Source: Gemella sanguinis ATCC 700632 (GTDB taxonomy: Bacteria > Bacillota > Bacilli > Staphylococcales > Gemellaceae). From it: a stretch of 64,000 nt of DNA. Positions 1-64,000 of this stretch are shown here, in pieces. The notes below the pieces were generated by a model. That model ran no database searches. It was not told the DNA's origin and saw only the letters and a list, made by a program, of their open reading frames with translations. The stretch is taken from contig NZ_JNJO01000008.1 of assembly GCF_000701685.1 (NCBI RefSeq), forward strand, positions 1-64,000, in the 5' to 3' direction. Within the stretch, counting starts at the first letter, position 1. Each line of letters begins with the position of its first letter. The translations under genes and the position numbers were made by a program.

Positions 1-197
1 GGTTAAGACGTATATCAAAAGAAGGAAAACTATTGTATAAGAGAAGAAAAGAAACAATAGAACGTAGCTTTGCGGATTCTAAACAAAATCACGGATACAG
101 GTATGCACAATATAGAGGAAAAGCCAAAGTACAGTCGTACGCTTGGCTGTCTTGTTGCGTTCAAAATATGAAAACAATAGCATTAAGAGAGGTATAA
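1..197 (+). CDS. Transposase, C-terminal fragment (IS1182-like), cut by window edge
   Basis: An open frame enters from the left edge (first full codon at base 3) and ends at a TAA at 195-197. The 64 visible residues contain ERSFADSKQNHGYRYAQYRG followed by a hydrophobic helix and QNMKTIAL. This matches the C-terminal end of DDE transposases of the IS1182 type, in which a late catalytic Glu in ER.FAD..HG is followed by YRG and a conserved Asn-Met/Leu-Lys helix. The rest of the element lies outside the window, so completeness and the terminal inverted repeats cannot be judged. Confidence 0.7.
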   Translation, partial: LRRISKEGKLLYKRRKETIERSFADSKQNHGYRYAQYRGKAKVQSYAWLSCCVQNMKTIALREV

Positions 198-248
198 AAC
201 CTCTTAATACTACTAAATTTTTGCCTTAAGGCTTATTTTTTTTGAAAA

Positions 249-293
249 AAAATACCATAACATCAATACTAGCTTGATATTTCGGTATTTTTG
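249..293 (+). terminator. Hairpin terminator after the transposase fragment
   Basis: AAATACC...ATCAA pairs imperfectly with TTGAT...GGTATTT around a short loop and is followed by TTTTGT. It could instead be part of the insertion-sequence end. Confidence 0.5.
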
Positions 294-306
294 TCAACAA
301 TCTGAA

Positions 307-338
307 AAATAGTAAGCAGAAAATTCTGCTTACTATTT
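307..338 (-). terminator. Terminator of the dicarboxylate symporter gene
   Basis: Near-perfect inverted repeat AAATAGTAAGCAGAA / TTCTGCTTACTATTT just past the stop codon of the minus-strand symporter gene. Confidence 0.75.
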
Positions 339-343
339 ATTTT

Positions 344-1546
344 TTATGCTAAGTCTTGTTGTTTATCTTTTTTAAAGAAAACTCTATTTAATTTATCAAC
401 GATAGCTGATAAAGCGCCATCTCCAGAGATGTTACATGCAGTTCCAAAGCTATCTTGAGTGATGTATAATGCAATCATAAGTGATAACATAACTTCGTTG
501 AATCCAAGAACTGATTGTAATAGTCCAAGGGCTGCCATTACACCACCACCAGGAACACCTGGAGCAGCTACCATTGTAACCCCAAGTAGTATGATAAATT
601 TAACCATAACCGCTGCTGTTGGGAATGTTGCTCCGTGTTGTAACCAATAAACTGCAGTAGCACAAGTAGTTAATGTTATTGTACTACCTGATAAGTGGAT
701 AGTTGCGAATAACGGAATAGTGAAGTTTGCGATATTTTTATCTACACCCATTTTTTTAGTACTTTTCAGTGTTACAGGAATAGTAGCAGCTGAAGATTGA
801 GTACCTATTGCTGTGATGTAAGCTGGAACAATAGCAAGAATCATCTTGAATGGATTTTTACCATTTACGCTACCAGCGATAAAGTATTGAACGATAATAA
901 TGATACAGTGTAGTAATAAAATTACAGCGAATACCATGATGAAGATTTTTAGAATCTTGAATACTTCACCAGAAGCAGTAATGTTCATAAATACCCCAAG
1001 GATATAGAATGGTAATAATGGAATAATTACTGAAGAAAGTAATTTTTCAATAATTTCTCCAAAGTCATTGAATCCTTGTTTTAAGCTATCAGATTGTGTC
1101 GCTGAGATTCCGATACCTAGAATAAATGAGATAACTAGTGCTGTTGTAACATCGAAGATAGGAGTCATCTTAAATTCGATATAACCTTTAAGCATTAAAT
1201 CTTCTGGGTTTTGGAAAGTTTGTAATGTTGCATTAGCAAGAATGCTAGGTAGTGTAAATTTAGCAACGATAAATGCGAATGTTCCTGCGATAAGTGTAGA
1301 AACATATGCAACTCCAGTTGATAGACCTAATAATTTTCCGGCATTGTTAGAAACTTGGCTAATACCAGGAACGATAAATCCAACAATAATAAGTGGGATA
1401 GTGAACCCTAAGAATGAACTAAATATTGATGAGAATGTTACAAAGACTCTAATAATAGAAGTCGGTAGTGAACTACCAAGAACAATCCCAAGAGTAATAG
1501 CTAAAAGAAGCTTTACTAATAATGGTATTTTTTTATAAAAACTCAT
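344..1546 (-). CDS. Dicarboxylate/amino acid:cation symporter (DAACS family)
   Basis: A 400-residue polytopic membrane protein, the usual length for sodium- or proton-coupled symporters of the GltP/DctA/SstT family that import glutamate, aspartate, serine or C4-dicarboxylates. The re-entrant hairpin 1 signature is visible as GTQSSAATIPVT (about residue 250), the TM7 metal/substrate segment as SGSTITLTTCATAV, and hairpin 2 as GVPGGGVMAALG (about 330). The substrate cannot be told from sequence. It is monocistronic: its own terminator follows, and a strong GGAG ribosome site precedes the ATG. It sits next to a transposase fragment, but its base composition is like its neighbours. Confidence 0.88.
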   Translation of the reverse strand: MSFYKKIPLLVKLLLAITLGIVLGSSLPTSIIRVFVTFSSIFSSFLGFTIPLIIVGFIVPGISQVSNNAGKLLGLSTGVAYVSTLIAGTFAFIVAKFTLPSILANATLQTFQNPEDLMLKGYIEFKMTPIFDVTTALVISFILGIGISATQSDSLKQGFNDFGEIIEKLLSSVIIPLLPFYILGVFMNITASGEVFKILKIFIMVFAVILLLHCIIIIVQYFIAGSVNGKNPFKMILAIVPAYITAIGTQSSAATIPVTLKSTKKMGVDKNIANFTIPLFATIHLSGSTITLTTCATAVYWLQHGATFPTAAVMVKFIILLGVTMVAAPGVPGGGVMAALGLLQSVLGFNEVMLSLMIALYITQDSFGTACNISGDGALSAIVDKLNRVFFKKDKQQDLA

Positions 1547-1858
1547 AGAAAATTCTCCTTTACTAAATTTTTTTAATTAGATAAATTGAATAACTTAATA
1601 ATGTTAAGTTATAACAATTAACTAATTCCACGATTGTATTTTCTAAAAAGACATGTGTATATTATACAAGAAAAAATATGTTTTGTAAAGTATAGAATAC
1701 ATGAAATCGTTGAAAATAATAGTTTTCATACTTAATGTAGAATTACAACTAAATTTAGACATAATATAAGCAGTAAAATTAGCAAATCTATAATTAGTTA
1801 TAAATGTTTTGATTTTCTAAAATTACTGCTTAAAAATTATTTATTGTAAATGATTTTG
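1547..1858. other. Intergenic region with a long imperfect hairpin
   Basis: AT-rich spacer between two minus-strand genes. The only structure seen is a long imperfect inverted repeat at 1767-1832: TAAGCAGTAAAATTAG near the left end pairs with CTAAAATTACTGCTTA near the right end. It lies downstream of the phnA-like gene and may end its transcription, although no strong T-tract follows on the minus strand. The remainder would hold the symporter promoter, which I could not pin down. Confidence 0.4.
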
Positions 1859-2194
1859 TTATATTTTTTTAACAAATTCAGATTTTAGTTTCATAGCACC
1901 AAAACCATCGATTTTACAGTCTATATTATGATCTCCATCGACTAGTCTAATGTTCTTAACACGTGTTCCTTGTTTTAGAGTCGAAGAGCTACCTTTAACT
2001 TTTAAGTCTTTGATTACTGATACAGTATCTCCATCTTGAAGTACATTTCCGTTAGCATCACGATATACTTTTTCTTCTTCAACATCGCTAGTATCTTCTG
2101 GTGACCATTCGTGAGCACACATAGGGCATACTAACATAGTTCCATCTTCATAAGTATATTCACTATTACATTTTGGACAATTTGGTAATGACAT
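1859..2194 (-). CDS. PhnA-type zinc-ribbon protein (YjdM family)
   Basis: A 111-residue cytoplasmic protein starting [18 protein letters not shown]. Two CxxC pairs (CPKC near residue 6 and CPMC near 24) form an N-terminal zinc ribbon; the C-terminal half ([20 protein letters not shown]...) is the SH3-like PhnA domain. Family members are common, and despite the name no role in phosphonate use is established for most of them. The start was placed at 2194 because CCTCC (GGAGG on the minus strand) lies 7 bases upstream; an upstream ATG at 2227 would put the ribosome site inside the gene. Confidence 0.88.
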
Positions 2195-2418
2195 TGTATT
2201 CCTCCATAAATTTTCAAATTTATACAAAGCATATTATACCATAATAACGAAGAATATCAAATTTTATTGAGAATTGATATTAAATAAATCAGAATATTTA
2301 AAGAAAACGCTGTAAGCAGATATATTGCATAGTTAACAAAAGAGGAATAAAATAAAGACTAAAGGTTAAACAAGAATGATTAATTTTTGAAAAATAATAA
2401 AAAATGAGGTATAAAATT

Positions 2419-3744
2419 ATGTCTAAATATGATTTATTAGTAATAGGTTTTGGGAAAGCAGGGAAAACATTAGCTGCAACTTTTGCTAAAGAAGGTAAAA
2501 AAGTAGCTGTTGTTGAAGAAAGTAGCGCAATGTACGGTGGGACATGTATAAATATTGGATGTATCCCAACAAAAACTCTTATCGTAGCTGCTGATAACAA
2601 AAAAGATTACAATGAAGCTAAAGCTACAAGAGATAAAGTAGTAACTAAATTAAACGCTAAAAACTTTGCAATGTTAGATAATAGCCCAAATGTAGACGTT
2701 TATACTGCTCGTGCAAAATTTGTATCAAATAAAGTAGTAGAAATCTCAGCAAATGGTGAAACAAAACAACTAGAAGGAGAAGTTGTGGTAATTAACACTG
2801 GAGCTAAAAATAATGTATTACCAATTCCAGGGTTAACAACTTCTAAAAATGTTTACGATAGCACTGAATTACAAAAATTAGAAAAAGCGCCAAAAACATT
2901 AGGTATTATCGGTGGTGGAAATATCGGACTAGAGTTCGCAAGCTTATATTCTCGTCTAGGAGTAAAAGTTACAGTAATCGATCCTTCAGCTAGAATACTA
3001 GGAAGAGAAGATGAAGATATCGCAGAATTAGCAAAAGGTTACTTAGAAGAAACAGGTGTAGAATTTAAATTAGGTTCTACAACTAAAGAAGTTCGTAATA
3101 ACGGAGAAAACGTTGTTGTAGTAACTGAAGAACACGGAGAGTTAGAGTTTGAAGCAGTATTACATGCAACAGGTCGTCGTGCAAATACAGAAAATCTAGG
3201 ATTAGAAAATACAGATATCGAACTACGTCCTAACGGATCAATTGTTGTAGATGAGTATTGTCAAACAGCTGTTGAGAATGTATTTGCAGTAGGAGATGTA
3301 AATGGTGGATTACAATTTACATATGTATCATTAGATGACTTTAGAGTAGTTAATGGATACTTACATGGTAAAAAAGAATACACTACGGCTGATCGTAAAA
3401 ATGTACCATATTCAACATTTATCTCACCTGCATTATCTCACGTAGGACTACACCAAGAAGAGGCTAAAGCTCAATACAGCAATGTAGCAGTAGCATCATT
3501 ACCAGTAGCAAATATGCCTAGAGGAGCTGTAAACCAAGACCAACGTGGAATTTACAGAGTAGTAGTAGACAAAGATACTAACTTAATTCTTGGAGCAACA
3601 TTATTCGGTAAAAACTCTGAAGAAATAATCAATATTATAAAAATGGCAATTGACAACAAAATTCCATATACATATATTAGAGACCAAATCTTCACTCACC
3701 CAACAATGGCTGAAAACTTAAACGATGTGTTTAAATTAGTATAA
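2419..3744 (+). CDS. FAD-dependent pyridine nucleotide-disulfide oxidoreductase (RclA/hypothiocyanous acid reductase-like)
   Basis: A 441-residue class I flavin disulfide reductase. The N-terminal FAD motif GFGKAGKTLA, the redox CxxxxC in GGTCINIGCIPTK, the NAD(P) motif GIIGGGNIGLEFASLYSRLG near residue 165, the second FAD motif VFAVGDVNGG and the C-terminal dimer motif FTHPTMAENLND are all present. Length and motifs place it with RclA/MerA-like reductases, which in streptococci include the NADPH-dependent hypothiocyanous acid reductase Har; that substrate is inferred. ATG 2419 is preferred over 2404 because the GAGG ribosome site lies between them. It converges on the FemABX gene with a shared terminator. 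Confidence 0.85.
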   Translation: MSKYDLLVIGFGKAGKTLAATFAKEGKKVAVVEESSAMYGGTCINIGCIPTKTLIVAADNKKDYNEAKATRDKVVTKLNAKNFAMLDNSPNVDVYTARAKFVSNKVVEISANGETKQLEGEVVVINTGAKNNVLPIPGLTTSKNVYDSTELQKLEKAPKTLGIIGGGNIGLEFASLYSRLGVKVTVIDPSARILGREDEDIAELAKGYLEETGVEFKLGSTTKEVRNNGENVVVVTEEHGELEFEAVLHATGRRANTENLGLENTDIELRPNGSIVVDEYCQTAVENVFAVGDVNGGLQFTYVSLDDFRVVNGYLHGKKEYTTADRKNVPYSTFISPALSHVGLHQEEAKAQYSNVAVASLPVANMPRGAVNQDQRGIYRVVVDKDTNLILGATLFGKNSEEIINIIKMAIDNKIPYTYIRDQIFTHPTMAENLNDVFKLV

Positions 3745-3756
3745 TAGAATAAAAAT

Positions 3757-3786
3757 AATCCCTAGAACAACTTTGTTCTAGGGATT
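3757..3786. terminator. Bidirectional terminator between convergent genes
   Basis: Perfect stem AATCCCTAGAACA / TGTTCTAGGGATT with A-rich sequence on the left and AAATTTT on the right, between the reductase (+) and the FemABX gene (-). Confidence 0.85.
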
Positions 3787-3791
3787 AAATT

Positions 3792-5006
3792 TTACCTATG
3801 TATTAATTTTAAGATTTTTCTACGTAAAGGTAGACCATAATTATACATTAGGTTAAATACATGAGAGATAACTAAGTCAAACTCACCATAGTATTCAACG
3901 ATATTAGGAGAGAATTTAGATTTGAAACCTAGTAAGCTATCGTTTAGGCTTCCTTCGATTCCTCCCATAGATACCTCGCTAATGCCCATTTCTTGGGCTT
4001 TTTTCATTGTATCAGAGAATACTTTATATTGTGCAGGAAGTTTAGCAAAGTCTTCATTCATACCTGCATAAATAATCTCTGCATGGTTACCATATGCTAT
4101 AGTAATCGCAGCACTAATAACTTGGTCTTTAGACTTATCTTCAATCTCAAGTCCATTAAATAGCGTAATTAGTTTTTCAGTTCCAGCTACTTGTTCTTCT
4201 AAAGTACGTTTTTTCTTAGGAGATTTTTCTCCAAGTTCTTCGATTTCTTTTTCTAAGTTTTCTTTACGATTATGACACTCTTTAAGTGCTTTTTCTACAT
4301 TTATATAAGAAATATAAAGTAGGGCATTATCACCAAATGTATCAAGAAGATTTTCAAAATATTCACGTCCACGAAGTGAAATATTTTTTCTCTTTTCAGT
4401 ACAAGCTAAGGCAAATAAGAAATCATCTAAGTTTTCTTTTCCGCAACGTCTAACTTCTACGAATTTTTTATCTGCATCGCGGATAAGGCGACGTGTATCT
4501 TTTGAGAATAAATCAGGTACAGGTTGCTCTAACTTCGTAACAGTATTAAAACGAGGTTGGATAGTGCTACTCATATCAAGGCTAAATCCTTTGTGATTAT
4601 ATCCATAAGATTTAAATGTTTTTATTAGTTCATCGTTACTACGATCTACATCAACATCTTTAAAGTTAGCTAATTTTTCATCTTTAACAGCTATAGGGAT
4701 ATCAAGTTTAACTAGTTTTGCCTGTTTAGTTTTAGCGAATTTCTTAAGATTAGTTAAGAAAAATCCTAATAATTCTTTATTGTTGTAATCTAAGATTGGA
4801 CCACGTGGCACGTACCAAAGGCCTTTACGAGTTAAAACTTGAGCTGCGGCGATAATATTATCTTCGTCATCAGATACTGCTACTCTAACAGCTCCCCATG
4901 TATTTTTAATAGCTGACCATTCAATAGCTTGCATCATATTCCCATGTTTATGGCTTTTAATAAATTCTGTGTATTTTTCATTGTTTATATCAGTTAAAAA
5001 TTTCAT
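3792..5006 (-). CDS. FemABX-family peptidoglycan cross-bridge aminoacyltransferase
   Basis: A 404-residue protein of the FemA/FemB/MurM/MurN family, which transfers amino acids from tRNA to the lysine of lipid II to build interpeptide bridges at the cytoplasmic membrane face. Seen: the N-terminal GNAT-like start MQAIEWSAIKNTWG, WYVPRGPILDY, a central charged coiled coil (about residues 245-290, ALKECHNRKENLEKEIEELG) typical of the family, and the C-terminal motif YAGMNEDF...MGISEVSMGGIEGS. Length matches MurM/MurN (about 400). Which amino acid it adds cannot be read from sequence. Monocistronic. Confidence 0.88.
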   Translation of the reverse strand: MKFLTDINNEKYTEFIKSHKHGNMMQAIEWSAIKNTWGAVRVAVSDDEDNIIAAAQVLTRKGLWYVPRGPILDYNNKELLGFFLTNLKKFAKTKQAKLVKLDIPIAVKDEKLANFKDVDVDRSNDELIKTFKSYGYNHKGFSLDMSSTIQPRFNTVTKLEQPVPDLFSKDTRRLIRDADKKFVEVRRCGKENLDDFLFALACTEKRKNISLRGREYFENLLDTFGDNALLYISYINVEKALKECHNRKENLEKEIEELGEKSPKKKRTLEEQVAGTEKLITLFNGLEIEDKSKDQVISAAITIAYGNHAEIIYAGMNEDFAKLPAQYKVFSDTMKKAQEMGISEVSMGGIEGSLNDSLLGFKSKFSPNIVEYYGEFDLVISHVFNLMYNYGLPLRRKILKLIHR

Positions 5007-5168
5007 AGTTTCTACAAATCCTTCTATTAAAGTACAATTAATGATAACAAATTATAGCTAAAAAATCAATTTTTAGATAGTTGAGGTTGCTGAATATCAA
5101 TTTTACAAAAAACACAAAAAAGTGTATAATAATAATAACTTATTTGGAAGCACTAAGGAGATATAACT

Positions 5169-5441
5169 ATGAATATGAATACTATTTATGTTATGCTTGG
5201 TTTTATTGTAGTCTATGCGATAATTTCATCAATAGTAGATAAAAACAAGCAACGTAAAGCAAAAAGTAAAGAAGCGTTAGAAAGATTGCAAAGTAAAAGT
5301 TATAGGAAAGAACTGGAAAGATTAATTGATTATAGCCAAAGTGATGCATTAAATATAGCTACATTAAGAAAGGCTTATTTCTTACAATATCCAGAGGCTA
5401 AAAAGTTATTAGAAATTATTAAGAAAGATAGAGGCATTTAA
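5169..5441 (+). CDS. Small membrane-anchored protein with one L7/L12-CTD-like repeat
   Basis: 90 residues: an N-terminal transmembrane helix (about 5-22), a basic linker, then a helical segment ending NIATLRKAYFLQYPEAKKLL. This last part resembles the helix-loop-helix of the ribosomal L7/L12 C-terminal domain (IK.LRE..G..L.EAKEL) and is repeated twice in the next gene, 2 bp downstream, so the two are paralogous and co-transcribed. Function unknown. AAGGAG precedes the ATG by 7 bases. Confidence 0.75.
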   Translation: MNMNTIYVMLGFIVVYAIISSIVDKNKQRKAKSKEALERLQSKSYRKELERLIDYSQSDALNIATLRKAYFLQYPEAKKLLEIIKKDRGI

Positions 5442-5443
5442 GT

Positions 5444-5974
5444 ATGAAAATAGGTTTAATTGTTGTTTTAGCACTAGTAATATTTATTTTCTTCTCAACT
5501 AGAAATAGTGAATCAAAAGCAGATTTTGAAGAAAAGAAAAAAGTAAGTAAAGAAAAACTAGAAGAACTAAAAAAAGAAAGTTATAAAGATGAATTATTCT
5601 CTGTTGTTGATGCCTCAAAAGGAGACATTAACAATATTAAATTATTAAGAGATAGATATCCAGAACTATTACTTAGCGATACAAAAGAATTATGGGAATC
5701 TATTAAAGACGAAGTAAGATCAAATTATAATTCAGAAGTGAAGAAAGAAATTGCTGAAGATTTTTCTGATTTAAGAGAAGTGATTAATCCAGAGGCAGGA
5801 GACATTGCAAATATTAAGACAATTAGAGAGCATTATGGTGTAGATTTAAGAACTGCTAAAGAACTATGGGATTCTATTAGAGATGATTATAAATCACAAG
5901 AAAAGAGTGCTATAGATGAGTATTTGACAAAAGAATTTATTGATGAACAAACAAATAAATTTGATCGAGAATAA
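5444..5974 (+). CDS. Membrane-anchored protein with two L7/L12-CTD-like repeats
   Basis: 176 residues: N-terminal transmembrane helix (2-19), an acidic/basic linker beginning like its upstream paralogue (KEKLEELKKESYKDEL), then two copies of a roughly 50-residue unit, INNIKLLRDRYPELLLSDTK and IANIKTIREHYGVDLRTAKE, each ending ELW[DE]SI[RK]D. The units look like L7/L12 C-terminal domains, known as a protein-interaction fold. Residues 1-19 would anchor the tail in the cytoplasm or outside; topology is not determined. Function unknown. Confidence 0.75.
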   Translation: MKIGLIVVLALVIFIFFSTRNSESKADFEEKKKVSKEKLEELKKESYKDELFSVVDASKGDINNIKLLRDRYPELLLSDTKELWESIKDEVRSNYNSEVKKEIAEDFSDLREVINPEAGDIANIKTIREHYGVDLRTAKELWDSIRDDYKSQEKSAIDEYLTKEFIDEQTNKFDRE

Positions 5975-5980
5975 AAAAAT

Positions 5981-6014
5981 ACAACCTAGAGTTGAGAAAT
6001 CAATTCTAGGTTGT
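5981..6014. terminator. Bidirectional terminator
   Basis: ACAACCTAGA / TCTAGGTTGT stem with an inner GTTGA/TCAAT extension, A-tract at left and TTCTTTATT at right, shared by the upstream plus-strand pair and the minus-strand metallophosphoesterase. Confidence 0.8.
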
Positions 6015-6020
6015 TCTTTA

Positions 6021-7115
6021 TTATTTTCCTTCAATAGTTATCATCCAAACTTCACTTTGGGCTGTAGTTTTAAAAGGTGGTCCCCAAAAACCATAACCAG
6101 CAGAAGTAAAGAAGTGTTTATTATTAATTTTAGCATAACCATGATCAAGTGTGTAGATTCTATCTGTAATATAGTTAATTGGCCATATTTGACCACGATG
6201 TGTATGACCTGATAATTGGACATCTATAGGTAATGTACTGTGATGATCGATTGCATCTGGTTGGTGATCTATTAAAATAGTAGTTTTACTAGTATCAACA
6301 TTTTTTAATAAGTCTTCTGTAGCTAATCTATTTTTGCTAACACTTCTATCCTTACGTCCAACAAGAATCACATCGTCAGTTAGGTTAACACTCTCATCAA
6401 ATAGAGGTCTAATACCTGTCTTAGATATTTCTTCTACTATTTCTTGAGCTGCACGGTCATGGTTCCCCATAGTAGCGTACACTCCTAGAGGAGCTGATAA
6501 TTTGCTAAGTGTTTCACCCATATTTCGCTTTTTATACATAACCATATCATCATCCATAATATCACCGGCAATTACAATAGCATCTGGTTTTTCTTCTTCA
6601 ATAATTTTATTTAATTTTTCAAGTTGACCATTTCCGAAAAATGTTCCAAGATGTAAGTCAGATACCATAGCTATTTTTATAGGTTTTTCAATTTTTTTAT
6701 CAACTTTTATAGTTTCACTTTTAACTATAGGTGAGTATGCCCAATATAACCCTAAAGTGGTCATTCCAACAAGAAATAGGCTTGTTATACCTAAACTTAC
6801 ACCTTGAGAAAGGTTAAAGTTAAATAGCTTTAATACTAATTTTGCTACTAATAAAATTACAGCTATAACTACGCCGTTTAGGAAGTAGAAATACCAAGTG
6901 TTTCCATAATTTACCCATGGTGCACCTAGTCGAAGCATATAAGCTATAATTGAAAAGTTAGCAAAAATAAAGAATAAGATACCAAGAACTAATTTTACTT
7001 TAGGTGAGATAAAAGGTGTTAACATCCATTTTAAGCCAAGCCATAAAAGTAAAACTAATACTTCGTAAAATACAGCTACTCCTACAAAAGCAACAATAGC
7101 TTTCCAATTACTCAT
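6021..7115 (-). CDS. Membrane-anchored metallophosphoesterase
   Basis: 364 residues. About 125 residues of four transmembrane helices are followed by a calcineurin-like phosphoesterase domain. All metal-binding blocks are visible in order: DLHLG (near 154), GDIMDDD, GNHDRA, and GHTHRGQIWP. Family members (YkuE/YaeI-like) cleave phosphoester substrates such as lipid A intermediates or UDP-linked lipids in other bacteria; the substrate here is unknown. Monocistronic, with a GGAGG ribosome site before the ATG at 7115. Confidence 0.87.
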   Translation of the reverse strand: MSNWKAIVAFVGVAVFYEVLVLLLWLGLKWMLTPFISPKVKLVLGILFFIFANFSIIAYMLRLGAPWVNYGNTWYFYFLNGVVIAVILLVAKLVLKLFNFNLSQGVSLGITSLFLVGMTTLGLYWAYSPIVKSETIKVDKKIEKPIKIAMVSDLHLGTFFGNGQLEKLNKIIEEEKPDAIVIAGDIMDDDMVMYKKRNMGETLSKLSAPLGVYATMGNHDRAAQEIVEEISKTGIRPLFDESVNLTDDVILVGRKDRSVSKNRLATEDLLKNVDTSKTTILIDHQPDAIDHHSTLPIDVQLSGHTHRGQIWPINYITDRIYTLDHGYAKINNKHFFTSAGYGFWGPPFKTTAQSEVWMITIEGK

Positions 7116-7270
7116 AGTTTTTCCTCCAAATCAAATCTAATTTTATAAAATAAAAATAGGGTAGTTGGCTAATTTTAAAAATAGACCAACTACACGCTAT
7201 TAATAAATCTTAGAAATTATATAAGAAATAGTTTAAATTTAGTTAAAGTTTCTTATAGAAAGAATAAAAG

Positions 7271-7297
7271 ATCACCTCTAATTAAGATAGAGGTGAT
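7271..7297 (-). terminator. Terminator of sodA
   Basis: ATCACCTCT / AGAGGTGAT stem just past the sodA stop on the minus strand, followed by CTTTTATTCT in that direction. Confidence 0.75.
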
Positions 7298-7305
7298 TTA
7301 CTAGA

Positions 7306-7932
7306 TTATTTCCCTAATTTTTCTAACTGTTTAGCTAGGCGTTCGTTTACGAAGTCCCAGTTTACTACACGGAAGAATTCTTTAATGTAGTCAGGACGAC
7401 GGTTTTGATAGTTTAGGTAGTAAGCGTGTTCCCAAACGTCTAATCCAAGGATTGGAGTAAGACCTGTTAAGTAAGGAGAGTCTTGGTTAGCTGTTGAAGT
7501 AACAACTAGTTTACCTTCTTTATCAAGTGCTAGCCAAGCCCAACCACTACCAAATCTTGTAGCAGCTGCTGCAGAGAAAGCTTTAACGAATTCTTCGTAT
7601 CCGCCAAGCTCAGCATCGATTTTCTCTTTAACTAATCCACCGAATTCAGAAGAATCTGGTTTAGTTAGAGATTTCCAGAATAGAGAGTGGTTGTGGTGTC
7701 CTCCACCGTTGTTGATAACTGCTTGACGGATGTCAGCAGGAACATCTTCGATATTTTTTAGTAATCTACATACACATCCAGTTTCAACTTCTGGGTGTTT
7801 TTCTAAAGCAGCATTTAAGTTGTTAACGTAAGCTGCGTGGTGTTTGTCATGGTGAATTTCCATAGTTTTAGCATCGATAACTGGCTCTAAGTGATCGAAA
7901 CTATAAGGTAATTCAGGTAATTTAAAAGTCAT
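7306..7932 (-). CDS. sodA: Superoxide dismutase, Mn/Fe family
   Basis: 208 residues; disproportionates superoxide to peroxide and oxygen in the cytoplasm. The metal ligands are visible: His27 in MEIHHDKHH, a His in [11 protein letters not shown], and Asp/His in [15 protein letters not shown]. The Gly-Gly-His and QDSPYL region suggest the Mn or cambialistic type, not firmly separable from Fe by eye. One oddity is a short insert with two cysteines (TGCVCRLL, about 52-58) where many SODs have a simple helix turn. Preceded by a good promoter on the minus strand; monocistronic. Confidence 0.95.
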
Positions 7933-7973
7933 AGTTGTAATCCTCCCGATTTTTTTCTGATTAATATATATTA

Positions 7974-8002
7974 ATTATAAGAAATATTTTGATAATTAAC
8001 AA
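7974..8002 (-). promoter_or_regulatory. sodA promoter
   Basis: On the minus strand TTGTTA (8002-7997) and TATAAT (7979-7974) are 17 bases apart, about 40 bases upstream of the sodA start and its GGGAGG ribosome site. Confidence 0.65.
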
Positions 8003-8127
8003 CAAAAATGCTTACATAAATCAGTGTTTTGTGCATAAAAAGTATAAATTACATGAAAATAATTGTATATTCTAATAAAACATGATAAAATAGTCAAAGT
8101 AAGAATTAATTAATAAGGAGAAGAACT

Positions 8128-8829
8128 GTGAAAAATTTTATACATAAGTACGGACATATAATTTTATGGCTAATTTTTATAATATTTATGTTTATATCAT
8201 TAATGGTATTAGTAACTCAAGGGATAGTCTATGCACTCGTAGTATTTGTACCAAGTCTTATCTTTTTGTGTCCACCTATAATAAAATTTATTCAGAGAAA
8301 AACAAGATTAAAAAAAGTAGTTCTAGGTATTTTTGCGACAATAGTTATGTCTTTTGCATTGTTTGGAACATCACGTCATAGTGCGGCTTTAAAAGAAGAG
8401 AATATAAGAATAAATCAAGAGAAGAGAAAAGAAGAGCAAGAAAGAAAATCTTCAGAAGAACAAAAGAGAGTAGAAGAACAGCAGAAAAATGAAGAAGAGA
8501 AAAATGCTCAACTAGCTGCCGCAAATAAAAAATCAGATAATAAACAAAAGAAAGATAAAGAAGACAAGGATTCTAAATCTACTGATAAAGAAAAGGCAGA
8601 TCAGTCAAAAGATAAAGATACAGATAAATCACAAGCTCAACAATCTCAAGCACAAAAACAAGCGCAAGCTCAACCAAAAACTAAAAAAGTTGTAGTAAGA
8701 GCAAGTAAGAAGAGTGGGCAATACTACACTCCAGGTCATCCATCTTACAATAAGGTAGCACCTAATAATGTAGTAGTTTATAACTCAGAAGAAGCTGCAG
8801 CTAGAGCAGGATATAAAAAAGCCGCTTAA
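8128..8829 (+). CDS. Membrane protein with Lys/Glu/Gln-rich coiled-coil tail
   Basis: 233 residues. Two to three hydrophobic helices occupy residues 10-85 and are followed by a very charged low-complexity stretch (about 90-190: ENIRINQEKRKEEQERKSSE, then K/D/S and Q/A-rich). The C-terminus, YTPGHPSYNKVAPNNVVVYNSEEAAARAGYKKAA in two parts (YTPGHPSYNKV and NSEEAAARAGY), recalls the small Ada-like metal-binding tails (CH.P.C..V......F.S.EEA.AAGY) but lacks the cysteines. Function unknown. Own promoter region and terminator. Confidence 0.75.
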   Translation: MKNFIHKYGHIILWLIFIIFMFISLMVLVTQGIVYALVVFVPSLIFLCPPIIKFIQRKTRLKKVVLGIFATIVMSFALFGTSRHSAALKEENIRINQEKRKEEQERKSSEEQKRVEEQQKNEEEKNAQLAAANKKSDNKQKKDKEDKDSKSTDKEKADQSKDKDTDKSQAQQSQAQKQAQAQPKTKKVVVRASKKSGQYYTPGHPSYNKVAPNNVVVYNSEEAAARAGYKKAA

Positions 8830-8846
8830 TAAATTAAGAAAATATA

Positions 8847-8880
8847 AAAACAACTTCAAAGCTAAATTTGAAGTTGTTTT
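8847..8880. terminator. Bidirectional terminator
   Basis: AAAACAACTTCAAA / TTTGAAGTTGTTTT hairpin between convergent genes, with runs of A on the left and T on the right. Confidence 0.85.
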
Positions 8881-8895
8881 TTGTTATACTGATTT

Positions 8896-10164
8896 TTAAT
8901 TATTTAATTCCGAAACTATTTGTTTTGCGATGGCAAGGTTCATATGCTTTTGTTCACGTAATTTTTCAACTACTAAATCTAGATTATCATTAGTAGCACC
9001 AGCTAAAATAGCTAGCGATTTAGCGTGAAGTTTCATATGTCCTTTTTGAATACCATCACCAACTAAGGCTTTTAAGGCAGCTAAGTTTTGAGCTAAACCA
9101 ACAGATGTAATAATACTTGCTAAAGTTTTAGCATCAGGATTATTTAACATTTGTCTAGCTACTTTTACACTAGGGTTAATTCCTATAGAACCACCGACAC
9201 TTGCTACTGGCATAGGTACAGTTAATTCACCAATTAATAGGTTGTTTTCTAAATCGCAACGCCAAGTAGATAATCCTTTATATTTTCCATCTTTTACAGC
9301 ATAACTTTGGCAAGAGGCTTCAATAGCTCGCCAGTCATTACCACTTGCAATAACAATGCTGTCGATACCATTAAAGATACCTTTGTTATGTGTTGCAGCA
9401 CGATATACATCGCTTTGAGCGAATTTACTCGCTAGCTCAATTCTTTCTGCTAAGTATTTACCATTTTCTCCTAATTTTTCAAAAGGGATAGCACAACTAC
9501 TAGTAACTAATGAACTAGTAGCATAGTTTGATAGTATAGCCATAAGAGCTGTTCCACCAGTAAGAGATTCAAGAGAAACTTTAAGAGCTTCTAACATAGT
9601 ATTTAACATATTAGCTCCCATAGCTTCTAAAGTATCAACGATTAGATATACTACTACAAAAGTAGTACCATCTTCAGTTAAAACTCTAACGTTAATATCT
9701 TTTGCACCACCGCCACGTTGAACGATAGAAGGGTAGGCTTCATTAGCTGTTTTAAGAAGTAGATCTTTATTTTTAAGAATAGTTTGTTCTGCTGAATCAG
9801 TATCAGAAATATTATACAAGGCAACATGCCCGATCATTTTTCTATCATGAATTGTAGTCGTAAATCCGCCAGAAGAAGCAACTATTTTCCCAGCATTACT
9901 ACAAGCTGCAACAACAGAAGGTTCTTCTGTTACCATTGGGACTACGTAACTTTTATTATCAACAACAAAGTTAGGAACTACGCTAAAAGGTAGTGAGAAT
10001 GTTCCAATAACATTTTCTACCATATTATTAGCGGTATCGTAATCTAAAACAGTATTGTTTTTAACTAAATTCAGATATTCTTCTTCAAGAATATTAGATT
10101 GTTCGATAACTTCTAGGCGTTCGGCTCTATTCTTTTTATAAAATCTACTCCAAATGTTTCCCAT
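8896..10164 (-). CDS. mvaA: Hydroxymethylglutaryl-CoA reductase, class II
   Basis: 422 residues; reduces HMG-CoA to mevalonate, the committed step to isoprenoids via the mevalonate route. Class II features: ENVIGTFSLP near the N-terminus (catalytic Glu), EAMGANMLNTM (DAMGAN motif with Glu replacing the first Asp), NKGIFNG (catalytic Lys), ASGNDWRAIEA (catalytic Asp) and the C-terminal KGHMKLHAKSL (catalytic His). Length matches the Gram-positive enzymes. It follows mvaS by 11 bases, so the two form an operon. Confidence 0.95.
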   Translation of the reverse strand: MGNIWSRFYKKNRAERLEVIEQSNILEEEYLNLVKNNTVLDYDTANNMVENVIGTFSLPFSVVPNFVVDNKSYVVPMVTEEPSVVAACSNAGKIVASSGGFTTTIHDRKMIGHVALYNISDTDSAEQTILKNKDLLLKTANEAYPSIVQRGGGAKDINVRVLTEDGTTFVVVYLIVDTLEAMGANMLNTMLEALKVSLESLTGGTALMAILSNYATSSLVTSSCAIPFEKLGENGKYLAERIELASKFAQSDVYRAATHNKGIFNGIDSIVIASGNDWRAIEASCQSYAVKDGKYKGLSTWRCDLENNLLIGELTVPMPVASVGGSIGINPSVKVARQMLNNPDAKTLASIITSVGLAQNLAALKALVGDGIQKGHMKLHAKSLAILAGATNDNLDLVVEKLREQKHMNLAIAKQIVSELNN

Positions 10165-10175
10165 AATTCCCTCTT

Positions 10176-11348
10176 TTAAAATTGTTTCTTATAAATTCTC
10201 TTATGATTTTCTATTTTTTCTAATACGAATCTACTATCATCTTTAATATCAGAAATATCAAGATTTCCTTCGCTATCTACAGTAGTATCTCTAAAGAACA
10301 TTTCTTCATATTCTTCTATAGAAATACGTGTTCTACTATTAAATTCGTCAAAACGATTTTGTTTAAGTTGTTTTTCGTATCCTGGAACTAAAGTCATACT
10401 GAAGATTTCAGCAACAGCACCACTACCATAGCTGTATAATGCAATTTTATCCCCAGGATTAAGGTTCGTACTATTTTCTAATAGAGAAAGTAAACCTAAG
10501 AATAATGATCCTGTGTATATATTACCAACTCGTTGGCTATATAAAATAGATTCATTAAAACGTTCTGATAATTTTTCTTTAATAGCTTCATCAGATTCTG
10601 TTTCTAATAATGTGTTTAAACCTTTTAATCCTAATTTTGGATACGGAAGGTGTAAGCAAATTGCATCAAAATCACTTAATTGTTTATTATTTTTCTCTAA
10701 ATATTTATCCCATGTAGTAGTAAGGCAACCTAAATATTGTTCAGTAGAGAACTTACCTTCTACAAAGGCATATTGAGAGTAATTTGGACGCCAAAAGTCC
10801 ATAACATCGCGAGTAAGACATACGTTATCGTTGTTTAATTCTAAAATACGAGGATTACTAGTGATTAACATTGCGCAACTTCCGGCTCCTTGTGTTGATT
10901 CTCCAGAAGCTTTGATTCCGTATTTAGCGATATCACTAGCGATAACAAGTACTCTTGATTCAGGATTATTCATAACATGATTTTTTGCAAAATCTAAAGC
11001 TGCAGTTGCACCGTAACAAGCTTCTTTAACTTCTATAGCTCGTACAAATGGCTGAATATCTAATAATCCATGAATAAATACAGAAGAGGCTTTACTTTGG
11101 TCAACACCTGATTCTGTTCCTACTATAATCATATCGATTTTTTCTAAGTCTTCTTTATCTAAAATTTCAAATGCTGCTTGAGCCCCAAGAGTAACTATAT
11201 CTTGAGACACTGGTGGAATACTCATTTCAAGTTGAAGTAATCCTTTAGTAAATTTATCAGGCTCTATGCCACGAGCAGTCGCTAAATCGCGAATGTCTAA
11301 GTAATACTTAGGCATGGCAAAACCTATTTTATCAATTCCTATTTTCAT
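10176..11348 (-). CDS. mvaS: Hydroxymethylglutaryl-CoA synthase
   Basis: 390 residues; condenses acetyl-CoA with acetoacetyl-CoA to HMG-CoA. Visible catalytic blocks: GTESGVDQSKA (Glu), EACYGATAAL (nucleophilic Cys, about residue 110), ICLHLPYPKLG (His) and the C-terminal SYGSGAVAE. First gene of the mvaS-mvaA operon. Its substrate is made by the thiolase encoded upstream on the same strand in a separate unit. Confidence 0.95.
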   Translation of the reverse strand: MKIGIDKIGFAMPKYYLDIRDLATARGIEPDKFTKGLLQLEMSIPPVSQDIVTLGAQAAFEILDKEDLEKIDMIIVGTESGVDQSKASSVFIHGLLDIQPFVRAIEVKEACYGATAALDFAKNHVMNNPESRVLVIASDIAKYGIKASGESTQGAGSCAMLITSNPRILELNNDNVCLTRDVMDFWRPNYSQYAFVEGKFSTEQYLGCLTTTWDKYLEKNNKQLSDFDAICLHLPYPKLGLKGLNTLLETESDEAIKEKLSERFNESILYSQRVGNIYTGSLFLGLLSLLENSTNLNPGDKIALYSYGSGAVAEIFSMTLVPGYEKQLKQNRFDEFNSRTRISIEEYEEMFFRDTTVDSEGNLDISDIKDDSRFVLEKIENHKRIYKKQF

Positions 11349-11635
11349 TTCCTTTTACCTTTCGATCTACGTAATTATTCTATAAAATACTATTTATAAA
11401 ATATATTAATATTATGTAGTATATGGATTTCTAATAATCATATACTTATGTCAAAAATAAAAATTATCGCAATTACTATTGTATAAGATTTTTTAAAAAT
11501 AGTCCACAGTTTGACTATTAAATTTTTAAAAAGTTGTATAGCACTCAAATTTTAATATAGTATACTTAAATTAAACTTAAATAAAGATATAAAAAAGAGC
11601 TAATAGAGAAGAAACCTTTCTCTATTAGCATATTT
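11349..11635. other. Spacer between thiolase terminator and mvaS
   Basis: AT-rich region. It holds the thiolase terminator (11599-11629) and presumably the mvaS promoter on the minus strand; a TATACA-like -10 at about 11474-11479 is possible but I found no convincing -35 partner. Confidence 0.35.
11599..11629 (-). terminator. Terminator of the thiolase gene
   Basis: GCTAATAGAGAA / TTCTCTATTAGC stem, followed on the minus strand by CTTTTTTAT. It separates the thiolase gene from mvaS-mvaA. Confidence 0.8.
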
Positions 11636-12814
11636 TTATTTTTTAGAAATTGCCATAGCAATACCTTGTCCTCCACCAATGCAAAGAGAACATATTCCAC
11701 GATTTTTATTTTCATTTATTAATGAATGTACTAAAGTAACTAGAATGCGGCAACCACTTGCACCGATAGGGTGTCCTAACGCTATTGCACCACCATTAAT
11801 ATTAACTTTAGAACTATCTAGTCCAAGTTCACGTGTAACAGCAATAGATTGTGAAGCAAAGGCTTCGTTCATTTCGAATAAATCTATGTCTTTAATATCT
11901 AGATTTAGTTTTGATAACACTTTTTGAGTTGCAGGAATTGGTCCAAGCCCCATAACTTTATTATCTAAACCAGCTGTAGCATAGCCATCTACATAAGCTA
12001 ATATATCTAGACCTAATTCATTTGCCTTATCTTCAGACATTAAAATAACACATGCTGCACCGTCATTTATTCCAGAAGCATTGCCAGCAGTTACTGTACC
12101 ATCTTTTTTAAATGCTGGTCGTAGTTTTGATAGTGATTCTAGAGTTGTTTCAGGACGAACGTATTCATCAGTATCAAATATAATTTCTTCTCGACGAGTT
12201 TTAATTGTAATAGGGGTAATCTCATTAACAAACTTATTATTTTCTATCGCAGAACTAGCTTTAAGTTGGCTAGATAAAGCAAAATTATCTTGTTCTTCTC
12301 TAGTAATATTAAATTGCTCAGCTACATTTTCTGCGGTAATACCCATATGATAGTTTTCAAAAACATCAGTTAATCCATCTTTTATAATGCTATCTTCTAA
12401 TTCAAAGTTACCAAGTTTATGACCAAAACGAGGTGAACTAGTTACAAATGGTGCTGCACTCATATTTTCTACACCACCACAAACGACTATGTCGCTATCT
12501 CCTAGTAGAATAGCCTGTGCTCCTAAAATAACACTTTTTAATCCTGATCCACAAACTTTATTGACAGTAAATGAACTTTTTTCTTTTGGAATACCCGCAT
12601 TAACAGCTATTTGGCGCGCGATATTTTGCCCAAGTCCAGCTTGAAGAACATTACCAAAAATTACTTCATCAACAAGTGATGGGTCTAAGTTTATATTATT
12701 TAAAGCATCTTGGACAACTGCTGATCCTAAAGCTGCAGCAGAAACATTTTTAAGACTTCCTCCAAAACTTCCAATAGGGCTTCGTTTTGCACTTACAATA
12801 GCAACTCTATTCAT
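11636..12814 (-). CDS. Acetyl-CoA C-acetyltransferase (thiolase)
   Basis: 392 residues; condenses two acetyl-CoA to acetoacetyl-CoA, here most likely to feed the mevalonate pathway. Active-site cysteine Cys88 in [11 protein letters not shown], His in [14 protein letters not shown], and the second Cys in [10 protein letters not shown] are all present, as is the NEAFASQ block. Next to mvaS and mvaA, which supports a biosynthetic rather than degradative role, though it has its own terminator. Confidence 0.93.
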
Positions 12815-13152
12815 ATAATAATCTCCTTATAAGTATATTTATCGAGTATATTTTACTATAAACATTTAGCAAGTTCAAATAAATGTATCTTTATACAAGA
12901 TAAAGTGAAAATATGAATGCATTTTAATAGAATCTAAGATTTTTGTAACATAATTGTAACATTGTAACAAAAAAATAGTAACGTGTAACACTCGTAAATG
13001 TTAATTTGGCAATGTTTAATGGTGGTTAGAAATATCTATGTAATATTTTTGTAACAATTTTGTAATAAAAGTATTGCATTTTGAAATTTTTAGGAGTATA
13101 ATAAATTTATAAAAAATATTGAAAAGAATTTTTATTAAAAGAAGGTATAGTT
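12815..13152. promoter_or_regulatory. Upstream region with five TGTAACA repeats
   Basis: Spacer between the divergent thiolase and lipoprotein genes. TGTAACA occurs on the plus strand at 12944, 12955, 12963, 12984 and 13050, with further near-matches (AGTAACG, TGTAATA). The cluster sits upstream of the promoter at 13074-13102 and could bind a regulator of the lipoprotein gene. Confidence 0.45.
13074..13102 (+). promoter_or_regulatory. Promoter of the Asn/Lys-rich lipoprotein gene
   Basis: TTGCAT (13074-13079) and TATAAT (13097-13102) separated by 17 bases, about 50 bases before the start codon. Confidence 0.75.
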
Positions 13153-14316
13153 ATGAACAAATTATTAAAAACAACAGGCGTATTTATTTTAGGTGTAGGA
13201 CTTTTAACAGGGTGCTCACATACTTCAGCACAAAAATCAGATAACAGCAATGAATCATCAAAAGTAGCTATTGCACATGTAGATGAAAATAAAGATAAAA
13301 ATGATAATGGAAATAATGTAACTGAAGAGAATAGTAATAATAATGTAGCCCAAGAAAATAACAGAAACAATACAGGTTATAAAGTAACTAGTGATTACAA
13401 TGATCAAACTAGTAAAGTAGCTCAAAATAATTCAAATATATATAGAGCTATTCAAGATAGCAGTTATGCTAACAAAGTAACTAGAAATAGTGAAGAAAAC
13501 AATAAAGTAGTTAAAGATAACGATTCTACTAGCAAAGCTGCTCAAAACACTAAAAAAACTCAACAAAATGTTAGTGACAAAAAAGTAACTGTTGCTAATA
13601 ATAAAGTTGAACAAAATAATAAAAATGTAAAAAAAGATGAGAAAAAATCAGTTGAACAAAAAAATGTTAAAAACAATAACTATGTAAAAGCAACTGAACA
13701 ACAAAATCCAAAAGCTGACGATAATGCTAAAGCTACTGAAAAACAAAATAATGCCTATAAACACAACTTTAAAGAAGTAGAAAAATTATTAAATGTTATT
13801 AATTATAGCTTAAGCAATACTAAAAATTCAAAAATGATAGATATAATAAGATTTAGTGCAAGTATCTCTACTACACAAAATCAAGTTGTTTATCTTCCAG
13901 CAGCTAATTTATTAGATAGACTTAATACAAATAACGCTGAAACATACAATGTTAATGCAGTTCTAAATAAATTATTTGTTGAAAATGGTGTAAAACTAGT
14001 TACTGCAAATAAAGCAAAAAGTGAATATACTCCAGCTGAATTAGAAAAATTAGTACCAGATAATAACACTGTTGTTTACTTCAAAAAAGATAATATGTTT
14101 GCTATACGTAGTGTAGTAGGTTATGGAGGAACTACTAATTCTATATTTGCTCCAACAGAAGATTGGAAAGTAGAAGGGGATAAAATCTTAATTCCTTATG
14201 TAACAGTAGCAACTAATAAACCAACTGGTCTTATGACAGTAAGATTAAATAATAAAGTCTATCCAAATGGACAAAATAAAACTATGTACTATGTTGAAAG
14301 CTTTATCTACTATTAA
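13153..14316 (+). CDS. Lipoprotein with long Asn/Lys/Gln-rich low-complexity region
   Basis: 387 residues. A type II signal peptide ends at the lipobox LLTGC (Cys21). Residues 22-200 are low complexity, rich in N, K, Q, S and D, with loosely repeated KVT, SKVAQN and KATE-QQN phrases, as in flexible surface stalks. The last 180 residues (from about FKEVEKLLNVINYSLSNTKN) look globular, ending YYVESFIYY, but I do not recognise the fold. It would sit on the outer face of the membrane. Monocistronic with clear promoter and terminator; function unknown. Confidence 0.78.
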   Translation: MNKLLKTTGVFILGVGLLTGCSHTSAQKSDNSNESSKVAIAHVDENKDKNDNGNNVTEENSNNNVAQENNRNNTGYKVTSDYNDQTSKVAQNNSNIYRAIQDSSYANKVTRNSEENNKVVKDNDSTSKAAQNTKKTQQNVSDKKVTVANNKVEQNNKNVKKDEKKSVEQKNVKNNNYVKATEQQNPKADDNAKATEKQNNAYKHNFKEVEKLLNVINYSLSNTKNSKMIDIIRFSASISTTQNQVVYLPAANLLDRLNTNNAETYNVNAVLNKLFVENGVKLVTANKAKSEYTPAELEKLVPDNNTVVYFKKDNMFAIRSVVGYGGTTNSIFAPTEDWKVEGDKILIPYVTVATNKPTGLMTVRLNNKVYPNGQNKTMYYVESFIYY

Positions 14317-14329
14317 AAAATATAAATAA

Positions 14330-14365
14330 AAAAGGCGTACACAAGTTGATGTGTACGTCTTTTTT
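14330..14365 (+). terminator. Terminator of the lipoprotein gene
   Basis: GGCGTACACA / TGTGTACGTC stem with a T6 tail. Confidence 0.85.
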
Positions 14366-14677
14366 ACGAACTAAATTAAGTCCTCTAATATCTATATACA
14401 AATAACAAAAGAGTAATATGTACTCTTAAAAGGGAGAATGGCTTGCCTAGGGAGCGACAAGCCACATTATGAAAAAAATTAAAAAGTTTTATTATCTGTT
14501 AATATCATAAAGAATTAACCGAAATATTGGTTTAAACAAAAACATTTTCTAACTTAAAAGGGAGAAACGACAAGTGTCGTTAAGTTAAGAAAATTCATTA
14601 TTTTTGCTTAAGACAATATTATAGGGCTTTTACTTAAAATATACTTAAAATTTTACTTAAAATTTACTTAAAATAAA
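14366..14677. repeat. Noncoding spacer with two hairpin units and four TACTTAAAAT repeats
   Basis: No gene is visible. Two units begin CTTAAAAGGGAGA: one at 14424-14466 continues into a TGGCTTG/CAAGCCA hairpin, the other at 14553-14585 into ACGACA/TGTCGT. Near the end of ung, ACTTAAAAT recurs at 14632, 14643, 14655 and 14666, that is every 11-12 bases, about one helical turn. The purpose is unknown; it could be a small RNA, a repeat-element remnant or protein-binding sites. Confidence 0.5.
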
Positions 14678-15337
14678 TTATTTTTCCAGATTAAAATCTA
14701 TTGGTTCTTTTCCGACTTCTTTTAGATAGTTATTTGTTTCAGAAAAGACTTTGCTACCAAAAAATCCGCGGTAAGCAGATAATGGGCTAGGGTGTGCAGA
14801 TTCTATAATTTTATGTTTTGTTTGATCTATAAGTTTTCGTTTACCTCTTGCATATGCTCCCCATAATATAAATACGACATTATCATTTTCTTTAGAAATA
14901 GTTTTTATAATATAGTCTGTGAAATCTTGCCATCCTAGATTACTATGACTAGCTGGAGAATTTTCTTCAACTGTTAAAACTGCATTTAATAAAAACACAC
15001 CTTGTTTAAACCATTTTTCCAAATTACCAGTTTTAGCTGGTTTGATTCCAAGGTCGTCATAAAGCTCTTTGTAAATATTAATAAGGCTTTTTGGTAGAGG
15101 GACTCCATCATTAACGGAAAAGCTAAGTCCGCACGCTTGACCAGGATTATGATAAGGATCTTGACCTAGTATTACTACTTTAATATCTTTTAGTGGTAGG
15201 TCAAAAACTCTAAATACTAATTTCTCCGGTGGGTATATAGTTGTAGTTTTTCTTTTATTGTTAATTTCATCTATTGTAATAGAAAGTTCTTCTCTTTTAG
15301 GATAATTTTTAAATATTTCTTTCCAACTTTTGTCCAT
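14678..15337 (-). CDS. ung: Uracil-DNA glycosylase, family 1
   Basis: 219 residues; removes uracil from DNA and starts base-excision repair. The water-activating motif GQDPYHNPGQA (Asp60), GLSFSV, LLNAVLTVEENSPASHSNLGW, VFILWGAYARGK and the DNA-intercalation loop ESAHPSPLSAYRGFFG are all present. Standard length. Monocistronic on the minus strand, with GGAG before the ATG. Confidence 0.97.
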   Translation of the reverse strand: MDKSWKEIFKNYPKREELSITIDEINNKRKTTTIYPPEKLVFRVFDLPLKDIKVVILGQDPYHNPGQACGLSFSVNDGVPLPKSLINIYKELYDDLGIKPAKTGNLEKWFKQGVFLLNAVLTVEENSPASHSNLGWQDFTDYIIKTISKENDNVVFILWGAYARGKRKLIDQTKHKIIESAHPSPLSAYRGFFGSKVFSETNNYLKEVGKEPIDFNLEK

Positions 15338-15519
15338 AATTGTACTCCTCTGTAAATTATTAAATATTTAATTTTAGTATAGCATACCTTCCTTAATAAT
15401 AATATGATTTTCTAGAATAATAAAGAATGATAAAAATAAAGTACTATAAGTATGGTATAATAAAGTTGGATTGATTAAAAATAGTAAAAATTGACTAGCA
15501 AGTAAGGAGGATAAATATT

Positions 15520-16308
15520 ATGAAATTAGGTTTTATAGGTGCTGGGAATATGGGCGGCGCTATATTAAAGGGTATATTAGCGGGAGGTAAAGTGGGAGCT
15601 AATGATATTTTTATTAGAAACTCTTCTGATAGTAGTACTCAAAGTGCAGCTCAGAAAAACGGTGTACGAGCATGTGAGAGTTTAAAAGAATTAGTACAAA
15701 ATAGTGATATAGTATTTATTGGTGTAAAACCTTACTTAGTTGCTAAAGTATTAGGGGAAATTAAAGATGAACTAAAAAATAAAATAGTAATTTCAATGGC
15801 AGCATCTGTAGAAATACGAGATATAGAAGCTATTATTCCAGAAACAAAAGTAGTGAGAATTATGCCAAATACACCTGTAGAAGTAGGAGCGGGGATAATA
15901 GGAGTTAGCTTTAGTGAGCTTATAAGTAAAGATGAGCAACCTACAATAGTAGAGTTATTTGATAATATAGGGAAAGTAGAGGTAATAAGTGAAAAAGATA
16001 TGCCTGGATTAACAGCGATTAGTGGGTCGGGTCCAGCATATGTGTATATGTTTATAGAAGCGCTAGCTGATGGTGCGGTTCTTAATGGATTGCGAAGAGA
16101 TGTGGCATATAGATTAGCTGCGAATACTGTGTTAGGTTCAGCAAAAATGGTACTTGAAACAAATGAACATCCAGGTAAACTTAAAGATGATGTCTGTTCA
16201 CCTGCGGGAAGTACGATAGAAGCGGTAAGGGTGCTTGAAGAAAATAATTTTAGAAGTGCAGTTATCGAATGCGAACGAGCATGTTTTGAAAAATTAAATA
16301 AAATGTAG
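15520..16308 (+). CDS. proC: Pyrroline-5-carboxylate reductase
   Basis: 262 residues; last step of proline synthesis, NAD(P)H-dependent reduction of pyrroline-5-carboxylate. N-terminal Rossmann motif GFIGAGNMGGAI, then RIMPNTPVEVGAG, and the signature TAISGSGPAYVYMFIEALAD. proA and proB are not nearby. The promoter region has GTATGGTATAATAAAG (extended -10) about 60 bases upstream, and the ribosome site is AAGGAGG. Confidence 0.96.
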   Translation: MKLGFIGAGNMGGAILKGILAGGKVGANDIFIRNSSDSSTQSAAQKNGVRACESLKELVQNSDIVFIGVKPYLVAKVLGEIKDELKNKIVISMAASVEIRDIEAIIPETKVVRIMPNTPVEVGAGIIGVSFSELISKDEQPTIVELFDNIGKVEVISEKDMPGLTAISGSGPAYVYMFIEALADGAVLNGLRRDVAYRLAANTVLGSAKMVLETNEHPGKLKDDVCSPAGSTIEAVRVLEENNFRSAVIECERACFEKLNKM

Positions 16309-16321
16309 TAGAAAGAAAAAG

Positions 16322-16353
16322 AGTACCGATTGAAATTTTATTCAATCGGTACT
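16322..16353. terminator. Bidirectional terminator between proC and pepF
   Basis: AGTACCGATTGAA / TTCAATCGGTACT stem, T-rich after it on the plus strand and T-rich (CTTTTTCTTTC) on the minus strand. Confidence 0.85.
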
Positions 16354-16359
16354 TTACTA

Positions 16360-18168
16360 TTATTTATTTAATTCATCAGTTAGTTCATAAAGTTGGTCAA
16401 CTAAGTAACCTACATAAGAAATAGCCTCTTTTAATGGTTCATCTGTACTTACATCGCAACCAGCTAGTTTAGAAAGGTCTAATGCTGACATACTGCTACC
16501 TTTAGAAAGGACGTTTAACCAAACGTCGGCGTAGTTAGGATCTTTATCTATTTTGTTAGCGATAGATGTTCCGATAGTTAAACCTGCAGAGTAAGTATAT
16601 GGATATAGTCCCATATAGTAGTGAGGTTGACGCATCCAAGTTAATTCTGCCCCTTCATTAACAACTAAACTATCTCCGAAAAATTCTTCCATTACTTCTC
16701 GTTTTACTTTAGAAAGAACATCAGCGTTAAGCATTTCATTATTATCTACTTTTTTGTAGATTCTATCTTGATAAACTGCTTCTAAGTAGTGAGTAACCAT
16801 ATTGTGGAAGTATGTTCTGCTAATCATATTACTAATTACCCAACGTTTAAAGCGTGCATCAGTATTTGTTTTTAGTAGATAATTTGATACTATTACTTCG
16901 TTACAAGTAGATGGTGCTTCAACAAAGTATAGAGGGCAGTCATTATTTAACATTGTTTGGTGTTTACCAGTACTCATAAAGTGATAAGCATGTCCTAATT
17001 CATGTGCTAAAACGAACACTTCGTTCATTTTTCCTGTCCAAGATAGTAGGATGAATCCCGCTACATTTGGAACTGTTGCACAGAATCCACCAGTACTCTT
17101 ACCGATATTTTGAGGGAAGTCAGTCCAACGTTTATCATAACTTTCATCAATCATATTAAGGTAATCTTCTCCAAGAACACCAAGTGCTTTTTTCAAGTAT
17201 TCTCTTGATTCTGCAATACTCATATCTACTTCAAAAGTAGGGTCTAAATTAATTTTACAGTCCGCAAATTGCATATCGTTAATATTATGTTCGCGTGCAA
17301 GAAGTTTAATATAACGACGGATATGAGGTGCAAGATCCACCATAAGAGTACGAATTTGACGATCATAAAGTTCACGATTACCATCTTGTTTATCTAATAG
17401 GAAATCTATAACACTATCATAACCACGCATAGTCGCAATCATTTTCTCTTTTTTGATTTGTGAGATATACTCATTCGCAGAAGTATTTTTATATGCATTT
17501 AGAGTTTTATAGAAACTTTTTGCTGCACCACGACGTACTTCTTTATTATTATCCATCTCATGTAAGTTTTCATATAATACAAAACTATTTTCTAATGTTT
17601 TACCATTAGCTTCAAAGCTATCGAATTGCATATCTTCATGTTTAGTAACTTCGTATAAATTATAAAAGTTAGGAAGACTTTCATAGTTTGCAATTACTTG
17701 TTCTGCTTCTTTAGAAAGAGTATGTTTTTTTTCTAAACTCACTTTTTCGAAGAAATATTTTAAATCAGGTCTATGTTTTTCTACAAATTCATTTATAAAA
17801 CTTTCGTCCAATCCTACTAATTCTGTGTCGAAAAAGCTAAGGTTGCTTGCCCAAAGAGTCGATACTTCCTCAAATAGAGTAGCGTTATTAACTACATTTT
17901 CATTGAATCTATCAACAGTCATAGGAAGTTCTGCATAGTGAGAAAGTTTATAAAATTCTTCATACATAGCTTCGTATTCTTTTACCGCTTTGTCTAAGAT
18001 GTTTAAGTCTGCTAATTTTCCTTCGTAGTTGTTTTTAAATTCTAAAATACTTTTTTTAATATTTTCTAAAGAACTTATAAATTCTTTATTGCTTTTATAT
18101 AGTAATGTCATATCCCAAGTATATTTTTTATCTACTTCGTTTCTTGGAACTAATTTAATCTCACCCAT
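16360..18168 (-). CDS. pepF: Oligoendopeptidase F (M3B zinc peptidase)
   Basis: 602 residues; cytoplasmic metallopeptidase that cleaves short peptides. The zinc site HELGHAYH is near residue 385, followed by the distal Glu region FVEAPSTCNEVIVSNYLL; the C-terminal YPYTYSAGLTIG block is also typical. ATG 18168 was chosen over 18180 because the GGAGG ribosome site lies between the two. Family members recycle peptides, and in some streptococci affect signalling peptides. Confidence 0.94.
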   Translation of the reverse strand: MGEIKLVPRNEVDKKYTWDMTLLYKSNKEFISSLENIKKSILEFKNNYEGKLADLNILDKAVKEYEAMYEEFYKLSHYAELPMTVDRFNENVVNNATLFEEVSTLWASNLSFFDTELVGLDESFINEFVEKHRPDLKYFFEKVSLEKKHTLSKEAEQVIANYESLPNFYNLYEVTKHEDMQFDSFEANGKTLENSFVLYENLHEMDNNKEVRRGAAKSFYKTLNAYKNTSANEYISQIKKEKMIATMRGYDSVIDFLLDKQDGNRELYDRQIRTLMVDLAPHIRRYIKLLAREHNINDMQFADCKINLDPTFEVDMSIAESREYLKKALGVLGEDYLNMIDESYDKRWTDFPQNIGKSTGGFCATVPNVAGFILLSWTGKMNEVFVLAHELGHAYHFMSTGKHQTMLNNDCPLYFVEAPSTCNEVIVSNYLLKTNTDARFKRWVISNMISRTYFHNMVTHYLEAVYQDRIYKKVDNNEMLNADVLSKVKREVMEEFFGDSLVVNEGAELTWMRQPHYYMGLYPYTYSAGLTIGTSIANKIDKDPNYADVWLNVLSKGSSMSALDLSKLAGCDVSTDEPLKEAISYVGYLVDQLYELTDELNK

Positions 18169-18336
18169 ATTAACCTCCATTTATTAGTGTAGCCACTAAT
18201 AATCAAATTTCTATTTATATATTAAAACTATATCTAATATTAATTATAGTACTTTAATGTAAATAGGTAAAGGTAATTATATTAGTTTGATGTAAAACTA
18301 GAGGTTACTCAATAATAGTAACTATATTATAGAAGA

Positions 18337-18369
18337 AAATCTAGATTATTATAAAAATAACCTAGATTT
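18337..18369 (-). terminator. Probable terminator of the lipoprotein gene
   Basis: AAATCTAG / CTAGATTT stem with inner ATTATT pairing, directly after the stop of the minus-strand lipoprotein gene; only moderately T-rich afterwards. Confidence 0.55.
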
Positions 18370-18377
18370 ATCTTATA

Positions 18378-19235
18378 TTAATTAAATTTTATTTCATCTA
18401 TTTTATCAAGTTTTCGAGTTATTACATATTCTCCTTTAGAATCTTTTGCGATAGCTTCAAGTAATTGTTTCGCAACAGCATATTCTTGTTTCTCCATTGA
18501 GTCCTTTTCTTTTTCAAGATTTGCTTTAATGATATCATTCATAGGAGTCTTTATATCTACTGTAATTGTTGTGATTTCATTTGTATTAGTATCTATCACT
18601 AAAGAAAATGGTACGGTTATTTGTGATAAGTCTACATTGCCATCAATTAACATATCCTCATCACTCAATTTAAATTTTTCTTTTATCTCAGAAAATTTAA
18701 TTTTCCCACTAAATGTTAGTTTTGTATCATTTTTTTCATAATTTTTATCTAGTACTAAGTCAAATATAGAACTCCTTTTGAAAAATAGATCTAATGCTGA
18801 AAGAAAATCTGCATCATCTTCAATCTTTTTAGCTACTAATTTTCCATCTACAACATCAAATTTTTCATAACCAGAATCTATTTTTTTTAAGAAAACTTGT
18901 TTTTTCTCATTTGAGTTTCCTTCGGCAGAAGTTTCTTGTTTAGAAGAGTTTTTTAATATATTTCCTTTTTCATCGATTTTAATGTCTGATAATATATTTA
19001 AAGAAATATGCTCATCTCCAAGCTGGGTAGCTATATTTAGTTTACTTTCTAATTCAATATTTTTGTCTTTTGGGAAATTATTCAGAGCAGCTTTAACTAT
19101 CTCCTCATTGGATAACTCTTTTTTTGCTTCTTGTTGCGTAGGTTGATTGTTGTTATCGTTCTTGTTTTGAGCGCATCCTAGTGTTGTTCCTGAAAGAACT
19201 GCGATTGCTACAGTTAATAATAATTGTTTTTTCAT
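18378..19235 (-). CDS. Hypothetical lipoprotein (DUF6612-like)
   Basis: 285 residues. Signal peptide with lipobox TLGC (Cys21), an N/Q/K linker, then a globular domain that begins NEEIVKAALNNFPKDKNIEL and contains alternating beta-like stretches (LNILSDIKIDEKGN, FDLVLDKNYEKNDTKLTFSG, DTNTNEITTITVDIKTPM). The pattern resembles Firmicute lipoproteins of the LppX/DUF6612 type, which are thought to bind lipids or other hydrophobic ligands; this is a guess from layout. Monocistronic on the minus strand. Confidence 0.7.
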   Translation of the reverse strand: MKKQLLLTVAIAVLSGTTLGCAQNKNDNNNQPTQQEAKKELSNEEIVKAALNNFPKDKNIELESKLNIATQLGDEHISLNILSDIKIDEKGNILKNSSKQETSAEGNSNEKKQVFLKKIDSGYEKFDVVDGKLVAKKIEDDADFLSALDLFFKRSSIFDLVLDKNYEKNDTKLTFSGKIKFSEIKEKFKLSDEDMLIDGNVDLSQITVPFSLVIDTNTNEITTITVDIKTPMNDIIKANLEKEKDSMEKQEYAVAKQLLEAIAKDSKGEYVITRKLDKIDEIKFN

Positions 19236-19408
19236 TTTATATCTCCATAATAGTTTTTATAGATATTATTTTACTTGTAAGAGTTATTTATGTCAACTAG
19301 TGAATTTTATAAAGTTTCTTTTATTTTATAAAAAGTTTACGTTCATAATTTTTTGATGTATAATTTTATTGAGTAGAAAAAATTATTTATTAAAAAGTGA
19401 GGTAAATT

Positions 19409-20503
19409 ATGAAAGTAGCTGTAATAGGTGGAGGAATAGTGGGTGCTACTTGTGCTTATTATTTATCAAAAGATGAAAGTGTAGAGTTAACAGTTTTTGA
19501 TTATGGAGTAGGACAAGCTACTAAAGCATCTGCGGGGATTATTAGCCCGTGGTTTTCTAAAAGACGTAATAAGCCATGGTATAAAATGGCTCGTTTAGGG
19601 GCGGATTTTTATTTGAAATTAGTAGAAGACTTGAAAAAAGATGGTTATAATACGGATTTTTATGATCAATGTGGGGTGTATTTGCTGAAGAAAGATACAA
19701 ATAAACTTCCGGAATTAAAAGAACTAGCGGAACAAAGAAAAGAATTATCTCCGATGATAGGTGATTTAGAGATAATCTCTAAAGAAGAAGTTCAAAAAGT
19801 TATTCCTAGTTTTGATAATAACGGGGATGTGCTTTATGCAAGTGGTGGAGGTCGAGTTGAAGGTGAACGTTTTGTAAAAACATTGCTTACAGCATCTAAA
19901 GCAAATGTTATCAATAAAAAAGTGGGTATAAATTTATTAGATGATAAATATGTTATTGATAATAAAGAGTACGATGTTGTAGTTCTTGCTACTGGGGCAT
20001 GGTTAAAAGATGTATTAGAGCCACTTGGGTATGATGTTGATGTTAGACCTCAAAAAGGGCAACTGCGTGATTATAAAGTAAATGATAATAATACAGGGGA
20101 CTATCCTGTTATTATGCCGGAAGGGGAACTAGATATAATTCCGTTTGAAGATGGTGTAGTTAGTGTAGGAGCTACTCATGAAAATGAAATGGGATTTGAT
20201 TTAGAAGTAGATAAAGAACAATTAGATGCTTTTGGTAATGAAGCTAAGCAGTTTCTTCGTAACTTAGAAGATGCTGATATTATTAATGAGCGTGTAGGTA
20301 TTAGAGCGTACACGTCAGATTATTCTCCGTTTTTCGGTGAAGTACCTAAATTAAAAAACGTTTATGCGATAAGTGGTTTAGGCTCTTCAGGATTAACAAC
20401 AGGTCCAATTATAGGGTATAGTGTAGCTAATCTTATCTTAGGAAATGAAAATGAATTAGAAGCGGAAAATTACAATATAGAAAATTATATAAAACTAAAA
20501 TAA
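19409..20503 (+). CDS. FAD-dependent amino acid oxidoreductase (DadA/ThiO-like)
   Basis: 364 residues, DAO/glycine-oxidase superfamily. N-terminal dinucleotide motif VIGGGIVGATCAYYLSKD, then ASAGIISPWFSKRRNKPWYK, the ribityl region VRPQKGQLRDY, and the C-terminal SGLGSSGLTTGPIIGYSVANLILG. Such enzymes oxidise D-amino acids, glycine or sarcosine; the substrate is not defined. It lacks an adjacent thiamine cluster, which argues against ThiO. Own terminator; GAGG ribosome site. Confidence 0.82.
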   Translation: MKVAVIGGGIVGATCAYYLSKDESVELTVFDYGVGQATKASAGIISPWFSKRRNKPWYKMARLGADFYLKLVEDLKKDGYNTDFYDQCGVYLLKKDTNKLPELKELAEQRKELSPMIGDLEIISKEEVQKVIPSFDNNGDVLYASGGGRVEGERFVKTLLTASKANVINKKVGINLLDDKYVIDNKEYDVVVLATGAWLKDVLEPLGYDVDVRPQKGQLRDYKVNDNNTGDYPVIMPEGELDIIPFEDGVVSVGATHENEMGFDLEVDKEQLDAFGNEAKQFLRNLEDADIINERVGIRAYTSDYSPFFGEVPKLKNVYAISGLGSSGLTTGPIIGYSVANLILGNENELEAENYNIENYIKLK

Positions 20504-20511
20504 TATAGCTA

Positions 20512-20550
20512 TAAAGCAAGAGGATATTTTACTAATATTTTCTTGCTTTA
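20512..20550 (+). terminator. Terminator of the FAD oxidoreductase gene
   Basis: TAAAGCAAGA / TCTTGCTTTA stem followed by TTTTAATAAA. Confidence 0.75.
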
Positions 20551-20722
20551 TTTTAATAAAAAAAGTATCGATATTATGCTTTTTTATGGTATAATAAAAT
20601 GTGGATTGTTATATGCTTTGATAATCCAAAAATGTCTTTATTTAATAATGGAAATGAATCGTTTTTACAGATTATTTTGTAAAAGTGATGATTATTTAAC
20701 AAGTTTATGAAAGGAGAATATT

Positions 20723-21523
20723 ATGATAGCTGAATATCTATCAAACATTGGTACTTTATCGTTAGTAATACACGTATTAGATATCTTACTTGTTTGGTTT
20801 TTAGTTTATAAACTTTTAACTTTGTTAAAAGGTACACGCGGAATGCAGTTAGTTAAAGGTATTTTAATCATCATAGGATTAAAAATATTTTTTAATTTCA
20901 TAGGTTTTACAACAATGACTTATATTTTTGACCAAGTTGTTACTTGGGGAGTTTTAGGAATAATGATTATTTTCCAACCAGAGCTTAGACGTGCTTTGGA
21001 ATATATAGGTCGTGTCCAGTTATCGAATATTCTAAAATACAAAGATACAACAAAAGATACAAAAGAACATATCATAAAAGCTGTTGTTGACTCAGCAAGA
21101 CATATGGCGCGTAGAAGAATAGGAGCGCTAATTGTTATGGAAAATAATACAGGTCTTGATGAGTATGTAGAAAGTGGAATAAAAATAAACTCAGAAGTAA
21201 CTAGTGAGCTTATTATTAATATATTTATACCAAATACACCTCTTCATGATGGAGCGATGATTATTGATAGAAGCAGTATTCGTGCAGCAAGTTGTGTGCT
21301 ACCACTGTCTGATAATAGAAGTATAGCAAGTAGCTATGGAACGCGTCATAGAGCTGCATTAGGATTATCTGAATTAACAGATTCAATAATTATTGTTATA
21401 TCTGAGGAAACAGGAAAGATAAGTATTTGTCAAAATGGTAGATTGGTTACTGATTTTACAGAAAAAGAATTAACTAAGTATTTAGAAGAAAACTGGCAAC
21501 AATCTCCAGAAAATCTAATATAA
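20723..21523 (+). CDS. cdaA: Diadenylate cyclase CdaA
   Basis: 266 residues; makes cyclic di-AMP from two ATP, the messenger for potassium and cell-wall homeostasis. Three N-terminal transmembrane helices (to about residue 95) precede the DisA_N catalytic domain with PLHDGAMII (DGA motif) and YGTRHRAALGLSE (RHR motif). First gene of cdaA-cdaR and a small membrane gene. An extended -10 (TATGGTATAAT, about 20584-20594) lies 130 bases upstream, leaving a long 5' leader. Confidence 0.96.
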   Translation: MIAEYLSNIGTLSLVIHVLDILLVWFLVYKLLTLLKGTRGMQLVKGILIIIGLKIFFNFIGFTTMTYIFDQVVTWGVLGIMIIFQPELRRALEYIGRVQLSNILKYKDTTKDTKEHIIKAVVDSARHMARRRIGALIVMENNTGLDEYVESGIKINSEVTSELIINIFIPNTPLHDGAMIIDRSSIRAASCVLPLSDNRSIASSYGTRHRAALGLSELTDSIIIVISEETGKISICQNGRLVTDFTEKELTKYLEENWQQSPENLI

Positions 21524-21534
21524 GAGGTGTTAGT

Positions 21535-22494
21535 ATGCGATTAAAAGAGAATAATCAATTAAAATTAATATCATTACTAATAGCTATTTTATTATTCCTT
21601 TCAGTTAATGAAAAAATAAAAAACTTTTCGGTTATAGGAAACACTGATAATAATGCAACTGTGTGGGTAACAGATGTTCAAGTAGAAGCAGAATACGATA
21701 GAGATAAGCAATATGTTTTAGGAGTGCCAAATACCGTTTCGGTGAAACTTAGCGGAACACCTTCAAAGGTACAAAAAGAAAGTGTAGCTAAGAACTTCAA
21801 AGTAAAACTAAATCTTAAAAATTCACAAATAGGTGATGATCAAAAAGTAAAACTTGATGTAGAAGGTTTAGAAAAAGGTATAGAAGGTACAGCTGAACCA
21901 AGTACGATAACTGTTTCTATACGTGAAAAAACTACGAAAGAGTTTGTTGTTACACCAACGCTTAAAAAAGAACGTCTAACTATGGGTTACGAAGTAGAAA
22001 AACTTAAAGTTAACGATGAACATGTTAAAATTTCAGGAGATCTTGAAACTATAAACAGTATTCGAGAAGTAAGAGCTGAAAGTGATAATAAAACGAAAAT
22101 TAATAAAAATACAAAAGAAGAAGCTAAATTAGTAGCGTATGATAGTAACTACAACAAGATAGAAGACATACATATAGAACCAAGTTCTACAGTTATGACT
22201 ATTGAAGTGAAAAATATAGAAAAAGAAGTACCGGTAACTGTAAATACTATAGGTGCATTACCTGAAGGATATGAGTTAGTAAGTATTACACCTGAAGCTA
22301 CAAAAGCAACTGTTCGTGGGGAAAGTCAAACAGAACTAGACAAACTTACGGAAATGTTAGTAGATGTTGACTTAAGTGATGTAAAAGATGAAACAGAAGA
22401 ACGAAGTAATCTGAAGCTATATCCGAAAGAAGACATACGTGTAACTTCTGATCCTGCAATAGTTAAAGTTACTATTAAAGTAAGGAAAAAATAG
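21535..22494 (+). CDS. cdaR: CdaA regulator CdaR (YbbR-domain protein)
   Basis: 319 residues: one N-terminal transmembrane helix (about 9-25) and an extracellular part with YbbR repeats, seen as recurring beta-rich segments (VSVKLSGTPSKVQKE, VKISGDLETINSI, ATVRGESQTELDKL). In Bacillota CdaR binds and modulates CdaA. Starts 11 bases after cdaA, ends 2 bases before the next ORF. Confidence 0.92.
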   Translation: MRLKENNQLKLISLLIAILLFLSVNEKIKNFSVIGNTDNNATVWVTDVQVEAEYDRDKQYVLGVPNTVSVKLSGTPSKVQKESVAKNFKVKLNLKNSQIGDDQKVKLDVEGLEKGIEGTAEPSTITVSIREKTTKEFVVTPTLKKERLTMGYEVEKLKVNDEHVKISGDLETINSIREVRAESDNKTKINKNTKEEAKLVAYDSNYNKIEDIHIEPSSTVMTIEVKNIEKEVPVTVNTIGALPEGYELVSITPEATKATVRGESQTELDKLTEMLVDVDLSDVKDETEERSNLKLYPKEDIRVTSDPAIVKVTIKVRKK

Positions 22495-22496
22495 TT

Positions 22497-22745
22497 ATGG
22501 ATGATAAGAAATTAAGGTTTTTGGCTATCAATATGTTAGTTACAGTTGTTGCATTGGGAATTATAATAGGTGCAATATTTATTGATAATCAAAAAACAAA
22601 AATGATTACGATGTTTACTGCTATTGGAATTTTAGTAGTACAGAAAATTGTAGAAATAATTATGATAAAAGAAACTAGAAGGATAAGTATTGTAGTCCTT
22701 ATAATTATAGTTTCTGCGGCAAGTTATTTCGGTTATAGAATGTAA
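22497..22745 (+). CDS. Small three-helix membrane protein in the cdaAR operon
   Basis: 82 residues, mostly hydrophobic: helices at about 8-28, 38-55 and 64-81. It follows cdaR by 2 bases, in the place usually held by glmM in Bacillota, so it is very likely co-transcribed with the c-di-AMP genes. Unrecognised family. The weak GTTATGG context lacks a strong ribosome site, suggesting translational coupling to cdaR. Confidence 0.7.
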   Translation: MDDKKLRFLAINMLVTVVALGIIIGAIFIDNQKTKMITMFTAIGILVVQKIVEIIMIKETRRISIVVLIIIVSAASYFGYRM

Positions 22746-22765
22746 AAAAGTAAAATAAAAAATTA

Positions 22766-22793
22766 AAGGTAATATTTATTTAAATATTACCTT
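22766..22793 (+). terminator. Hairpin after the cdaAR operon
   Basis: AAGGTAATATTTA / AAATATTACCTT perfect stem, without a strong T-tract after it, so termination may be partial. Confidence 0.6.
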
Positions 22794-22849
22794 CAAGAAT
22801 TTATTAAGTTGTATTAGTATATTGATGTACTAATGATATAGGAGATATA

Positions 22850-24721
22850 ATGGATAAATTATTTTCATCAAAATTATATACATATCATAGATTTAAATTA
22901 ATTATGTTACTTGATTTAATCATAGTAGCTTTAGGGGTACTATCTTCAATCTTTTTAGGTAGAAGTGCTTATCCTGGAGAAATGATTCGTTTTTACGGAA
23001 TAGAAATCTGTGAATTCTTACTTATTTCTTTAGTAATTTATGGTATATTGTTTAAAATATTTGGTATTAATAAATCTCTATGGTCATACTTAGGGGTTGC
23101 TGAGATTTTCAATATTTGTATGTCGGTAATAATTGGGGATCTTTTCGTAAGTATATTATACCAATTTATGTTACCAGATACATTTTCTAATGTACGTTTT
23201 GCGATTTTCTCACCATTATTAATTATTGCGGGAATTATGTTTATACGTATGCTTTATCGTGCTCTAAGAGAAAGAGAAGTTAGTGTAAATGGTAAAACTG
23301 CTTATAAAAATACACTTATAGTTGGTGCAGGAGATGCAGGGTATATTCTATTAAAAGAATTATCTAAAAATAATGTGTTTAAAGCTCATGTTGTTGGTTT
23401 AATAGACGATAATAGAAAAAACTCAGTTATTAGTGGGGTTACTGTAGTAGGAACAACATATGACTTACTACAAATGATTCCAAAATATGAAGTAGAACAA
23501 GTGTTTTTAGCTATCCCTTCGATAGATTCATATAATAAAAATAGAATCTTAAATATCTTAAAAGACACAAATGTAACTGTTAAAGTAATGGGTGCAGGGG
23601 TAGCTATTGAAGAAGGGGAAAGTATTGCTAAACACCTTAAAGATGTATCGATTGAAGATTTATTAGGTCGTGGTGAAGTTAAACTTTCACAAGGAGAAGT
23701 TCGTAGTTACTTAAGAGATAAAAATGTACTTGTAACAGGTGCAGGTGGTTCTATAGGAAGCCAAATAGTACGAGAAATCTTCAAATTTAAACCTAATAAT
23801 CTAATATTAGTAGATGTAAACGAAAATGCTCTATATATGCTTGAAAGAGACTTAGATTTTGAAAAGAGTCATACAGATGCTTATAATAATGTCTCATATA
23901 TTTCAGAAATCGTAAGTATTCGTGATAAAGAAGCATTAGGTGAGGTTTTTGATAAGTATAAACCAGATGTAGTATTCCACGCTGCAGCTCATAAACATGT
24001 TCCTTTAATGGAACGTCGTCCTCAAGAAGCCATAAAAAATAATGTTTTTGGTACAAAAAATGTTATGGATGTTGCGATTGAGAAAAATGTAGAGAGATTT
24101 ATTATGATTTCTACAGATAAGGCGGTTAACCCTGCAAATGCGATGGGGGCATCTAAACGTCTTACAGAAATTATCCTTCAATCAAAAGGGGATAAATATA
24201 ATACTAAATTTGCGGCGGTAAGATTTGGTAATGTTCTTGGATCTAATGGTTCTGTAATTCCTATTTTTAGAGAACAAATTAAAAAAGGTGGACCAATTAC
24301 TATTACGCATAAAAATATTATTCGTTACTTTATGACGATTCCAGAAGCGGCACAACTAGTGCTACAAGCAGGATATTATGCTAGTGCAGGAGAAATCTTC
24401 TTACTTGATATGGGAGAACCTGTAAAAATCATAGACCTTGCGACTAACTTAATTAAACTATCAGGATTAGAGCCATATAAAGATATTGATATCCAAGAAA
24501 TAGGGCTTAGACCTGGTGAAAAAATGTATGAAGAGTTGTCGTTAGACTATGAAAATAGTGAAAAAACAGATAACGAAATGATTTATAAAAATACTACGTT
24601 AAATATTAATGTTAATGAATTAGATCAGAAGTTAGCGGAATTAAAAGGTATGTTAGGGCATGCTTCTAATGAAGAAATTAGAAATAAATTATTCGAAATT
24701 ATAAATTGTTATAACGGCTAA
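22850..24721 (+). CDS. Membrane nucleotide-sugar 4,6-dehydratase (CapD/PglF type)
   Basis: 623 residues. Four to five N-terminal transmembrane helices (to about 140), a first Rossmann-like region with LIVGAGDAGYILLKEL, and a C-terminal SDR catalytic domain with NVLVTGAGGSIGSQIVREI, HAAAHKHVPLMERRP and ISTDKAVNPANAMGASKR (the Thr-Asp-Lys form of the active site found in UDP-GlcNAc 4,6-dehydratases of this type). Such enzymes start synthesis of amino-sugars for capsule or glycoproteins. No glycosyltransferases are adjacent. Own terminator. Confidence 0.92.
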   Translation: MDKLFSSKLYTYHRFKLIMLLDLIIVALGVLSSIFLGRSAYPGEMIRFYGIEICEFLLISLVIYGILFKIFGINKSLWSYLGVAEIFNICMSVIIGDLFVSILYQFMLPDTFSNVRFAIFSPLLIIAGIMFIRMLYRALREREVSVNGKTAYKNTLIVGAGDAGYILLKELSKNNVFKAHVVGLIDDNRKNSVISGVTVVGTTYDLLQMIPKYEVEQVFLAIPSIDSYNKNRILNILKDTNVTVKVMGAGVAIEEGESIAKHLKDVSIEDLLGRGEVKLSQGEVRSYLRDKNVLVTGAGGSIGSQIVREIFKFKPNNLILVDVNENALYMLERDLDFEKSHTDAYNNVSYISEIVSIRDKEALGEVFDKYKPDVVFHAAAHKHVPLMERRPQEAIKNNVFGTKNVMDVAIEKNVERFIMISTDKAVNPANAMGASKRLTEIILQSKGDKYNTKFAAVRFGNVLGSNGSVIPIFREQIKKGGPITITHKNIIRYFMTIPEAAQLVLQAGYYASAGEIFLLDMGEPVKIIDLATNLIKLSGLEPYKDIDIQEIGLRPGEKMYEELSLDYENSEKTDNEMIYKNTTLNINVNELDQKLAELKGMLGHASNEEIRNKLFEIINCYNG

Positions 24722-24730
24722 GGTAAGGTA

Positions 24731-24765
24731 AATCTAGAGTTTGAATTGAACTCTAGATTTTTTTT
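24731..24765 (+). terminator. Terminator of the capD-like gene
   Basis: AATCTAGAGTT / AACTCTAGATT stem with a T8 tail. Confidence 0.85.
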
Positions 24766-24858
24766 GAAAAAATATTTATTTGAAGCACCTTATAACTAGC
24801 GATTTTTTCAATTTTTTTATAAAATATATTGTGTAAAAAAAATTTAAGGAGAGAGAAA

Positions 24859-25269
24859 ATGAACAGTTTACATACATCTTTAACTCAACTTCTGAAAAAA
24901 TTAGAAGATAAAGAAGTATTAAAAAAAGGAAAAGCAAATACTGATAAATTTAAGGCTGAAGAGTTAGCAAAATATATTAGGGACCGTTTTGTTGAAAACT
25001 ATCCAGAATTAAAAGTTAGAAGACTAATGGAATCAGTACATTACGCAAATACTTTTGAAAATAAAGTTTTACAACAAACTGCTTTTTTAGTTGATGAAAT
25101 TAGTGAGTATATGTTTGCATTAGAAATAGCTAATCGTGACTTTGTAGTTGGTTATTTTAATACTCTAATAATTGATCCAGAGATAGAAGCAACAGAATTT
25201 AACTTTGTATTAATGGAAGTTAATAGTTTAATAGAAAATAGTTTTCTAGAACTACCAGAAGAGGAATAA
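24859..25269 (+). CDS. Hypothetical cytoplasmic protein
   Basis: 136 residues, mostly alpha-helical and acidic, no signal or membrane segment. I do not recognise it. ATG 24859 has AAGGAG 8 bases upstream; a longer frame starting at 24829 has no ribosome site. It begins a three-gene run with yaaA (2 bp away) and a flavin reductase, so a link with oxidative stress is possible but only by association. Confidence 0.75.
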   Translation: MNSLHTSLTQLLKKLEDKEVLKKGKANTDKFKAEELAKYIRDRFVENYPELKVRRLMESVHYANTFENKVLQQTAFLVDEISEYMFALEIANRDFVVGYFNTLIIDPEIEATEFNFVLMEVNSLIENSFLELPEEE

Positions 25270-25271
25270 TA

Positions 25272-26000
25272 ATGAAGATTTTAATACCTACCGCTAAAGA
25301 ATTAAATAGTAAAGCGGAGAAAGTATCTGGGGAAAAATTATCGAAAAAAACAAAAAGTATAATAAATGAATTTTCTTTAAAAACAATTGATGAATTAAAG
25401 TCAATTTATAAAATAAAAGAGGATAAAGCTAAAGAAGAATATGCTCGTTGGGGAAAATTAACTAAGCAAGACGCAGATAGTTATCCTGCATTGGAGCTGT
25501 TTAATGGACTTATGTATAGAAATATTGCTCGTCAAAGTTTTAATGAAGAGGATAGGGAATATATAAGTAACTATGTTTTTATAACTTCTGCATTATACGG
25601 AGTTATAAATGCGTACTACCCAATAAGTGAACATAGACTAGATTTTTTACAAAAGTGTAAAATAGGAAATACTTCTCTAAAAAACTTTTGGAGAGAGGAT
25701 TATGATAAAGCTATTGAAAATGATGATTTTATTATATCGTTATTATCAAGTGAGTTCGAAGAGGTTTTCTCACCAACTGCACGAGATAAATTTATAAAAA
25801 TAAATTTCATGGAAGATAAGGATGGTGTCTTAAAAACTCATTCTACAATTTCCAAAAAAGCACGTGGAAAATTTTTAACAGAACTTGTTAAAGGTAAAGT
25901 TACAGATATAGAACAAATAAAAAATATAGAATTTGATAATTTTAAATATATAGAAGAGCAATCTAGTGAAAAACTATTAGTTTTTATAGCGAAAAGATAA
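25272..26000 (+). CDS. yaaA: Peroxide stress protein YaaA (DUF328/UPF0246)
   Basis: 242 residues; starts MKILIPTAKELN, contains the family block YVFITSALYGVINAYYPISEHRLDF and ends with SKKARGKFLTELVKGKVTDIEQI. E. coli YaaA lowers intracellular free iron under peroxide stress and has a DNA-binding fold; the same role here is assumed. Slightly shorter than the 250-260 residues usual for the family. Confidence 0.9.
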   Translation: MKILIPTAKELNSKAEKVSGEKLSKKTKSIINEFSLKTIDELKSIYKIKEDKAKEEYARWGKLTKQDADSYPALELFNGLMYRNIARQSFNEEDREYISNYVFITSALYGVINAYYPISEHRLDFLQKCKIGNTSLKNFWREDYDKAIENDDFIISLLSSEFEEVFSPTARDKFIKINFMEDKDGVLKTHSTISKKARGKFLTELVKGKVTDIEQIKNIEFDNFKYIEEQSSEKLLVFIAKR

Positions 26001-26031
26001 AAAAAGAGAAAATAAAAAAGGAATATAATTT

Positions 26032-26613
26032 ATGAAAACAGAGATGAATACAAAGAAACTATACTATGGATTTCCTGTTGTATTAATAGGGTATAAAGAT
26101 AGTAAGTGGAAATATAATGTTACTACTATGAGTTCATCATACTCATTAGGTAATACATTAACTATAGGTTTAGCAAGTAAAAGCAATGCAGTAACGAATA
26201 TAAAAAAATATGGAGAGTTTACTTTAAACATTCCATGCCAAGAAATCCTAAATAAAGTTGAGATGGCAGGATTCCACTCAGGTCAAAATAAGATTGGTAT
26301 GGCAGATATTACATATGATTTAGGTGAAAAGGTTGATGCTCCATTATTAGATGAGTGTTTACTAAATATTGAGTGTCGTGTAGAGCATATAGTAGAACAC
26401 GGTGATTACACTAACTTTATAGCTACTATAGAACGTAGGGTTATATGTGATGAAATGTTAAATGAAGATGGTAGTTTAAATAGTAGAGATTTTAACCCGA
26501 TATATTTTATGGGTGATGATAAAGAAAGAATATACCGCTACTTCAATAGTGACACTAAAAAATTAGGTGAAAACATGGGTTGTAGCGCAGAAGACGATTC
26601 AATTTGTGGATAA
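26032..26613 (+). CDS. Flavin reductase family protein (flavoredoxin-like)
   Basis: 193 residues with the split-barrel FMN-binding fold: FPVVLIGYKD..WKYNVTTMSSSYSL near the N-terminus and the family segment FTLNIPCQEILNKVEMAGFHSG. Members bind FMN and reduce flavins or act as electron carriers. Co-directional with yaaA, 31 bases downstream; terminator follows. Confidence 0.85.
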   Translation: MKTEMNTKKLYYGFPVVLIGYKDSKWKYNVTTMSSSYSLGNTLTIGLASKSNAVTNIKKYGEFTLNIPCQEILNKVEMAGFHSGQNKIGMADITYDLGEKVDAPLLDECLLNIECRVEHIVEHGDYTNFIATIERRVICDEMLNEDGSLNSRDFNPIYFMGDDKERIYRYFNSDTKKLGENMGCSAEDDSICG

Positions 26614-26623
26614 AAATGTGGAA

Positions 26624-26657
26624 AAGGATGAACTTTTAATTAAGGTCATTCTTTTTT
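26624..26657 (+). terminator. Terminator after the flavin reductase gene
   Basis: AGGATGAACTT / AAGGTCATTCT imperfect stem followed by T7. Confidence 0.7.
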
Positions 26658-26670
26658 TGTTAATTAGTGA

Positions 26671-26743
26671 TAAAGAGTAAAACTATGGTATAATAAAAAA
26701 GAAACTAATATAGATATAATTAAGAAAAGTAATGGTAGGTACT
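26671..26743 (+). promoter_or_regulatory. Extended -10 promoter, first copy of a duplicated upstream region
   Basis: TATGGTATAAT (-10 at 26689-26694) sits in a segment of about 70 bases that recurs almost unchanged at 30021-30094. No good -35 is visible; the TG extension probably compensates. It drives the tandem lipoprotein array. Confidence 0.7.
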
Positions 26744-27446
26744 ATGAGAAACATATTAAAAAAGGCAAGTATAATATTATTAGGTTGTATGTTAGTAATG
26801 AATGTTGGTTGTGCAAGAAAAGGAAGTAGAGCATGGGTGGAAAAACAAATATCAGATATAGAAAGGGTATATCCAACAGAGGATGCTGAAGATTTGTTTG
26901 AGAAATTCCCCAACGGTTTTAGAGTAAGTCAGACAAGGGTTTTTGAAGAGAATGGGCAGGAGTACAGTATAGACCTAGAAATGGTAGGAGATAAAAATAC
27001 TAAAAAAATAGTAGGAAAAGTTAGTAAATCTCGAATAAAAAAAGAACCATATAAAGAGATAATAGAAAAGGAAAGTGAAGTTGAATATAAAAAAGGGCAG
27101 AATTTAGTATTAGCTAAACCTGAGTTGACAGAAGAATTATTGCCTAGAAACTATTTTCTATTTCAAAAATTAAAATTAAATAAGGATATATTTAAACAGT
27201 TAGAAGTTGAAAAAAAATTTATATACTCATGCAACTGGGAGATATACTATAAAGTATAAGATTACTAATAATGAGATAAATGATTACTTTAATTTAAATA
27301 ATGAACAAATAAAATTAGGAGTAAGCGGAGAATATAATGAGCAAGATAAGACGTATTTTCATACAATTTCAGTAAGTGATAAAAATAGAGATTTCTATGA
27401 AAAAATTGTTGAAGAAGGAGAAAATAATGAGGGTGATAGTAAATGA
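26744..27446 (+). pseudogene. Tandem immunity-type lipoprotein copy 1, frameshifted
   Basis: First of six paralogues. The signal peptide ends MNVGCARKGSR (lipobox cysteine), then the family core VYPTEDAEDLFEKFPNGF, EKESEVEYKKGQNLVLAKPE and LTEELLPRNYFLFQK. An A8 tract at 27210-27217 shifts the frame, ending translation at 27259; removal of one A restores a continuous frame to the stop at 27446 that aligns without gaps to the copy at 30095 (YSIKYSINNNEIN vs YTIKYKITNNEIN). It could be a dead gene, a phase-variable one, or a sequencing error. An in-frame ATG at 26732 is an alternative start; the family-conserved start is MRN at 26744. Confidence 0.75.
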
Positions 27447-27808
27447 AGAAGATAGTATTAATTATTATTGGTTTTTTAATCATAAGTTTATTAAGTGGAT
27501 GTAGTAAGGAAGATAAAGTCGATGAAATTGAACAAGATAGAGTAGCGAGATTTATAGTAAATAATATTAAAATGGTAGATGGTGAAGAAATAAAAACAAT
27601 TGAGTTTTTACAATTTAGTAAAAATACTTCTACTCAAATTTGGGGTATTACTGTAGAGATTAATTCTAGATATAGAATTTTATTAAGTGAAAATAATATA
27701 GGTGGAGATATAACTTTATCTAGTCATTATGGAGGAGAAATAGTAATAGCGAAAGTTGAACAACCGAAAAACATTTCGGAAATAAAGAGAATATACTATA
27801 AAGGATAG
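27443..27808 (+). CDS. Small lipoprotein of a second type within the array
   Basis: 121 residues with a clear signal peptide and lipobox LLSGC (Cys20), then KEDKVDEIEQDRVARFIVNN and a beta-rich C-terminus. It is not obviously related to the flanking tandem lipoproteins. Its ATG overlaps the stop of copy 1 (ATGA), so it is translationally coupled. A decayed copy lies in the matching position after copy 5 (30793-30955), showing that the pair was duplicated as a unit. Function unknown. Confidence 0.78.
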   Translation: MKKIVLIIIGFLIISLLSGCSKEDKVDEIEQDRVARFIVNNIKMVDGEEIKTIEFLQFSKNTSTQIWGITVEINSRYRILLSENNIGGDITLSSHYGGEIVIAKVEQPKNISEIKRIYYKG

Positions 27809-27810
27809 AG

Positions 27811-28521
27811 ATGAGAAAGATATCAAAAATAGCAATTGTAGTGCTAGTAGTATTACTAGTATATATAGGAAGTACAAGAAAAGGAAGTAGAACATGGATA
27901 GAAAATAAAGTGTCAGATATAGAAAGAGTGTATCCAACAGAGAATTTGGAGGTTTTATTTGAAAAGTTTCCTAATGGCTTTATAATATCCCAAACAAGAT
28001 TGTTTGAAGAAAATGGAAAAAGCTACAGTATAGATTTGGTAATGAAGGGAGATAAAGATACTAAAAAGATAACTGGTAAAGTAAGTAAAGTGCTACTGCA
28101 ATCTGAGCCATATAAAGAAACAGTGGAAAAGGAAAGTGAAGTAGAGTATAAAAAGGGAGAAAATTTAGTATTAGCTAAACCTGAGCTAACAGAAGAATTA
28201 TTGCCTAGAAACTATTTTCTGTTTCAAAAATTAAAGCTTAACAAGGATATACTTGGTAAGTTAGAGTTTGAAAATAAAGATTATACGCCTGGAAATGGAG
28301 GCTATGGAATAACTTATAAAATTAATGATACTGTTGTTAATAACTACTTTGGAGGAAAAGTAAATGGTGCAACAATAAGGATAAGTGGTATAGAAAGAAC
28401 TACATATAATCCTTATAAACATGGTGTTAAAATATTAGCAAATAATAAAAGTATAAATTATCATGAATTAATTTCAGAGGATAAGGAAGATTTGACAGAA
28501 GAGAGAATAATTAATGTTTAA
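27811..28521 (+). CDS. Tandem immunity-type paralogue copy 2, lipobox cysteine lost
   Basis: 236 residues. Shares the family core (IERVYPTENLEVLFEKFPNG, FIISQTRLFEENG, LAKPELTEELLPRNYFLFQK). The N-terminal hydrophobic helix ends VYIGSTRKGSR where other copies have MNVGCARKGSR: the lipidated Cys is replaced by Ser. It is therefore likely anchored by its helix or released by ordinary signal peptidase rather than lipidated. The C-terminal third (NNYFGGKVNGATIRISG..., SINYHELISEDKEDL) is of the type also seen in copy 4. Starts 2 bases after the small lipoprotein gene. Confidence 0.82.
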   Translation: MRKISKIAIVVLVVLLVYIGSTRKGSRTWIENKVSDIERVYPTENLEVLFEKFPNGFIISQTRLFEENGKSYSIDLVMKGDKDTKKITGKVSKVLLQSEPYKETVEKESEVEYKKGENLVLAKPELTEELLPRNYFLFQKLKLNKDILGKLEFENKDYTPGNGGYGITYKINDTVVNNYFGGKVNGATIRISGIERTTYNPYKHGVKILANNKSINYHELISEDKEDLTEERIINV

Positions 28522-28567
28522 ATTTAAGGGATAAATGATACAAGTTAAGAGAAAAAGAGTGTGAAAA

Positions 28568-29257
28568 ATGAAAAAGATATCAAAAATAGCAGCTGTAGTG
28601 CTAGTAGTAGCGGCATTACTAGTATATATAGGAAATACAAGAAAAGGAAGTAGAGCTTGGATAGAGAATCAGATATCAGATATAGAAAGAGTGTATCCAA
28701 CAGAGAATCTAGATGATTTATTTGAAAAATTTCCTAATGGTTTTATAATAACCCAAACAAGATTGTTTGATGAAAATGGAAAGAGATATAGCTTATTTAT
28801 AGAAGTTGAGGGTAAAAAGGAAAATAAGGTAATAAAAGGTAAAGTGAGTAAAACGTTATTACAGTCAAATCTATATAAAGAAACTATAGAAAAGGAAAGT
28901 GAAGTAGAGTATAAAAAGGGAGATAATTTAGTATTGGCAAAGCCTGAGTTGACAGAAGAATTATTACCTAGAAACTACTTTTTATTTCAAAAAATACAGT
29001 TAAATAAGAGAATACTAGGTAAATTACAAGTGATTGATAAAGGTTATAGTTATGAAACTGGAAGGTATGATATTACTTATAGCTACAAAAATAAAGAAAT
29101 AGCTGATTATTTAGGTGTGAAAGATGAGAATCAGAATATAGGAATAGGAGGTGGAGATGGTATAAAGAATTATGTTCACTATATAGAAGTACGTAAAGAT
29201 AGATTGACTCTTCTTGAAAGGGTTATAGAAAAAAAGGAGAATGAATATAAAGAATAG
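28568..29257 (+). CDS. Tandem immunity-type paralogue copy 3, lipobox cysteine lost
   Basis: 229 residues, family core as in copy 2. The signal region VLVVAALLVYIGNTRKGSR has Asn in place of the lipobox Cys. Its C-terminal third (ILGKLQVIDKGYSYETGRYD, NKEIADYLGVKDENQNIGIG) is nearly identical to that of copy 6, the copy joined to the toxin gene, although the two differ at the N-terminus. This mosaic pattern points to recombination within the array. Confidence 0.82.
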   Translation: MKKISKIAAVVLVVAALLVYIGNTRKGSRAWIENQISDIERVYPTENLDDLFEKFPNGFIITQTRLFDENGKRYSLFIEVEGKKENKVIKGKVSKTLLQSNLYKETIEKESEVEYKKGDNLVLAKPELTEELLPRNYFLFQKIQLNKRILGKLQVIDKGYSYETGRYDITYSYKNKEIADYLGVKDENQNIGIGGGDGIKNYVHYIEVRKDRLTLLERVIEKKENEYKE

Positions 29258-29269
29258 TTGGTGGGTACG

Positions 29270-29983
29270 ATGAGAAATACATTAAAAAAAGCAAGCATAA
29301 TATTAGTAGGTTGTATGTTAGTAATGAATGTGGGTTGTGCAAGAAAAGGAAGTAGAGCTTGGGTTGAAAGAAAAGTAGAGAATATGGAAAAAGTATATCC
29401 AACAGAGAACTTAGAAGATTTATTTGAAAAATTCTCTGACGGCTTTTATATTAGTCAAATTAGATTAGTAGACGGAGATGATAAAAATGAAGGTTATAAT
29501 TATGTTCTAGAGCTTAAAGGTGATAAAGAAAATAAAACAATAAAAGGAAATATAGAAAAGTATAAGGTAAAAAGTGAACCGTTTGAAAGTACTCTAATTG
29601 AGAAAAGTAATGTAGAGTACGTGAAAAGTAAGGGATTAGTTTTAGATAAACCAGAACTAACAGAAGACTTGTTACCTAGAAATTATTTTATATTTCAAAA
29701 AATTAAATTAAATAAAGAGGTTCTTAATAACTGGAGATTTATAAATAAAGAATATTCCTTTGAGACAGGAGTATTTGACATAAAATATAATGTTATCGAT
29801 AGTGAGATTTCGAACTATTTTAATATAGATAGAAAAACGGAGTTAAAAGTAGATTTAGGAGGAGTAGATTTATCCGCAAAGGATTCATATAAATATAGCC
29901 TCAAAATAGAAAACAAGGAAAATAATATAAATTATTATGAAATAATATCAAATAGTAAGGAAGATATAAAGAATGAGGAATAA
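29270..29983 (+). CDS. Tandem immunity-type lipoprotein copy 4
   Basis: 237 residues with signal peptide and lipobox MNVGC (Cys21), then the family core in a diverged form (MEKVYPTENLEDLFEKFSDG, LDKPELTEDLLPRNYFIFQK). Has a small insertion (DGDDKNEGYNY) in the second strand region and a C-terminus related to copy 2. ATG 29270 is preferred; a TTG at 29258 would add four residues. Only a weak GGTGGG ribosome site is seen. Ends inside the terminator stem at 29979. Confidence 0.82.
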   Translation: MRNTLKKASIILVGCMLVMNVGCARKGSRAWVERKVENMEKVYPTENLEDLFEKFSDGFYISQIRLVDGDDKNEGYNYVLELKGDKENKTIKGNIEKYKVKSEPFESTLIEKSNVEYVKSKGLVLDKPELTEDLLPRNYFIFQKIKLNKEVLNNWRFINKEYSFETGVFDIKYNVIDSEISNYFNIDRKTELKVDLGGVDLSAKDSYKYSLKIENKENNINYYEIISNSKEDIKNEE

Positions 29984-30006
29984 GACTTAGTAGGTCTTAT
30001 TTTTTT
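29979..30006 (+). terminator. Terminator within the lipoprotein array
   Basis: AATAAGAC / GTCTTATT stem with a T6 tail. It splits the array into two transcription units. Confidence 0.8.
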
Positions 30007-30020
30007 ATCTAGTTATCGGT

Positions 30021-30094
30021 AAAGAGTAAAACTATGGTATAATAAAAAAGAAACTAATATAGATATAATGTAAGAAAAGTAATTGGTAGATAAG
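30021..30094 (+). promoter_or_regulatory. Extended -10 promoter, second copy of the duplicated region
   Basis: TATGGTATAAT with -10 at 30038-30043, in a segment nearly identical to 26671-26743. Confidence 0.7.
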
Positions 30095-30793
30095 ATGAAA
30101 AATATATTAAAAAAGGCAAGTATAATATTATTAGGTTGTATGTTAATAATGAATGTGGGTTGTGCAAGAAAAGGAAATATAGTTTGGATTGAAGAGCAAA
30201 TATCAGATATAGAAAGAGTGTATCCAACGGAAAATGCTGAAGACTTATTTGAGAAGTTTCCCAATGGCTTTATTATAAGTCAATCAAAGGTTTTTAAAGA
30301 GAATGGGGTGTCATATATGATAAATTTGGATATGAAGGGGAATAAAGCTACTAGAAAAATAATTGGAAAGATAAAAAAGGTGCGAGTAGAGACAGAACCT
30401 TATAAGGAGATAGTGGAAAAATAAAGTGAAGTTGAATATAAAAAAGGACAGAATTTAGTATTGGCAAAGCCTGAGTTAACAGAGGAATTGTTGCCTAGAA
30501 ACTATTTTTTATTTCAAAAATTAAAATTAAATAAGGATATATTTAAACAGTTAGGAGTTAAAAATAAAGTATATACTTCTGCAACTGATAGATATAGTAT
30601 AAAATATAGTATTAATAATAATGAAATAAATAGTTATTTAGATTTAAATAGTGATAAAATAATTTTAGATGTAAGTGGGTATTATAGTGAGAAAGACAAA
30701 GCCTATTTCCATACAATTTTAATTAAAGGTGAATCTAAAAAATTTGATTTTTTTGAAAAAGTCGTTGAAGAAAAAGAAGACAAAAAAGGATGA
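30095..30793 (+). pseudogene. Tandem immunity-type lipoprotein copy 5, interrupted by a stop
   Basis: Closest relative of copy 1 in both upstream region and C-terminal third. Lipobox MNVGC is present. A TAA at 30422-30424 replaces the GAA found in all other copies (VEK-stop-SEVEY against VEKESEVEY), which fits a single G-to-T change; the frame then stays open to 30793. The product would be a 109-residue truncation without the C-terminal half. Confidence 0.8.
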
Positions 30794-30955
30794 TGCTGAA
30801 TAAGAAATAGCATTATTAATTACTGTTTTTTATCCAAAGTTTACTAAGTAGGCATATTAACGAATATAAAGTTGATGAAATCGACAAGATAGAATAGTGA
30901 GTTGTATTGTAAGTAAAATAAAATGGTAGAAAGCGAAGAGATAAAAATGAAAAAT
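30793..30955 (+). pseudogene. Decayed copy of the small second-type lipoprotein
   Basis: No open frame remains, but the bases align with 27443-27600: AATAAAATGGTAGAAAGCGA against the AATGGTAGATGGTGAAG region, AAAGTTGATGAAATC against AAAGTCGATGAAATT, and TTACTAAGTAGG against TTATTAAGTGG at the former lipobox. Several stops and indels. It occupies the same position after copy 5 as the intact gene does after copy 1. Confidence 0.7.
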
Positions 30956-31012
30956 AATGATTAAAAGTATTATTTTTTATTTCTTAATTATTAGTAATGA
31001 GCAAAACTATGG

Positions 31013-31018
31013 TATAAT
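31013..31018 (+). promoter_or_regulatory. Extended -10 promoter of the immunity-toxin pair
   Basis: Third occurrence of AAAACTATGGTATAAT (-10 at 31013-31018), 35 bases before the start of copy 6 and outside the long duplication. It would give the last lipoprotein and the lipase their own transcript. Confidence 0.65.
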
Positions 31019-31052
31019 AGGGAAAACGATCTATCTAAAGGAGGTTGTTAAG

Positions 31053-31772
31053 ATGAAAAAAGAAAATAAATCGCTAAAAATATTTAAAAATGTATTAAAA
31101 AAGGTAAGTATAATATTAGTAGGAGGTATATTAGTAATGAATGTGGGTTGTGCAAGAAAAGGAAGTAGAACATGGATAGAAAATAAAGTGTCAGATATAG
31201 AAAGAGTATACCCAACAGAGAATTTGGAGGATTTATTTGAAAAATTTCCTAATGGATTTATAATATCCCAAACAAGATTGTTTGAAGAAAACGGAAAGAA
31301 ATATAGATTATATATTGAAGTTGAGGGAGAAAAGGAAAATAAGGTAATAAAAGGTAAAGTGAGTAAAACGCTATTAAAGTCGGATCCGTATGAAAAGATA
31401 GTGGAAAAGGAAAGTGAGGTAGAGTATAAAAAGGGGCAAAACTTAGTATTAGCCAATCCTGAATTGACAGAAGAAATATTGCCTAGAAATTATTTTTTAT
31501 TTCAAAAAATACAGTTAAATAAGAGCATACTGGGTAAATTACAAGTGATTGATAAAGATTATAGTTATGAAACTGGAAGGTATGAAATTACTTATGGCTA
31601 CAAAAATAAAGAAATAGCTGATTATTTAGGTGTGAAAGATGAGAATCAGAATATAAGAATAGGAGGTGCAGATGGTCAAAAGAATTATTTTTATGTTATA
31701 GAAATAAACAAAGATGGGTTGACATTTCTTGAAAGAATCATAGAAAAAAAGGAGAATAAATATGAAGAATAG
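31053..31772 (+). CDS. TilA-like immunity lipoprotein, copy 6, coupled to the lipase toxin
   Basis: 239 residues; signal peptide with lipobox MNVGC (Cys30), then the family core (IERVYPTENLEDLFEKFPNG; LANPELTEEILPRNYFLFQK). The layout, with YPxxNLEDLF after the lipid anchor, repeated beta segments and K-P-x-L-T-x-E-x-L in the middle, resembles the staphylococcal tandem lipoproteins (DUF576), a group that includes TilA, the immunity protein of the type VII lipase toxin TslA. ATG 31053 has a perfect AAAGGAGG ribosome site; a longer frame from 30957 runs through the promoter and is rejected. The stop overlaps the lipase start by 11 bp, so the two are coupled. Confidence 0.85.
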   Translation: MKKENKSLKIFKNVLKKVSIILVGGILVMNVGCARKGSRTWIENKVSDIERVYPTENLEDLFEKFPNGFIISQTRLFEENGKKYRLYIEVEGEKENKVIKGKVSKTLLKSDPYEKIVEKESEVEYKKGQNLVLANPELTEEILPRNYFLFQKIQLNKSILGKLQVIDKDYSYETGRYEITYGYKNKEIADYLGVKDENQNIRIGGADGQKNYFYVIEINKDGLTFLERIIEKKENKYEE

Positions 31773-34176
31773 TACATTATATGCCTCTGATTTATCATAT
31801 GAATTTGAAAAGGCAAGAATTAAAAGGAAACCTTCTGATGAAATAGAATCATATGTCAAAGATAATTATAATCTTCAATACCCAGAAAAACTAGAATATT
31901 TAGAAGACACTTACGACGAAAAAACAGGTACTAGTGCAACGGCTTTTAGAGATAAAGATACAGGAGAAATAATCTTATCTTATACAGGGACTAATTTAGA
32001 ATCAGGATGGAAAGAATTTTATAAAGATGTAATAAAATCTGATGTAGGGGAAATTGGTTTTGGATTGGGCTCTACACATTATGAACCAGCGTATGAATTT
32101 TATGAAAAAATTAGAGAAAAATACGGAGACAATATAATACTTACAGGACATAGCTTAGGAGGGAATGTTGCTCAGAGGGTTGCATTACAATATAATGTTC
32201 AAAAAACAATTATCTATAATCCAGCCCCTTTATATGTACCCTTAAGGCAATTGGCTGCAAAGGCAGCGGTATTAGTCAAAGAAAATGCAATGGATATGTT
32301 ATTGAGTAGATTTGGAGTAAGACTAAAAGATGCGATAGCCTATCCCATGGAATTTTTTAAAAATAGTGTGTTAGATCTTCTTGGGGATGAGTCAGAAGAA
32401 CGCAAAATAGAAAATTCAGTAAAAACATTCACAGGACAAATAGTAACTATAAGGTCACAATACGATTGGTTAACTCATGGAGCTGAGTTTCTTAATGGGA
32501 AATACATAGGAATACTATACACTTTAAAAAATGGTAAAATTCATAGTATATTAGATATATTAAACTCTGAAAAATCACAGGAGGAAATAGAAAACTTAAC
32601 TAAACCATTGTTTTATTCTAAAACAAAAATAGATATAGATGGTGATGGGAATGTTGATATAAATTTAGCTTCGCTGAATCTTACTACCAAAAATCTTTTA
32701 AGTGACAGTGTGGAAATCACAGCAGGTGGAAAAATTCAATTAAACCCTGATGTACTTAAAACATTAAGTAATAATATTAAAACAAGTGTAATATCAGACT
32801 TAGAAGAAATAATAAGAATAACTAATTTATGTATAGAAAAAAACAATAGTGTCGAAGCAGACTTCAATAAAAGAAAAGAGCAAGTTAGTGAAAAAATAAA
32901 AGAGGAAATCAATAATGCTCAAGTACCATTGGTGCTAGATAATTTAAGAGATTCAGTAGGAGAAATAATAAAAAATAAAGATTTTTTAAGTGAATTACAA
33001 AACTACCACGAACTTAAGATGGAACAATTTGGACATAATGAAAAGCCTTTGCTTCATGGAGCAGTCTTAATTCCTCATCCATTTAATCAAGAGTTATCTT
33101 TACTAAGGGATGCAGTAGAGCCATTATTAAATCAAAGTATAAAGGAAGAATCGAAAGATATTTCTAATTTCTTTAAAGGAAAACCAACAATACTGAAATC
33201 ATGGCAAGAAGTAGAAAACGGGACAAAACATCTATTAGAAGAGAGTAAAAAAACATTTGAGGGAGATGGGTTAAGAACAGGAAAAGAGGACGGGATAAGC
33301 CAGTCTTTAACTCAGGTTCTAAAAGTGGCTAAAGCTAACGCTGAAGAGCTAGGGAAATTACTACAAAACACTGGAGAATTAACACAAGGTTTGGCTGTAA
33401 ATTTTGAGGCGCAAGATAAGTGGATTGAAGGAAGAATAAGTAACGGTGTTTTTGTAGGGAGTAATACAGTTAGGTCTATGCCAACTAGTTACAAAGCGTA
33501 TCTAGAAAGAGATGGAATATTCGATGATGTGAGTGGGGTAATACAGGCGTTTGATAAACAAGTAGAAAAGCGTAGTAAAGAATATGCTAGTAAAGTAACA
33601 GAAGTAACAAGTAGAAGCCTAGATACTATTTCAAAAGGGTTAAACAACTGGTTAACATATGTAGATAATGTAGAAAGTAGAATGGCAAAAATTGAAGGGA
33701 ATTATCCAATGACTGTTGAAGTAGAGGAAAAGTATACTGAAGACGGTGAAAAAGGCTCTAAAACAAAAAGAAGATATTGGGGAGAATTCAAAAGGTTATA
33801 TCCAGAAGCAGTGGTAACTAATATTTCTGGAGCTAGAGAGAAAATCACATCTAAAAAAGGTCGAATAGAAAATACAATAACGGCAATTGATAGCACAAAA
33901 AATAACTTAGCTGCCCTTCAACCAAGTTTAAAGAAAATTATAGAGGAAGGTGTCTATAAAGCTTTTGATTTAGATGAAATAGTAAATAGTCAAAAAGTAG
34001 TGAAACAATTAGTTGAAAAAATTCAAAAAGAAATAACATATGTAAAAGGTCATATAGGAACAGAAAATATGAGTGGGAAAGCAATACAAGCTTTGGAAAA
34101 TAAACTAGATGAAGTAGGAAAAAATCTAGATTATTATAAAACTTTTATAGGGGATTGTTTTGGAGATCAGAGTTAA
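31762..34176 (+). CDS. TslA-like lipase toxin with reversed domain order (type VII substrate candidate)
   Basis: 804 residues, no signal peptide. Residues 1-265 form a class 3-type lipase: SYTGTN (about 73-78), nucleophile Ser131 in TGHSLGG, candidate acid Asp235 in SQYDWLT and candidate His261 in GKIHSI. Residues 291-299 (DIDGDGNVD) resemble an EF-hand calcium loop. From about 315 to 804 the protein is almost all charged helices. N-terminal lipase plus C-terminal helical secretion domain is the reversed arrangement known for TslA of S. aureus, a phospholipase A neutralised by lipoprotein TilA. The 11-bp overlap with a TilA-like gene supports this. TlaA-like helper genes and T7SS genes are not in view, so secretion is inferred. 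Confidence 0.8.
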   Translation: MKNSTLYASDLSYEFEKARIKRKPSDEIESYVKDNYNLQYPEKLEYLEDTYDEKTGTSATAFRDKDTGEIILSYTGTNLESGWKEFYKDVIKSDVGEIGFGLGSTHYEPAYEFYEKIREKYGDNIILTGHSLGGNVAQRVALQYNVQKTIIYNPAPLYVPLRQLAAKAAVLVKENAMDMLLSRFGVRLKDAIAYPMEFFKNSVLDLLGDESEERKIENSVKTFTGQIVTIRSQYDWLTHGAEFLNGKYIGILYTLKNGKIHSILDILNSEKSQEEIENLTKPLFYSKTKIDIDGDGNVDINLASLNLTTKNLLSDSVEITAGGKIQLNPDVLKTLSNNIKTSVISDLEEIIRITNLCIEKNNSVEADFNKRKEQVSEKIKEEINNAQVPLVLDNLRDSVGEIIKNKDFLSELQNYHELKMEQFGHNEKPLLHGAVLIPHPFNQELSLLRDAVEPLLNQSIKEESKDISNFFKGKPTILKSWQEVENGTKHLLEESKKTFEGDGLRTGKEDGISQSLTQVLKVAKANAEELGKLLQNTGELTQGLAVNFEAQDKWIEGRISNGVFVGSNTVRSMPTSYKAYLERDGIFDDVSGVIQAFDKQVEKRSKEYASKVTEVTSRSLDTISKGLNNWLTYVDNVESRMAKIEGNYPMTVEVEEKYTEDGEKGSKTKRRYWGEFKRLYPEAVVTNISGAREKITSKKGRIENTITAIDSTKNNLAALQPSLKKIIEEGVYKAFDLDEIVNSQKVVKQLVEKIQKEITYVKGHIGTENMSGKAIQALENKLDEVGKNLDYYKTFIGDCFGDQS

Positions 34177-34258
34177 AAATATAAGTATTTTAACTTAAGG
34201 CAACAAAATGATATAATGATATATTATATAGTTAATTATTGAAGAAAGGAGGAGAATT

Positions 34259-37200
34259 ATGACTTATTACAATTTGCAAGTGCATAGTGCTTATGATTTA
34301 TTAAATAGTACAATCAAATATACTGAGTTATTTAGTAAGTTGAAAAAAGACGGGCAAGATACTGTAGTTATTACAGATCCAACTCTTTATGGTGCTATTA
34401 AAGCTCATAAAATCGCTAAAAAGTTTGATATTGATTTAGTGCACGGTTTAGAGATAAAGTTAGGTTATGGCATTAGTTTTCTAAAATTTAATATACTATG
34501 TAAAAATACCGAAATGTTTTATCGTTTGTTGGAAATATCAACAATGATAGAAAATAAAGTAGAATGGTCTATTGAAAAATTTGTCGAAGAACTAAAAAAA
34601 TCTAAAGAAGATTTTGTAATTATTGTTATTGATGAACTTCGAGATAGTATGGAGTTTAGCTACTTAAATGATGTGTTAAAAGGTTTTGATTTTTATTTTG
34701 GATTTAATGAAAAGTTTGATGCTAGTCTTTATCAATATTATGAAAATGTAGTTTATACAAAACCAAGTTTTTATTTAAATAATGACCAATACCAACAAGT
34801 AATTGTAAGTCGTGCAATTAGGGACAATGCCAAACTTAATATTACTGAATTAACTACGACTACTGGTAGTAAATTTGTAAGAACTCAAGAAGATTTTAAG
34901 AATTTACTAAATGTTGATAATCCATTATTGAAATCAATGTTAGAAAAAGCTCTAGTTAAACAAGCAGAAGTCATTGATAAATGTCGATACAATCTAGAAT
35001 TTAAAGGATACCATCTACCTAAATATAAGTATGGAAAAGATGAAGATGTATTCCAAAATTTCTCATCAAGAGACTATCTGCGTTATTTAGTTCAAAAGGG
35101 TGCGAAAGAAAAATTATTTGGTAAAGATTTATACAAGTATAAAAAACGCTATGAGTATGAACTTAAAATCATCGATGAAATGGGCTTTAATGACTATTTC
35201 TTAATAGTTTATGATTTTGTTAAGTATGCCAAAACTAACGGGATTTTAGTAGGGGCTGGACGTGGTAGTGCAGCAGGAAGTTTAGTTTGTTATTTATTAA
35301 ATATCACAGAAGCAGATCCTCTAGAATATAATTTACTATTTGAAAGATTTCTAAATAAAGAGCGTATTTCTATGCCGGATATTGATATAGACTTTCAGGA
35401 TACACGCCGTGACGAAGTTATTAAATATGTAGAAGAAAAATATGGTGAAGATAAAGTAGCGCAGATTATTACATTTACAACGTTTCAATCTAAAAGTGCT
35501 GCGAGAGAATCTGCGAGAATTCTGCAGTTTGATGATAATGCCTTAAAGTTTATTAGTAGTAATATTAGTTCTACAAGGACATTGAAAGAGTGTTATGAAA
35601 GTTCTGAGTCACTACGTAATTTTGTTAATGAGAGTACTATAAATCGCCGTTGGTTTAGTATAGCGCTGAGTTTAGAAAGTCTTCCGAAAAACCCGTCTGT
35701 TCACGCTGCAGGGGTTGTAATAAGTGATAATAATCCTCTTGTGAAATATGCACCTCTTGCTGAATCTAATATGACTAAATATTTAACGCAGTGGACAATG
35801 GATGATGTCGAGAGTGTTGGATTACTAAAAATAGATTTTCTTGGAATTAGATATTTAACGATGGTATCTAGTATTGTTGAACAGATTAAAAAGGAAAATT
35901 CAGAGTTTGATATTACTAGGATAAATTATAAAGATCCAAAAGTATATAATCTATTTGCGGAAGGTAGAACAGAAGGTATTTTCCAATTTGAATCTAGTGG
36001 AATGAAGGAAAAACTACGCCTTCTTAAACCAACGGAGTTCAATGATATTGTCGCGATGAATGCTTTATATCGTCCAGGACCTATGGCGCAAATAGAAACT
36101 TATATTCGAAGAAAACATGGGGAAGAGAAGGTAAATTATCCTCATCCTAATCTTGAAAAAATTCTTAAAGATACATATGGTGTAATTGTTTATCAGGAAC
36201 AAATCATGCTTATAGCGGTGAATTTTGCTCATATGTCACTTAACGAAGCGGATAATATGAGGCGAGCTGTTAGTAAAAAGAAAAAAGAAGATTTGGAGTA
36301 TTATGGACGAATTTTCATAGAAAAAAGTGTAGCTGCTGGTTATGACCGTAATGTGGCTAAGAGTTTATTTGACCTTATCGTTACATTCGCTAACTATGGA
36401 TTTAATAAGAGTCACGCGGTTGTTTATAGTATGCTTGCGTACCGCTTAGCTTATTTGAAAGTTTATTATACTAAGTACTTTATGACTGCGTTGCTTAATA
36501 ACGTTATTAGTAGTGAGAAAAAAATAAATGAGTATAAACAAGAGCTTAATAATTTAGGAATTAAATTGATAAAACCTGATGTTAATGTTAGTTTAAGTGA
36601 TTTTAGTGTTTATAAACAAGACATAGTCTTCGCGCTAACGGCTATTAAAAATGTTGGGTACCGCAGTAGTTATGAAATAGTTCAAGATCGCTTGAACTTT
36701 GGTAAGTACTTGGATATTGATGATTTCCTAAAAAGAATGAATAAAAAAGTTGATTATCAAGCGGCAGCTTCTTTAGTAAAAGCAGGAGCGTTAGATACTT
36801 TTGGTTATAATCGCGCAACGCTTATGAAAAAAGTTAAAGATTATTATGAAGATAATCGCCAATATATAAACAACGTTAGAGTAGCATTATCCGCAGAAAC
36901 AGGTCTAACTTTAAAAGTAGAAGAAGTTGAGGACTATTCTATTACCGAAAGAATCCAAATGGAAAAAGAAGTTACAGGTACATATTTCTTAAAACACCCT
37001 GTTCAAGTGGAAAAAGAAAAATACTCGTATCTTCCACTGCAATATATTGGTCGAGATGTAACGGATAGTTATGTAGAAGTTATTACGAAGAAAGAAATAA
37101 AAACAAAAAATGGAGACTACATGGCATTTTTAACTGTTAATGATGGTAAAAATGATTATGATGTAACGGTGTTTCCTAGTGTTTATAAATACGCAAATAC

Positions 37201-37537
37201 TTTTATAAAGGTCGGAGAGTTTGTAGTGATGACTTTGAAAAAACAAGTAAGAAATAATAGGGAACAATACATACTTGAAAAGTTTGCTAGTTTAAAAAAT
37301 TATAATAATTTTTGTCTGAAAAATATAAAAATTATTTATACTGTCATCGATGAATCGATTTCTCAGCTGATTTCTAGTTATATTACTGATAAATCAGCTG
37401 TTAAGGTGGTTATGTTGCGTAGTAATAACTCAACGCAGGCTAAAACAGTGTATATAAAAAATGAACAGGAATTTGTTCATAAATTTTTGGAAAATCTACC
37501 TGAAAAGCCTTTAAAACTAGCATATAAGGATAAATAA
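34259..37537 (+). CDS. dnaE: DNA polymerase III subunit alpha, DnaE type
   Basis: 1092 residues; the DnaE replicative polymerase that in Bacillota works beside PolC, mainly extending RNA primers. N-terminal PHP domain, polymerase catalytic motif PDIDIDFQD (near 375), GRGSAAGSLVCYLL, GFNKSHAVVYSMLAYRLAYLK and a C-terminal OB domain (DYMAFLTVNDGKNDYDVTVF in part). The PHP metal motifs are degenerate: LQVHSAY instead of HxH, and TDPT instead of TDH, so no proofreading by this domain is expected. AAAGGAGG ribosome site. Confidence 0.95.
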   Translation: MTYYNLQVHSAYDLLNSTIKYTELFSKLKKDGQDTVVITDPTLYGAIKAHKIAKKFDIDLVHGLEIKLGYGISFLKFNILCKNTEMFYRLLEISTMIENKVEWSIEKFVEELKKSKEDFVIIVIDELRDSMEFSYLNDVLKGFDFYFGFNEKFDASLYQYYENVVYTKPSFYLNNDQYQQVIVSRAIRDNAKLNITELTTTTGSKFVRTQEDFKNLLNVDNPLLKSMLEKALVKQAEVIDKCRYNLEFKGYHLPKYKYGKDEDVFQNFSSRDYLRYLVQKGAKEKLFGKDLYKYKKRYEYELKIIDEMGFNDYFLIVYDFVKYAKTNGILVGAGRGSAAGSLVCYLLNITEADPLEYNLLFERFLNKERISMPDIDIDFQDTRRDEVIKYVEEKYGEDKVAQIITFTTFQSKSAARESARILQFDDNALKFISSNISSTRTLKECYESSESLRNFVNESTINRRWFSIALSLESLPKNPSVHAAGVVISDNNPLVKYAPLAESNMTKYLTQWTMDDVESVGLLKIDFLGIRYLTMVSSIVEQIKKENSEFDITRINYKDPKVYNLFAEGRTEGIFQFESSGMKEKLRLLKPTEFNDIVAMNALYRPGPMAQIETYIRRKHGEEKVNYPHPNLEKILKDTYGVIVYQEQIMLIAVNFAHMSLNEADNMRRAVSKKKKEDLEYYGRIFIEKSVAAGYDRNVAKSLFDLIVTFANYGFNKSHAVVYSMLAYRLAYLKVYYTKYFMTALLNNVISSEKKINEYKQELNNLGIKLIKPDVNVSLSDFSVYKQDIVFALTAIKNVGYRSSYEIVQDRLNFGKYLDIDDFLKRMNKKVDYQAAASLVKAGALDTFGYNRATLMKKVKDYYEDNRQYINNVRVALSAETGLTLKVEEVEDYSITERIQMEKEVTGTYFLKHPVQVEKEKYSYLPLQYIGRDVTDSYVEVITKKEIKTKNGDYMAFLTVNDGKNDYDVTVFPSVYKYANTFIKVGEFVVMTLKKQVRNNREQYILEKFASLKNYNNFCLKNIKIIYTVIDESISQLISSYITDKSAVKVVMLRSNNSTQAKTVYIKNEQEFVHKFLENLPEKPLKLAYKDK

Positions 37538-37561
37538 GAAAAAATATGAACAAAAAACAAA

Positions 37562-37606
37562 CAATACCGTGTTTTGACTAGAAAAAATAGTTAAAATATG
37601 GTATTG
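37562..37606 (+). promoter_or_regulatory. pfkA promoter flanked by an inverted repeat
   Basis: TTGACT (37574-37579) and TATGGT (37597-37602) are 17 bases apart. The promoter is enclosed by CAATACC on the left and GGTATTG on the right, a symmetric pair that may be a regulator site or coincidence. Confidence 0.45.
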
Positions 37607-37657
37607 TTGTTAAGTAAATTTAAAAATATTAATCTAAATAAAAACAGAGGAAGGTAA

Positions 37658-38626
<969 letters not shown>

Positions 38627-38642
38627 AAACGTTTTCTTTGTT

Positions 38643-38656
38643 TGTAAACGTTGAAA
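38643..38656 (+). promoter_or_regulatory. Possible cre-like site upstream of pyk
   Basis: TGTAAACGTTGAAA matches the CcpA consensus TGWAARCGYTWNCW in its first ten positions but not at the 3' end, in the pfkA-pyk spacer. Confidence 0.35.
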
Positions 38657-38736
38657 ATTTGAAAAAATGTTTGAAAACATATTGAAAATAAGTTAGAATA
38701 TATATTAACGATAAAATTATGAGGTAAATTAATATT

Positions 38737-40182
38737 ATGATACAGAAAAAAACTAAAATAATTTGTACTATTGGACCTAAATCTGAAACTAAAGAAAGAC
38801 TTACAGAAATGGTAGAGTTAGGAATGAACGTTTGTCGTCTTAACTTCTCACACGGTGACTATTCTGAACATGGAGCTCGTATCCAAACTATTAAAGAAGT
38901 TAGAGAAGAAACAGGAACTAACTTAGCTATCCTTTTAGATACAAAAGGACCAGAAATCAGAACTCACAATATGGAAAATGATGCAATCATCTTAGAAACA
39001 GGAAAAGATGTTATTGTATCTATGTCAGAAGTTCTAGGAACACCAGAAAAATTCTCTATCACATATGGAGAATTAGTAAATGATGTTAAAGCTGGTGATA
39101 CTATTCTTCTTGATGATGGATTAATCGGATTAACAGTTAAAAGTGTAGATACTGCAGCTGGATTAATCTATACAACTATCCAAAATGGTGGAGTACTTAA
39201 AAACAAAAAAGGAGTTAACGTACCAGGTGTTTCTACAAAATTACCAGGGATTACTCCAAAAGATGAAGAAGATATTCGTTTCGGATGTAAAAATGATATC
39301 GACTTCGTTGCTGCATCATTCGTTCGTACTAAAGAAAACGTACTAGAAGTTAGACGTATTCTTAAAGAAGAAGGATGCGAACACGTTCAAATCGTTCCTA
39401 AAATCGAATGTCAAGAAGCTATCGACAATATCGATGCTATTATCGAAGTATCAGATGGTATTATGATTGCGCGTGGTGACCTTGGAGTTGAGGTGCCAGC
39501 TGAAGAAGTACCAATCATGCAAAAAAATATCATTGCTAAATGTAACGCAGCTGGGAAATTCGTAATTACAGCTACTCAAATGTTAGATTCTATGCAAAAA
39601 AACCCACGTCCAACACGTGCGGAAGTATCAGACGTAGCTAACGCTATCTATGATGGAACTGATGCAATCATGTTATCAGGAGAATCAGCAGCTGGTGAAT
39701 ACCCAATCGAATCTGTTCGTACTATGGCAACAATCGCTAAACGTACAGAGGAAACACAAGACTATTCTCGTATCTTAAAAGATCGTTCAAGAAAAATTGT
39801 ATCTAAAGATATTACAAATGCAATTGGTGTATCTGTAGGATATACTGCATTAAACTTAGACTTACATACTATCGTAACTTACACTGAGTCTGGAATAACT
39901 GCTAGATTAATTTCTAAATACCGTCCAAACGCAGCTATCTTAGCTGTAACTCCAAGTGAAAAAGTTGCTCGAGGATTAAGTTTAGTTTGGGGTGTAGATG
40001 CTAAAGTATCTGCTCAAGTTAAATCAACTGACGAAATGTTAGACACAGCAAAAGAAATCGCTAAAGAATCTGGATATGCTAAAAAAGGTGATGCTATCGT
40101 AATCACTGGTGGTATCCCAGTAAACACTTCAAGAAGTAATGTAGGTTCTACAAACTTCTTAAAAGTATCTGAAATAGACTAA
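38737..40182 (+). CDS. pyk: Pyruvate kinase
   Basis: 481 residues; converts phosphoenolpyruvate and ADP to pyruvate and [14 protein letters not shown] at the start, [22 protein letters not shown], the signature [21 protein letters not shown] and [17 protein letters not shown] are all visible. It lacks the C-terminal PEP-utiliser-like extension of the 585-residue Bacillus enzyme, as in streptococci. Terminator follows at once. Confidence 0.98.
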
Positions 40183-40190
40183 TAATACTA

Positions 40191-40225
40191 AGAACTCAAA
40201 TTCAAATAGAATTTGAGTTCTTTTT
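40191..40225 (+). terminator. Terminator of pyk
   Basis: AGAACTCAAATTC / GAATTTGAGTTCT perfect stem with T5. Confidence 0.88.
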
Positions 40226-40930
40226 ATATTCTTATAAAACAAAAGTAGCCTTTTGGGGGCTACTCTCGTTAAATGAACACAAAATAAAAAATTTAGGGTA
40301 AATTAGTTATTTTGTAGTTTGCCGAAACTAGAAAGTTTCAGCATTAAATTAAAAGTTTATTGTTAAAAAATTTTAACAACCAAGGTTAATAAATAGCGAT
40401 TTATGCTATTAGGAACGGTTTTGCTATTCTCAAAAGGTTAGAGAATGCTTTTTCTATTAACTCCAAATTAGTTTATTATAAAATATTATGCCGTTAATAT
40501 GTGTGAATTATGTTAGTTAAGATTCGGACGATTAATAAATCTCCATCTATATCTCCTGGTATGTATACTCGACAAAAATATCATATAACTGATCTCATTA
40601 TAAAATATCAAGAGGTAACAAATAGAATAATTAAATTCAAGGGATATTTTATAAATGAAATTATTATATAAAATAATAAACTAAATAAAACAACCGTTTA
40701 CATTTTTATTTTATCAAAAATATACAATAAGTCAAATAGAAAATTAGATTTGATAAAAAATATAAAAAATATATTTCCAGTTTTCAATTTCAGGATAATT
40801 ACAAAGCTTGTTGTTAAGGTGTTTATAGGGGTAAATTAGAATATGCAAACTAACAGAAAATTATATTATTTTTTTAAAAAAATATAAAAAAATAAAATAT
40901 GAAAATATAGATTATGTGGAAAAAAGAAAA
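40226..40930. other. Gene-poor region of 700 bases
   Basis: No convincing gene. It holds a small AGTAGCC/GGCTACT hairpin (40244-40264), a GC-ATTCTC/GAGAAT-GC hairpin near 40423-40450, and an open frame of 53 codons at 40510-40671 (MLVKIRTINKSPSISPGMYT at its start) that lacks a ribosome site. The latter may be a remnant of a lost gene. The rest is AT-rich sequence in which I see nothing. Confidence 0.4.
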
Positions 40931-40996
40931 AAACAGGAAGGTGAAATATTACTCAAAATCTTTAGAATTAGATTTTTGTAATTTACCTTCCTGTTT
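40931..40996 (-). terminator. Long-stem terminator of the D-lactate dehydrogenase gene
   Basis: Arms of about 27-31 bases: AAACAGGAAGGTGAAAT at the left pairs with ATTTACCTTCCTGTTT at the right, with further pairing inwards. On the minus strand it is followed by a T-rich tract. Confidence 0.75.
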
Positions 40997-41011
40997 AATT
41001 ATATTAAAGGG

Positions 41012-42010
41012 CTATCTATTGACAATATTTGGAGAATCACCAGTTGTAATAACGTCTACTGCTGCATTCAATGCTCCCTCTACAAGGTTTTTAACTGCTG
41101 TTTCAGTATAGAATGCTGTATGAGGAGTGTAGATAATATCATCTCGGTCAATTAATTCTTGCATAAGTTTGTCGTCGAAATCTTTGTTAGAGAAGTCTTT
41201 AGGAACATAGTTTCCTTCATTTTCGTAAACATCTAAGCTAGCTCCTAATAATTTTCCGCTATCTAATGCACGAATAACAGCTTTTGTATCTACCAAAATA
41301 CCACGAGCGGCATTAGCGAAGATAGATCCGTCTTTCATTTTGCTAAAGAATTCATCATTAACCATGTGAGTATATTCTTTAGTGGCTGGAACGTGGATAG
41401 TAACTATATCTGCTTGACTTAAAAGCTCATCGATAGTATCAACATATTCTAAAACTTCACGAGCAGCATCACTAGGGTATAAATCATAACCAATTACTTT
41501 GCAACCTAGTCCTTTAAATAATGTTGCTGTTTGACGACCAATATTTCCTGTTCCTAAAACACCTACAGTTTGTGTTCTAAGTTCTTTTGAAATAATGTTT
41601 TTATTCCAAGTAAAGTTGTGTTTTTCTATATTGTTAAGTATTTTTTTAATATTTCTACTAATGTAAAGAACAGTAGTTACTACGTGTTCTGCAATAGCGT
41701 TTGGCGAATAACGAGGAACGTTTGTCATGTTAATTCCAAGCTCTCTCATATATTTGATATCATAAATATCGAATCCAGCCATACGGTTAGCTATAACTTT
41801 TAGACCTTGTTCTTTACCATAGTCATATACTTCTTTAGCAAAAGGTCTATTTTGGAACATTACCGCTCCGTCTTTCCCGTCTAGCAAGTGTTTTGTTTCG
41901 GCTTGAAGTTCACCTTCATGTAGATCTATTTCTACATCTGGATGTTCTTTCATCCAAGCGTCAACAAATGGTCGTTCGTCTTCTCTTAAATTAAATAGTG
42001 CTAGTTTCAT
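41012..42010 (-). CDS. D-lactate dehydrogenase (D-2-hydroxyacid dehydrogenase family)
   Basis: 332 residues, the usual length of D-LDH. NAD-binding motif GVLGTGNIGRQTATLFKGLG with the following Asp (VIGYD), NRMAGFDIYDI, VTIHVPATKEYTHMVNDEFF, ANAARGILVDT (catalytic Arg) and YTPHTAFYTETAV (catalytic His) support D-LDH over other members. Reduces pyruvate to D-lactate and regenerates NAD. Monocistronic with a strong terminator; a cre-like site lies in its leader. Confidence 0.9.
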   Translation of the reverse strand: MKLALFNLREDERPFVDAWMKEHPDVEIDLHEGELQAETKHLLDGKDGAVMFQNRPFAKEVYDYGKEQGLKVIANRMAGFDIYDIKYMRELGINMTNVPRYSPNAIAEHVVTTVLYISRNIKKILNNIEKHNFTWNKNIISKELRTQTVGVLGTGNIGRQTATLFKGLGCKVIGYDLYPSDAAREVLEYVDTIDELLSQADIVTIHVPATKEYTHMVNDEFFSKMKDGSIFANAARGILVDTKAVIRALDSGKLLGASLDVYENEGNYVPKDFSNKDFDDKLMQELIDRDDIIYTPHTAFYTETAVKNLVEGALNAAVDVITTGDSPNIVNR

Positions 42011-42033
42011 AATGATTCTCCTTTATTTAAAAT

Positions 42034-42047
42034 TGTGAATGTTTTCA
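42034..42047 (-). promoter_or_regulatory. Possible cre-like site upstream of D-lactate dehydrogenase
   Basis: On the minus strand TGAAAACATTCACA agrees with TGWAARCGYTWNCW at 12 of 14 positions, 24 bases before the start codon. Carbon control of fermentation genes is common; this site is predicted by eye only. Confidence 0.4.
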
Positions 42048-42280
42048 TACTTATTATAAACTGTTTTAAATTAATGTTCAATACTGTTATAGTGGATGAA
42101 AAGAGTTGGAAAAAAATATATTAGTATTATTTGATATGATTAAAAGTGCTAATATTTTACAAAGTAAAATTTAAATTATGAGATCAATGATTGGCACATA
42201 TAAATAATTATATAAATTTTTTTTAAGAGTATAAATTGTATATACTAAAATAAAGTTACCAAAAGATAATTTTTAAATCT

Positions 42281-42356
42281 ATTTAGAAAAATATCTAAAT
42301 AGGTATTGACAAATATTAATGGTAGGGCTATAATCTAATTAGATAGATATCTAAAT
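42281..42356 (+). promoter_or_regulatory. Promoter flanked by two matching operators (SdpR-like autoregulation)
   Basis: TTGACA (42306-42311) and TATAAT (42329-42334) with a 17-base spacer. ATTTAGA-N6-TCTAAAT lies upstream (42281-42300) and ATTAGA-N6-TCTAAAT downstream over the start site (42338-42356). Two sites of equal geometry bracketing the promoter fit repression by the ArsR-type protein encoded next. Confidence 0.75.
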
Positions 42357-42395
42357 AGAATTGCAATTCGATATGAAAGTGGTGATATAAATGGG

Positions 42396-42665
42396 ATGAG
42401 TGAAACATTAAAAGCAATTTCAGATCCGGTTAGAAGAGATATATTAGATTTACTGAAAGATGAGAAGAAAAGTGCAGGGGAATTAGCTGAAGAATTTCAT
42501 TTAACTGCAGCGACAATCTCTTATCATTTATCTAAATTAAAGAAAGCTGGGTTGATAATAGAAAGTAAGTATAAAAACTATGTCTATTATGAACTTAATG
42601 CCAGTATTTTTGAGGAACTGTTAGTGTGGTTGTATGAATTAGGAGGAAAGAAAGATGAGAGTTGA
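42396..42665 (+). CDS. ArsR-family autorepressor (SdpR-like)
   Basis: 89 residues; winged-helix repressor that starts MSETLKAISDPVRRDILDLL and has the recognition helix LTAATISYHLSKLKKAGLI. No metal-binding cysteines, as in SdpR of Bacillus subtilis, which represses its own operon with sdpI. Its end overlaps the next gene by 11 bases. Ribosome site weak (AAAGTGGTG). Confidence 0.88.
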   Translation: MSETLKAISDPVRRDILDLLKDEKKSAGELAEEFHLTAATISYHLSKLKKAGLIIESKYKNYVYYELNASIFEELLVWLYELGGKKDES

Positions 42666-43266
42666 TAGAAAAACATTGATATATAGTGTTGTAATTTGTT
42701 TGTTGCCAATTTTAATAGGTGTATATTATTATAGTGTATTACCTAGTGAAATAGCTATTCACTTTGGAGTTGATGGCAAACCAAACAGTTTTATGAGTAA
42801 AGATATTGAGATTATTGTTCTGCCATTGTTTTGTGCAATATTGCAAGTAGTAATTTCTTTATCTGCTGATGCTAAAAATACACCTAAAAAAGGTGCAGTG
42901 TTAATAAAAAGTATTATCCCTATAGTGAGTGTCATAGGGCAATGTGCATTACTAACATATGCAATGAATAGTAGTTTTGAGATTAGAGAGTATACAGTAT
43001 TTACAATAGGTATAATATTTATGGTATTAGGTAACTACTTACCTAAAAAAGAATTTTGGGGTAAATATAACTTTAATCTATTTGGATTAGAAAAAGGTGT
43101 AAATGAACAAAAAGTTATTCGTAGTTACTCTAGAGTATTGGTAATAGGTGGGGCAATAATATTCTTCAGTGCGATGATTAATCCTATAAGTTCAATTATT
43201 GCTATAGCTATTTTTGTGCTAATTTGTATATTCCTACCGTTTTATCTTATGAAAAAATATAGATAA
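42655..43266 (+). CDS. SdpI-like membrane protein (DUF1648)
   Basis: 203 residues with six hydrophobic helices. The N-terminal DUF1648 motif LPSEIAIHFGVDGKPNSF and the SdpI motif GNYLPKKEFWG are visible. In B. subtilis, SdpI gives immunity to the SDP toxin and acts as a sensor that holds SdpR at the membrane; here no SDP toxin gene is near, so the pair may respond to another peptide or cell-envelope stress. Confidence 0.88.
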   Translation: MRVDRKTLIYSVVICLLPILIGVYYYSVLPSEIAIHFGVDGKPNSFMSKDIEIIVLPLFCAILQVVISLSADAKNTPKKGAVLIKSIIPIVSVIGQCALLTYAMNSSFEIREYTVFTIGIIFMVLGNYLPKKEFWGKYNFNLFGLEKGVNEQKVIRSYSRVLVIGGAIIFFSAMINPISSIIAIAIFVLICIFLPFYLMKKYR

Positions 43267-43270
43267 GTAA

Positions 43271-43317
43271 AAAGATTCTGTATTTAGTTTATTAAATAGA
43301 TTAAATACGGAATCTTT
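43271..43317 (+). terminator. Hairpin between sdpI-like and ABC transporter genes
   Basis: AAAGATTC-GTATTTA / TAAATAC-GAATCTTT long stem with no T-tract; may be an attenuating terminator. Confidence 0.5.
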
Positions 43318-43396
43318 AGTAATAGAGATATTTTAACTCTATGTAAACTGAGAAAACTATAATGTATTAACTAATAGAATGAAAGGGAATAGTGCA

Positions 43397-45715
43397 ATGT
43401 TACAGTTAAAAGATATAGTAAAAAAATATAATACTGGGGGCACGGAGGTAGAAGTATTAAAAAAGGTTAATATTTCTTTTAGAGAAAGTGAATTTGTATC
43501 GATTTTAGGTGCTAGTGGTAGTGGGAAAACAACACTATTAAATATAATAGGAGGTCTTGATAAGTATTCTTCGGGAGATATGCTGCTTATGGGACGCTCT
43601 ACTAAAGAATTTACAGATCGAGATTGGGATAGCTATAGAAATGGAACTATTGGTTTTGTGTTTCAAAGCTATAATTTAATAGGGCATCTAAGTGTTATAG
43701 AAAATGTTAAATTGGCTCTATCCATTTCTGGTGAATCAAATAAAGAAAATGATATAAAAGCTAAGAAGGTATTGGAAGATGTTGGACTAGGAGATCATCT
43801 GTATAAAAAACCTAATCAGCTATCCGGTGGACAAATGCAGAGAGTAGCTATTGCACGTGCTTTAGTAACTAATCCGAAAGTTATTCTAGCAGATGAACCT
43901 ACTGGAGCCTTAGACAGTAAAACTAGCGTTCAGATTATGGAGCTTATAAAAGAAATAAGTAAAGAGAAACTAGTTATTATGGTAACTCACAATCCAGAGT
44001 TAGCACGTAAATATAGTGATAGAATAGTTAGTGTAAAAGATGGGGAGATAATAGAAGATACTAAACCGTATATTGAGCAAGAAGGAAACAATGGATATGA
44101 GTTGAAGAAAACAGCAATGGCATTTAGTAGTGCTATAAAGTCTAGTTTTAAAAACTTACTTACTAAAAAGTTTCGTTCATTAATGACCGTTGTTGCTAGT
44201 AGTATTGGGATTATTAGTATTGGTTTAGTACTTGCTATATCATCAGGTATGGATAAGTATATTCAAACTATGCAAAATGAGAATTTATCTAGTATGCCGA
44301 TAACAATTAGTTCGAATCAAATTAATTTTGGAATAGGTGAAGATAACAACACATCTGATTCTAGCGAAGAGAATCTTGTTCCAAAATCACGTAGGGATGT
44401 CCATAAGAACCTGTATTCAGAAGATGCGCTAGGTAATGGGGAAACATTCATTAAATATATTCAAGAAAATGCTAAAGACTATTATTCAGTGATAGATTTT
44501 GCAAAAGGATATAAAATAAAAGCTCTTACTAAAAACACTAAAGGTGATATAGTAGATGTTAAAATGGATGGTCAAGATAATTTCCGAGGAAATACTATAT
44601 TTAGTGTACTACCAGAAGATAAAAACTTAATAATGAATCAATTTGAAATAGTTAAAAGTTTGGAACAGAATTTTGAGTATCCTAAAGGTGATGAAGTAGT
44701 ATTATTTACAGCGAAGAATAATGAAATAGATAAAAATGTTTTAAAAGCTCTTGGTTATAGTGAAAATGCTAAAGTGAAATATGAAGATATTTTAGGTAAA
44801 GAATTTAGTATAGTGGATAATAATAACTACTACACTAAAGTGGAAAATAGATTTGTTCCAGCTGCTGTTGATGAGAAAATGTATAATGCTGGTACAAAAG
44901 TAAAAATTGTGGCAATAGCTAAAGCTAAAGACAGTTTTACAGTACCTCAATTTACATTAGGGTATACGAAAGAGCTACAAGATAGCTTATTATCTAAAGA
45001 AGTTTCTTCAGAAATAGTAAAAGAGCAAGAAAAAGATAAAAGTAAAAATATTCTAACTAATACAAAAATGGATAATGAAGTGGCGACTGAAGTTCTATCT
45101 GGTTTAGGAGCGAATACTGAGCCTAGTTCGATATTAATTTATCCGAAAACATTTAATGATCGTGATAAAATAGCAAACACTATTAGTGAGTACAATAAAA
45201 AAGTTGCAGATAGATATGGTGCAGGAACTGAAGATTATAATAAGTATAGTATTACATATTCAGATATGGCTAAACAGATGACATCAATTATGTCGCAAAT
45301 GATTAATACTATTACATTGATATTAACTGCGTTTGCGGGCATTTCGCTAATTGTATCATCAATTATGATAGGAATACTAACATATGTTTCAGTAGTGGAA
45401 AGAACTAAAGAGATTGGTATTTTACGAGCTATAGGGGCACGTAAAAAAGATATTACAAGAATCTTTATAGCGGAAGCAGGTTTAATAGGTTTTGTATCTG
45501 GAGCAGTAGGTGTTATTGTATCATCAGGGTTAGCTTTACCTATTAGTAAAACTATAGCTAAAGCTTTAAAAATAGATAATTTTAGTGCGGGGTTAGATAT
45601 AAAATCTGCGGTAGGTTTAATACTATTGAGTGTAATACTAACCTTGATAGCTAGTGTAATACCATCAAGAATGGCAGCTAAAAAAGATCCAGTCGAAGCT
45701 TTAAGAACTGAATAA
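43397..45715 (+). CDS. Fused ABC transporter, ATPase plus MacB/FtsX-type permease
   Basis: 772 residues. N-terminal ATPase with GASGSGKTT (38-46), [15 protein letters not shown] and [13 protein letters not shown], then one membrane helix near 270, a large extracellular domain (about 290-600) and three C-terminal FtsX helices with [15 protein letters not shown]. This is the single-chain form of MacB/BceAB-like exporters used against antimicrobial peptides or for export of lipoproteins and peptides. It follows the SdpR/SdpI-like pair, which suggests a peptide-resistance module. Start at 43397 has AAAGGGA upstream; ATG 43379 overlaps that site. Confidence 0.88.
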
Positions 45716-45720
45716 ATATA

Positions 45721-45755
45721 AAATCCAGCTAATAGTAAAAATTAGCTGGATTTTT
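45721..45755 (+). terminator. Terminator of the ABC transporter gene
   Basis: AAATCCAGCTAAT / ATTAGCTGGATTT stem followed by T-rich sequence. Confidence 0.88.
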
Positions 45756-45947
45756 CACTGATTTCTTGATTTTCTACGTGTTAGTTGCTATCTTTTTGGA
45801 ATAATTTTTAAGGAAGGTTTATTAATTTAATTTTCTTGATTGTTTTACAGTTTGAAATATTTAAAGAAATAATTTTAGTATTTATGAGGAGTGAATAAGA
45901 TAACAGAATAGTTATAATATCGGGATATGATAAGACATAAAATTGTT

Positions 45948-46688
45948 TTAAATATTAAAAATTTCTGTATATTTTTTCTTTATTTTTCTTATTGTGTACA
46001 CTGACAATAGTAAAGAAGAGTTATTTTTAAAAATAATGGTATCATTATAAAGTTCAGTAATATTTTGTAGGTTTACTATATAAGATTTATGGCATTGAAA
46101 TAGGTTATTGTTTAATTTAATTAATTTTGATATCTTGCCATAAAAGGAATATGTTTTATTTTCTGTTAAATAGATTGATATTTTATGATCACCAATTGTT
46201 TCAAAATATAGGATATCCTGAATATCGAAAATAAATTGTCTAGTGCCTATTTTTATAGGTATTTTATGTAATTTTGAGTTAGTGTCGATTTCTAACAGGA
46301 ATTGCTTGTGTAGTGTGTCTAAAGTTTTACGAATATCATCTTTTAATGTATTTTTATTTTTGTTAACAAAGGCGAAAGTAGAAATCATCTCCTTTAGTAA
46401 ATCATTCTGGTATTCTTGATGGGAACTAATATATATAAGTTTAGCAAAAGCATCTAAGTCTCGAATTCTTCTTCCTAATTTTATACCGGTGATACTATCT
46501 TTTCCAAAATTGATATCTAAAAAATAACAGTCAGCTTTTTTTTCTTCAATAAAGTTTATAATGTCTTCTGGATCTGTGGTAGATAGCATTATATCGAAAT
46601 TCCACTCGTTAATTATAAAATATTTAGTTATGGTATCTTCTATAAGTTTTAATGTATTTTTATTACTTTCACAGATAGCAATTTTCAT
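45948..46688 (-). CDS. Orphan LytTR-type response regulator (AgrA/ComE/BlpR class)
   Basis: 246 residues: receiver domain with Asp58 in YFLDINFG and a C-terminal LytTR DNA-binding domain (from about 145; FIFDIQDILYFETIGDHKIS, FQCHKSYIVNLQNI). This class controls quorum-sensing, competence and bacteriocin genes. No histidine kinase or pheromone gene is adjacent, so it is an orphan. It is divergent from a 1.3-kb region with small peptide and membrane-protein frames that looks like a decayed bacteriocin cluster. Confidence 0.88.
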   Translation of the reverse strand: MKIAICESNKNTLKLIEDTITKYFIINEWNFDIMLSTTDPEDIINFIEEKKADCYFLDINFGKDSITGIKLGRRIRDLDAFAKLIYISSHQEYQNDLLKEMISTFAFVNKNKNTLKDDIRKTLDTLHKQFLLEIDTNSKLHKIPIKIGTRQFIFDIQDILYFETIGDHKISIYLTENKTYSFYGKISKLIKLNNNLFQCHKSYIVNLQNITELYNDTIIFKNNSSLLLSVYTIRKIKKKYTEIFNI

Positions 46689-46789
46689 TAGTGTACCTCC
46701 ATTTTTATAACATATTATAATTCTACCATGAGATTATTCTATAAACAATAAAATTTTGCATGTTAGGAAATAAAAATGTAAACTTAGGG

Positions 46790-46795
46790 TATAAT
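46790..46795 (+). promoter_or_regulatory. Possible -10 before the peptide remnant
   Basis: TATAAT in AGGGTATAATTTAT, about 100 bases upstream of the leader divergent from the response-regulator gene; no clear -35. Confidence 0.35.
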
Positions 46796-46840
46796 TTATA
46801 AAAAAATAATAAGTGTACTGTAAAATAAAGATTGTAAGAG

Positions 46841-47027
46841 GTGTCAATTATAGAAAATAGGAATGAGATATTTTTTACGAATACTTATTATGAATTATTA
46901 AATAATGACGAAATCAATAAGTTGTGATGGTTTTTGTAAATGTATAGGCTATAGTGAAAATTATGGAGCAATTACTACAAGTTGTTTGAATACACAACAA
47001 CTCAACGAAGATAATGGTTTCGGGTAG
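46841..47027 (+). pseudogene. Possible decayed bacteriocin-like peptide gene
   Basis: A leader-like frame from about 46841 reads ...FFTNTYYELLNNDEINKL and stops at a TGA near 46925. In the next frame an open stretch (ATG 46905 to TAG 47025-47027) reads SCDGFCKCIGYSENYGAITT, then SCLNTQQLNEDNGFG, with four cysteines. A one-base change would join an acidic leader to a cysteine-containing core, the usual plan of a bacteriocin or RiPP precursor. No valid ATG is found for the leader. Also possible: a real 40-residue peptide from 46905, or chance. Confidence 0.35.
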
Positions 47028-47043
47028 AGATAGGAGTGAAGTT

Positions 47044-47226
47044 ATGAATAATTTAAAATTTTCAGAAATATTAATTATAGTATTGTATTTAACGATACTT
47101 TATCCTGTGAGTTATAGTTTATGGTACTTAGTGAAAGTTATATGTTTTATAGTGTATATTTCTACATTAATATATAAATATAGCTTTAAGAAAGAGCAAC
47201 ATCAAAATGAGGAATTAAAAAAGTGA
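47044..47226 (+). CDS. Small membrane protein, bacteriocin-immunity-like
   Basis: 60 residues with two hydrophobic helices (FSEILIIVLYLTILYPVSYS and a second to residue 45) and a charged tail. AGGAGTGAAGTT precedes the ATG at 47044; an in-frame ATG at 47014 lacks a ribosome site. Size and topology fit Blp-type immunity proteins next to the peptide remnant, but no family is recognised. Confidence 0.5.
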   Translation: MNNLKFSEILIIVLYLTILYPVSYSLWYLVKVICFIVYISTLIYKYSFKKEQHQNEELKK

Positions 47227-47807
47227 AGATTTACTTAATGTTGTAGACTATGGATGAGGAGCTATGGATGACTAATAAGGTGTTGTAACGGGTTGCTTGC
47301 AAGTAATAAGAGGAGTGAATATAGGTTTAGGTGTGGGAAGGTATCTATAATATAAAATCTCAAGTTTAGATAAATGATATAATTTCAAAATGTTATACTT
47401 AAAATAGTATTGTAGACTTAATGATTACAATGATATTATTGTTTAATCATATAGTTATATGTTTTAGTTTAATGATTACAGTATGCTTTTCTGTAATAAA
47501 TATCTTATTGTGATACTTCAGGGTAATTTTTATCCAAAAGAAAGTAATTAAGAAAATGAATAGTAGTATTTCAAGAAATAAGAGTTATTTCAGCACTTAT
47601 TTCTTTATTTGCTTAAGCTGATTGAGGAAGTAAAGCTTCCGAAACAATAACAAACACCCTTTTTAGAGGTGGTTATTTTTTACTGTTACTTCGCTAGAAA
47701 TAGGCTATAATATTAAAAAAATAAAGAAAAGTATATAGAGGGACGGGATTATAATAAGGGAGTTTTTGATAAACAGAGTACAAGAGATAAAGGGGGTATG
47801 AAACAAA
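47227..47807. other. Decayed region with a duplicated promoter segment
   Basis: No intact gene. One frame at about 47232-47343 is interrupted by stops but spells GVVTGCLQV and RGVNIGLGVGRYL, a bacteriocin-like composition. Another near 47421 begins MITMILLFNHIVICFSLMIT and stops after about 30 codons. The right part (47601-47714) is a copy of the segment upstream of tadA (48063-48162), with a GGAAG/CTTCC hairpin and TATAAT at 47706-47711. Confidence 0.45.
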
Positions 47808-48056
47808 ATGGTAACTATAGTAAGTAATCTAGTTTTCATACTATATATATTATGTAGTTTAATAAGTATTGTATTAAATTTAATAAACTATAAGCTAATA
47901 CAGAGAAATAGCTTTGTTGACAGTATTTTAATTTATATGATATTGACGCATGTAGGGATTAATATTGATAATATATATAGAAAAATATTAGTGCTATTTG
48001 TGATGTTATTAGTACTGATTAAGGATGTTAGATTCATTAAATCTTTAAAGAAATAA
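47808..48056 (+). CDS. Small membrane protein, possible immunity protein
   Basis: 82 residues, three hydrophobic helices (4-28, 37-50, 59-75) and a basic C-terminus. GGGGG precedes the ATG. It follows the first copy of the duplicated promoter element. Unrecognised family; the setting suggests bacteriocin immunity, as in Blp-type loci, but this is inference. Confidence 0.55.
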   Translation: MVTIVSNLVFILYILCSLISIVLNLINYKLIQRNSFVDSILIYMILTHVGINIDNIYRKILVLFVMLLVLIKDVRFIKSLKK

Positions 48057-48062
48057 GAGCTG

Positions 48063-48162
48063 TTTCTTTATTTACTTAAGCTGATTGAGGAAGCAACGCT
48101 TCCGAAACGTTTTAGAGGCAGTTATTTTTACTGTTTCTACGTAGGAAATATGCTATAATATT
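48063..48162 (+). repeat. Second copy of a ~100-base promoter-bearing repeat (first copy 47601-47714)
   Basis: Both copies share TTCTTTATTT, CTTAAGCTGATTGAGGAAG, the small hairpin (GGAAGC-AAC-GCTTCC here), CTTCCGAAAC, TTTTAGAGG, TTATTTTTTACTGTT and GCTATAATATT. Each precedes a gene, so the element carries a promoter (-10 at 48154-48159). Confidence 0.7.
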
Positions 48163-48201
48163 GTAGAACTTAGAGAAAATATTACTGGAAGGTGTTATAA
48201 G

Positions 48202-48669
48202 TTGAAAGAGCATAGTTATTATATGGAGTTAGCGTTAGAAGAAGCGCGGAGAGCGTATGAAAAAGGTGAAGTTCCTATTGGAGCGGTATTAGTAGTGGAT
48301 GGAGAAGTGGTTGCACGTGGGCACAATACACGTGAGGAAACTCAACAAGCTCTGAATCATGCAGAAATGATTGCGATAAAAAAAGCGTGTGAAAAGCAAG
48401 GGTTTTGGCGTTTGGACAATAGTTATTTATATACTACTATAGAGCCATGCGTTATGTGCAGTGGGGCAATAGTTCAAGCTCGTGTAGAAAATGTAATCTA
48501 CGGAGCGAAAGATCCAAAATACGGCTGTTGTGGTAGTTGTATGGATTTGGTTTCTAATAATAAATTTAATCACCAAGCAACAGTTGTAGCGGGTGTACTA
48601 GAAGATGAATGTTCAATGTTAATGAAAAGTTTTTTCAAAGAACTTAGAGAAAGTAAAAAGAAAAAATGA
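48202..48669 (+). CDS. tadA: tRNA-specific adenosine deaminase TadA
   Basis: 155 residues; deaminates the wobble adenosine of tRNA-Arg to inosine. Zinc and catalytic sites NHAEMIAI and PCVMCSGAIVQARVENV are present, and the N-terminal YMELALEEARRAYEKGEVPI is typical. Begins with TTG at 48202, preceded by GGAAGGTG at 7 bases, since no nearby ATG preserves the conserved start. The usual neighbours (SRP RNA, dnaX) do not follow. Confidence 0.95.
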   Translation: MKEHSYYMELALEEARRAYEKGEVPIGAVLVVDGEVVARGHNTREETQQALNHAEMIAIKKACEKQGFWRLDNSYLYTTIEPCVMCSGAIVQARVENVIYGAKDPKYGCCGSCMDLVSNNKFNHQATVVAGVLEDECSMLMKSFFKELRESKKKK

Positions 48670-48753
48670 GTTGTCTATACAAATATATTATTATAATTTA
48701 ATATGAGTTACTTTTAAAAATTTAAAAAATAAAAAACAAAAATAAATAACTAT

Positions 48754-48803
48754 AATGACGATAGATTTAAATAAAAAAACTAGATCGTCATTTTTATTTT
48801 ATA
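48754..48803 (+). terminator. Terminator downstream of tadA
   Basis: AATGACGAT / ATCGTCATT stem with an A-rich loop, followed by TTTATTTTAT. Confidence 0.7.
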
Positions 48804-48812
48804 TACTTAATA

Positions 48813-48826
48813 ATCAAGCGTTTACA
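48813..48826 (-). promoter_or_regulatory. Cre-like operator upstream of rlmA
   Basis: On the minus strand TGTAAACGCTTGAT matches the CcpA site consensus TGWAARCGYTWNCW at 13 of 14 positions. It lies in the 280-base spacer between tadA and rlmA; which gene it serves is unclear. Confidence 0.45.
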
Positions 48827-48951
48827 AAGATTATCAAAATGCATAGTGCTAATCTAAAAAAAATGAAAAAAATTCTTTTTAATAAAGATGTTATCGCTAT
48901 CATTATTGTTAAAAATTTGATACAATATAGCTAGGAAGTAGAGGTTATTTC

Positions 48952-49767
48952 ATGAAAATAGAAAATGTAGTGAAAAAGTTTGATAAAAATGATATTTATC
49001 TTTGCCCGAAATGTGCAACAGAAGCTAAAATAGAAGGAATAAGTTTAATCTGTGTTGATAACCATAGATATGATTTTTCTAAAAAAGGACATATTCATTT
49101 AATAAATAATTATAAACCAACAAAGTATAGTGAAGAACTATTTGAAGCGCGTAGCATCATATTTAACAATGGATTTTATAAAAAAGTATTAGAAGTACTA
49201 GAAAGTTTGATAGAGAAGTATGCGCAAAATAGAGTTTTAGATATTGGGTGTGGAGAAGGCTATTATATTAGAAAACTAAAAGAAAAGTTTCCTGATAAGT
49301 ATTTCTATGGTCTGGATAATAGTAAAGATGCCATAGAACTTGCGGTAAAGGAGGATAAAAAAAATCCTTATATGATAGCGAATCTATCAAATTTGCCATT
49401 TAGAGATAATAGTGTTTCGTGTATTCTGAATATTTTAACTCCGGCTAATTACACAGAGTTTTTTAGAGTTCTTGGAAAAGATGGATATTTGATAAAAGTT
49501 ATTCCAAACGCAGAGTATTTAAAGGAAATACGTTCTATTACAGCTGCTAAGGAGTATAAAAATGATGATACTATTTCGCTAATTGAAGAAAATTGCGAAG
49601 TAGTGGAACGTGTTAATGTGAAAGAGACGTATGTATTAGATTCATATTTGGCGGAAAACTTTTTAAAGATGACACCACTAACATTTTCGAAACAAATATT
49701 AGAAAGTGATATTCAAAAATTAAAAGAAATAACTATAGATTTAGAGATTATAGTATGTAAAAAATAA
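48952..49767 (+). CDS. rlmA: 23S rRNA (guanine-N1) methyltransferase RlmA
   Basis: 271 residues. N-terminal zinc ribbon (LCPKC...LICVDNHRYD), linker SKKGHIHLINNYKPTKYSEE, then an S-adenosylmethionine domain with VLDIGCGEGYYIRKLKE and LSNLPFRDNSVSCILNIL. RlmA enzymes methylate G745 or G748 in helix 35 of 23S rRNA; the Gram-positive form (RlmAII/TlrB type) usually acts on G748 and affects macrolide response. Monocistronic or with the small gene that follows. Confidence 0.92.
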   Translation: MKIENVVKKFDKNDIYLCPKCATEAKIEGISLICVDNHRYDFSKKGHIHLINNYKPTKYSEELFEARSIIFNNGFYKKVLEVLESLIEKYAQNRVLDIGCGEGYYIRKLKEKFPDKYFYGLDNSKDAIELAVKEDKKNPYMIANLSNLPFRDNSVSCILNILTPANYTEFFRVLGKDGYLIKVIPNAEYLKEIRSITAAKEYKNDDTISLIEENCEVVERVNVKETYVLDSYLAENFLKMTPLTFSKQILESDIQKLKEITIDLEIIVCKK

Positions 49768-49809
49768 ATAATAATTATGTTTTCTAATCAATGAAAGGGG
49801 GATATTACA

Positions 49810-50088
49810 ATGAATGCTAATTGTTATGATCGCGTAGTGGAGGTAAAAAAATACATAAAAAAACCGTGGCCAATGAATTCTTTGAATTTTTCACTTAAAG
49901 AAGATATGTATCTTATGAGGGAAGCAAGTATTCGTCAGACTCATTATTATCTATGTCAAAAAGATGGGAAAACGTATCTAATAGATAGTGATAACCACAA
50001 AGATGAAATATCAGGGATAAATTTAAATAAGTTTGTTGAAATAGAGATAGATGATGCTATTTATAGAAAGTATAGAGTACTTAAGTAA
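49810..50088 (+). CDS. Hypothetical small protein
   Basis: 92 residues, soluble, basic N-terminus (VVEVKKYIKKPWPMNSLNFS) and beta-rich rest (YYLCQKDGKTYLIDSDNHKD). Strong AAAGGGGG ribosome site. Not recognised; it lies between rlmA and the competence genes and may be co-transcribed. Confidence 0.75.
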   Translation: MNANCYDRVVEVKKYIKKPWPMNSLNFSLKEDMYLMREASIRQTHYYLCQKDGKTYLIDSDNHKDEISGINLNKFVEIEIDDAIYRKYRVLK

Positions 50089-50167
50089 AATGATAATTTA
50101 ATAGATTTTAATACGAATGACGTGCAGTAGTTCTAGTAATGAGGTGCTAGAGAAAAAGGTGAGAATC

Positions 50168-51214
50168 ATGTATGTAGCGTATGATGATAATAATAAAGTA
50201 TGTAATGCATTGGATACTGATATTGAAAAAGCAAATAAATACCATTGTCCAGTTTGTGGAGAAAAGGTTATTTTTAAAAAAGGTGTGAAGATACAATCGC
50301 ATTTTGCTCATGTTAAAAATTGTTCATGTGATTATGAGACTTATAAAAAAGAAAGTAAAGAACATTTAGAGGCGAAAAAGGATTTGTATAACCACTTTAG
50401 AAGTATGTATAAAAACGTTGAAGTTGAGCATGTTTTCAAAGTAGGAGAAGGAAATATTCAAATAGCTGATGTTTTTATTAGGGATAAGAATATTGCTTTT
50501 GAATATCAACGCTCGGTAATTCCGTTAGAGCTCATTAAGCAACGAACCATAGGATACGAAAAAGCAGGAATAAAACTTATTTGGCTAATAGATACAAATA
50601 AATTCATAAAAGAGTTGAAAAGCTATGATGGTATAAGTTATATAAGGTATGCTCCTTTCGTGGATAATTTTTTGAATTATTATAAAGGGAAAGTGTTCTT
50701 CTATGGTTGGGATAGTGAGAATAAGAGTTTTGAATTATATCAACTCTGGGCACATAATCTGAAAAAGAGAAATGCCGTTTGTATCAAAACAACTGTTAGT
50801 TTAGATAAATTTGATATTCCATTGGATTTAAGATTATCGGAGAAGGATTTGACTTCTAAATTATATCCATCAGATATTGAAAACTATGTTTATGAACAAA
50901 TTAAATATGATAAAACGGTAAAGAACAAAGTATTAAGTATGTTTTATAATCAAAGAATAGAGTTAAGCAACATTCCAGAGATTATAGGGGTTAATATGTT
51001 GGAACAAATATTGATAAATACTCCTTTAATTTACTGGCAGGGATTGATGTATCGATTCTACAAAGAGGGTAAAACATACACAGAGCTTATTCGTATTATG
51101 AGAAATATTATTGAGATAAAAGATAGTATCTACATTGATAATAAACAGGAAAATGAGATATTTATAAAGGTATTTGATAATTATTATAATTTGCTTATCG
51201 CAAATGAAGATTAA
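50168..51214 (+). CDS. coiA: Competence protein CoiA-like
   Basis: 348 residues. N-terminal zinc-finger region YHCPVCGEKVIFKKG followed by SHFAH, then the CoiA nuclease-like domain with SKEHLEAKKDLYNHF and IADVFIRDKNIAFEYQRS (PD-(D/E)xK-like E-x-Q). In streptococci CoiA is a late competence protein needed for recombination of incoming DNA. ATG 50168 is favoured by AAAAGGTGAG just upstream; the frame from 50117 has none. Followed by dprA after 11 bases. Confidence 0.9.
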   Translation: MYVAYDDNNKVCNALDTDIEKANKYHCPVCGEKVIFKKGVKIQSHFAHVKNCSCDYETYKKESKEHLEAKKDLYNHFRSMYKNVEVEHVFKVGEGNIQIADVFIRDKNIAFEYQRSVIPLELIKQRTIGYEKAGIKLIWLIDTNKFIKELKSYDGISYIRYAPFVDNFLNYYKGKVFFYGWDSENKSFELYQLWAHNLKKRNAVCIKTTVSLDKFDIPLDLRLSEKDLTSKLYPSDIENYVYEQIKYDKTVKNKVLSMFYNQRIELSNIPEIIGVNMLEQILINTPLIYWQGLMYRFYKEGKTYTELIRIMRNIIEIKDSIYIDNKQENEIFIKVFDNYYNLLIANED

Positions 51215-51225
51215 GGGAGACTGTT

Positions 51226-52116
51226 ATGGGGGAGTATTATGGGATGTTAACGGACATCGAAAAAAGAATTATCCTCTCATTAGTTGCGATAGAAAAAGTT
51301 ACGACTTTGAAATTGCATAAAATGTTTGAGGAGTTGGGGAGTATAGAGATGGTTTTAGAGCTATCTGTTCAAGAATTTGAGAAATTTTTTGGTGACAGTG
51401 GTGAAGAGATTCATAAAAAATTAAAATACAATTTGGATTTTAATTTTGAGGAGTATTTTAAATTTTATAGTGTAAATTATATATTTTGCGATGATATTTA
51501 TTATCCGAAAGAGTTGTTTAGGTTGTACGATTATCCTTTTGTAATTTTTTATAGAGGGAATAAAGAGTTGTTGTTATTTAAACGTAAAATGTCGATTGTG
51601 GGCAGTAGAAACAATACGGAGTATTCGGAAGAAGCTCTAGAATCTATTGTACCGCATCTACTAAAGAATTATTTTTTAATAGTTAGTGGTCTTGCCTATG
51701 GTGTGGATAGTTTAGCTCATGAAGGTGCTATAAAAAATGGAGGATTTACTATAGGGGTTATTGCTCATGGTCACAATATAATATATCCGGAAAAAAGCAG
51801 ATATCTCTATAAAGAATTAGAGAAAAGACATTTAATTATATCGGAATATGTGCCAACATCGCCAATAAGAAAATATAAATTCTTGGAGAGAAATAGGTTA
51901 GTTGCGGGGTTAACGAGTTCGTTGTTAGTTACAGAAGCGGCTAAAAAGAGTGGTACATCTAGGACGGTAGATTTTGCTTTGGATTTAGGTAATAATGTAT
52001 TTTGCCTTCCAGGGAAGTTTGGAGCAAAAATGAGTTGGGCCATGAATGAATATATTAGAGAGGGGGCGATACTGGTAAATAAATTAGAGGATTTTGGTGA
52101 AGAATTAGGATTTTAG
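51226..52116 (+). CDS. dprA: DNA-processing protein DprA
   Basis: 296 residues; loads RecA on incoming single-stranded DNA during natural transformation. Rossmann-like core with IVGSRNNTEYSEEALE, VSGLAYGVDSLAHEGAI, GVIAHGHNIIYPEKSRYLY, EYVPTSPIRKYKFLERNRLV and SRTVDFALDLGNNVFCLPG. Follows coiA, so transformation genes are paired here. Somewhat short; the C-terminal winged-helix part of longer homologues is missing. Confidence 0.95.
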   Translation: MGEYYGMLTDIEKRIILSLVAIEKVTTLKLHKMFEELGSIEMVLELSVQEFEKFFGDSGEEIHKKLKYNLDFNFEEYFKFYSVNYIFCDDIYYPKELFRLYDYPFVIFYRGNKELLLFKRKMSIVGSRNNTEYSEEALESIVPHLLKNYFLIVSGLAYGVDSLAHEGAIKNGGFTIGVIAHGHNIIYPEKSRYLYKELEKRHLIISEYVPTSPIRKYKFLERNRLVAGLTSSLLVTEAAKKSGTSRTVDFALDLGNNVFCLPGKFGAKMSWAMNEYIREGAILVNKLEDFGEELGF

Positions 52117-52142
52117 TATAGATATTTGAGAGGATGATTATT

Positions 52143-52817
52143 ATGACAGATATCTTATTTATTAATCCACTAGGTTGGGATAGATATATTTGGACGAGAG
52201 TTCTGGAAAATATGCCAAACCAAACCTTTGATTTTATTGAATTTACAGAAGAGAGTTTTAAATCTATATCAAAAAAAGAAATTGAGACGGTACTGTTAAA
52301 TAAAATGACTAAGGTTAAAAGAGGCGGATATATTATTAGTGCTTCTTATGGAACGGTTGTTTTGCTTAATGGGTTGGAAATTTTTGGCGAATACCTTAAT
52401 GAGGTCAATTTGATAGTAATTGAGGGGTTAGAGCCGATACCTCCTAAATCAGTGTTAAAAACATATTTTGAACCGGAGATAAAGTTCGCTAGTAAAGAAG
52501 AATATCTATCAAAGACACTTAGTGAAGAAGAAAAGCAAGATAAGTTTTTAGTGGAGTTACTCCTAAGAAAACTGAGAAAAAGAGGTAGTGAATATGTGAT
52601 TAGTCCATCAGCAGAGTTAGAGTATGATTACTTATCTCTGTATGCAGGAATAGATAATTTAGGGTTGTTAAAAAAATGTAGAGAAGTATTTAATAGAGTT
52701 ACGATTTTCTCTTATTTTAAATTAATACCTGCAAATTACATACAAATAGAGGAAGAAGATCATCTCCTTATGGTTACAAAGCCTGAGATGATAGTAAAAG
52801 TAATATTAGGGAAATAA
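52143..52817 (+). CDS. Alpha/beta hydrolase-like protein of unknown function
   Basis: 224 residues. INPLGWDRYIWTRVLENMP and an SASYGTVVLLNG segment (GxSxG-like with Ser-Ala-Ser-Tyr-Gly) resemble a shortened alpha/beta hydrolase, and EEDHLLMVTKPEMI near the end supplies a possible catalytic His. The first Gly of the nucleophile elbow is replaced, so activity is doubtful. Starts 26 bases after dprA; ATG 52143 has GAGAGGATG at proper spacing. Confidence 0.65.
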   Translation: MTDILFINPLGWDRYIWTRVLENMPNQTFDFIEFTEESFKSISKKEIETVLLNKMTKVKRGGYIISASYGTVVLLNGLEIFGEYLNEVNLIVIEGLEPIPPKSVLKTYFEPEIKFASKEEYLSKTLSEEEKQDKFLVELLLRKLRKRGSEYVISPSAELEYDYLSLYAGIDNLGLLKKCREVFNRVTIFSYFKLIPANYIQIEEEDHLLMVTKPEMIVKVILGK

Positions 52818-52819
52818 TA

Positions 52820-52936
52820 ATGCAAGATTGGTTAAATAACAAAGTTAAAAAATCTAGAAAAATAATATCGAGTAATCCAAGGAGGTATTGTGGTGGTATT
52901 AAAATTTTTCTAGGAAATGAATATAATATAAAATGA
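52820..52936 (+). CDS. Short open frame after the hydrolase-like gene
   Basis: 38 codons from ATG 52820 to TGA 52934-52936, starting 2 bases after the previous stop (MQDWLNNKVKKSRKIISSNP). Very basic. It may be a real small peptide translated by coupling, or a remnant; no family recognised. Confidence 0.3.
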   Translation: MQDWLNNKVKKSRKIISSNPRRYCGGIKIFLGNEYNIK

Positions 52937-52972
52937 AGAGTAGCTGATAATAAAGTTCTTGGCTGCTCTTTT
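52934..52972 (+). terminator. Terminator of the coiA-dprA unit
   Basis: AAGAGTAGC / GGCTGCTCTT imperfect stem followed by TTT-rich sequence. Confidence 0.65.
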
Positions 52973-53066
52973 TATATTAAGTTAATATAGTTGATATAAG
53001 GTATCAATTATAGTATAATTGTACAGCTAAAAGATTAGAAAATTAATTTAGGAGATTGAGTAAACA

Positions 53067-53681
53067 ATGAGAGATTTTTTTGATGTAATTAGAAATAGAA
53101 GATCGGTAAAATACTATGATGAGAGTGTTAAAATTCCTCGTGAGGAAATTTTAGAAATGTTGGATGAAGCAAATATTGCTCCGTCATCGTGTAACTTTCA
53201 ACCATGGAGATATATAGTGGTTGACACGCCAGAAGGTAAAGAAAAGTTAGGTAAAGCAAACTTTAATAAAACACAAAATGATACTTCATCAGCGATGATT
53301 ATATTATTAGGTGATTTAAGTTACTTTGATAAATTTGATGAAATCTATGGTTCTGCAGTAGAAGAAGGTCATATGACAGAAGAAGTAAAAGAAAAATTCA
53401 GAACGGGTCTTGAGGGAATGATAGAGGCTACAACTCATGAGACGAAACGTGAATTAGTTTATTTCGATTGTGGAATTTGGACTATGCAATTTGCGAATAT
53501 CGTTCATGCGAAAGGTTATGATTCTAATATAATTGGTGGATTTGATAGAAAGAAAGTTTCTGAGTTATTCGAGCTTGATGAATCATTAATGCCTGTAATG
53601 TTAATAGCTATAGGAAAGAAAGAAAAAGATGCAAGACCTTCTACTAGAATGGGAGCTAAAGATTTAGTAACTTTTGAGTAG
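53067..53681 (+). CDS. Nitroreductase family protein
   Basis: 204 residues of the FMN-dependent nitroreductase fold: FFDVIRNRRSVKYYDESV (FMN phosphate contact), APSSCNFQPWRYIVVD and the C-terminal IGGFDRKKVSELFELDESLM with ALGKKEKD-like IAIGKKEKDARPS. Substrates range from quinones to nitro compounds; none can be assigned. Monocistronic, GGAG ribosome site. Confidence 0.88.
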   Translation: MRDFFDVIRNRRSVKYYDESVKIPREEILEMLDEANIAPSSCNFQPWRYIVVDTPEGKEKLGKANFNKTQNDTSSAMIILLGDLSYFDKFDEIYGSAVEEGHMTEEVKEKFRTGLEGMIEATTHETKRELVYFDCGIWTMQFANIVHAKGYDSNIIGGFDRKKVSELFELDESLMPVMLIAIGKKEKDARPSTRMGAKDLVTFE

Positions 53682-53796
53682 TTTCTACGTTGGGAATCTT
53701 GCCTAAAAATAAGGTAAATTTTACTAGCATATTACTTTAAAAAATATTGTTTAGGGTTTAAAATAGGTAATATATGTATAGATGAGGAGAATGTCA

Positions 53797-54462
53797 GTGA
53801 AAAAACTAGAAGCGGTAATTTTTGATTTTGATGGAACTATTGTAGATACTGAAAAAGTTTATTATGAGAATATGAGAGACCTAACTGAAGAAGTCTTAGG
53901 TGCTAAATTGGATAAAATGGATTACATAGAGAATGTCTCAGGTACAAATGAAGAGACTAGTAGAAGGTATTATAATAAACGATTTGGTATGTCTGATGAA
54001 GATTATGATAAATTCGAAGAGGAAATTACTAGACGTATATTTGAAAATTATCATAGTGCGCCTGTATTGCCAGGAATTGCAGAAGTTATGGAATATTTAC
54101 ATGAGATAGGTGTAAAAATGGCTGTAGCATCAAATGGTAAAGAGGAGCATATTCGAACAGGTTTAAAGAGAAAAGGTTTTGAAAAATATATCGGAGCAAT
54201 TGCTACTAGAGAAGAGGTAGAAAACCCGAAACCAGCATCTGATGTATATTTATTGGCAGCTAATAAATTAGGTGTTAATATTGAAAATTCAATTGCTATT
54301 GAAGATTCTAAACCTGGAGCAATAGGTGCTAGTAAATCAGGTGCAACATTAATTTTGCAGACTAATGATATTACTAAACATATGGATTTTAGTGGAGTTC
54401 AGTACGCTTATAAAGATGTAGATTTATTAGAAACAATAAAAGATGTAGTAGAAAATAAATAA
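53797..54462 (+). CDS. HAD-superfamily hydrolase (beta-phosphoglucomutase-like)
   Basis: 221 residues. Motif I FDFDGTIVDTE (nucleophile Asp), cap domain of the helical C1 type, motif II AVASNGKEEH, and motif III/IV NPKPASDVYLLAANKLG with IEDSKPGAIGASKSG. The pattern is that of small phosphatases and phosphoglucomutases. GTG 53797 is preferred because GAGGAG is 8 bases upstream; ATG 53782 or 53791 overlap that site. Confidence 0.88.
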   Translation: MKKLEAVIFDFDGTIVDTEKVYYENMRDLTEEVLGAKLDKMDYIENVSGTNEETSRRYYNKRFGMSDEDYDKFEEEITRRIFENYHSAPVLPGIAEVMEYLHEIGVKMAVASNGKEEHIRTGLKRKGFEKYIGAIATREEVENPKPASDVYLLAANKLGVNIENSIAIEDSKPGAIGASKSGATLILQTNDITKHMDFSGVQYAYKDVDLLETIKDVVENK

Positions 54463-54503
54463 TATAGAAGAATTTTTAAAAAATAATAAATGGGGGTATT
54501 AAA

Positions 54504-54893
54504 ATGTACACATCAAACTTAAAAATAAAAGAAGGTTTTACTGCTAATGCAACAACACCATTAGGTGGAAGTTATACAATGAGAATAGAAGAAGAATTCG
54601 ATGGACCTATGGAAATCTTCACTGTTGCTTATAATGGGTGTATTAGTATGTGTGCAAAAGGATATTTTGTTAGAGCTTATGGTTTAAAAGATTTAGCTGT
54701 GGAAACAGAGCTAAAAGTAGACTACGATAATAAAAATATTGTAGCAAATGTCTATGTGGATAGAACAGAAGAAGAACTAAGCTCAAAAGATAGAGAGGGA
54801 GTACTAGAAAATATCAAATTAAGATGTAAAGTTTCTCATTTATTATCTGATGAATTAGATATTCAATATAATATACTACCTTTGAAAAAATAA
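54504..54893 (+). CDS. OsmC/Ohr-like peroxiredoxin family protein
   Basis: 129 residues with the OsmC fold: GGSYTMRIEEEFDGPMEIFT, then the first cysteine region AYNGCISMCAKGYF and a second cysteine in LRCKVSHLLSDEL. OsmC/Ohr proteins reduce organic peroxides using two cysteines; here the first region has two Cys. Upstream of a metallo-hydrolase and downstream of a HAD protein. Ribosome site GGGGG. Confidence 0.8.
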   Translation: MYTSNLKIKEGFTANATTPLGGSYTMRIEEEFDGPMEIFTVAYNGCISMCAKGYFVRAYGLKDLAVETELKVDYDNKNIVANVYVDRTEEELSSKDREGVLENIKLRCKVSHLLSDELDIQYNILPLKK

Positions 54894-54934
54894 AAGCTAA
54901 GATAAGTGTGCTCGTGAAAAGTCAAGGAGGTATT

Positions 54935-55684
54935 ATGTCTATTTTATTTACTTATTGTGGGGTTGCGTGTGGAGTCATCTCTATAGATAATAAATTTTAT
55001 ATCGGTATTGATCCTGATTTATCTCCTAAAGGAAGTCTAGTCCAGTTTAAAGGGTTCGTATCTAAAAAGCAAACTGATGTTAATAATGACAGCGAGCTTC
55101 TTAATAAAGTTGACCTATGGTTAATAACTCATGGTCATCAAGATCATTTAGATGATGTAGGAAGAAGTTACCTAAATGGTAAAACTGTAATTTCAACTAA
55201 TAAAAAAATTACAGAAGGATTGTCAGTTTTAAATAATATGGTTTTAAAATGGGGCGAAGAACAAATATTTTCAGTTGAAGAATATCAAATTATTATTAAA
55301 GCAGTACCTGCATATCATGCAAGTAATTATATTATGCAAAAGATAGTTGGAAAAGTTAATGGTTATCAAATAACAATCAAAAGCCCTTTGCTAACTAAGG
55401 TAATTTACTTCACGGGTGATACAGTTCTGTATTCTGAGTTAACGAAGAATATTCCGCAAAATATAGATGTTATTTTTGCTAACCTAGGTGCAGTAAAATC
55501 TGGTTCATTTGGTGGACCTTTTACAATGGATTTGGGAATGTTAAAACAAATGGATAGTCTGCTTCAGCCTAAGAATGTTTATCCGCTGCACATTGAAGAT
55601 TATAGTCATTACAAAACGACTCGAAAAGAAGTTGAAGCAGCAGGATATAAAGTTTTGGTAGCAGGAGATAGTATTTCGATATAA
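54935..55684 (+). CDS. Metallo-beta-lactamase-fold hydrolase (UlaG-like)
   Basis: 249 residues. The metal motif LITHGHQDHLDD (HxHxDH), a later His in PAYHASNY, FTGDTVL (Asp) and PLHIEDYSHY (His) complete a binuclear site. Typical of UlaG-like lactonases or similar hydrolases; substrate unknown. ATG 54935 has AAGGAGG just upstream, so the longer GTG frame from 54908 is rejected. Confidence 0.88.
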   Translation: MSILFTYCGVACGVISIDNKFYIGIDPDLSPKGSLVQFKGFVSKKQTDVNNDSELLNKVDLWLITHGHQDHLDDVGRSYLNGKTVISTNKKITEGLSVLNNMVLKWGEEQIFSVEEYQIIIKAVPAYHASNYIMQKIVGKVNGYQITIKSPLLTKVIYFTGDTVLYSELTKNIPQNIDVIFANLGAVKSGSFGGPFTMDLGMLKQMDSLLQPKNVYPLHIEDYSHYKTTRKEVEAAGYKVLVAGDSISI

Positions 55685-55719
55685 TATATTACCTTTGGAA
55701 AAATAATTTTTTTGAAAAA

Positions 55720-55752
55720 ACTTAGAATAATTATTCTAGGTTTTTTCTTATT
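55720..55752 (+). terminator. Terminator of the metallo-hydrolase gene
   Basis: CTTAGAATAA / TTATTCTAGG stem with T6. Confidence 0.75.
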
Positions 55753-55929
55753 GTTTCTGGAAAATAATTAATAGACAATAAGGGGAAATTTCAAAATATA
55801 AAAAGTGATAATTGAATTTTTTCTTCTATATAATATAGGACAAAATGAGAGATCGAAAATTCTAAAAACTATAGTTGAAAAATGGAAAACATATTCATAA
55901 ATTTTTTTGAATTTTTTTCGTTAAATCAC

Positions 55930-55958
55930 TTGCAATTAATGGTTTTTCCATGTATAAT
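55930..55958 (+). promoter_or_regulatory. Main promoter of the S10-spc ribosomal operon
   Basis: TTGCAA (55930-55935) and TATAAT (55953-55958) with a 17-base spacer, 145 bases before rpsJ. Confidence 0.8.
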
Positions 55959-55969
55959 AATGAATGTTG

Positions 55970-56092
55970 GTCTGAAAAAGACTTGCGTTGAAGCGAAAGG
56001 TTACTGACACGCCCGGCCGCTTTGCCATGGCATGGCGTGCTGGAGAACTTTCGTGGAGAAGTTGTTACTAGATAACAGCGAATAAATGTAAT
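55970..56092 (+). promoter_or_regulatory. Structured S10-operon leader RNA
   Basis: GC-rich island in AT-rich surroundings. Outer stem CGAAAGGTT (from 55994) with AACTTTCG (56046-56053), inner stem CACGCC (56008-56013) with GGCGTG (56034-56039), and a CGGCCG/GCCATGGC core. The sequence ACACGCCCGGCCGC is very like the conserved leader before rpsJ in other Bacilli, probably a ribosomal-protein binding site for feedback control; the exact ligand is not known to me. Confidence 0.7.
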
Positions 56093-56105
56093 AGGAGGAG
56101 AAATG

Positions 56106-56414
56106 ATGGCAAAACAAAAAATTCGTATTCGTCTAAAAGGATATGATCACAGATTAGTGGATCAAAGTGCAGAGAAAATTGTTGAAACAGCAAAACGTTC
56201 TGGAGCAAAAGTTTCTGGACCAATTCCATTACCAACGGAAAAAGCAGTTTACACAATTTTACGTTCAGTTCACATTTACAAAGATAGCCGTGAACAATTC
56301 GAACAACGCACACACAAACGCCTAATCGATATTATTGAACCAACACAAAAAACAGTTGACGCTTTAATCAGCTTAAACTTACCATCAGGTGTTGACATCG
56401 AATTAAAATTATAA
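56106..56414 (+). CDS. rpsJ: 30S ribosomal protein S10
   Basis: 102 residues, first gene of the operon. [20 protein letters not shown] matches the near-invariant S10 start (with Gly for Ala), and [11 protein letters not shown] and SGVDIELKL close it. S10 binds the 30S head and also acts with NusB in antitermination. Start 56106 was chosen over the adjacent ATG 56103 by homology and by spacing to AGGAGG. Confidence 0.98.
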
Positions 56415-56433
56415 TTATAGGAGGTGACTTTCG

Positions 56434-57096
56434 ATGACCAAAGGTATCTTAGGAAGAAAAGTAGGTATGACTCAAATCTTCGCTGAAAATGGAGAATTAA
56501 TCCCAGTAACAGTAGTTGAAGCGAAAGGTAACGTCGTATTACAAAAGAAAACAGAAGAAGTTGAAGGATACAACGCAATCCAATTAGGATTCGACGATAA
56601 ACGTCCTTACGATAAAGAACGTAAAGATCGTTTAGTAAAAGTTGCGAACAAACCTGAACAAGGTCACGCAGATAAAGCTAACACTGCTCCAAAACGTTTC
56701 GTACGCGAAATCAGAGATGCAGATGTTGCTAGTTATGAAGTAGGTCAAGAAGTCCAAGTTGATATTTTTGCAGCAGGGGACTTAGTTGACGTAACAGGAG
56801 TAAGTAAAGGTAAAGGATTCCAAGGGGCTATTAAACGTCACGGACAATCTCGTGGACCAATGGCACACGGTTCTCGTTACCACCGTCGTCCTGGGTCAAT
56901 GGGACCTGTAGCACCTAACCGTGTATTTAAAGGTAAAGCATTACCAGGTCAAATGGGTGGAGTTACAGTTACTACTCAAAACTTAGAAATCGTAAGCGTA
57001 GATGTAGAAAATGGATTAATCCTAGTTAAAGGATGTATTCCAGGATCTAAAAAAAGCTTCGTAAAAATCCAATCAGCAGTTAAATCTGGTAAATAA
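56434..57096 (+). CDS. rplC: 50S ribosomal protein L3
   Basis: 220 residues; binds early in 50S assembly near the peptidyl-transferase centre. [20 protein letters not shown] at the start, the RNA-binding loop [20 protein letters not shown], and [19 protein letters not shown]. Second gene of the operon, 19 bases after rpsJ; GGAGGTG ribosome site. Confidence 0.98.
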
Positions 57097-57128
57097 TCGG
57101 AAAATATACGGAAGGAGGAAATTAGATA

Positions 57129-57752
57129 ATGCCACAATTAGATTTATTTAAACAAGACGGTACAAAAGTTGGTGCAGTTGAAGCTAATGATGCAGTATTT
57201 GGTATTGAACCAAATCAACACGTATTATTCCAAGCTGTAACTTTACAAAGAGCATCACTTCGTCAAGGTACACACAAAACAAAAGGACGTTCTGAAGTTT
57301 CAGGTGGTGGTCGCAAACCATGGCGTCAAAAAGGAACAGGTCGTGCTCGTCAAGGATCTATCCGTTCACCACAATGGCGTGGAGGTGGAATTGTATTCGG
57401 ACCTACACCACGTAGCTACAGCTTCAAAATGCCTCGTAAAATGCGTCGTTTAGCATTACGTTCTGCTTTATCTTCTAAAGTAGCAGCTAACGAAGTATTT
57501 GCATTAGAAACATTAGCATTTGATGCAATTAAAACTAAAAACTTTAAAGAAATGTTATCAAACCTTAGCCTAGAGAAAAAAGTATTATTCGTAGTTACTG
57601 AACTAGAAGAAAATACTGTTTTATCAGGAAGAAATATTCCAGGAGTTGAATTCGTAGAAACAACTGGTCTTAACGTATTAGACATCTTAGGAAGCAACAA
57701 AGTTGTATTCACTAAAGATGCATTAGAAAAAGTTGGGGAGGTATTAGCATAA
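57129..57752 (+). CDS. rplD: 50S ribosomal protein L4
   Basis: 207 residues. The extended loop [20 protein letters not shown] and [20 protein letters not shown] reaches into the exit tunnel; mutations there give macrolide resistance. In enterobacteria L4 represses the S10 operon. Ends with ...TAATG, overlapping rplW by one base. Confidence 0.98.
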
Positions 57753-58033
57753 TGGAAGCACGCGATATTATCAAACGCCCAGTATTAACTGAAAAAAGTT
57801 ATTTATTAATGCAAGAAAATAAATACACTTTCCTAGTAGACACACGCGCTCACAAAACTCAAATTAAACAAGCTATCGAAGAAATTTTCGGAGTTAAAGT
57901 TGAGAAAGTAAACGTAATGAACTACAAACCAAAATTCCGTCGTGTTGGAAGATACGGTGGTTACACTAACAAACGTAGAAAAGCTATCGTTAAGTTAGCT
58001 GAAGGACAAACAATCGAAGGATTATTCGCTTAA
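57752..58033 (+). CDS. rplW: 50S ribosomal protein L23
   Basis: 93 residues at the tunnel exit, docking site for trigger factor and [43 protein letters not shown] and [20 protein letters not shown] are canonical. Coupled to rplD by the TAATG overlap. Confidence 0.97.
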
Positions 58034-58071
58034 GAATAACATTTAAAACCACTAAGGAGGAAAAATGACAA

Positions 58072-58902
58072 ATGGCTATTAAAGTATATAAAGCTATTAC
58101 TAATGGTCGTCGTCACATGACATCATTAGACTTTGCAGAAATTACAACAAGCAAACCAGAAAAGTCATTATTAGCGCCGCTACCGAAAAAAGCGGGAAGA
58201 AATAACCAAGGTAAAATCACTGTTCGTCACCATGGTGGAGGACACAAAAAACAATACCGTATTATTGACTTCAAGAGAAATAAAGACAACGTACCAGCAA
58301 AAGTTGCTACAATCGAGTACGATCCAAACCGTTCAGCAAACATCGCATTATTACACTATGTTGATGGAGAAAAAAGATACATCATCGCTCCTAAAGAACT
58401 AAAAGTAGGACAAGTAGTAGTATCTGGACCAGAAGCTGATATCAAAATTGGTAATACATTACCACTAGCAAACATCCCAGTAGGGACATTAATTCACAAC
58501 ATCGAACTTAAACCTGGTAAAGGTGGACAATTAGTACGTTCAGCTGGAGCAAGTGCTCAAGTACTTGGTAAAGAAGGTAAATACGTATTAGTACGTCTTA
58601 AATCAGGAGAAGTTAGAATGATCTTAGCAACTTGCCGTGCTACAATCGGTGAAGTTGGTAACGAACAACACGGACTAGTTAATATCGGTAAAGCCGGTAG
58701 AACTCGTTGGTTAGGTAAAAGACCTACTGTACGTGGATCTGTAATGAACCCGAACGATCACCCACACGGTGGTGGTGAAGGACGTACTTCAATCGGACGT
58801 AAATCACCAATGTCACCTTGGGGTAAACCTACACTTGGTAAGAAAACTCGTTCTAAAAAAGCTCGTTCAAACAAATTCATCGTACGTGCTAGAAACAAAT
58901 AA
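58072..58902 (+). CDS. rplB: 50S ribosomal protein L2
   Basis: 276 residues, standard length; needed for subunit joining and peptidyl transfer. [20 protein letters not shown], the signature [20 protein letters not shown] with the key His, and the basic tail [18 protein letters not shown]. Followed by an unusual 87-base spacer before rpsS. Confidence 0.98.
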
Positions 58903-58914
58903 TAAAACGAAACA

Positions 58915-58956
58915 AAGGTTAGTTGGTGAGGAGCAAGTGCTCTTTACCAGAACCTT
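58915..58956 (+). promoter_or_regulatory. Three-tier hairpin between rplB and rpsS
   Basis: AAGGTT/AACCTT, TGGT/ACCA and GAGCA/TGCTC are nested around a short loop. No T-tract follows, so it is not an intrinsic terminator; it may be a processing site or a regulatory protein-binding structure inside the operon. Confidence 0.55.
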
Positions 58957-58989
58957 AAGTATGCAAAGTATCGGAAAGGAGATAACACA

Positions 58990-59268
58990 ATGGCTCGTAG
59001 TTTAAAAAAAGGACCATTCGCTGATCACCACTTATTAGCAAAAGTTGAAAAAATGAACGAACAAGAGAAAAAACAAGTAATCAAAACTTGGTCTCGTCGT
59101 TCAACAATCTTCCCAACATTCATAGGACTTACTTTTGCAGTATATGACGGAAGAAAACATGTACCTGTATATGTGACTGAAGATATGGTAGGACACAAAT
59201 TAGGTGAGTTCGCACCAACAAGAACTTATAAAGGTCACGCTGCAGACGACAGAAAAACAAGAAGATAA
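58990..59268 (+). CDS. rpsS: 30S ribosomal protein S19
   Basis: 92 residues in the 30S head near the A-site finger. [20 protein letters not shown] and the signature [20 protein letters not shown] are canonical. GGAAAGGAG ribosome site. Confidence 0.98.
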
Positions 59269-59301
59269 TTTAGAAATTAGAAAAATCAAGGAGGCACATT
59301 C

Positions 59302-59637
59302 ATGGAGTCAAAAGCAATCGCTAAGACAGTCCGCATCGCTCCTCGTAAAGTAAGACTAGTATTAGACTTAGTACGTGGAAAAAAAGTGGGCGAAGCATTA
59401 GGAATTTTAGAATTCACAACAAAATCAGCTTCTCTACCAGTAGCTAAAGTTATTAAATCTGCTGCTGCTAACGCTGAACACAACTATGGAATGAATGTAG
59501 AAGACTTAGTAGTATCACAAGCATTTGCAAATGAAGGACCAACTCTTAAAAGATTCCGTCCAAGAGCAAAAGGTGCTGCAAGTTCAATTAACAAAAGAAC
59601 AAGTCACATCACTATCGTTTTAAGTGACAACAAATAA
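59302..59637 (+). CDS. rplV: 50S ribosomal protein L22
   Basis: 111 residues; its beta-hairpin lines the exit tunnel. [20 protein letters not shown] at the start and the conserved loop [20 protein letters not shown] near residue 80-100. AAGGAGG ribosome site. Confidence 0.98.
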
Positions 59638-59686
59638 TAAAAATTAAGAAATAAAAAGCTAAACTAGTTAAAGGAGGCTACAAACT

Positions 59687-60340
59687 GTGGGTCAAAAAGT
59701 ACATCCAATAGGCTTACGTGTTGGAGTTATTCGTGATTGGGATTCAAAATGGTATGCGGAAAAAGATTTCGCTGCTAACTTACACGAAGATTTCAAAATC
59801 CGTGAGTTCATCAGTAAACAATTAAAAGACGCTTCAGTTTCTAAAGTAGAAATTGAAAGATTCGATAAGAAAGTAAATATTTCAGTACACACTGGTAAAC
59901 CAGGTATGGTTATCGGTAAAGGTGGATCTGAAATCGATAAATTAAGATTAGAATTAAACAAATTAACTGGAAAAAGAGTACACATTAATGTAGTTGAAAT
60001 CAAAAAAGTTGATATCGACGCTAAATTAGTAGCTGAAAACATTGCTCGTCAATTAGAAGCTCGTGTATCATTCCGTCGTGCTCAAAAACAAGCTATCCAA
60101 AGAGCTATGAGAGCAGGAGCTAAAGGAATTAAAACTCAAGTATCAGGTCGTCTTGGTGGAGCAGATATCGCTCGTGCAGAACACTATTCAGAAGGTTCAG
60201 TACCATTACATACATTAAGAGCAAACATCGATTACGCTCACGAAGAAGCAGATACTACTTATGGTAAACTTGGAGTTAAAGTTTGGATTAACCGTGGTGA
60301 AGTATTACCAACTAGAAAATCTGAAAAAGGAGGTAACTAA
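59687..60340 (+). CDS. rpsC: 30S ribosomal protein S3
   Basis: 217 residues with GTG start (AAAGGAGG 9 bases upstream). [20 protein letters not shown], the KH domain [15 protein letters not shown], and [16 protein letters not shown] near the end. S3 forms part of the mRNA entry helicase. Confidence 0.98.
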
Positions 60341-60343
60341 TTT

Positions 60344-60769
60344 ATGTTAATGCCTAAACGTGTTAAATATCGTCGTCAACACAGACAATCAACAAAAGGT
60401 AAATCTAAAGGCGGAAACGTAGTAGATTTCGGTCAATATGGATTACAAGCTACTACTGCAGCAAGAGTTACTTCTCGTCAAATCGAAGCTGCTCGTATAG
60501 CGATGACTCGTTATATGAAACGTGGTGGTAAAGTTTGGATTAAGATCTTCCCTCACATGCCTTATACTAAAAAACCATTAGAAGTTCGTATGGGATCTGG
60601 TAAAGGTGCAGTTGAAGGATGGGTTGCAATAGTAAAACCAGGTAGAGTGATGTTTGAAGTTGCTGGAGTAAGTGAAGAAGTTGCACGTGAAGCTCTAAGA
60701 CTTGCATCTCACAAGTTACCTGTTAAATGTAAATTTGTAAAACGTGAAGAAACAGGTGGTGAAGCATAA
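60344..60769 (+). CDS. rplP: 50S ribosomal protein L16
   Basis: 141 residues; contacts A-site t[23 protein letters not shown], then [20 protein letters not shown] and [20 protein letters not shown]. Three bases after rpsC; its TAA overlaps the rpmC ATG. Confidence 0.98.
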
Positions 60770-60978
60770 TGAAAACAAATGAATTCAAATCTATGATTAG
60801 AGAATTAACTTCACAAGAGTTAGAAACAAAAATCAAAGAACTTAAAGAAGAGCTTTTCAACTTACGCTTCCAATTGGCAACTGGTCAATTAGAAAATACA
60901 GCTCGTATTAGTCAAGTTAGAAAATCAATCGCTCGTATGAAAACTGTTATTCGCGAAAGAGAATTAGCGAATAAATAA
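60769..60978 (+). CDS. rpmC: 50S ribosomal protein L29
   Basis: 69 residues, two helices: [20 protein letters not shown] and [18 protein letters not shown] followed by [15 protein letters not shown]. Start overlaps the rplP stop (TAATG). Confidence 0.97.
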
Positions 60979-60993
60979 TAATAGGAGGCAAAC

Positions 60994-61257
60994 ATGACTG
61001 AGAGAAATGATAGAAAAGTTTACGTTGGAAAAGTAGTTTCTGATAAAATGGATAAAACTATCACAGTTTTAGTAGAAACTTACAAAAAACATCCTCTATA
61101 CGGTAAACGTGTAAAATATTCTAAAAAATTCAAAGCACATGATGAAAACAATGTTGCTAAATTAAATGATATCGTTAAAATAATGGAAACTCGTCCATTA
61201 TCTGCAACTAAAAACTTCCGTTTAGTAGAAGTAGTAGAAGAAGCAGTTATAATCTAA
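60994..61257 (+). CDS. rpsQ: 30S ribosomal protein S17
   Basis: 87 residues, OB fold: [40 protein letters not shown] and [26 protein letters not shown] ribosome site. Confidence 0.98.
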
Positions 61258-61278
61258 TAAAACTAGGATAAACCCTAA

Positions 61279-61665
<387 letters not shown>

Positions 61666-61699
61666 TAAAAAAGTACAGAAAGAAGGAGGTTAACAAGAA

Positions 61700-62005
61700 A
61701 TGTTCATTAAAAAAGGTGATAAAGTTGTAGTAATTACTGGTAAAGACAAAGGTAAAGTTGGAACAGTAATCGAAGCTCAACCTAAAAAAGATCGTGTTGT
61801 TGTAGAAGGTGTTAATATCATTAAAAAACACGTTAAAAATTCTCAAGATGCACCTCAAGGTGGAATCGTAGAAAAAGAAGCAGCAATCCACGCATCAAAC
61901 GTAATGTTACAAGATCCTGAAACTGGAAAAGCAACAAGAGTACGTTTTGAAACTAAAGATGGTAAGAAAGTACGTATCGCTGTAAAATCAGGAAAAGAAA
62001 TATAA
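61700..62005 (+). CDS. rplX: 50S ribosomal protein L24
   Basis: 101 residues with KOW motif [20 protein letters not shown]; assembly initiator of the 50S subunit. AAGGAGG ribosome site. Confidence 0.98.
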
Positions 62006-62037
62006 TTATTAGTTGAAGAAAGGAGGCACAATTTTAG

Positions 62038-62577
62038 ATGGCTCGTTTAGAAGATAAATTTAAATCTGAGATAACAAAAGAATTAATGACAAAATTTGAG
62101 TACAAAAGCGTAATGCAAGTACCAAAAATTGAAAAAATCGTAATTAACATGGGTGTAGGTGATGCAGTGCAAAACTCTAAAGCCCTAGATAACGCTGTAG
62201 CTGAATTAGCTTTAATTTCTGGTCAAAAACCATTAATTACAAGAGCTAAAAAATCAATCGCTACATACAGACTACGTGAAGGTATGCCTATCGGTGCAAA
62301 AGTTACTTTACGTGGGGAAAGAATGTATGAATTCTTCGATAAATTAGTAACAGTAGCACTTCCACGTGTACGTGACTTCCACGGTGTTTCTAAAAAAGCA
62401 TTCGATGGTCGTGGTAACTACACATTAGGTGTTAAAGAACAATTAATTTTCCCTGAAATTGATTATGATAAAGTAAGTAAAGTACGTGGTATGGACATCG
62501 TAGTAGTAACTACAGCTAACACAGATGAGGAAGCTCGTGAGTTATTAACACTATGTGGTATGCCATTCGCAAAATAA
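62038..62577 (+). CDS. rplE: 50S ribosomal protein L5
   Basis: 179 residues; binds 5S r[43 protein letters not shown] and [20 protein letters not shown] are canonical. Confidence 0.98.
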
Positions 62578-62598
62578 GAAAGGTGAGGTAATAGACAC

Positions 62599-62868
62599 AT
62601 GGCTAAAAAAGCAATGGTAGAGCGTGAATTAAAACGCCAAAAATTAGTTGATAAATATGCAGCTAAAAGAGCGGAATTAAAAGCTAAAGGTGATTACATC
62701 GGACTTAGCAAACTTCCTAAAAACTCAGCTCCAGCTCGTTTACACAATCGTTGTAGCATAACTGGACGTCCTCACGGATACATTGGGAAATTTGGTATTA
62801 GCCGTATTAAATTCCGTGAATTAGCTTATAAAGGACAAATTCCTGGAGTTAAAAAAGCAAGTTGGTAA
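62599..62868 (+). CDS. rpsN: 30S ribosomal protein S14, zinc-independent form
   Basis: 89 residues. [20 protein letters not shown] and [20 protein letters not shown]; the CxxC pairs of the 61-residue zinc form are absent (a single Cys remains). Many Bacillota carry the short zinc form at this place and the 89-residue form elsewhere as a zinc-starvation backup, so the operon copy here is the zinc-free kind. Confidence 0.95.
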
Positions 62869-62900
62869 TATATTAGTAGAAGAAAGGAGGATTTATCCTA

Positions 62901-63296
62901 ATGACAATGACAGATCCTATCGCAGATATGCTAACACGTATTCGTAATGCTAACATGGTAAAACACGAAACATTAGAATTACCTGCGTCAAATATTAAAA
63001 AGCAAATTGCAGAAATATTAAAACAAGAAGGTTTCATCAAAGATGTAGAATACATCGAAGATAACAAACAAGGAATCATTAAAATTTCACTTAAATACTC
63101 TAAAGGTGAAAGAGTAATTAAAGGAATTAAAAGAATTTCAAAACCTGGTTTACGTGTTTATGCTAAAGCAGACGAACTGCCAAGAGTATTAAACGGACTA
63201 GGAATAGCAATCGTATCAACTTCAAACGGAGTTGTAACTGATAAAGTTGCTCGTAAAAACAATACAGGTGGAGAAGTATTAGCTTACATCTGGTAA
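62901..63296 (+). CDS. rpsH: 30S ribosomal protein S8
   Basis: 131 residues. [20 protein letters not shown] and the C-terminal signature [28 protein letters not shown] ribosome site. In E. coli S8 represses the spc operon. Confidence 0.98.
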
Positions 63297-63319
63297 TATT
63301 ATAAGGAGGTGCCAATTAA

Positions 63320-63856
63320 ATGTCACGTATAGGTAATAAAGTTATTACAATACCTGCAGGTGTTGAAGTTAACATTAACGATAACTTCGCAACAGTAAAA
63401 GGACCTAAAGGTGAATTAAAACAACAATTTGATAAAGACATGACTTTCAACATTGAAGGGAATGAAATCACTGTAGTACGTCCATCAGACTCAAAACGTC
63501 ACCGTACAGTACACGGAACAACTCGTGCTATCTTAGCTAACATGATTGAAGGTGTATCTGCTGGATTCAAAAAAGAACTTGAGTTAATCGGGGTTGGTTA
63601 CCGTGCTCAAATGCAAGGTAAAAAATTAGTACTAAGTGTTGGATATTCTCACCCAGTTGAATTTGAAGAAATCGAAGGAATTAAATTAGGTGTTGAAGGA
63701 AACACTAAAGTTAGTATCGAAGGTATTAACAAAGAAGTAGTAGGACAATACGCAGCTAAAGTTCGTGCAGTACGTCCTCCAGAACCTTATAAAGGTAAAG
63801 GTATTCGCTACGTTGGTGAATATGTTCGCCGTAAAGAAGGTAAAACTGGTAAATAA
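63320..63856 (+). CDS. rplF: 50S ribosomal protein L6
   Basis: 178 residues. [40 protein letters not shown] and the C-terminal [29 protein letters not shown] ribosome site. Confidence 0.98.
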
Positions 63857-63883
63857 TAGATAACAGAAAGGAGTGTTTCAAGT

Positions 63884-64000
63884 ATGATTACGAAACTTGA
63901 CAAAAATAAAGTTCGTAAAAAAAGACACGCAAGAGTTCGTGTTAAAGTTCAAGGAACTGCTGAAGTGCCACGTTTAAACGTATACCGTTCAAACACAAAC
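63884..64000 (+). CDS. rplR: 50S ribosomal protein L18, N-terminal part, cut by window edge
   Basis: 39 codons visible from ATG 63884: [20 protein letters not shown], then [15 protein letters not shown], the typical L18 start that binds 5S rRNA. AAAGGAGTG ribosome site. The gene runs off the right edge. Confidence 0.95.

Follow-up and report, generated by a model that had tools for sequence, protein, structure and literature searches.

A kinase-less LytTR response regulator and the probable remnant of a double-glycine bacteriocin locus in Gemella sanguinis

Why does a response regulator of a peptide-sensing type stand without a kinase in Gemella sanguinis ATCC 700632, divergent from a run of small and partly broken reading frames, and what was this locus before? 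The window, by which we mean the whole stretch of 64,000 nucleotides that was analysed (G000:C7:1-64000), belongs to a genome of 1.8 Mb (G000). It was compared with the genus (nine Gemella genomes, G000 included) and with six genomes of the second genus of the family; the species of the window is represented by one strain, and the comparison is therefore one between species. Gemella haemolysans and G. cuniculi supply the two best named relatives that the regulator alignment retrieved, and two loci serve as references throughout: that of G004 (G004:C2, L054), taken as G. cuniculi DSM 15828 (NZ_KE384432.1), and that of G003 (G003:C57, L052), taken as G. haemolysans DNF01167 (NZ_KQ959970.1). Within the window, Rfam gave no match at the gathering threshold and a tRNA search found none. 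Among the titles listed by a full-text literature search, none concerns class II bacteriocin loci of this kind in Gemella. The features of the locus are collected in Table 1.

Table 1. Features of the locus, with positions in the window and the basis of each call
Feature	Position	Strand	Basis
REC-LytTR response regulator, 246 aa	45948-46688	-	Pfam LytTR and Response_reg; 42-44% identical to the G003, G004 and G008 regulators
Promoter (intergenic) region shared by the regulator and the peptide remnant	46689-46838		Aligns locally with the intergenic regions of G003, G004 and G008
Possible degraded double site of the regulator	46739-46748 and 46759-46768	+	Matrix from half-sites of relatives; upstream of TATAAT 46790-46795
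Open frame at the site of the G004 peptide leader	46838-46924	+	Three-frame translation; DNA alignment with G004
Cys-bearing frame with the core of a broken double-glycine peptide	46902-47027	+	Homology to the 58-aa peptide of G004
Small membrane protein, immunity-like, 60 aa when started at ATG 47044	47044-47226	+	ORF listed from 47014, 70 aa
Gly-rich broken frame with stops	47231-47351	+	Seen in translation
Hydrophobic membrane-protein ORF, 82 aa	47808-48056		Listed ORF; relatives in four sister species

A response regulator without a neighbouring kinase

By its sequence, the regulator is a member of the LytTR response regulators (AgrA/ComE/BlpR class), with LytTR (PF04397, E 2.4e-15) and Response_reg (PF00072, E 3.1e-7) domains that both exceed the Pfam cut-off. 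Its nearest solved structures in a phmmer search of PDB sequences are AgrA, matched through the LytTR domain (E 9.9e-11), and ComE (E 5.1e-9), and AgrA is also its top NCBIfam model, at 118 bits far below the cut-off of 400. The preliminary description had called the locus Blp-type, a label which these matches do not support; as judged from them, the regulator is AgrA/ComE-like and not specifically Blp. A scan of genome contigs with the single regulator sequence revealed no relative; with the regulator alignment as query, 80 loci were retrieved. Matches occur in 43 of the 60 relatives searched. The stronger ones within the genus fall in four of nine genomes, its own included (G000, G. haemolysans, G. 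cuniculi and G008; 42-44% identity, 43% for G. cuniculi), and two of the six genomes of the second genus (G013, G014) match at 30% identity.

No kinase ORF lies beside this regulator and, as far as searched, no close kinase is encoded elsewhere in the genome, in agreement with the preliminary description. The window contains no AgrC-like ORF and no kinase remnant at E 0.1. With the G. haemolysans kinase as query, the single match in G000 was a 538-aa frame (27% identity over half the protein, query residues 216-424), and PF14501 had three matches there, in frames of 538 and 410 aa and, below cut-off, in one of 634 aa; sister species also show PF14501 matches in frames of about these lengths. 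An AgrC-like kinase adjoins the regulator in all five other Gemellaceae genomes that have it (G. haemolysans, G. cuniculi, G008, G013 and G014), in G013 on the strand opposite to the regulator. In a wider control (85 loci supplied, 83 with a regulator match, some genomes present twice, the window copy excluded), an AgrC-like ORF was found within 700 bp on either strand at 69 of the 83 regulator loci and was absent at 14, mostly in distant Clostridia.

The regulator gene carries an 18-base exact direct repeat (46341-46358 and 46647-46664), and the protein has NKNTLK twice, near Ser8. The receiver domain retains Glu7, the phosphoacceptor Asp58 and Lys110. Its residue 8, a position of the acidic pocket with which receivers bind Mg2+, is Ser, in an alignment column with Asp in 93, Asn in 5 and Ser in 2 of 100 rows, a count that takes in the window regulator itself and some genomes twice. 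A regulator that still works as a one-component switch, binding the old promoter unphosphorylated and keeping the immunity-like gene on, would be consistent with Ser8 and with a full-length REC and LytTR frame whose codon score (0.007) lies above those of the small ORFs. The retention of Asp58 and Lys110, however, does not suggest a receiver that has been wholly given up, and we regard such a switch as quite improbable, also in view of its candidate target site, described below.

Peptide remnant and small open reading frames

The cysteine-bearing peptide frame that had been noticed opposite the regulator is present (46905-47027), and its core is homologous to a double-glycine (GG) peptide of G. 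cuniculi. When the frames of 46690-48200 were searched, without composition correction, against a small database of 15 Gemella loci, frame 46902-47024 matched the 58-aa peptide of G. cuniculi (41% identity over 41 aa, E 5e-8), and the following ORF from 47014 matched the 64-aa gene that adjoins this peptide (37% over 52 columns, E 3e-7). None of 2000 shuffles was as good as the core-frame match, and in the whole of G000 the G. cuniculi peptide finds this core frame as its only match (E 6.9e-7). The leader-site frame, for which NCBIfam gave no match, and the core frame are out of register, and no Gly-Gly stands ahead of the core; a Cys peptide thus cannot be made here as a leader-core precursor. 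Among 157 genomes of the order, the G. cuniculi peptide was matched in four, namely G. cuniculi, G014, G000 and, weakly and partially, G070; the last match (E 0.0017, 30 aa) was taken as chance, no comparable locus being found in the surrounding 3 kb, and a plasmid search with the same peptide gave no match. The core reads CDGFWSCLGY... in G. cuniculi and CNGFFDCLGY... in G014. Since the G014 frame, at a contig end, also holds a stop, the unbroken Cys peptide is found in G. cuniculi alone, where it scores 14.8 bits against the NCBIfam bacteriocin cut-off of 21.5.

The adjoining membrane-protein ORF is open and can be aligned with the intact relatives that G. cuniculi, G013 and G014 carry, with its homologue adjoining a GG peptide in G. 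cuniculi and a peptide frame in G014. An alignment of this protein matched 13 of the 157 genomes of the order at E 0.01; the four strong matches (E at most 3.7e-27) are the rows from which the alignment was built, and the nine weaker ones (E 9e-4 to 9.5e-3) were taken as chance, six having internal stops and three lying inside longer frames. Peptide, membrane protein and regulator occur together in G000, G. cuniculi and G014. G013 has the membrane protein and the regulator, and no peptide frame in the 254 bases upstream of the membrane protein, where its contig begins. Neither the Cys peptide nor its partner protein reached the cut-off of any bacteriocin or immunity family.

A whole stretch of dead DNA, with small ORFs that are open by chance or through recent decay, would fit the codon usage, which is not gene-like and lends the two small ORFs no support, because their scores (-0.31 and -0.36) stand against a mean of -0.18 for ORFs in shuffles (sd 0.14, n = 227). 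It would also fit the dinucleotide shuffles of 46700-48195 (n = 1000), among which 89 contained an ORF of at least 70 codons and 29 one of at least 82 codons. Two ORFs of at least 65 codons, on the other hand, arose in only 5 of these shuffles, and the intact relatives of the first ORF speak against chance; this explanation appears doubtful to us, yet it deserves serious weight.

Both small hydrophobic ORFs of immunity-protein size in the preliminary description are open (47014-47226 and 47808-48056), and only the first is linked to a bacteriocin, through G. cuniculi. The second, of 82 aa, is 28-36% identical to a gene that stands beside a gene we take to be AmaP-like in G002, G. haemolysans, G007 and G008, with a stop in frame in G002. 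As G002 and G007 carry this relative and have no match to the window regulator, the 82-aa ORF is, on present evidence, not an immunity gene of the locus, and its earlier assignment as such is not supported. G000 has no ORF of the 82-aa type at the corresponding AmaP-side place; by its position the gene may have moved in this genome.

The broken Gly-rich frames had been described as bacteriocin-like. Such a frame does exist at about 47231-47351, but bacteriocin homology could not be detected: it has no family match, and in comparisons with six Gemella GG peptides 268 to 1822 of 2000 shuffles were as good. The stretch 47421-47585 was rejected as a decayed copy of the 82-aa gene, since 425 of 1000 shuffles scored as high. 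Two copies, 77% identical, exist of a non-coding stretch that contains a hairpin and TATAAT (47600-47740 and 48063-48162); they precede the 82-aa ORF and tadA and form the only clear duplication around these positions, and the matches listed for G000 and eight sister genomes include no other comparable copy of full length.

Fuller loci, shared promoter region and chromosomal place

In the G. cuniculi locus, a kinase and the regulator are divergent from the 58-aa GG peptide, the 64-aa membrane protein and then a 47-aa GG peptide, which passes the NCBIfam class IIb bacteriocin model (27.7 versus 21.5 bits). In G014, peptide and membrane protein lie on the strand of the regulator and are not divergent from it. 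The G. haemolysans locus (L052:7517-15069) encodes a kinase, a regulator, three GG-type peptides, a C39 ABC transporter that passes the TIGR01193 cut-off, an accessory protein that falls short of the one for TIGR01000 and a thioredoxin-like protein; neither the Cys peptide nor the membrane protein has a match in G. haemolysans. G008 (L053:6310-8973) has a kinase, a regulator and a 133-aa membrane protein that by eye resembles the 134-aa one of G. haemolysans; no GG peptide was seen, and this locus is perhaps another stage of decay.

The Cys-bearing peptide might have been the inducing pheromone of its locus and not a bacteriocin, an option that we consider unlikely. A small membrane protein follows the peptide in all three genomes that carry it, and a bacteriocin gene followed by its immunity gene is the usual order; in G. 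haemolysans, moreover, it is another GG peptide, of 61 aa, that resembles BlpC, although below cut-off (21.2 versus 70 bits). The pheromone option draws on gene order, since in G. cuniculi and in the window the Cys peptide comes first on the side divergent from the regulatory genes, like the gallocin inducing peptide (PMC8545106).

Transport genes had also been counted among the losses of the window locus. The G. cuniculi locus, the closest fuller one, contains no C39-type transporter in its 17 kb, and its genome yields weak C39 matches only (24.3 and 21.1 bits). Loss of transport is thus not demonstrated, and even G. cuniculi may not export its peptides. C39 matches are strong in G. haemolysans and G007 only; G000 has one weak match (22.8 bits), and the ORF that holds it, at 484 aa, is too short to encode an exporter of this type. 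In G007, the C39 transporter lies near a 77-aa peptide with a GG-like leader (L118:4960-9005), and this genome has no match to the window regulator. The ABC transporter at 43379-45715 was not counted with the locus, because four relatives encode similar proteins (773-788 aa) in the same place; its match to the G. haemolysans bacteriocin transporter is confined to query residues 488-731.

The intergenic region of the window can be aligned to those of its relatives, with scores as good in 0 of 1000 shuffles for G. haemolysans, 2 of 1000 for G. cuniculi and 61 of 1000 for G008, where G. haemolysans and G008 are close to each other (kinases 92% identical) and count almost as one. The intergenic regions of these three relatives have CTATTCAGGA in common together with a second similar half-site 20-21 bp away, and the half-site pairs of the fuller relatives are spaced about two helical turns apart. 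Paired 9-bp repeats have been described for blp promoters (PMC4739728) and, with a 12-bp spacer, for pln promoters (PMC2714321). With a matrix built from the half-sites of the three relatives, which were chosen by eye, the best pair in the held-out window region is the one listed in Table 1. It pairs with the G. haemolysans site in the intergenic alignment and is a possible, weakened target site of the regulator, a candidate proposed from sequence likeness. Its position upstream of the remnant and its columns aligned with the G. haemolysans site would suit the one-component switch considered above; against the switch, the site is weak, being equalled in 46 of 2000 shuffles, with at least eight higher-scoring pairs per strand of the window. 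A repeat pair of AgrA consensus, 21 bp apart, is not the best pair under the matrix of the relatives and was set aside.

What lies between the ABC transporter and tadA (43379-48669) differs among Gemella species, as judged with gene names assigned by look only. G002, G005, G007 and G008 have a gene of 340-355 aa between the two; in G001 and G006 a 345-aa relative lies near tadA, from which two other genes separate it, and that transporter is absent; in G. cuniculi a broken transporter frame and tadA flank a 764-aa gene; and on the G. haemolysans contig transposase-like frames precede tadA. The 340-aa gene matches seven of the nine genomes of the genus, G000 and G. cuniculi having none and G. 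haemolysans an interrupted copy on another contig. The regulator loci of G. haemolysans and G008 share the same neighbours, that of G. cuniculi lies at another place, and both places differ from that of the window, so that related cassettes are found at three or more places in the genus.

A decayed cassette and its likeness to known systems

We conclude that the region is probably what remains of a small class II (double-glycine) bacteriocin locus under two-component control, in which the peptide is broken and an immunity-like ORF is left over. This conclusion is drawn because the adjacent core frame and membrane protein match adjacent G. cuniculi genes, because the other five Gemellaceae regulators have a kinase beside them and that of the window does not, and because the intergenic region is related to those of G. 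haemolysans and G. cuniculi. It is weakened by the G. cuniculi Cys peptide scoring below cut-off, by the unfavourable codon usage and by the stopped frame and non-divergent layout in G014. The homology is strong, and the remnant is genuine but of an ordinary kind. The preliminary description of a kinase-less remnant holds in this form, fuller loci being present in other Gemella; intact bacteriocin-type genes occur in relatives, and the peptide and the first ORF are conserved, between species. Of its further proposal, that immunity genes were kept after transport and kinase genes had been lost, the missing kinase and one immunity-like gene stand, while the second gene and the loss of transport do not.

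The ancestral locus may have had the form seen in G. cuniculi, with a kinase and regulator divergent from the Cys-bearing GG peptide, the membrane protein and a second GG peptide. In the window the kinase is gone and the regulator stands directly against the shared promoter region; the cell would most likely no longer produce this bacteriocin. The remaining ORF, if expressed from the old promoter, might provide leftover protection against the bacteriocins of relatives, or might itself be on its way out; its immunity function and expression, like any activity of the regulator, are what we infer. A more far-reaching proposal, in which a kinase-free one-component switch with an altered receiver would hold the orphan immunity gene on and make the cell a fixed, protected non-producer, and in which the Cys peptide and membrane protein would form an undescribed Gemellaceae pair, we regard as a long shot.

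Our comparison outlines a decay path of a peptide-regulated bacteriocin cassette in Gemella. It also draws attention to the Cys-bearing peptide and its partner protein, both below the bacteriocin and immunity family cut-offs here, whose fuller G. cuniculi copy could be tested directly. Decay of such systems is already known, since incomplete BlpH or BlpR has been reported for many streptococcal strains by authors who leave sequencing error possible (PMC9638458). In pneumococcal blp loci, immunity genes are more numerous than bacteriocin genes (PMC4860687).

The window locus shares with that of G. cuniculi the regulator, the Cys-bearing core, the adjoining membrane protein and the divergent layout, whereas the G. 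cuniculi locus differs from it in having a kinase, unbroken GG peptides, a second GG peptide and another chromosomal place. The G. haemolysans locus has a related regulator and a kinase-regulator pair divergent from GG peptides, but differs in its peptides, its C39 ABC transporter and its accessory protein. AgrA of the S. aureus agr system shares the REC-LytTR architecture and provides both the best NCBIfam model and the best PDB sequence match (LytTR domain); it is set apart by the 118 versus 400 bits and by the companions of the regulator in relatives, which are GG peptides. With class II loci of the blp, com and pln type, finally, the locus has in common a LytTR regulator divergent from GG peptides and, in its fuller relatives, paired half-sites, while the window genome at this locus is without the kinase, the C39 transporter and the unbroken peptide.
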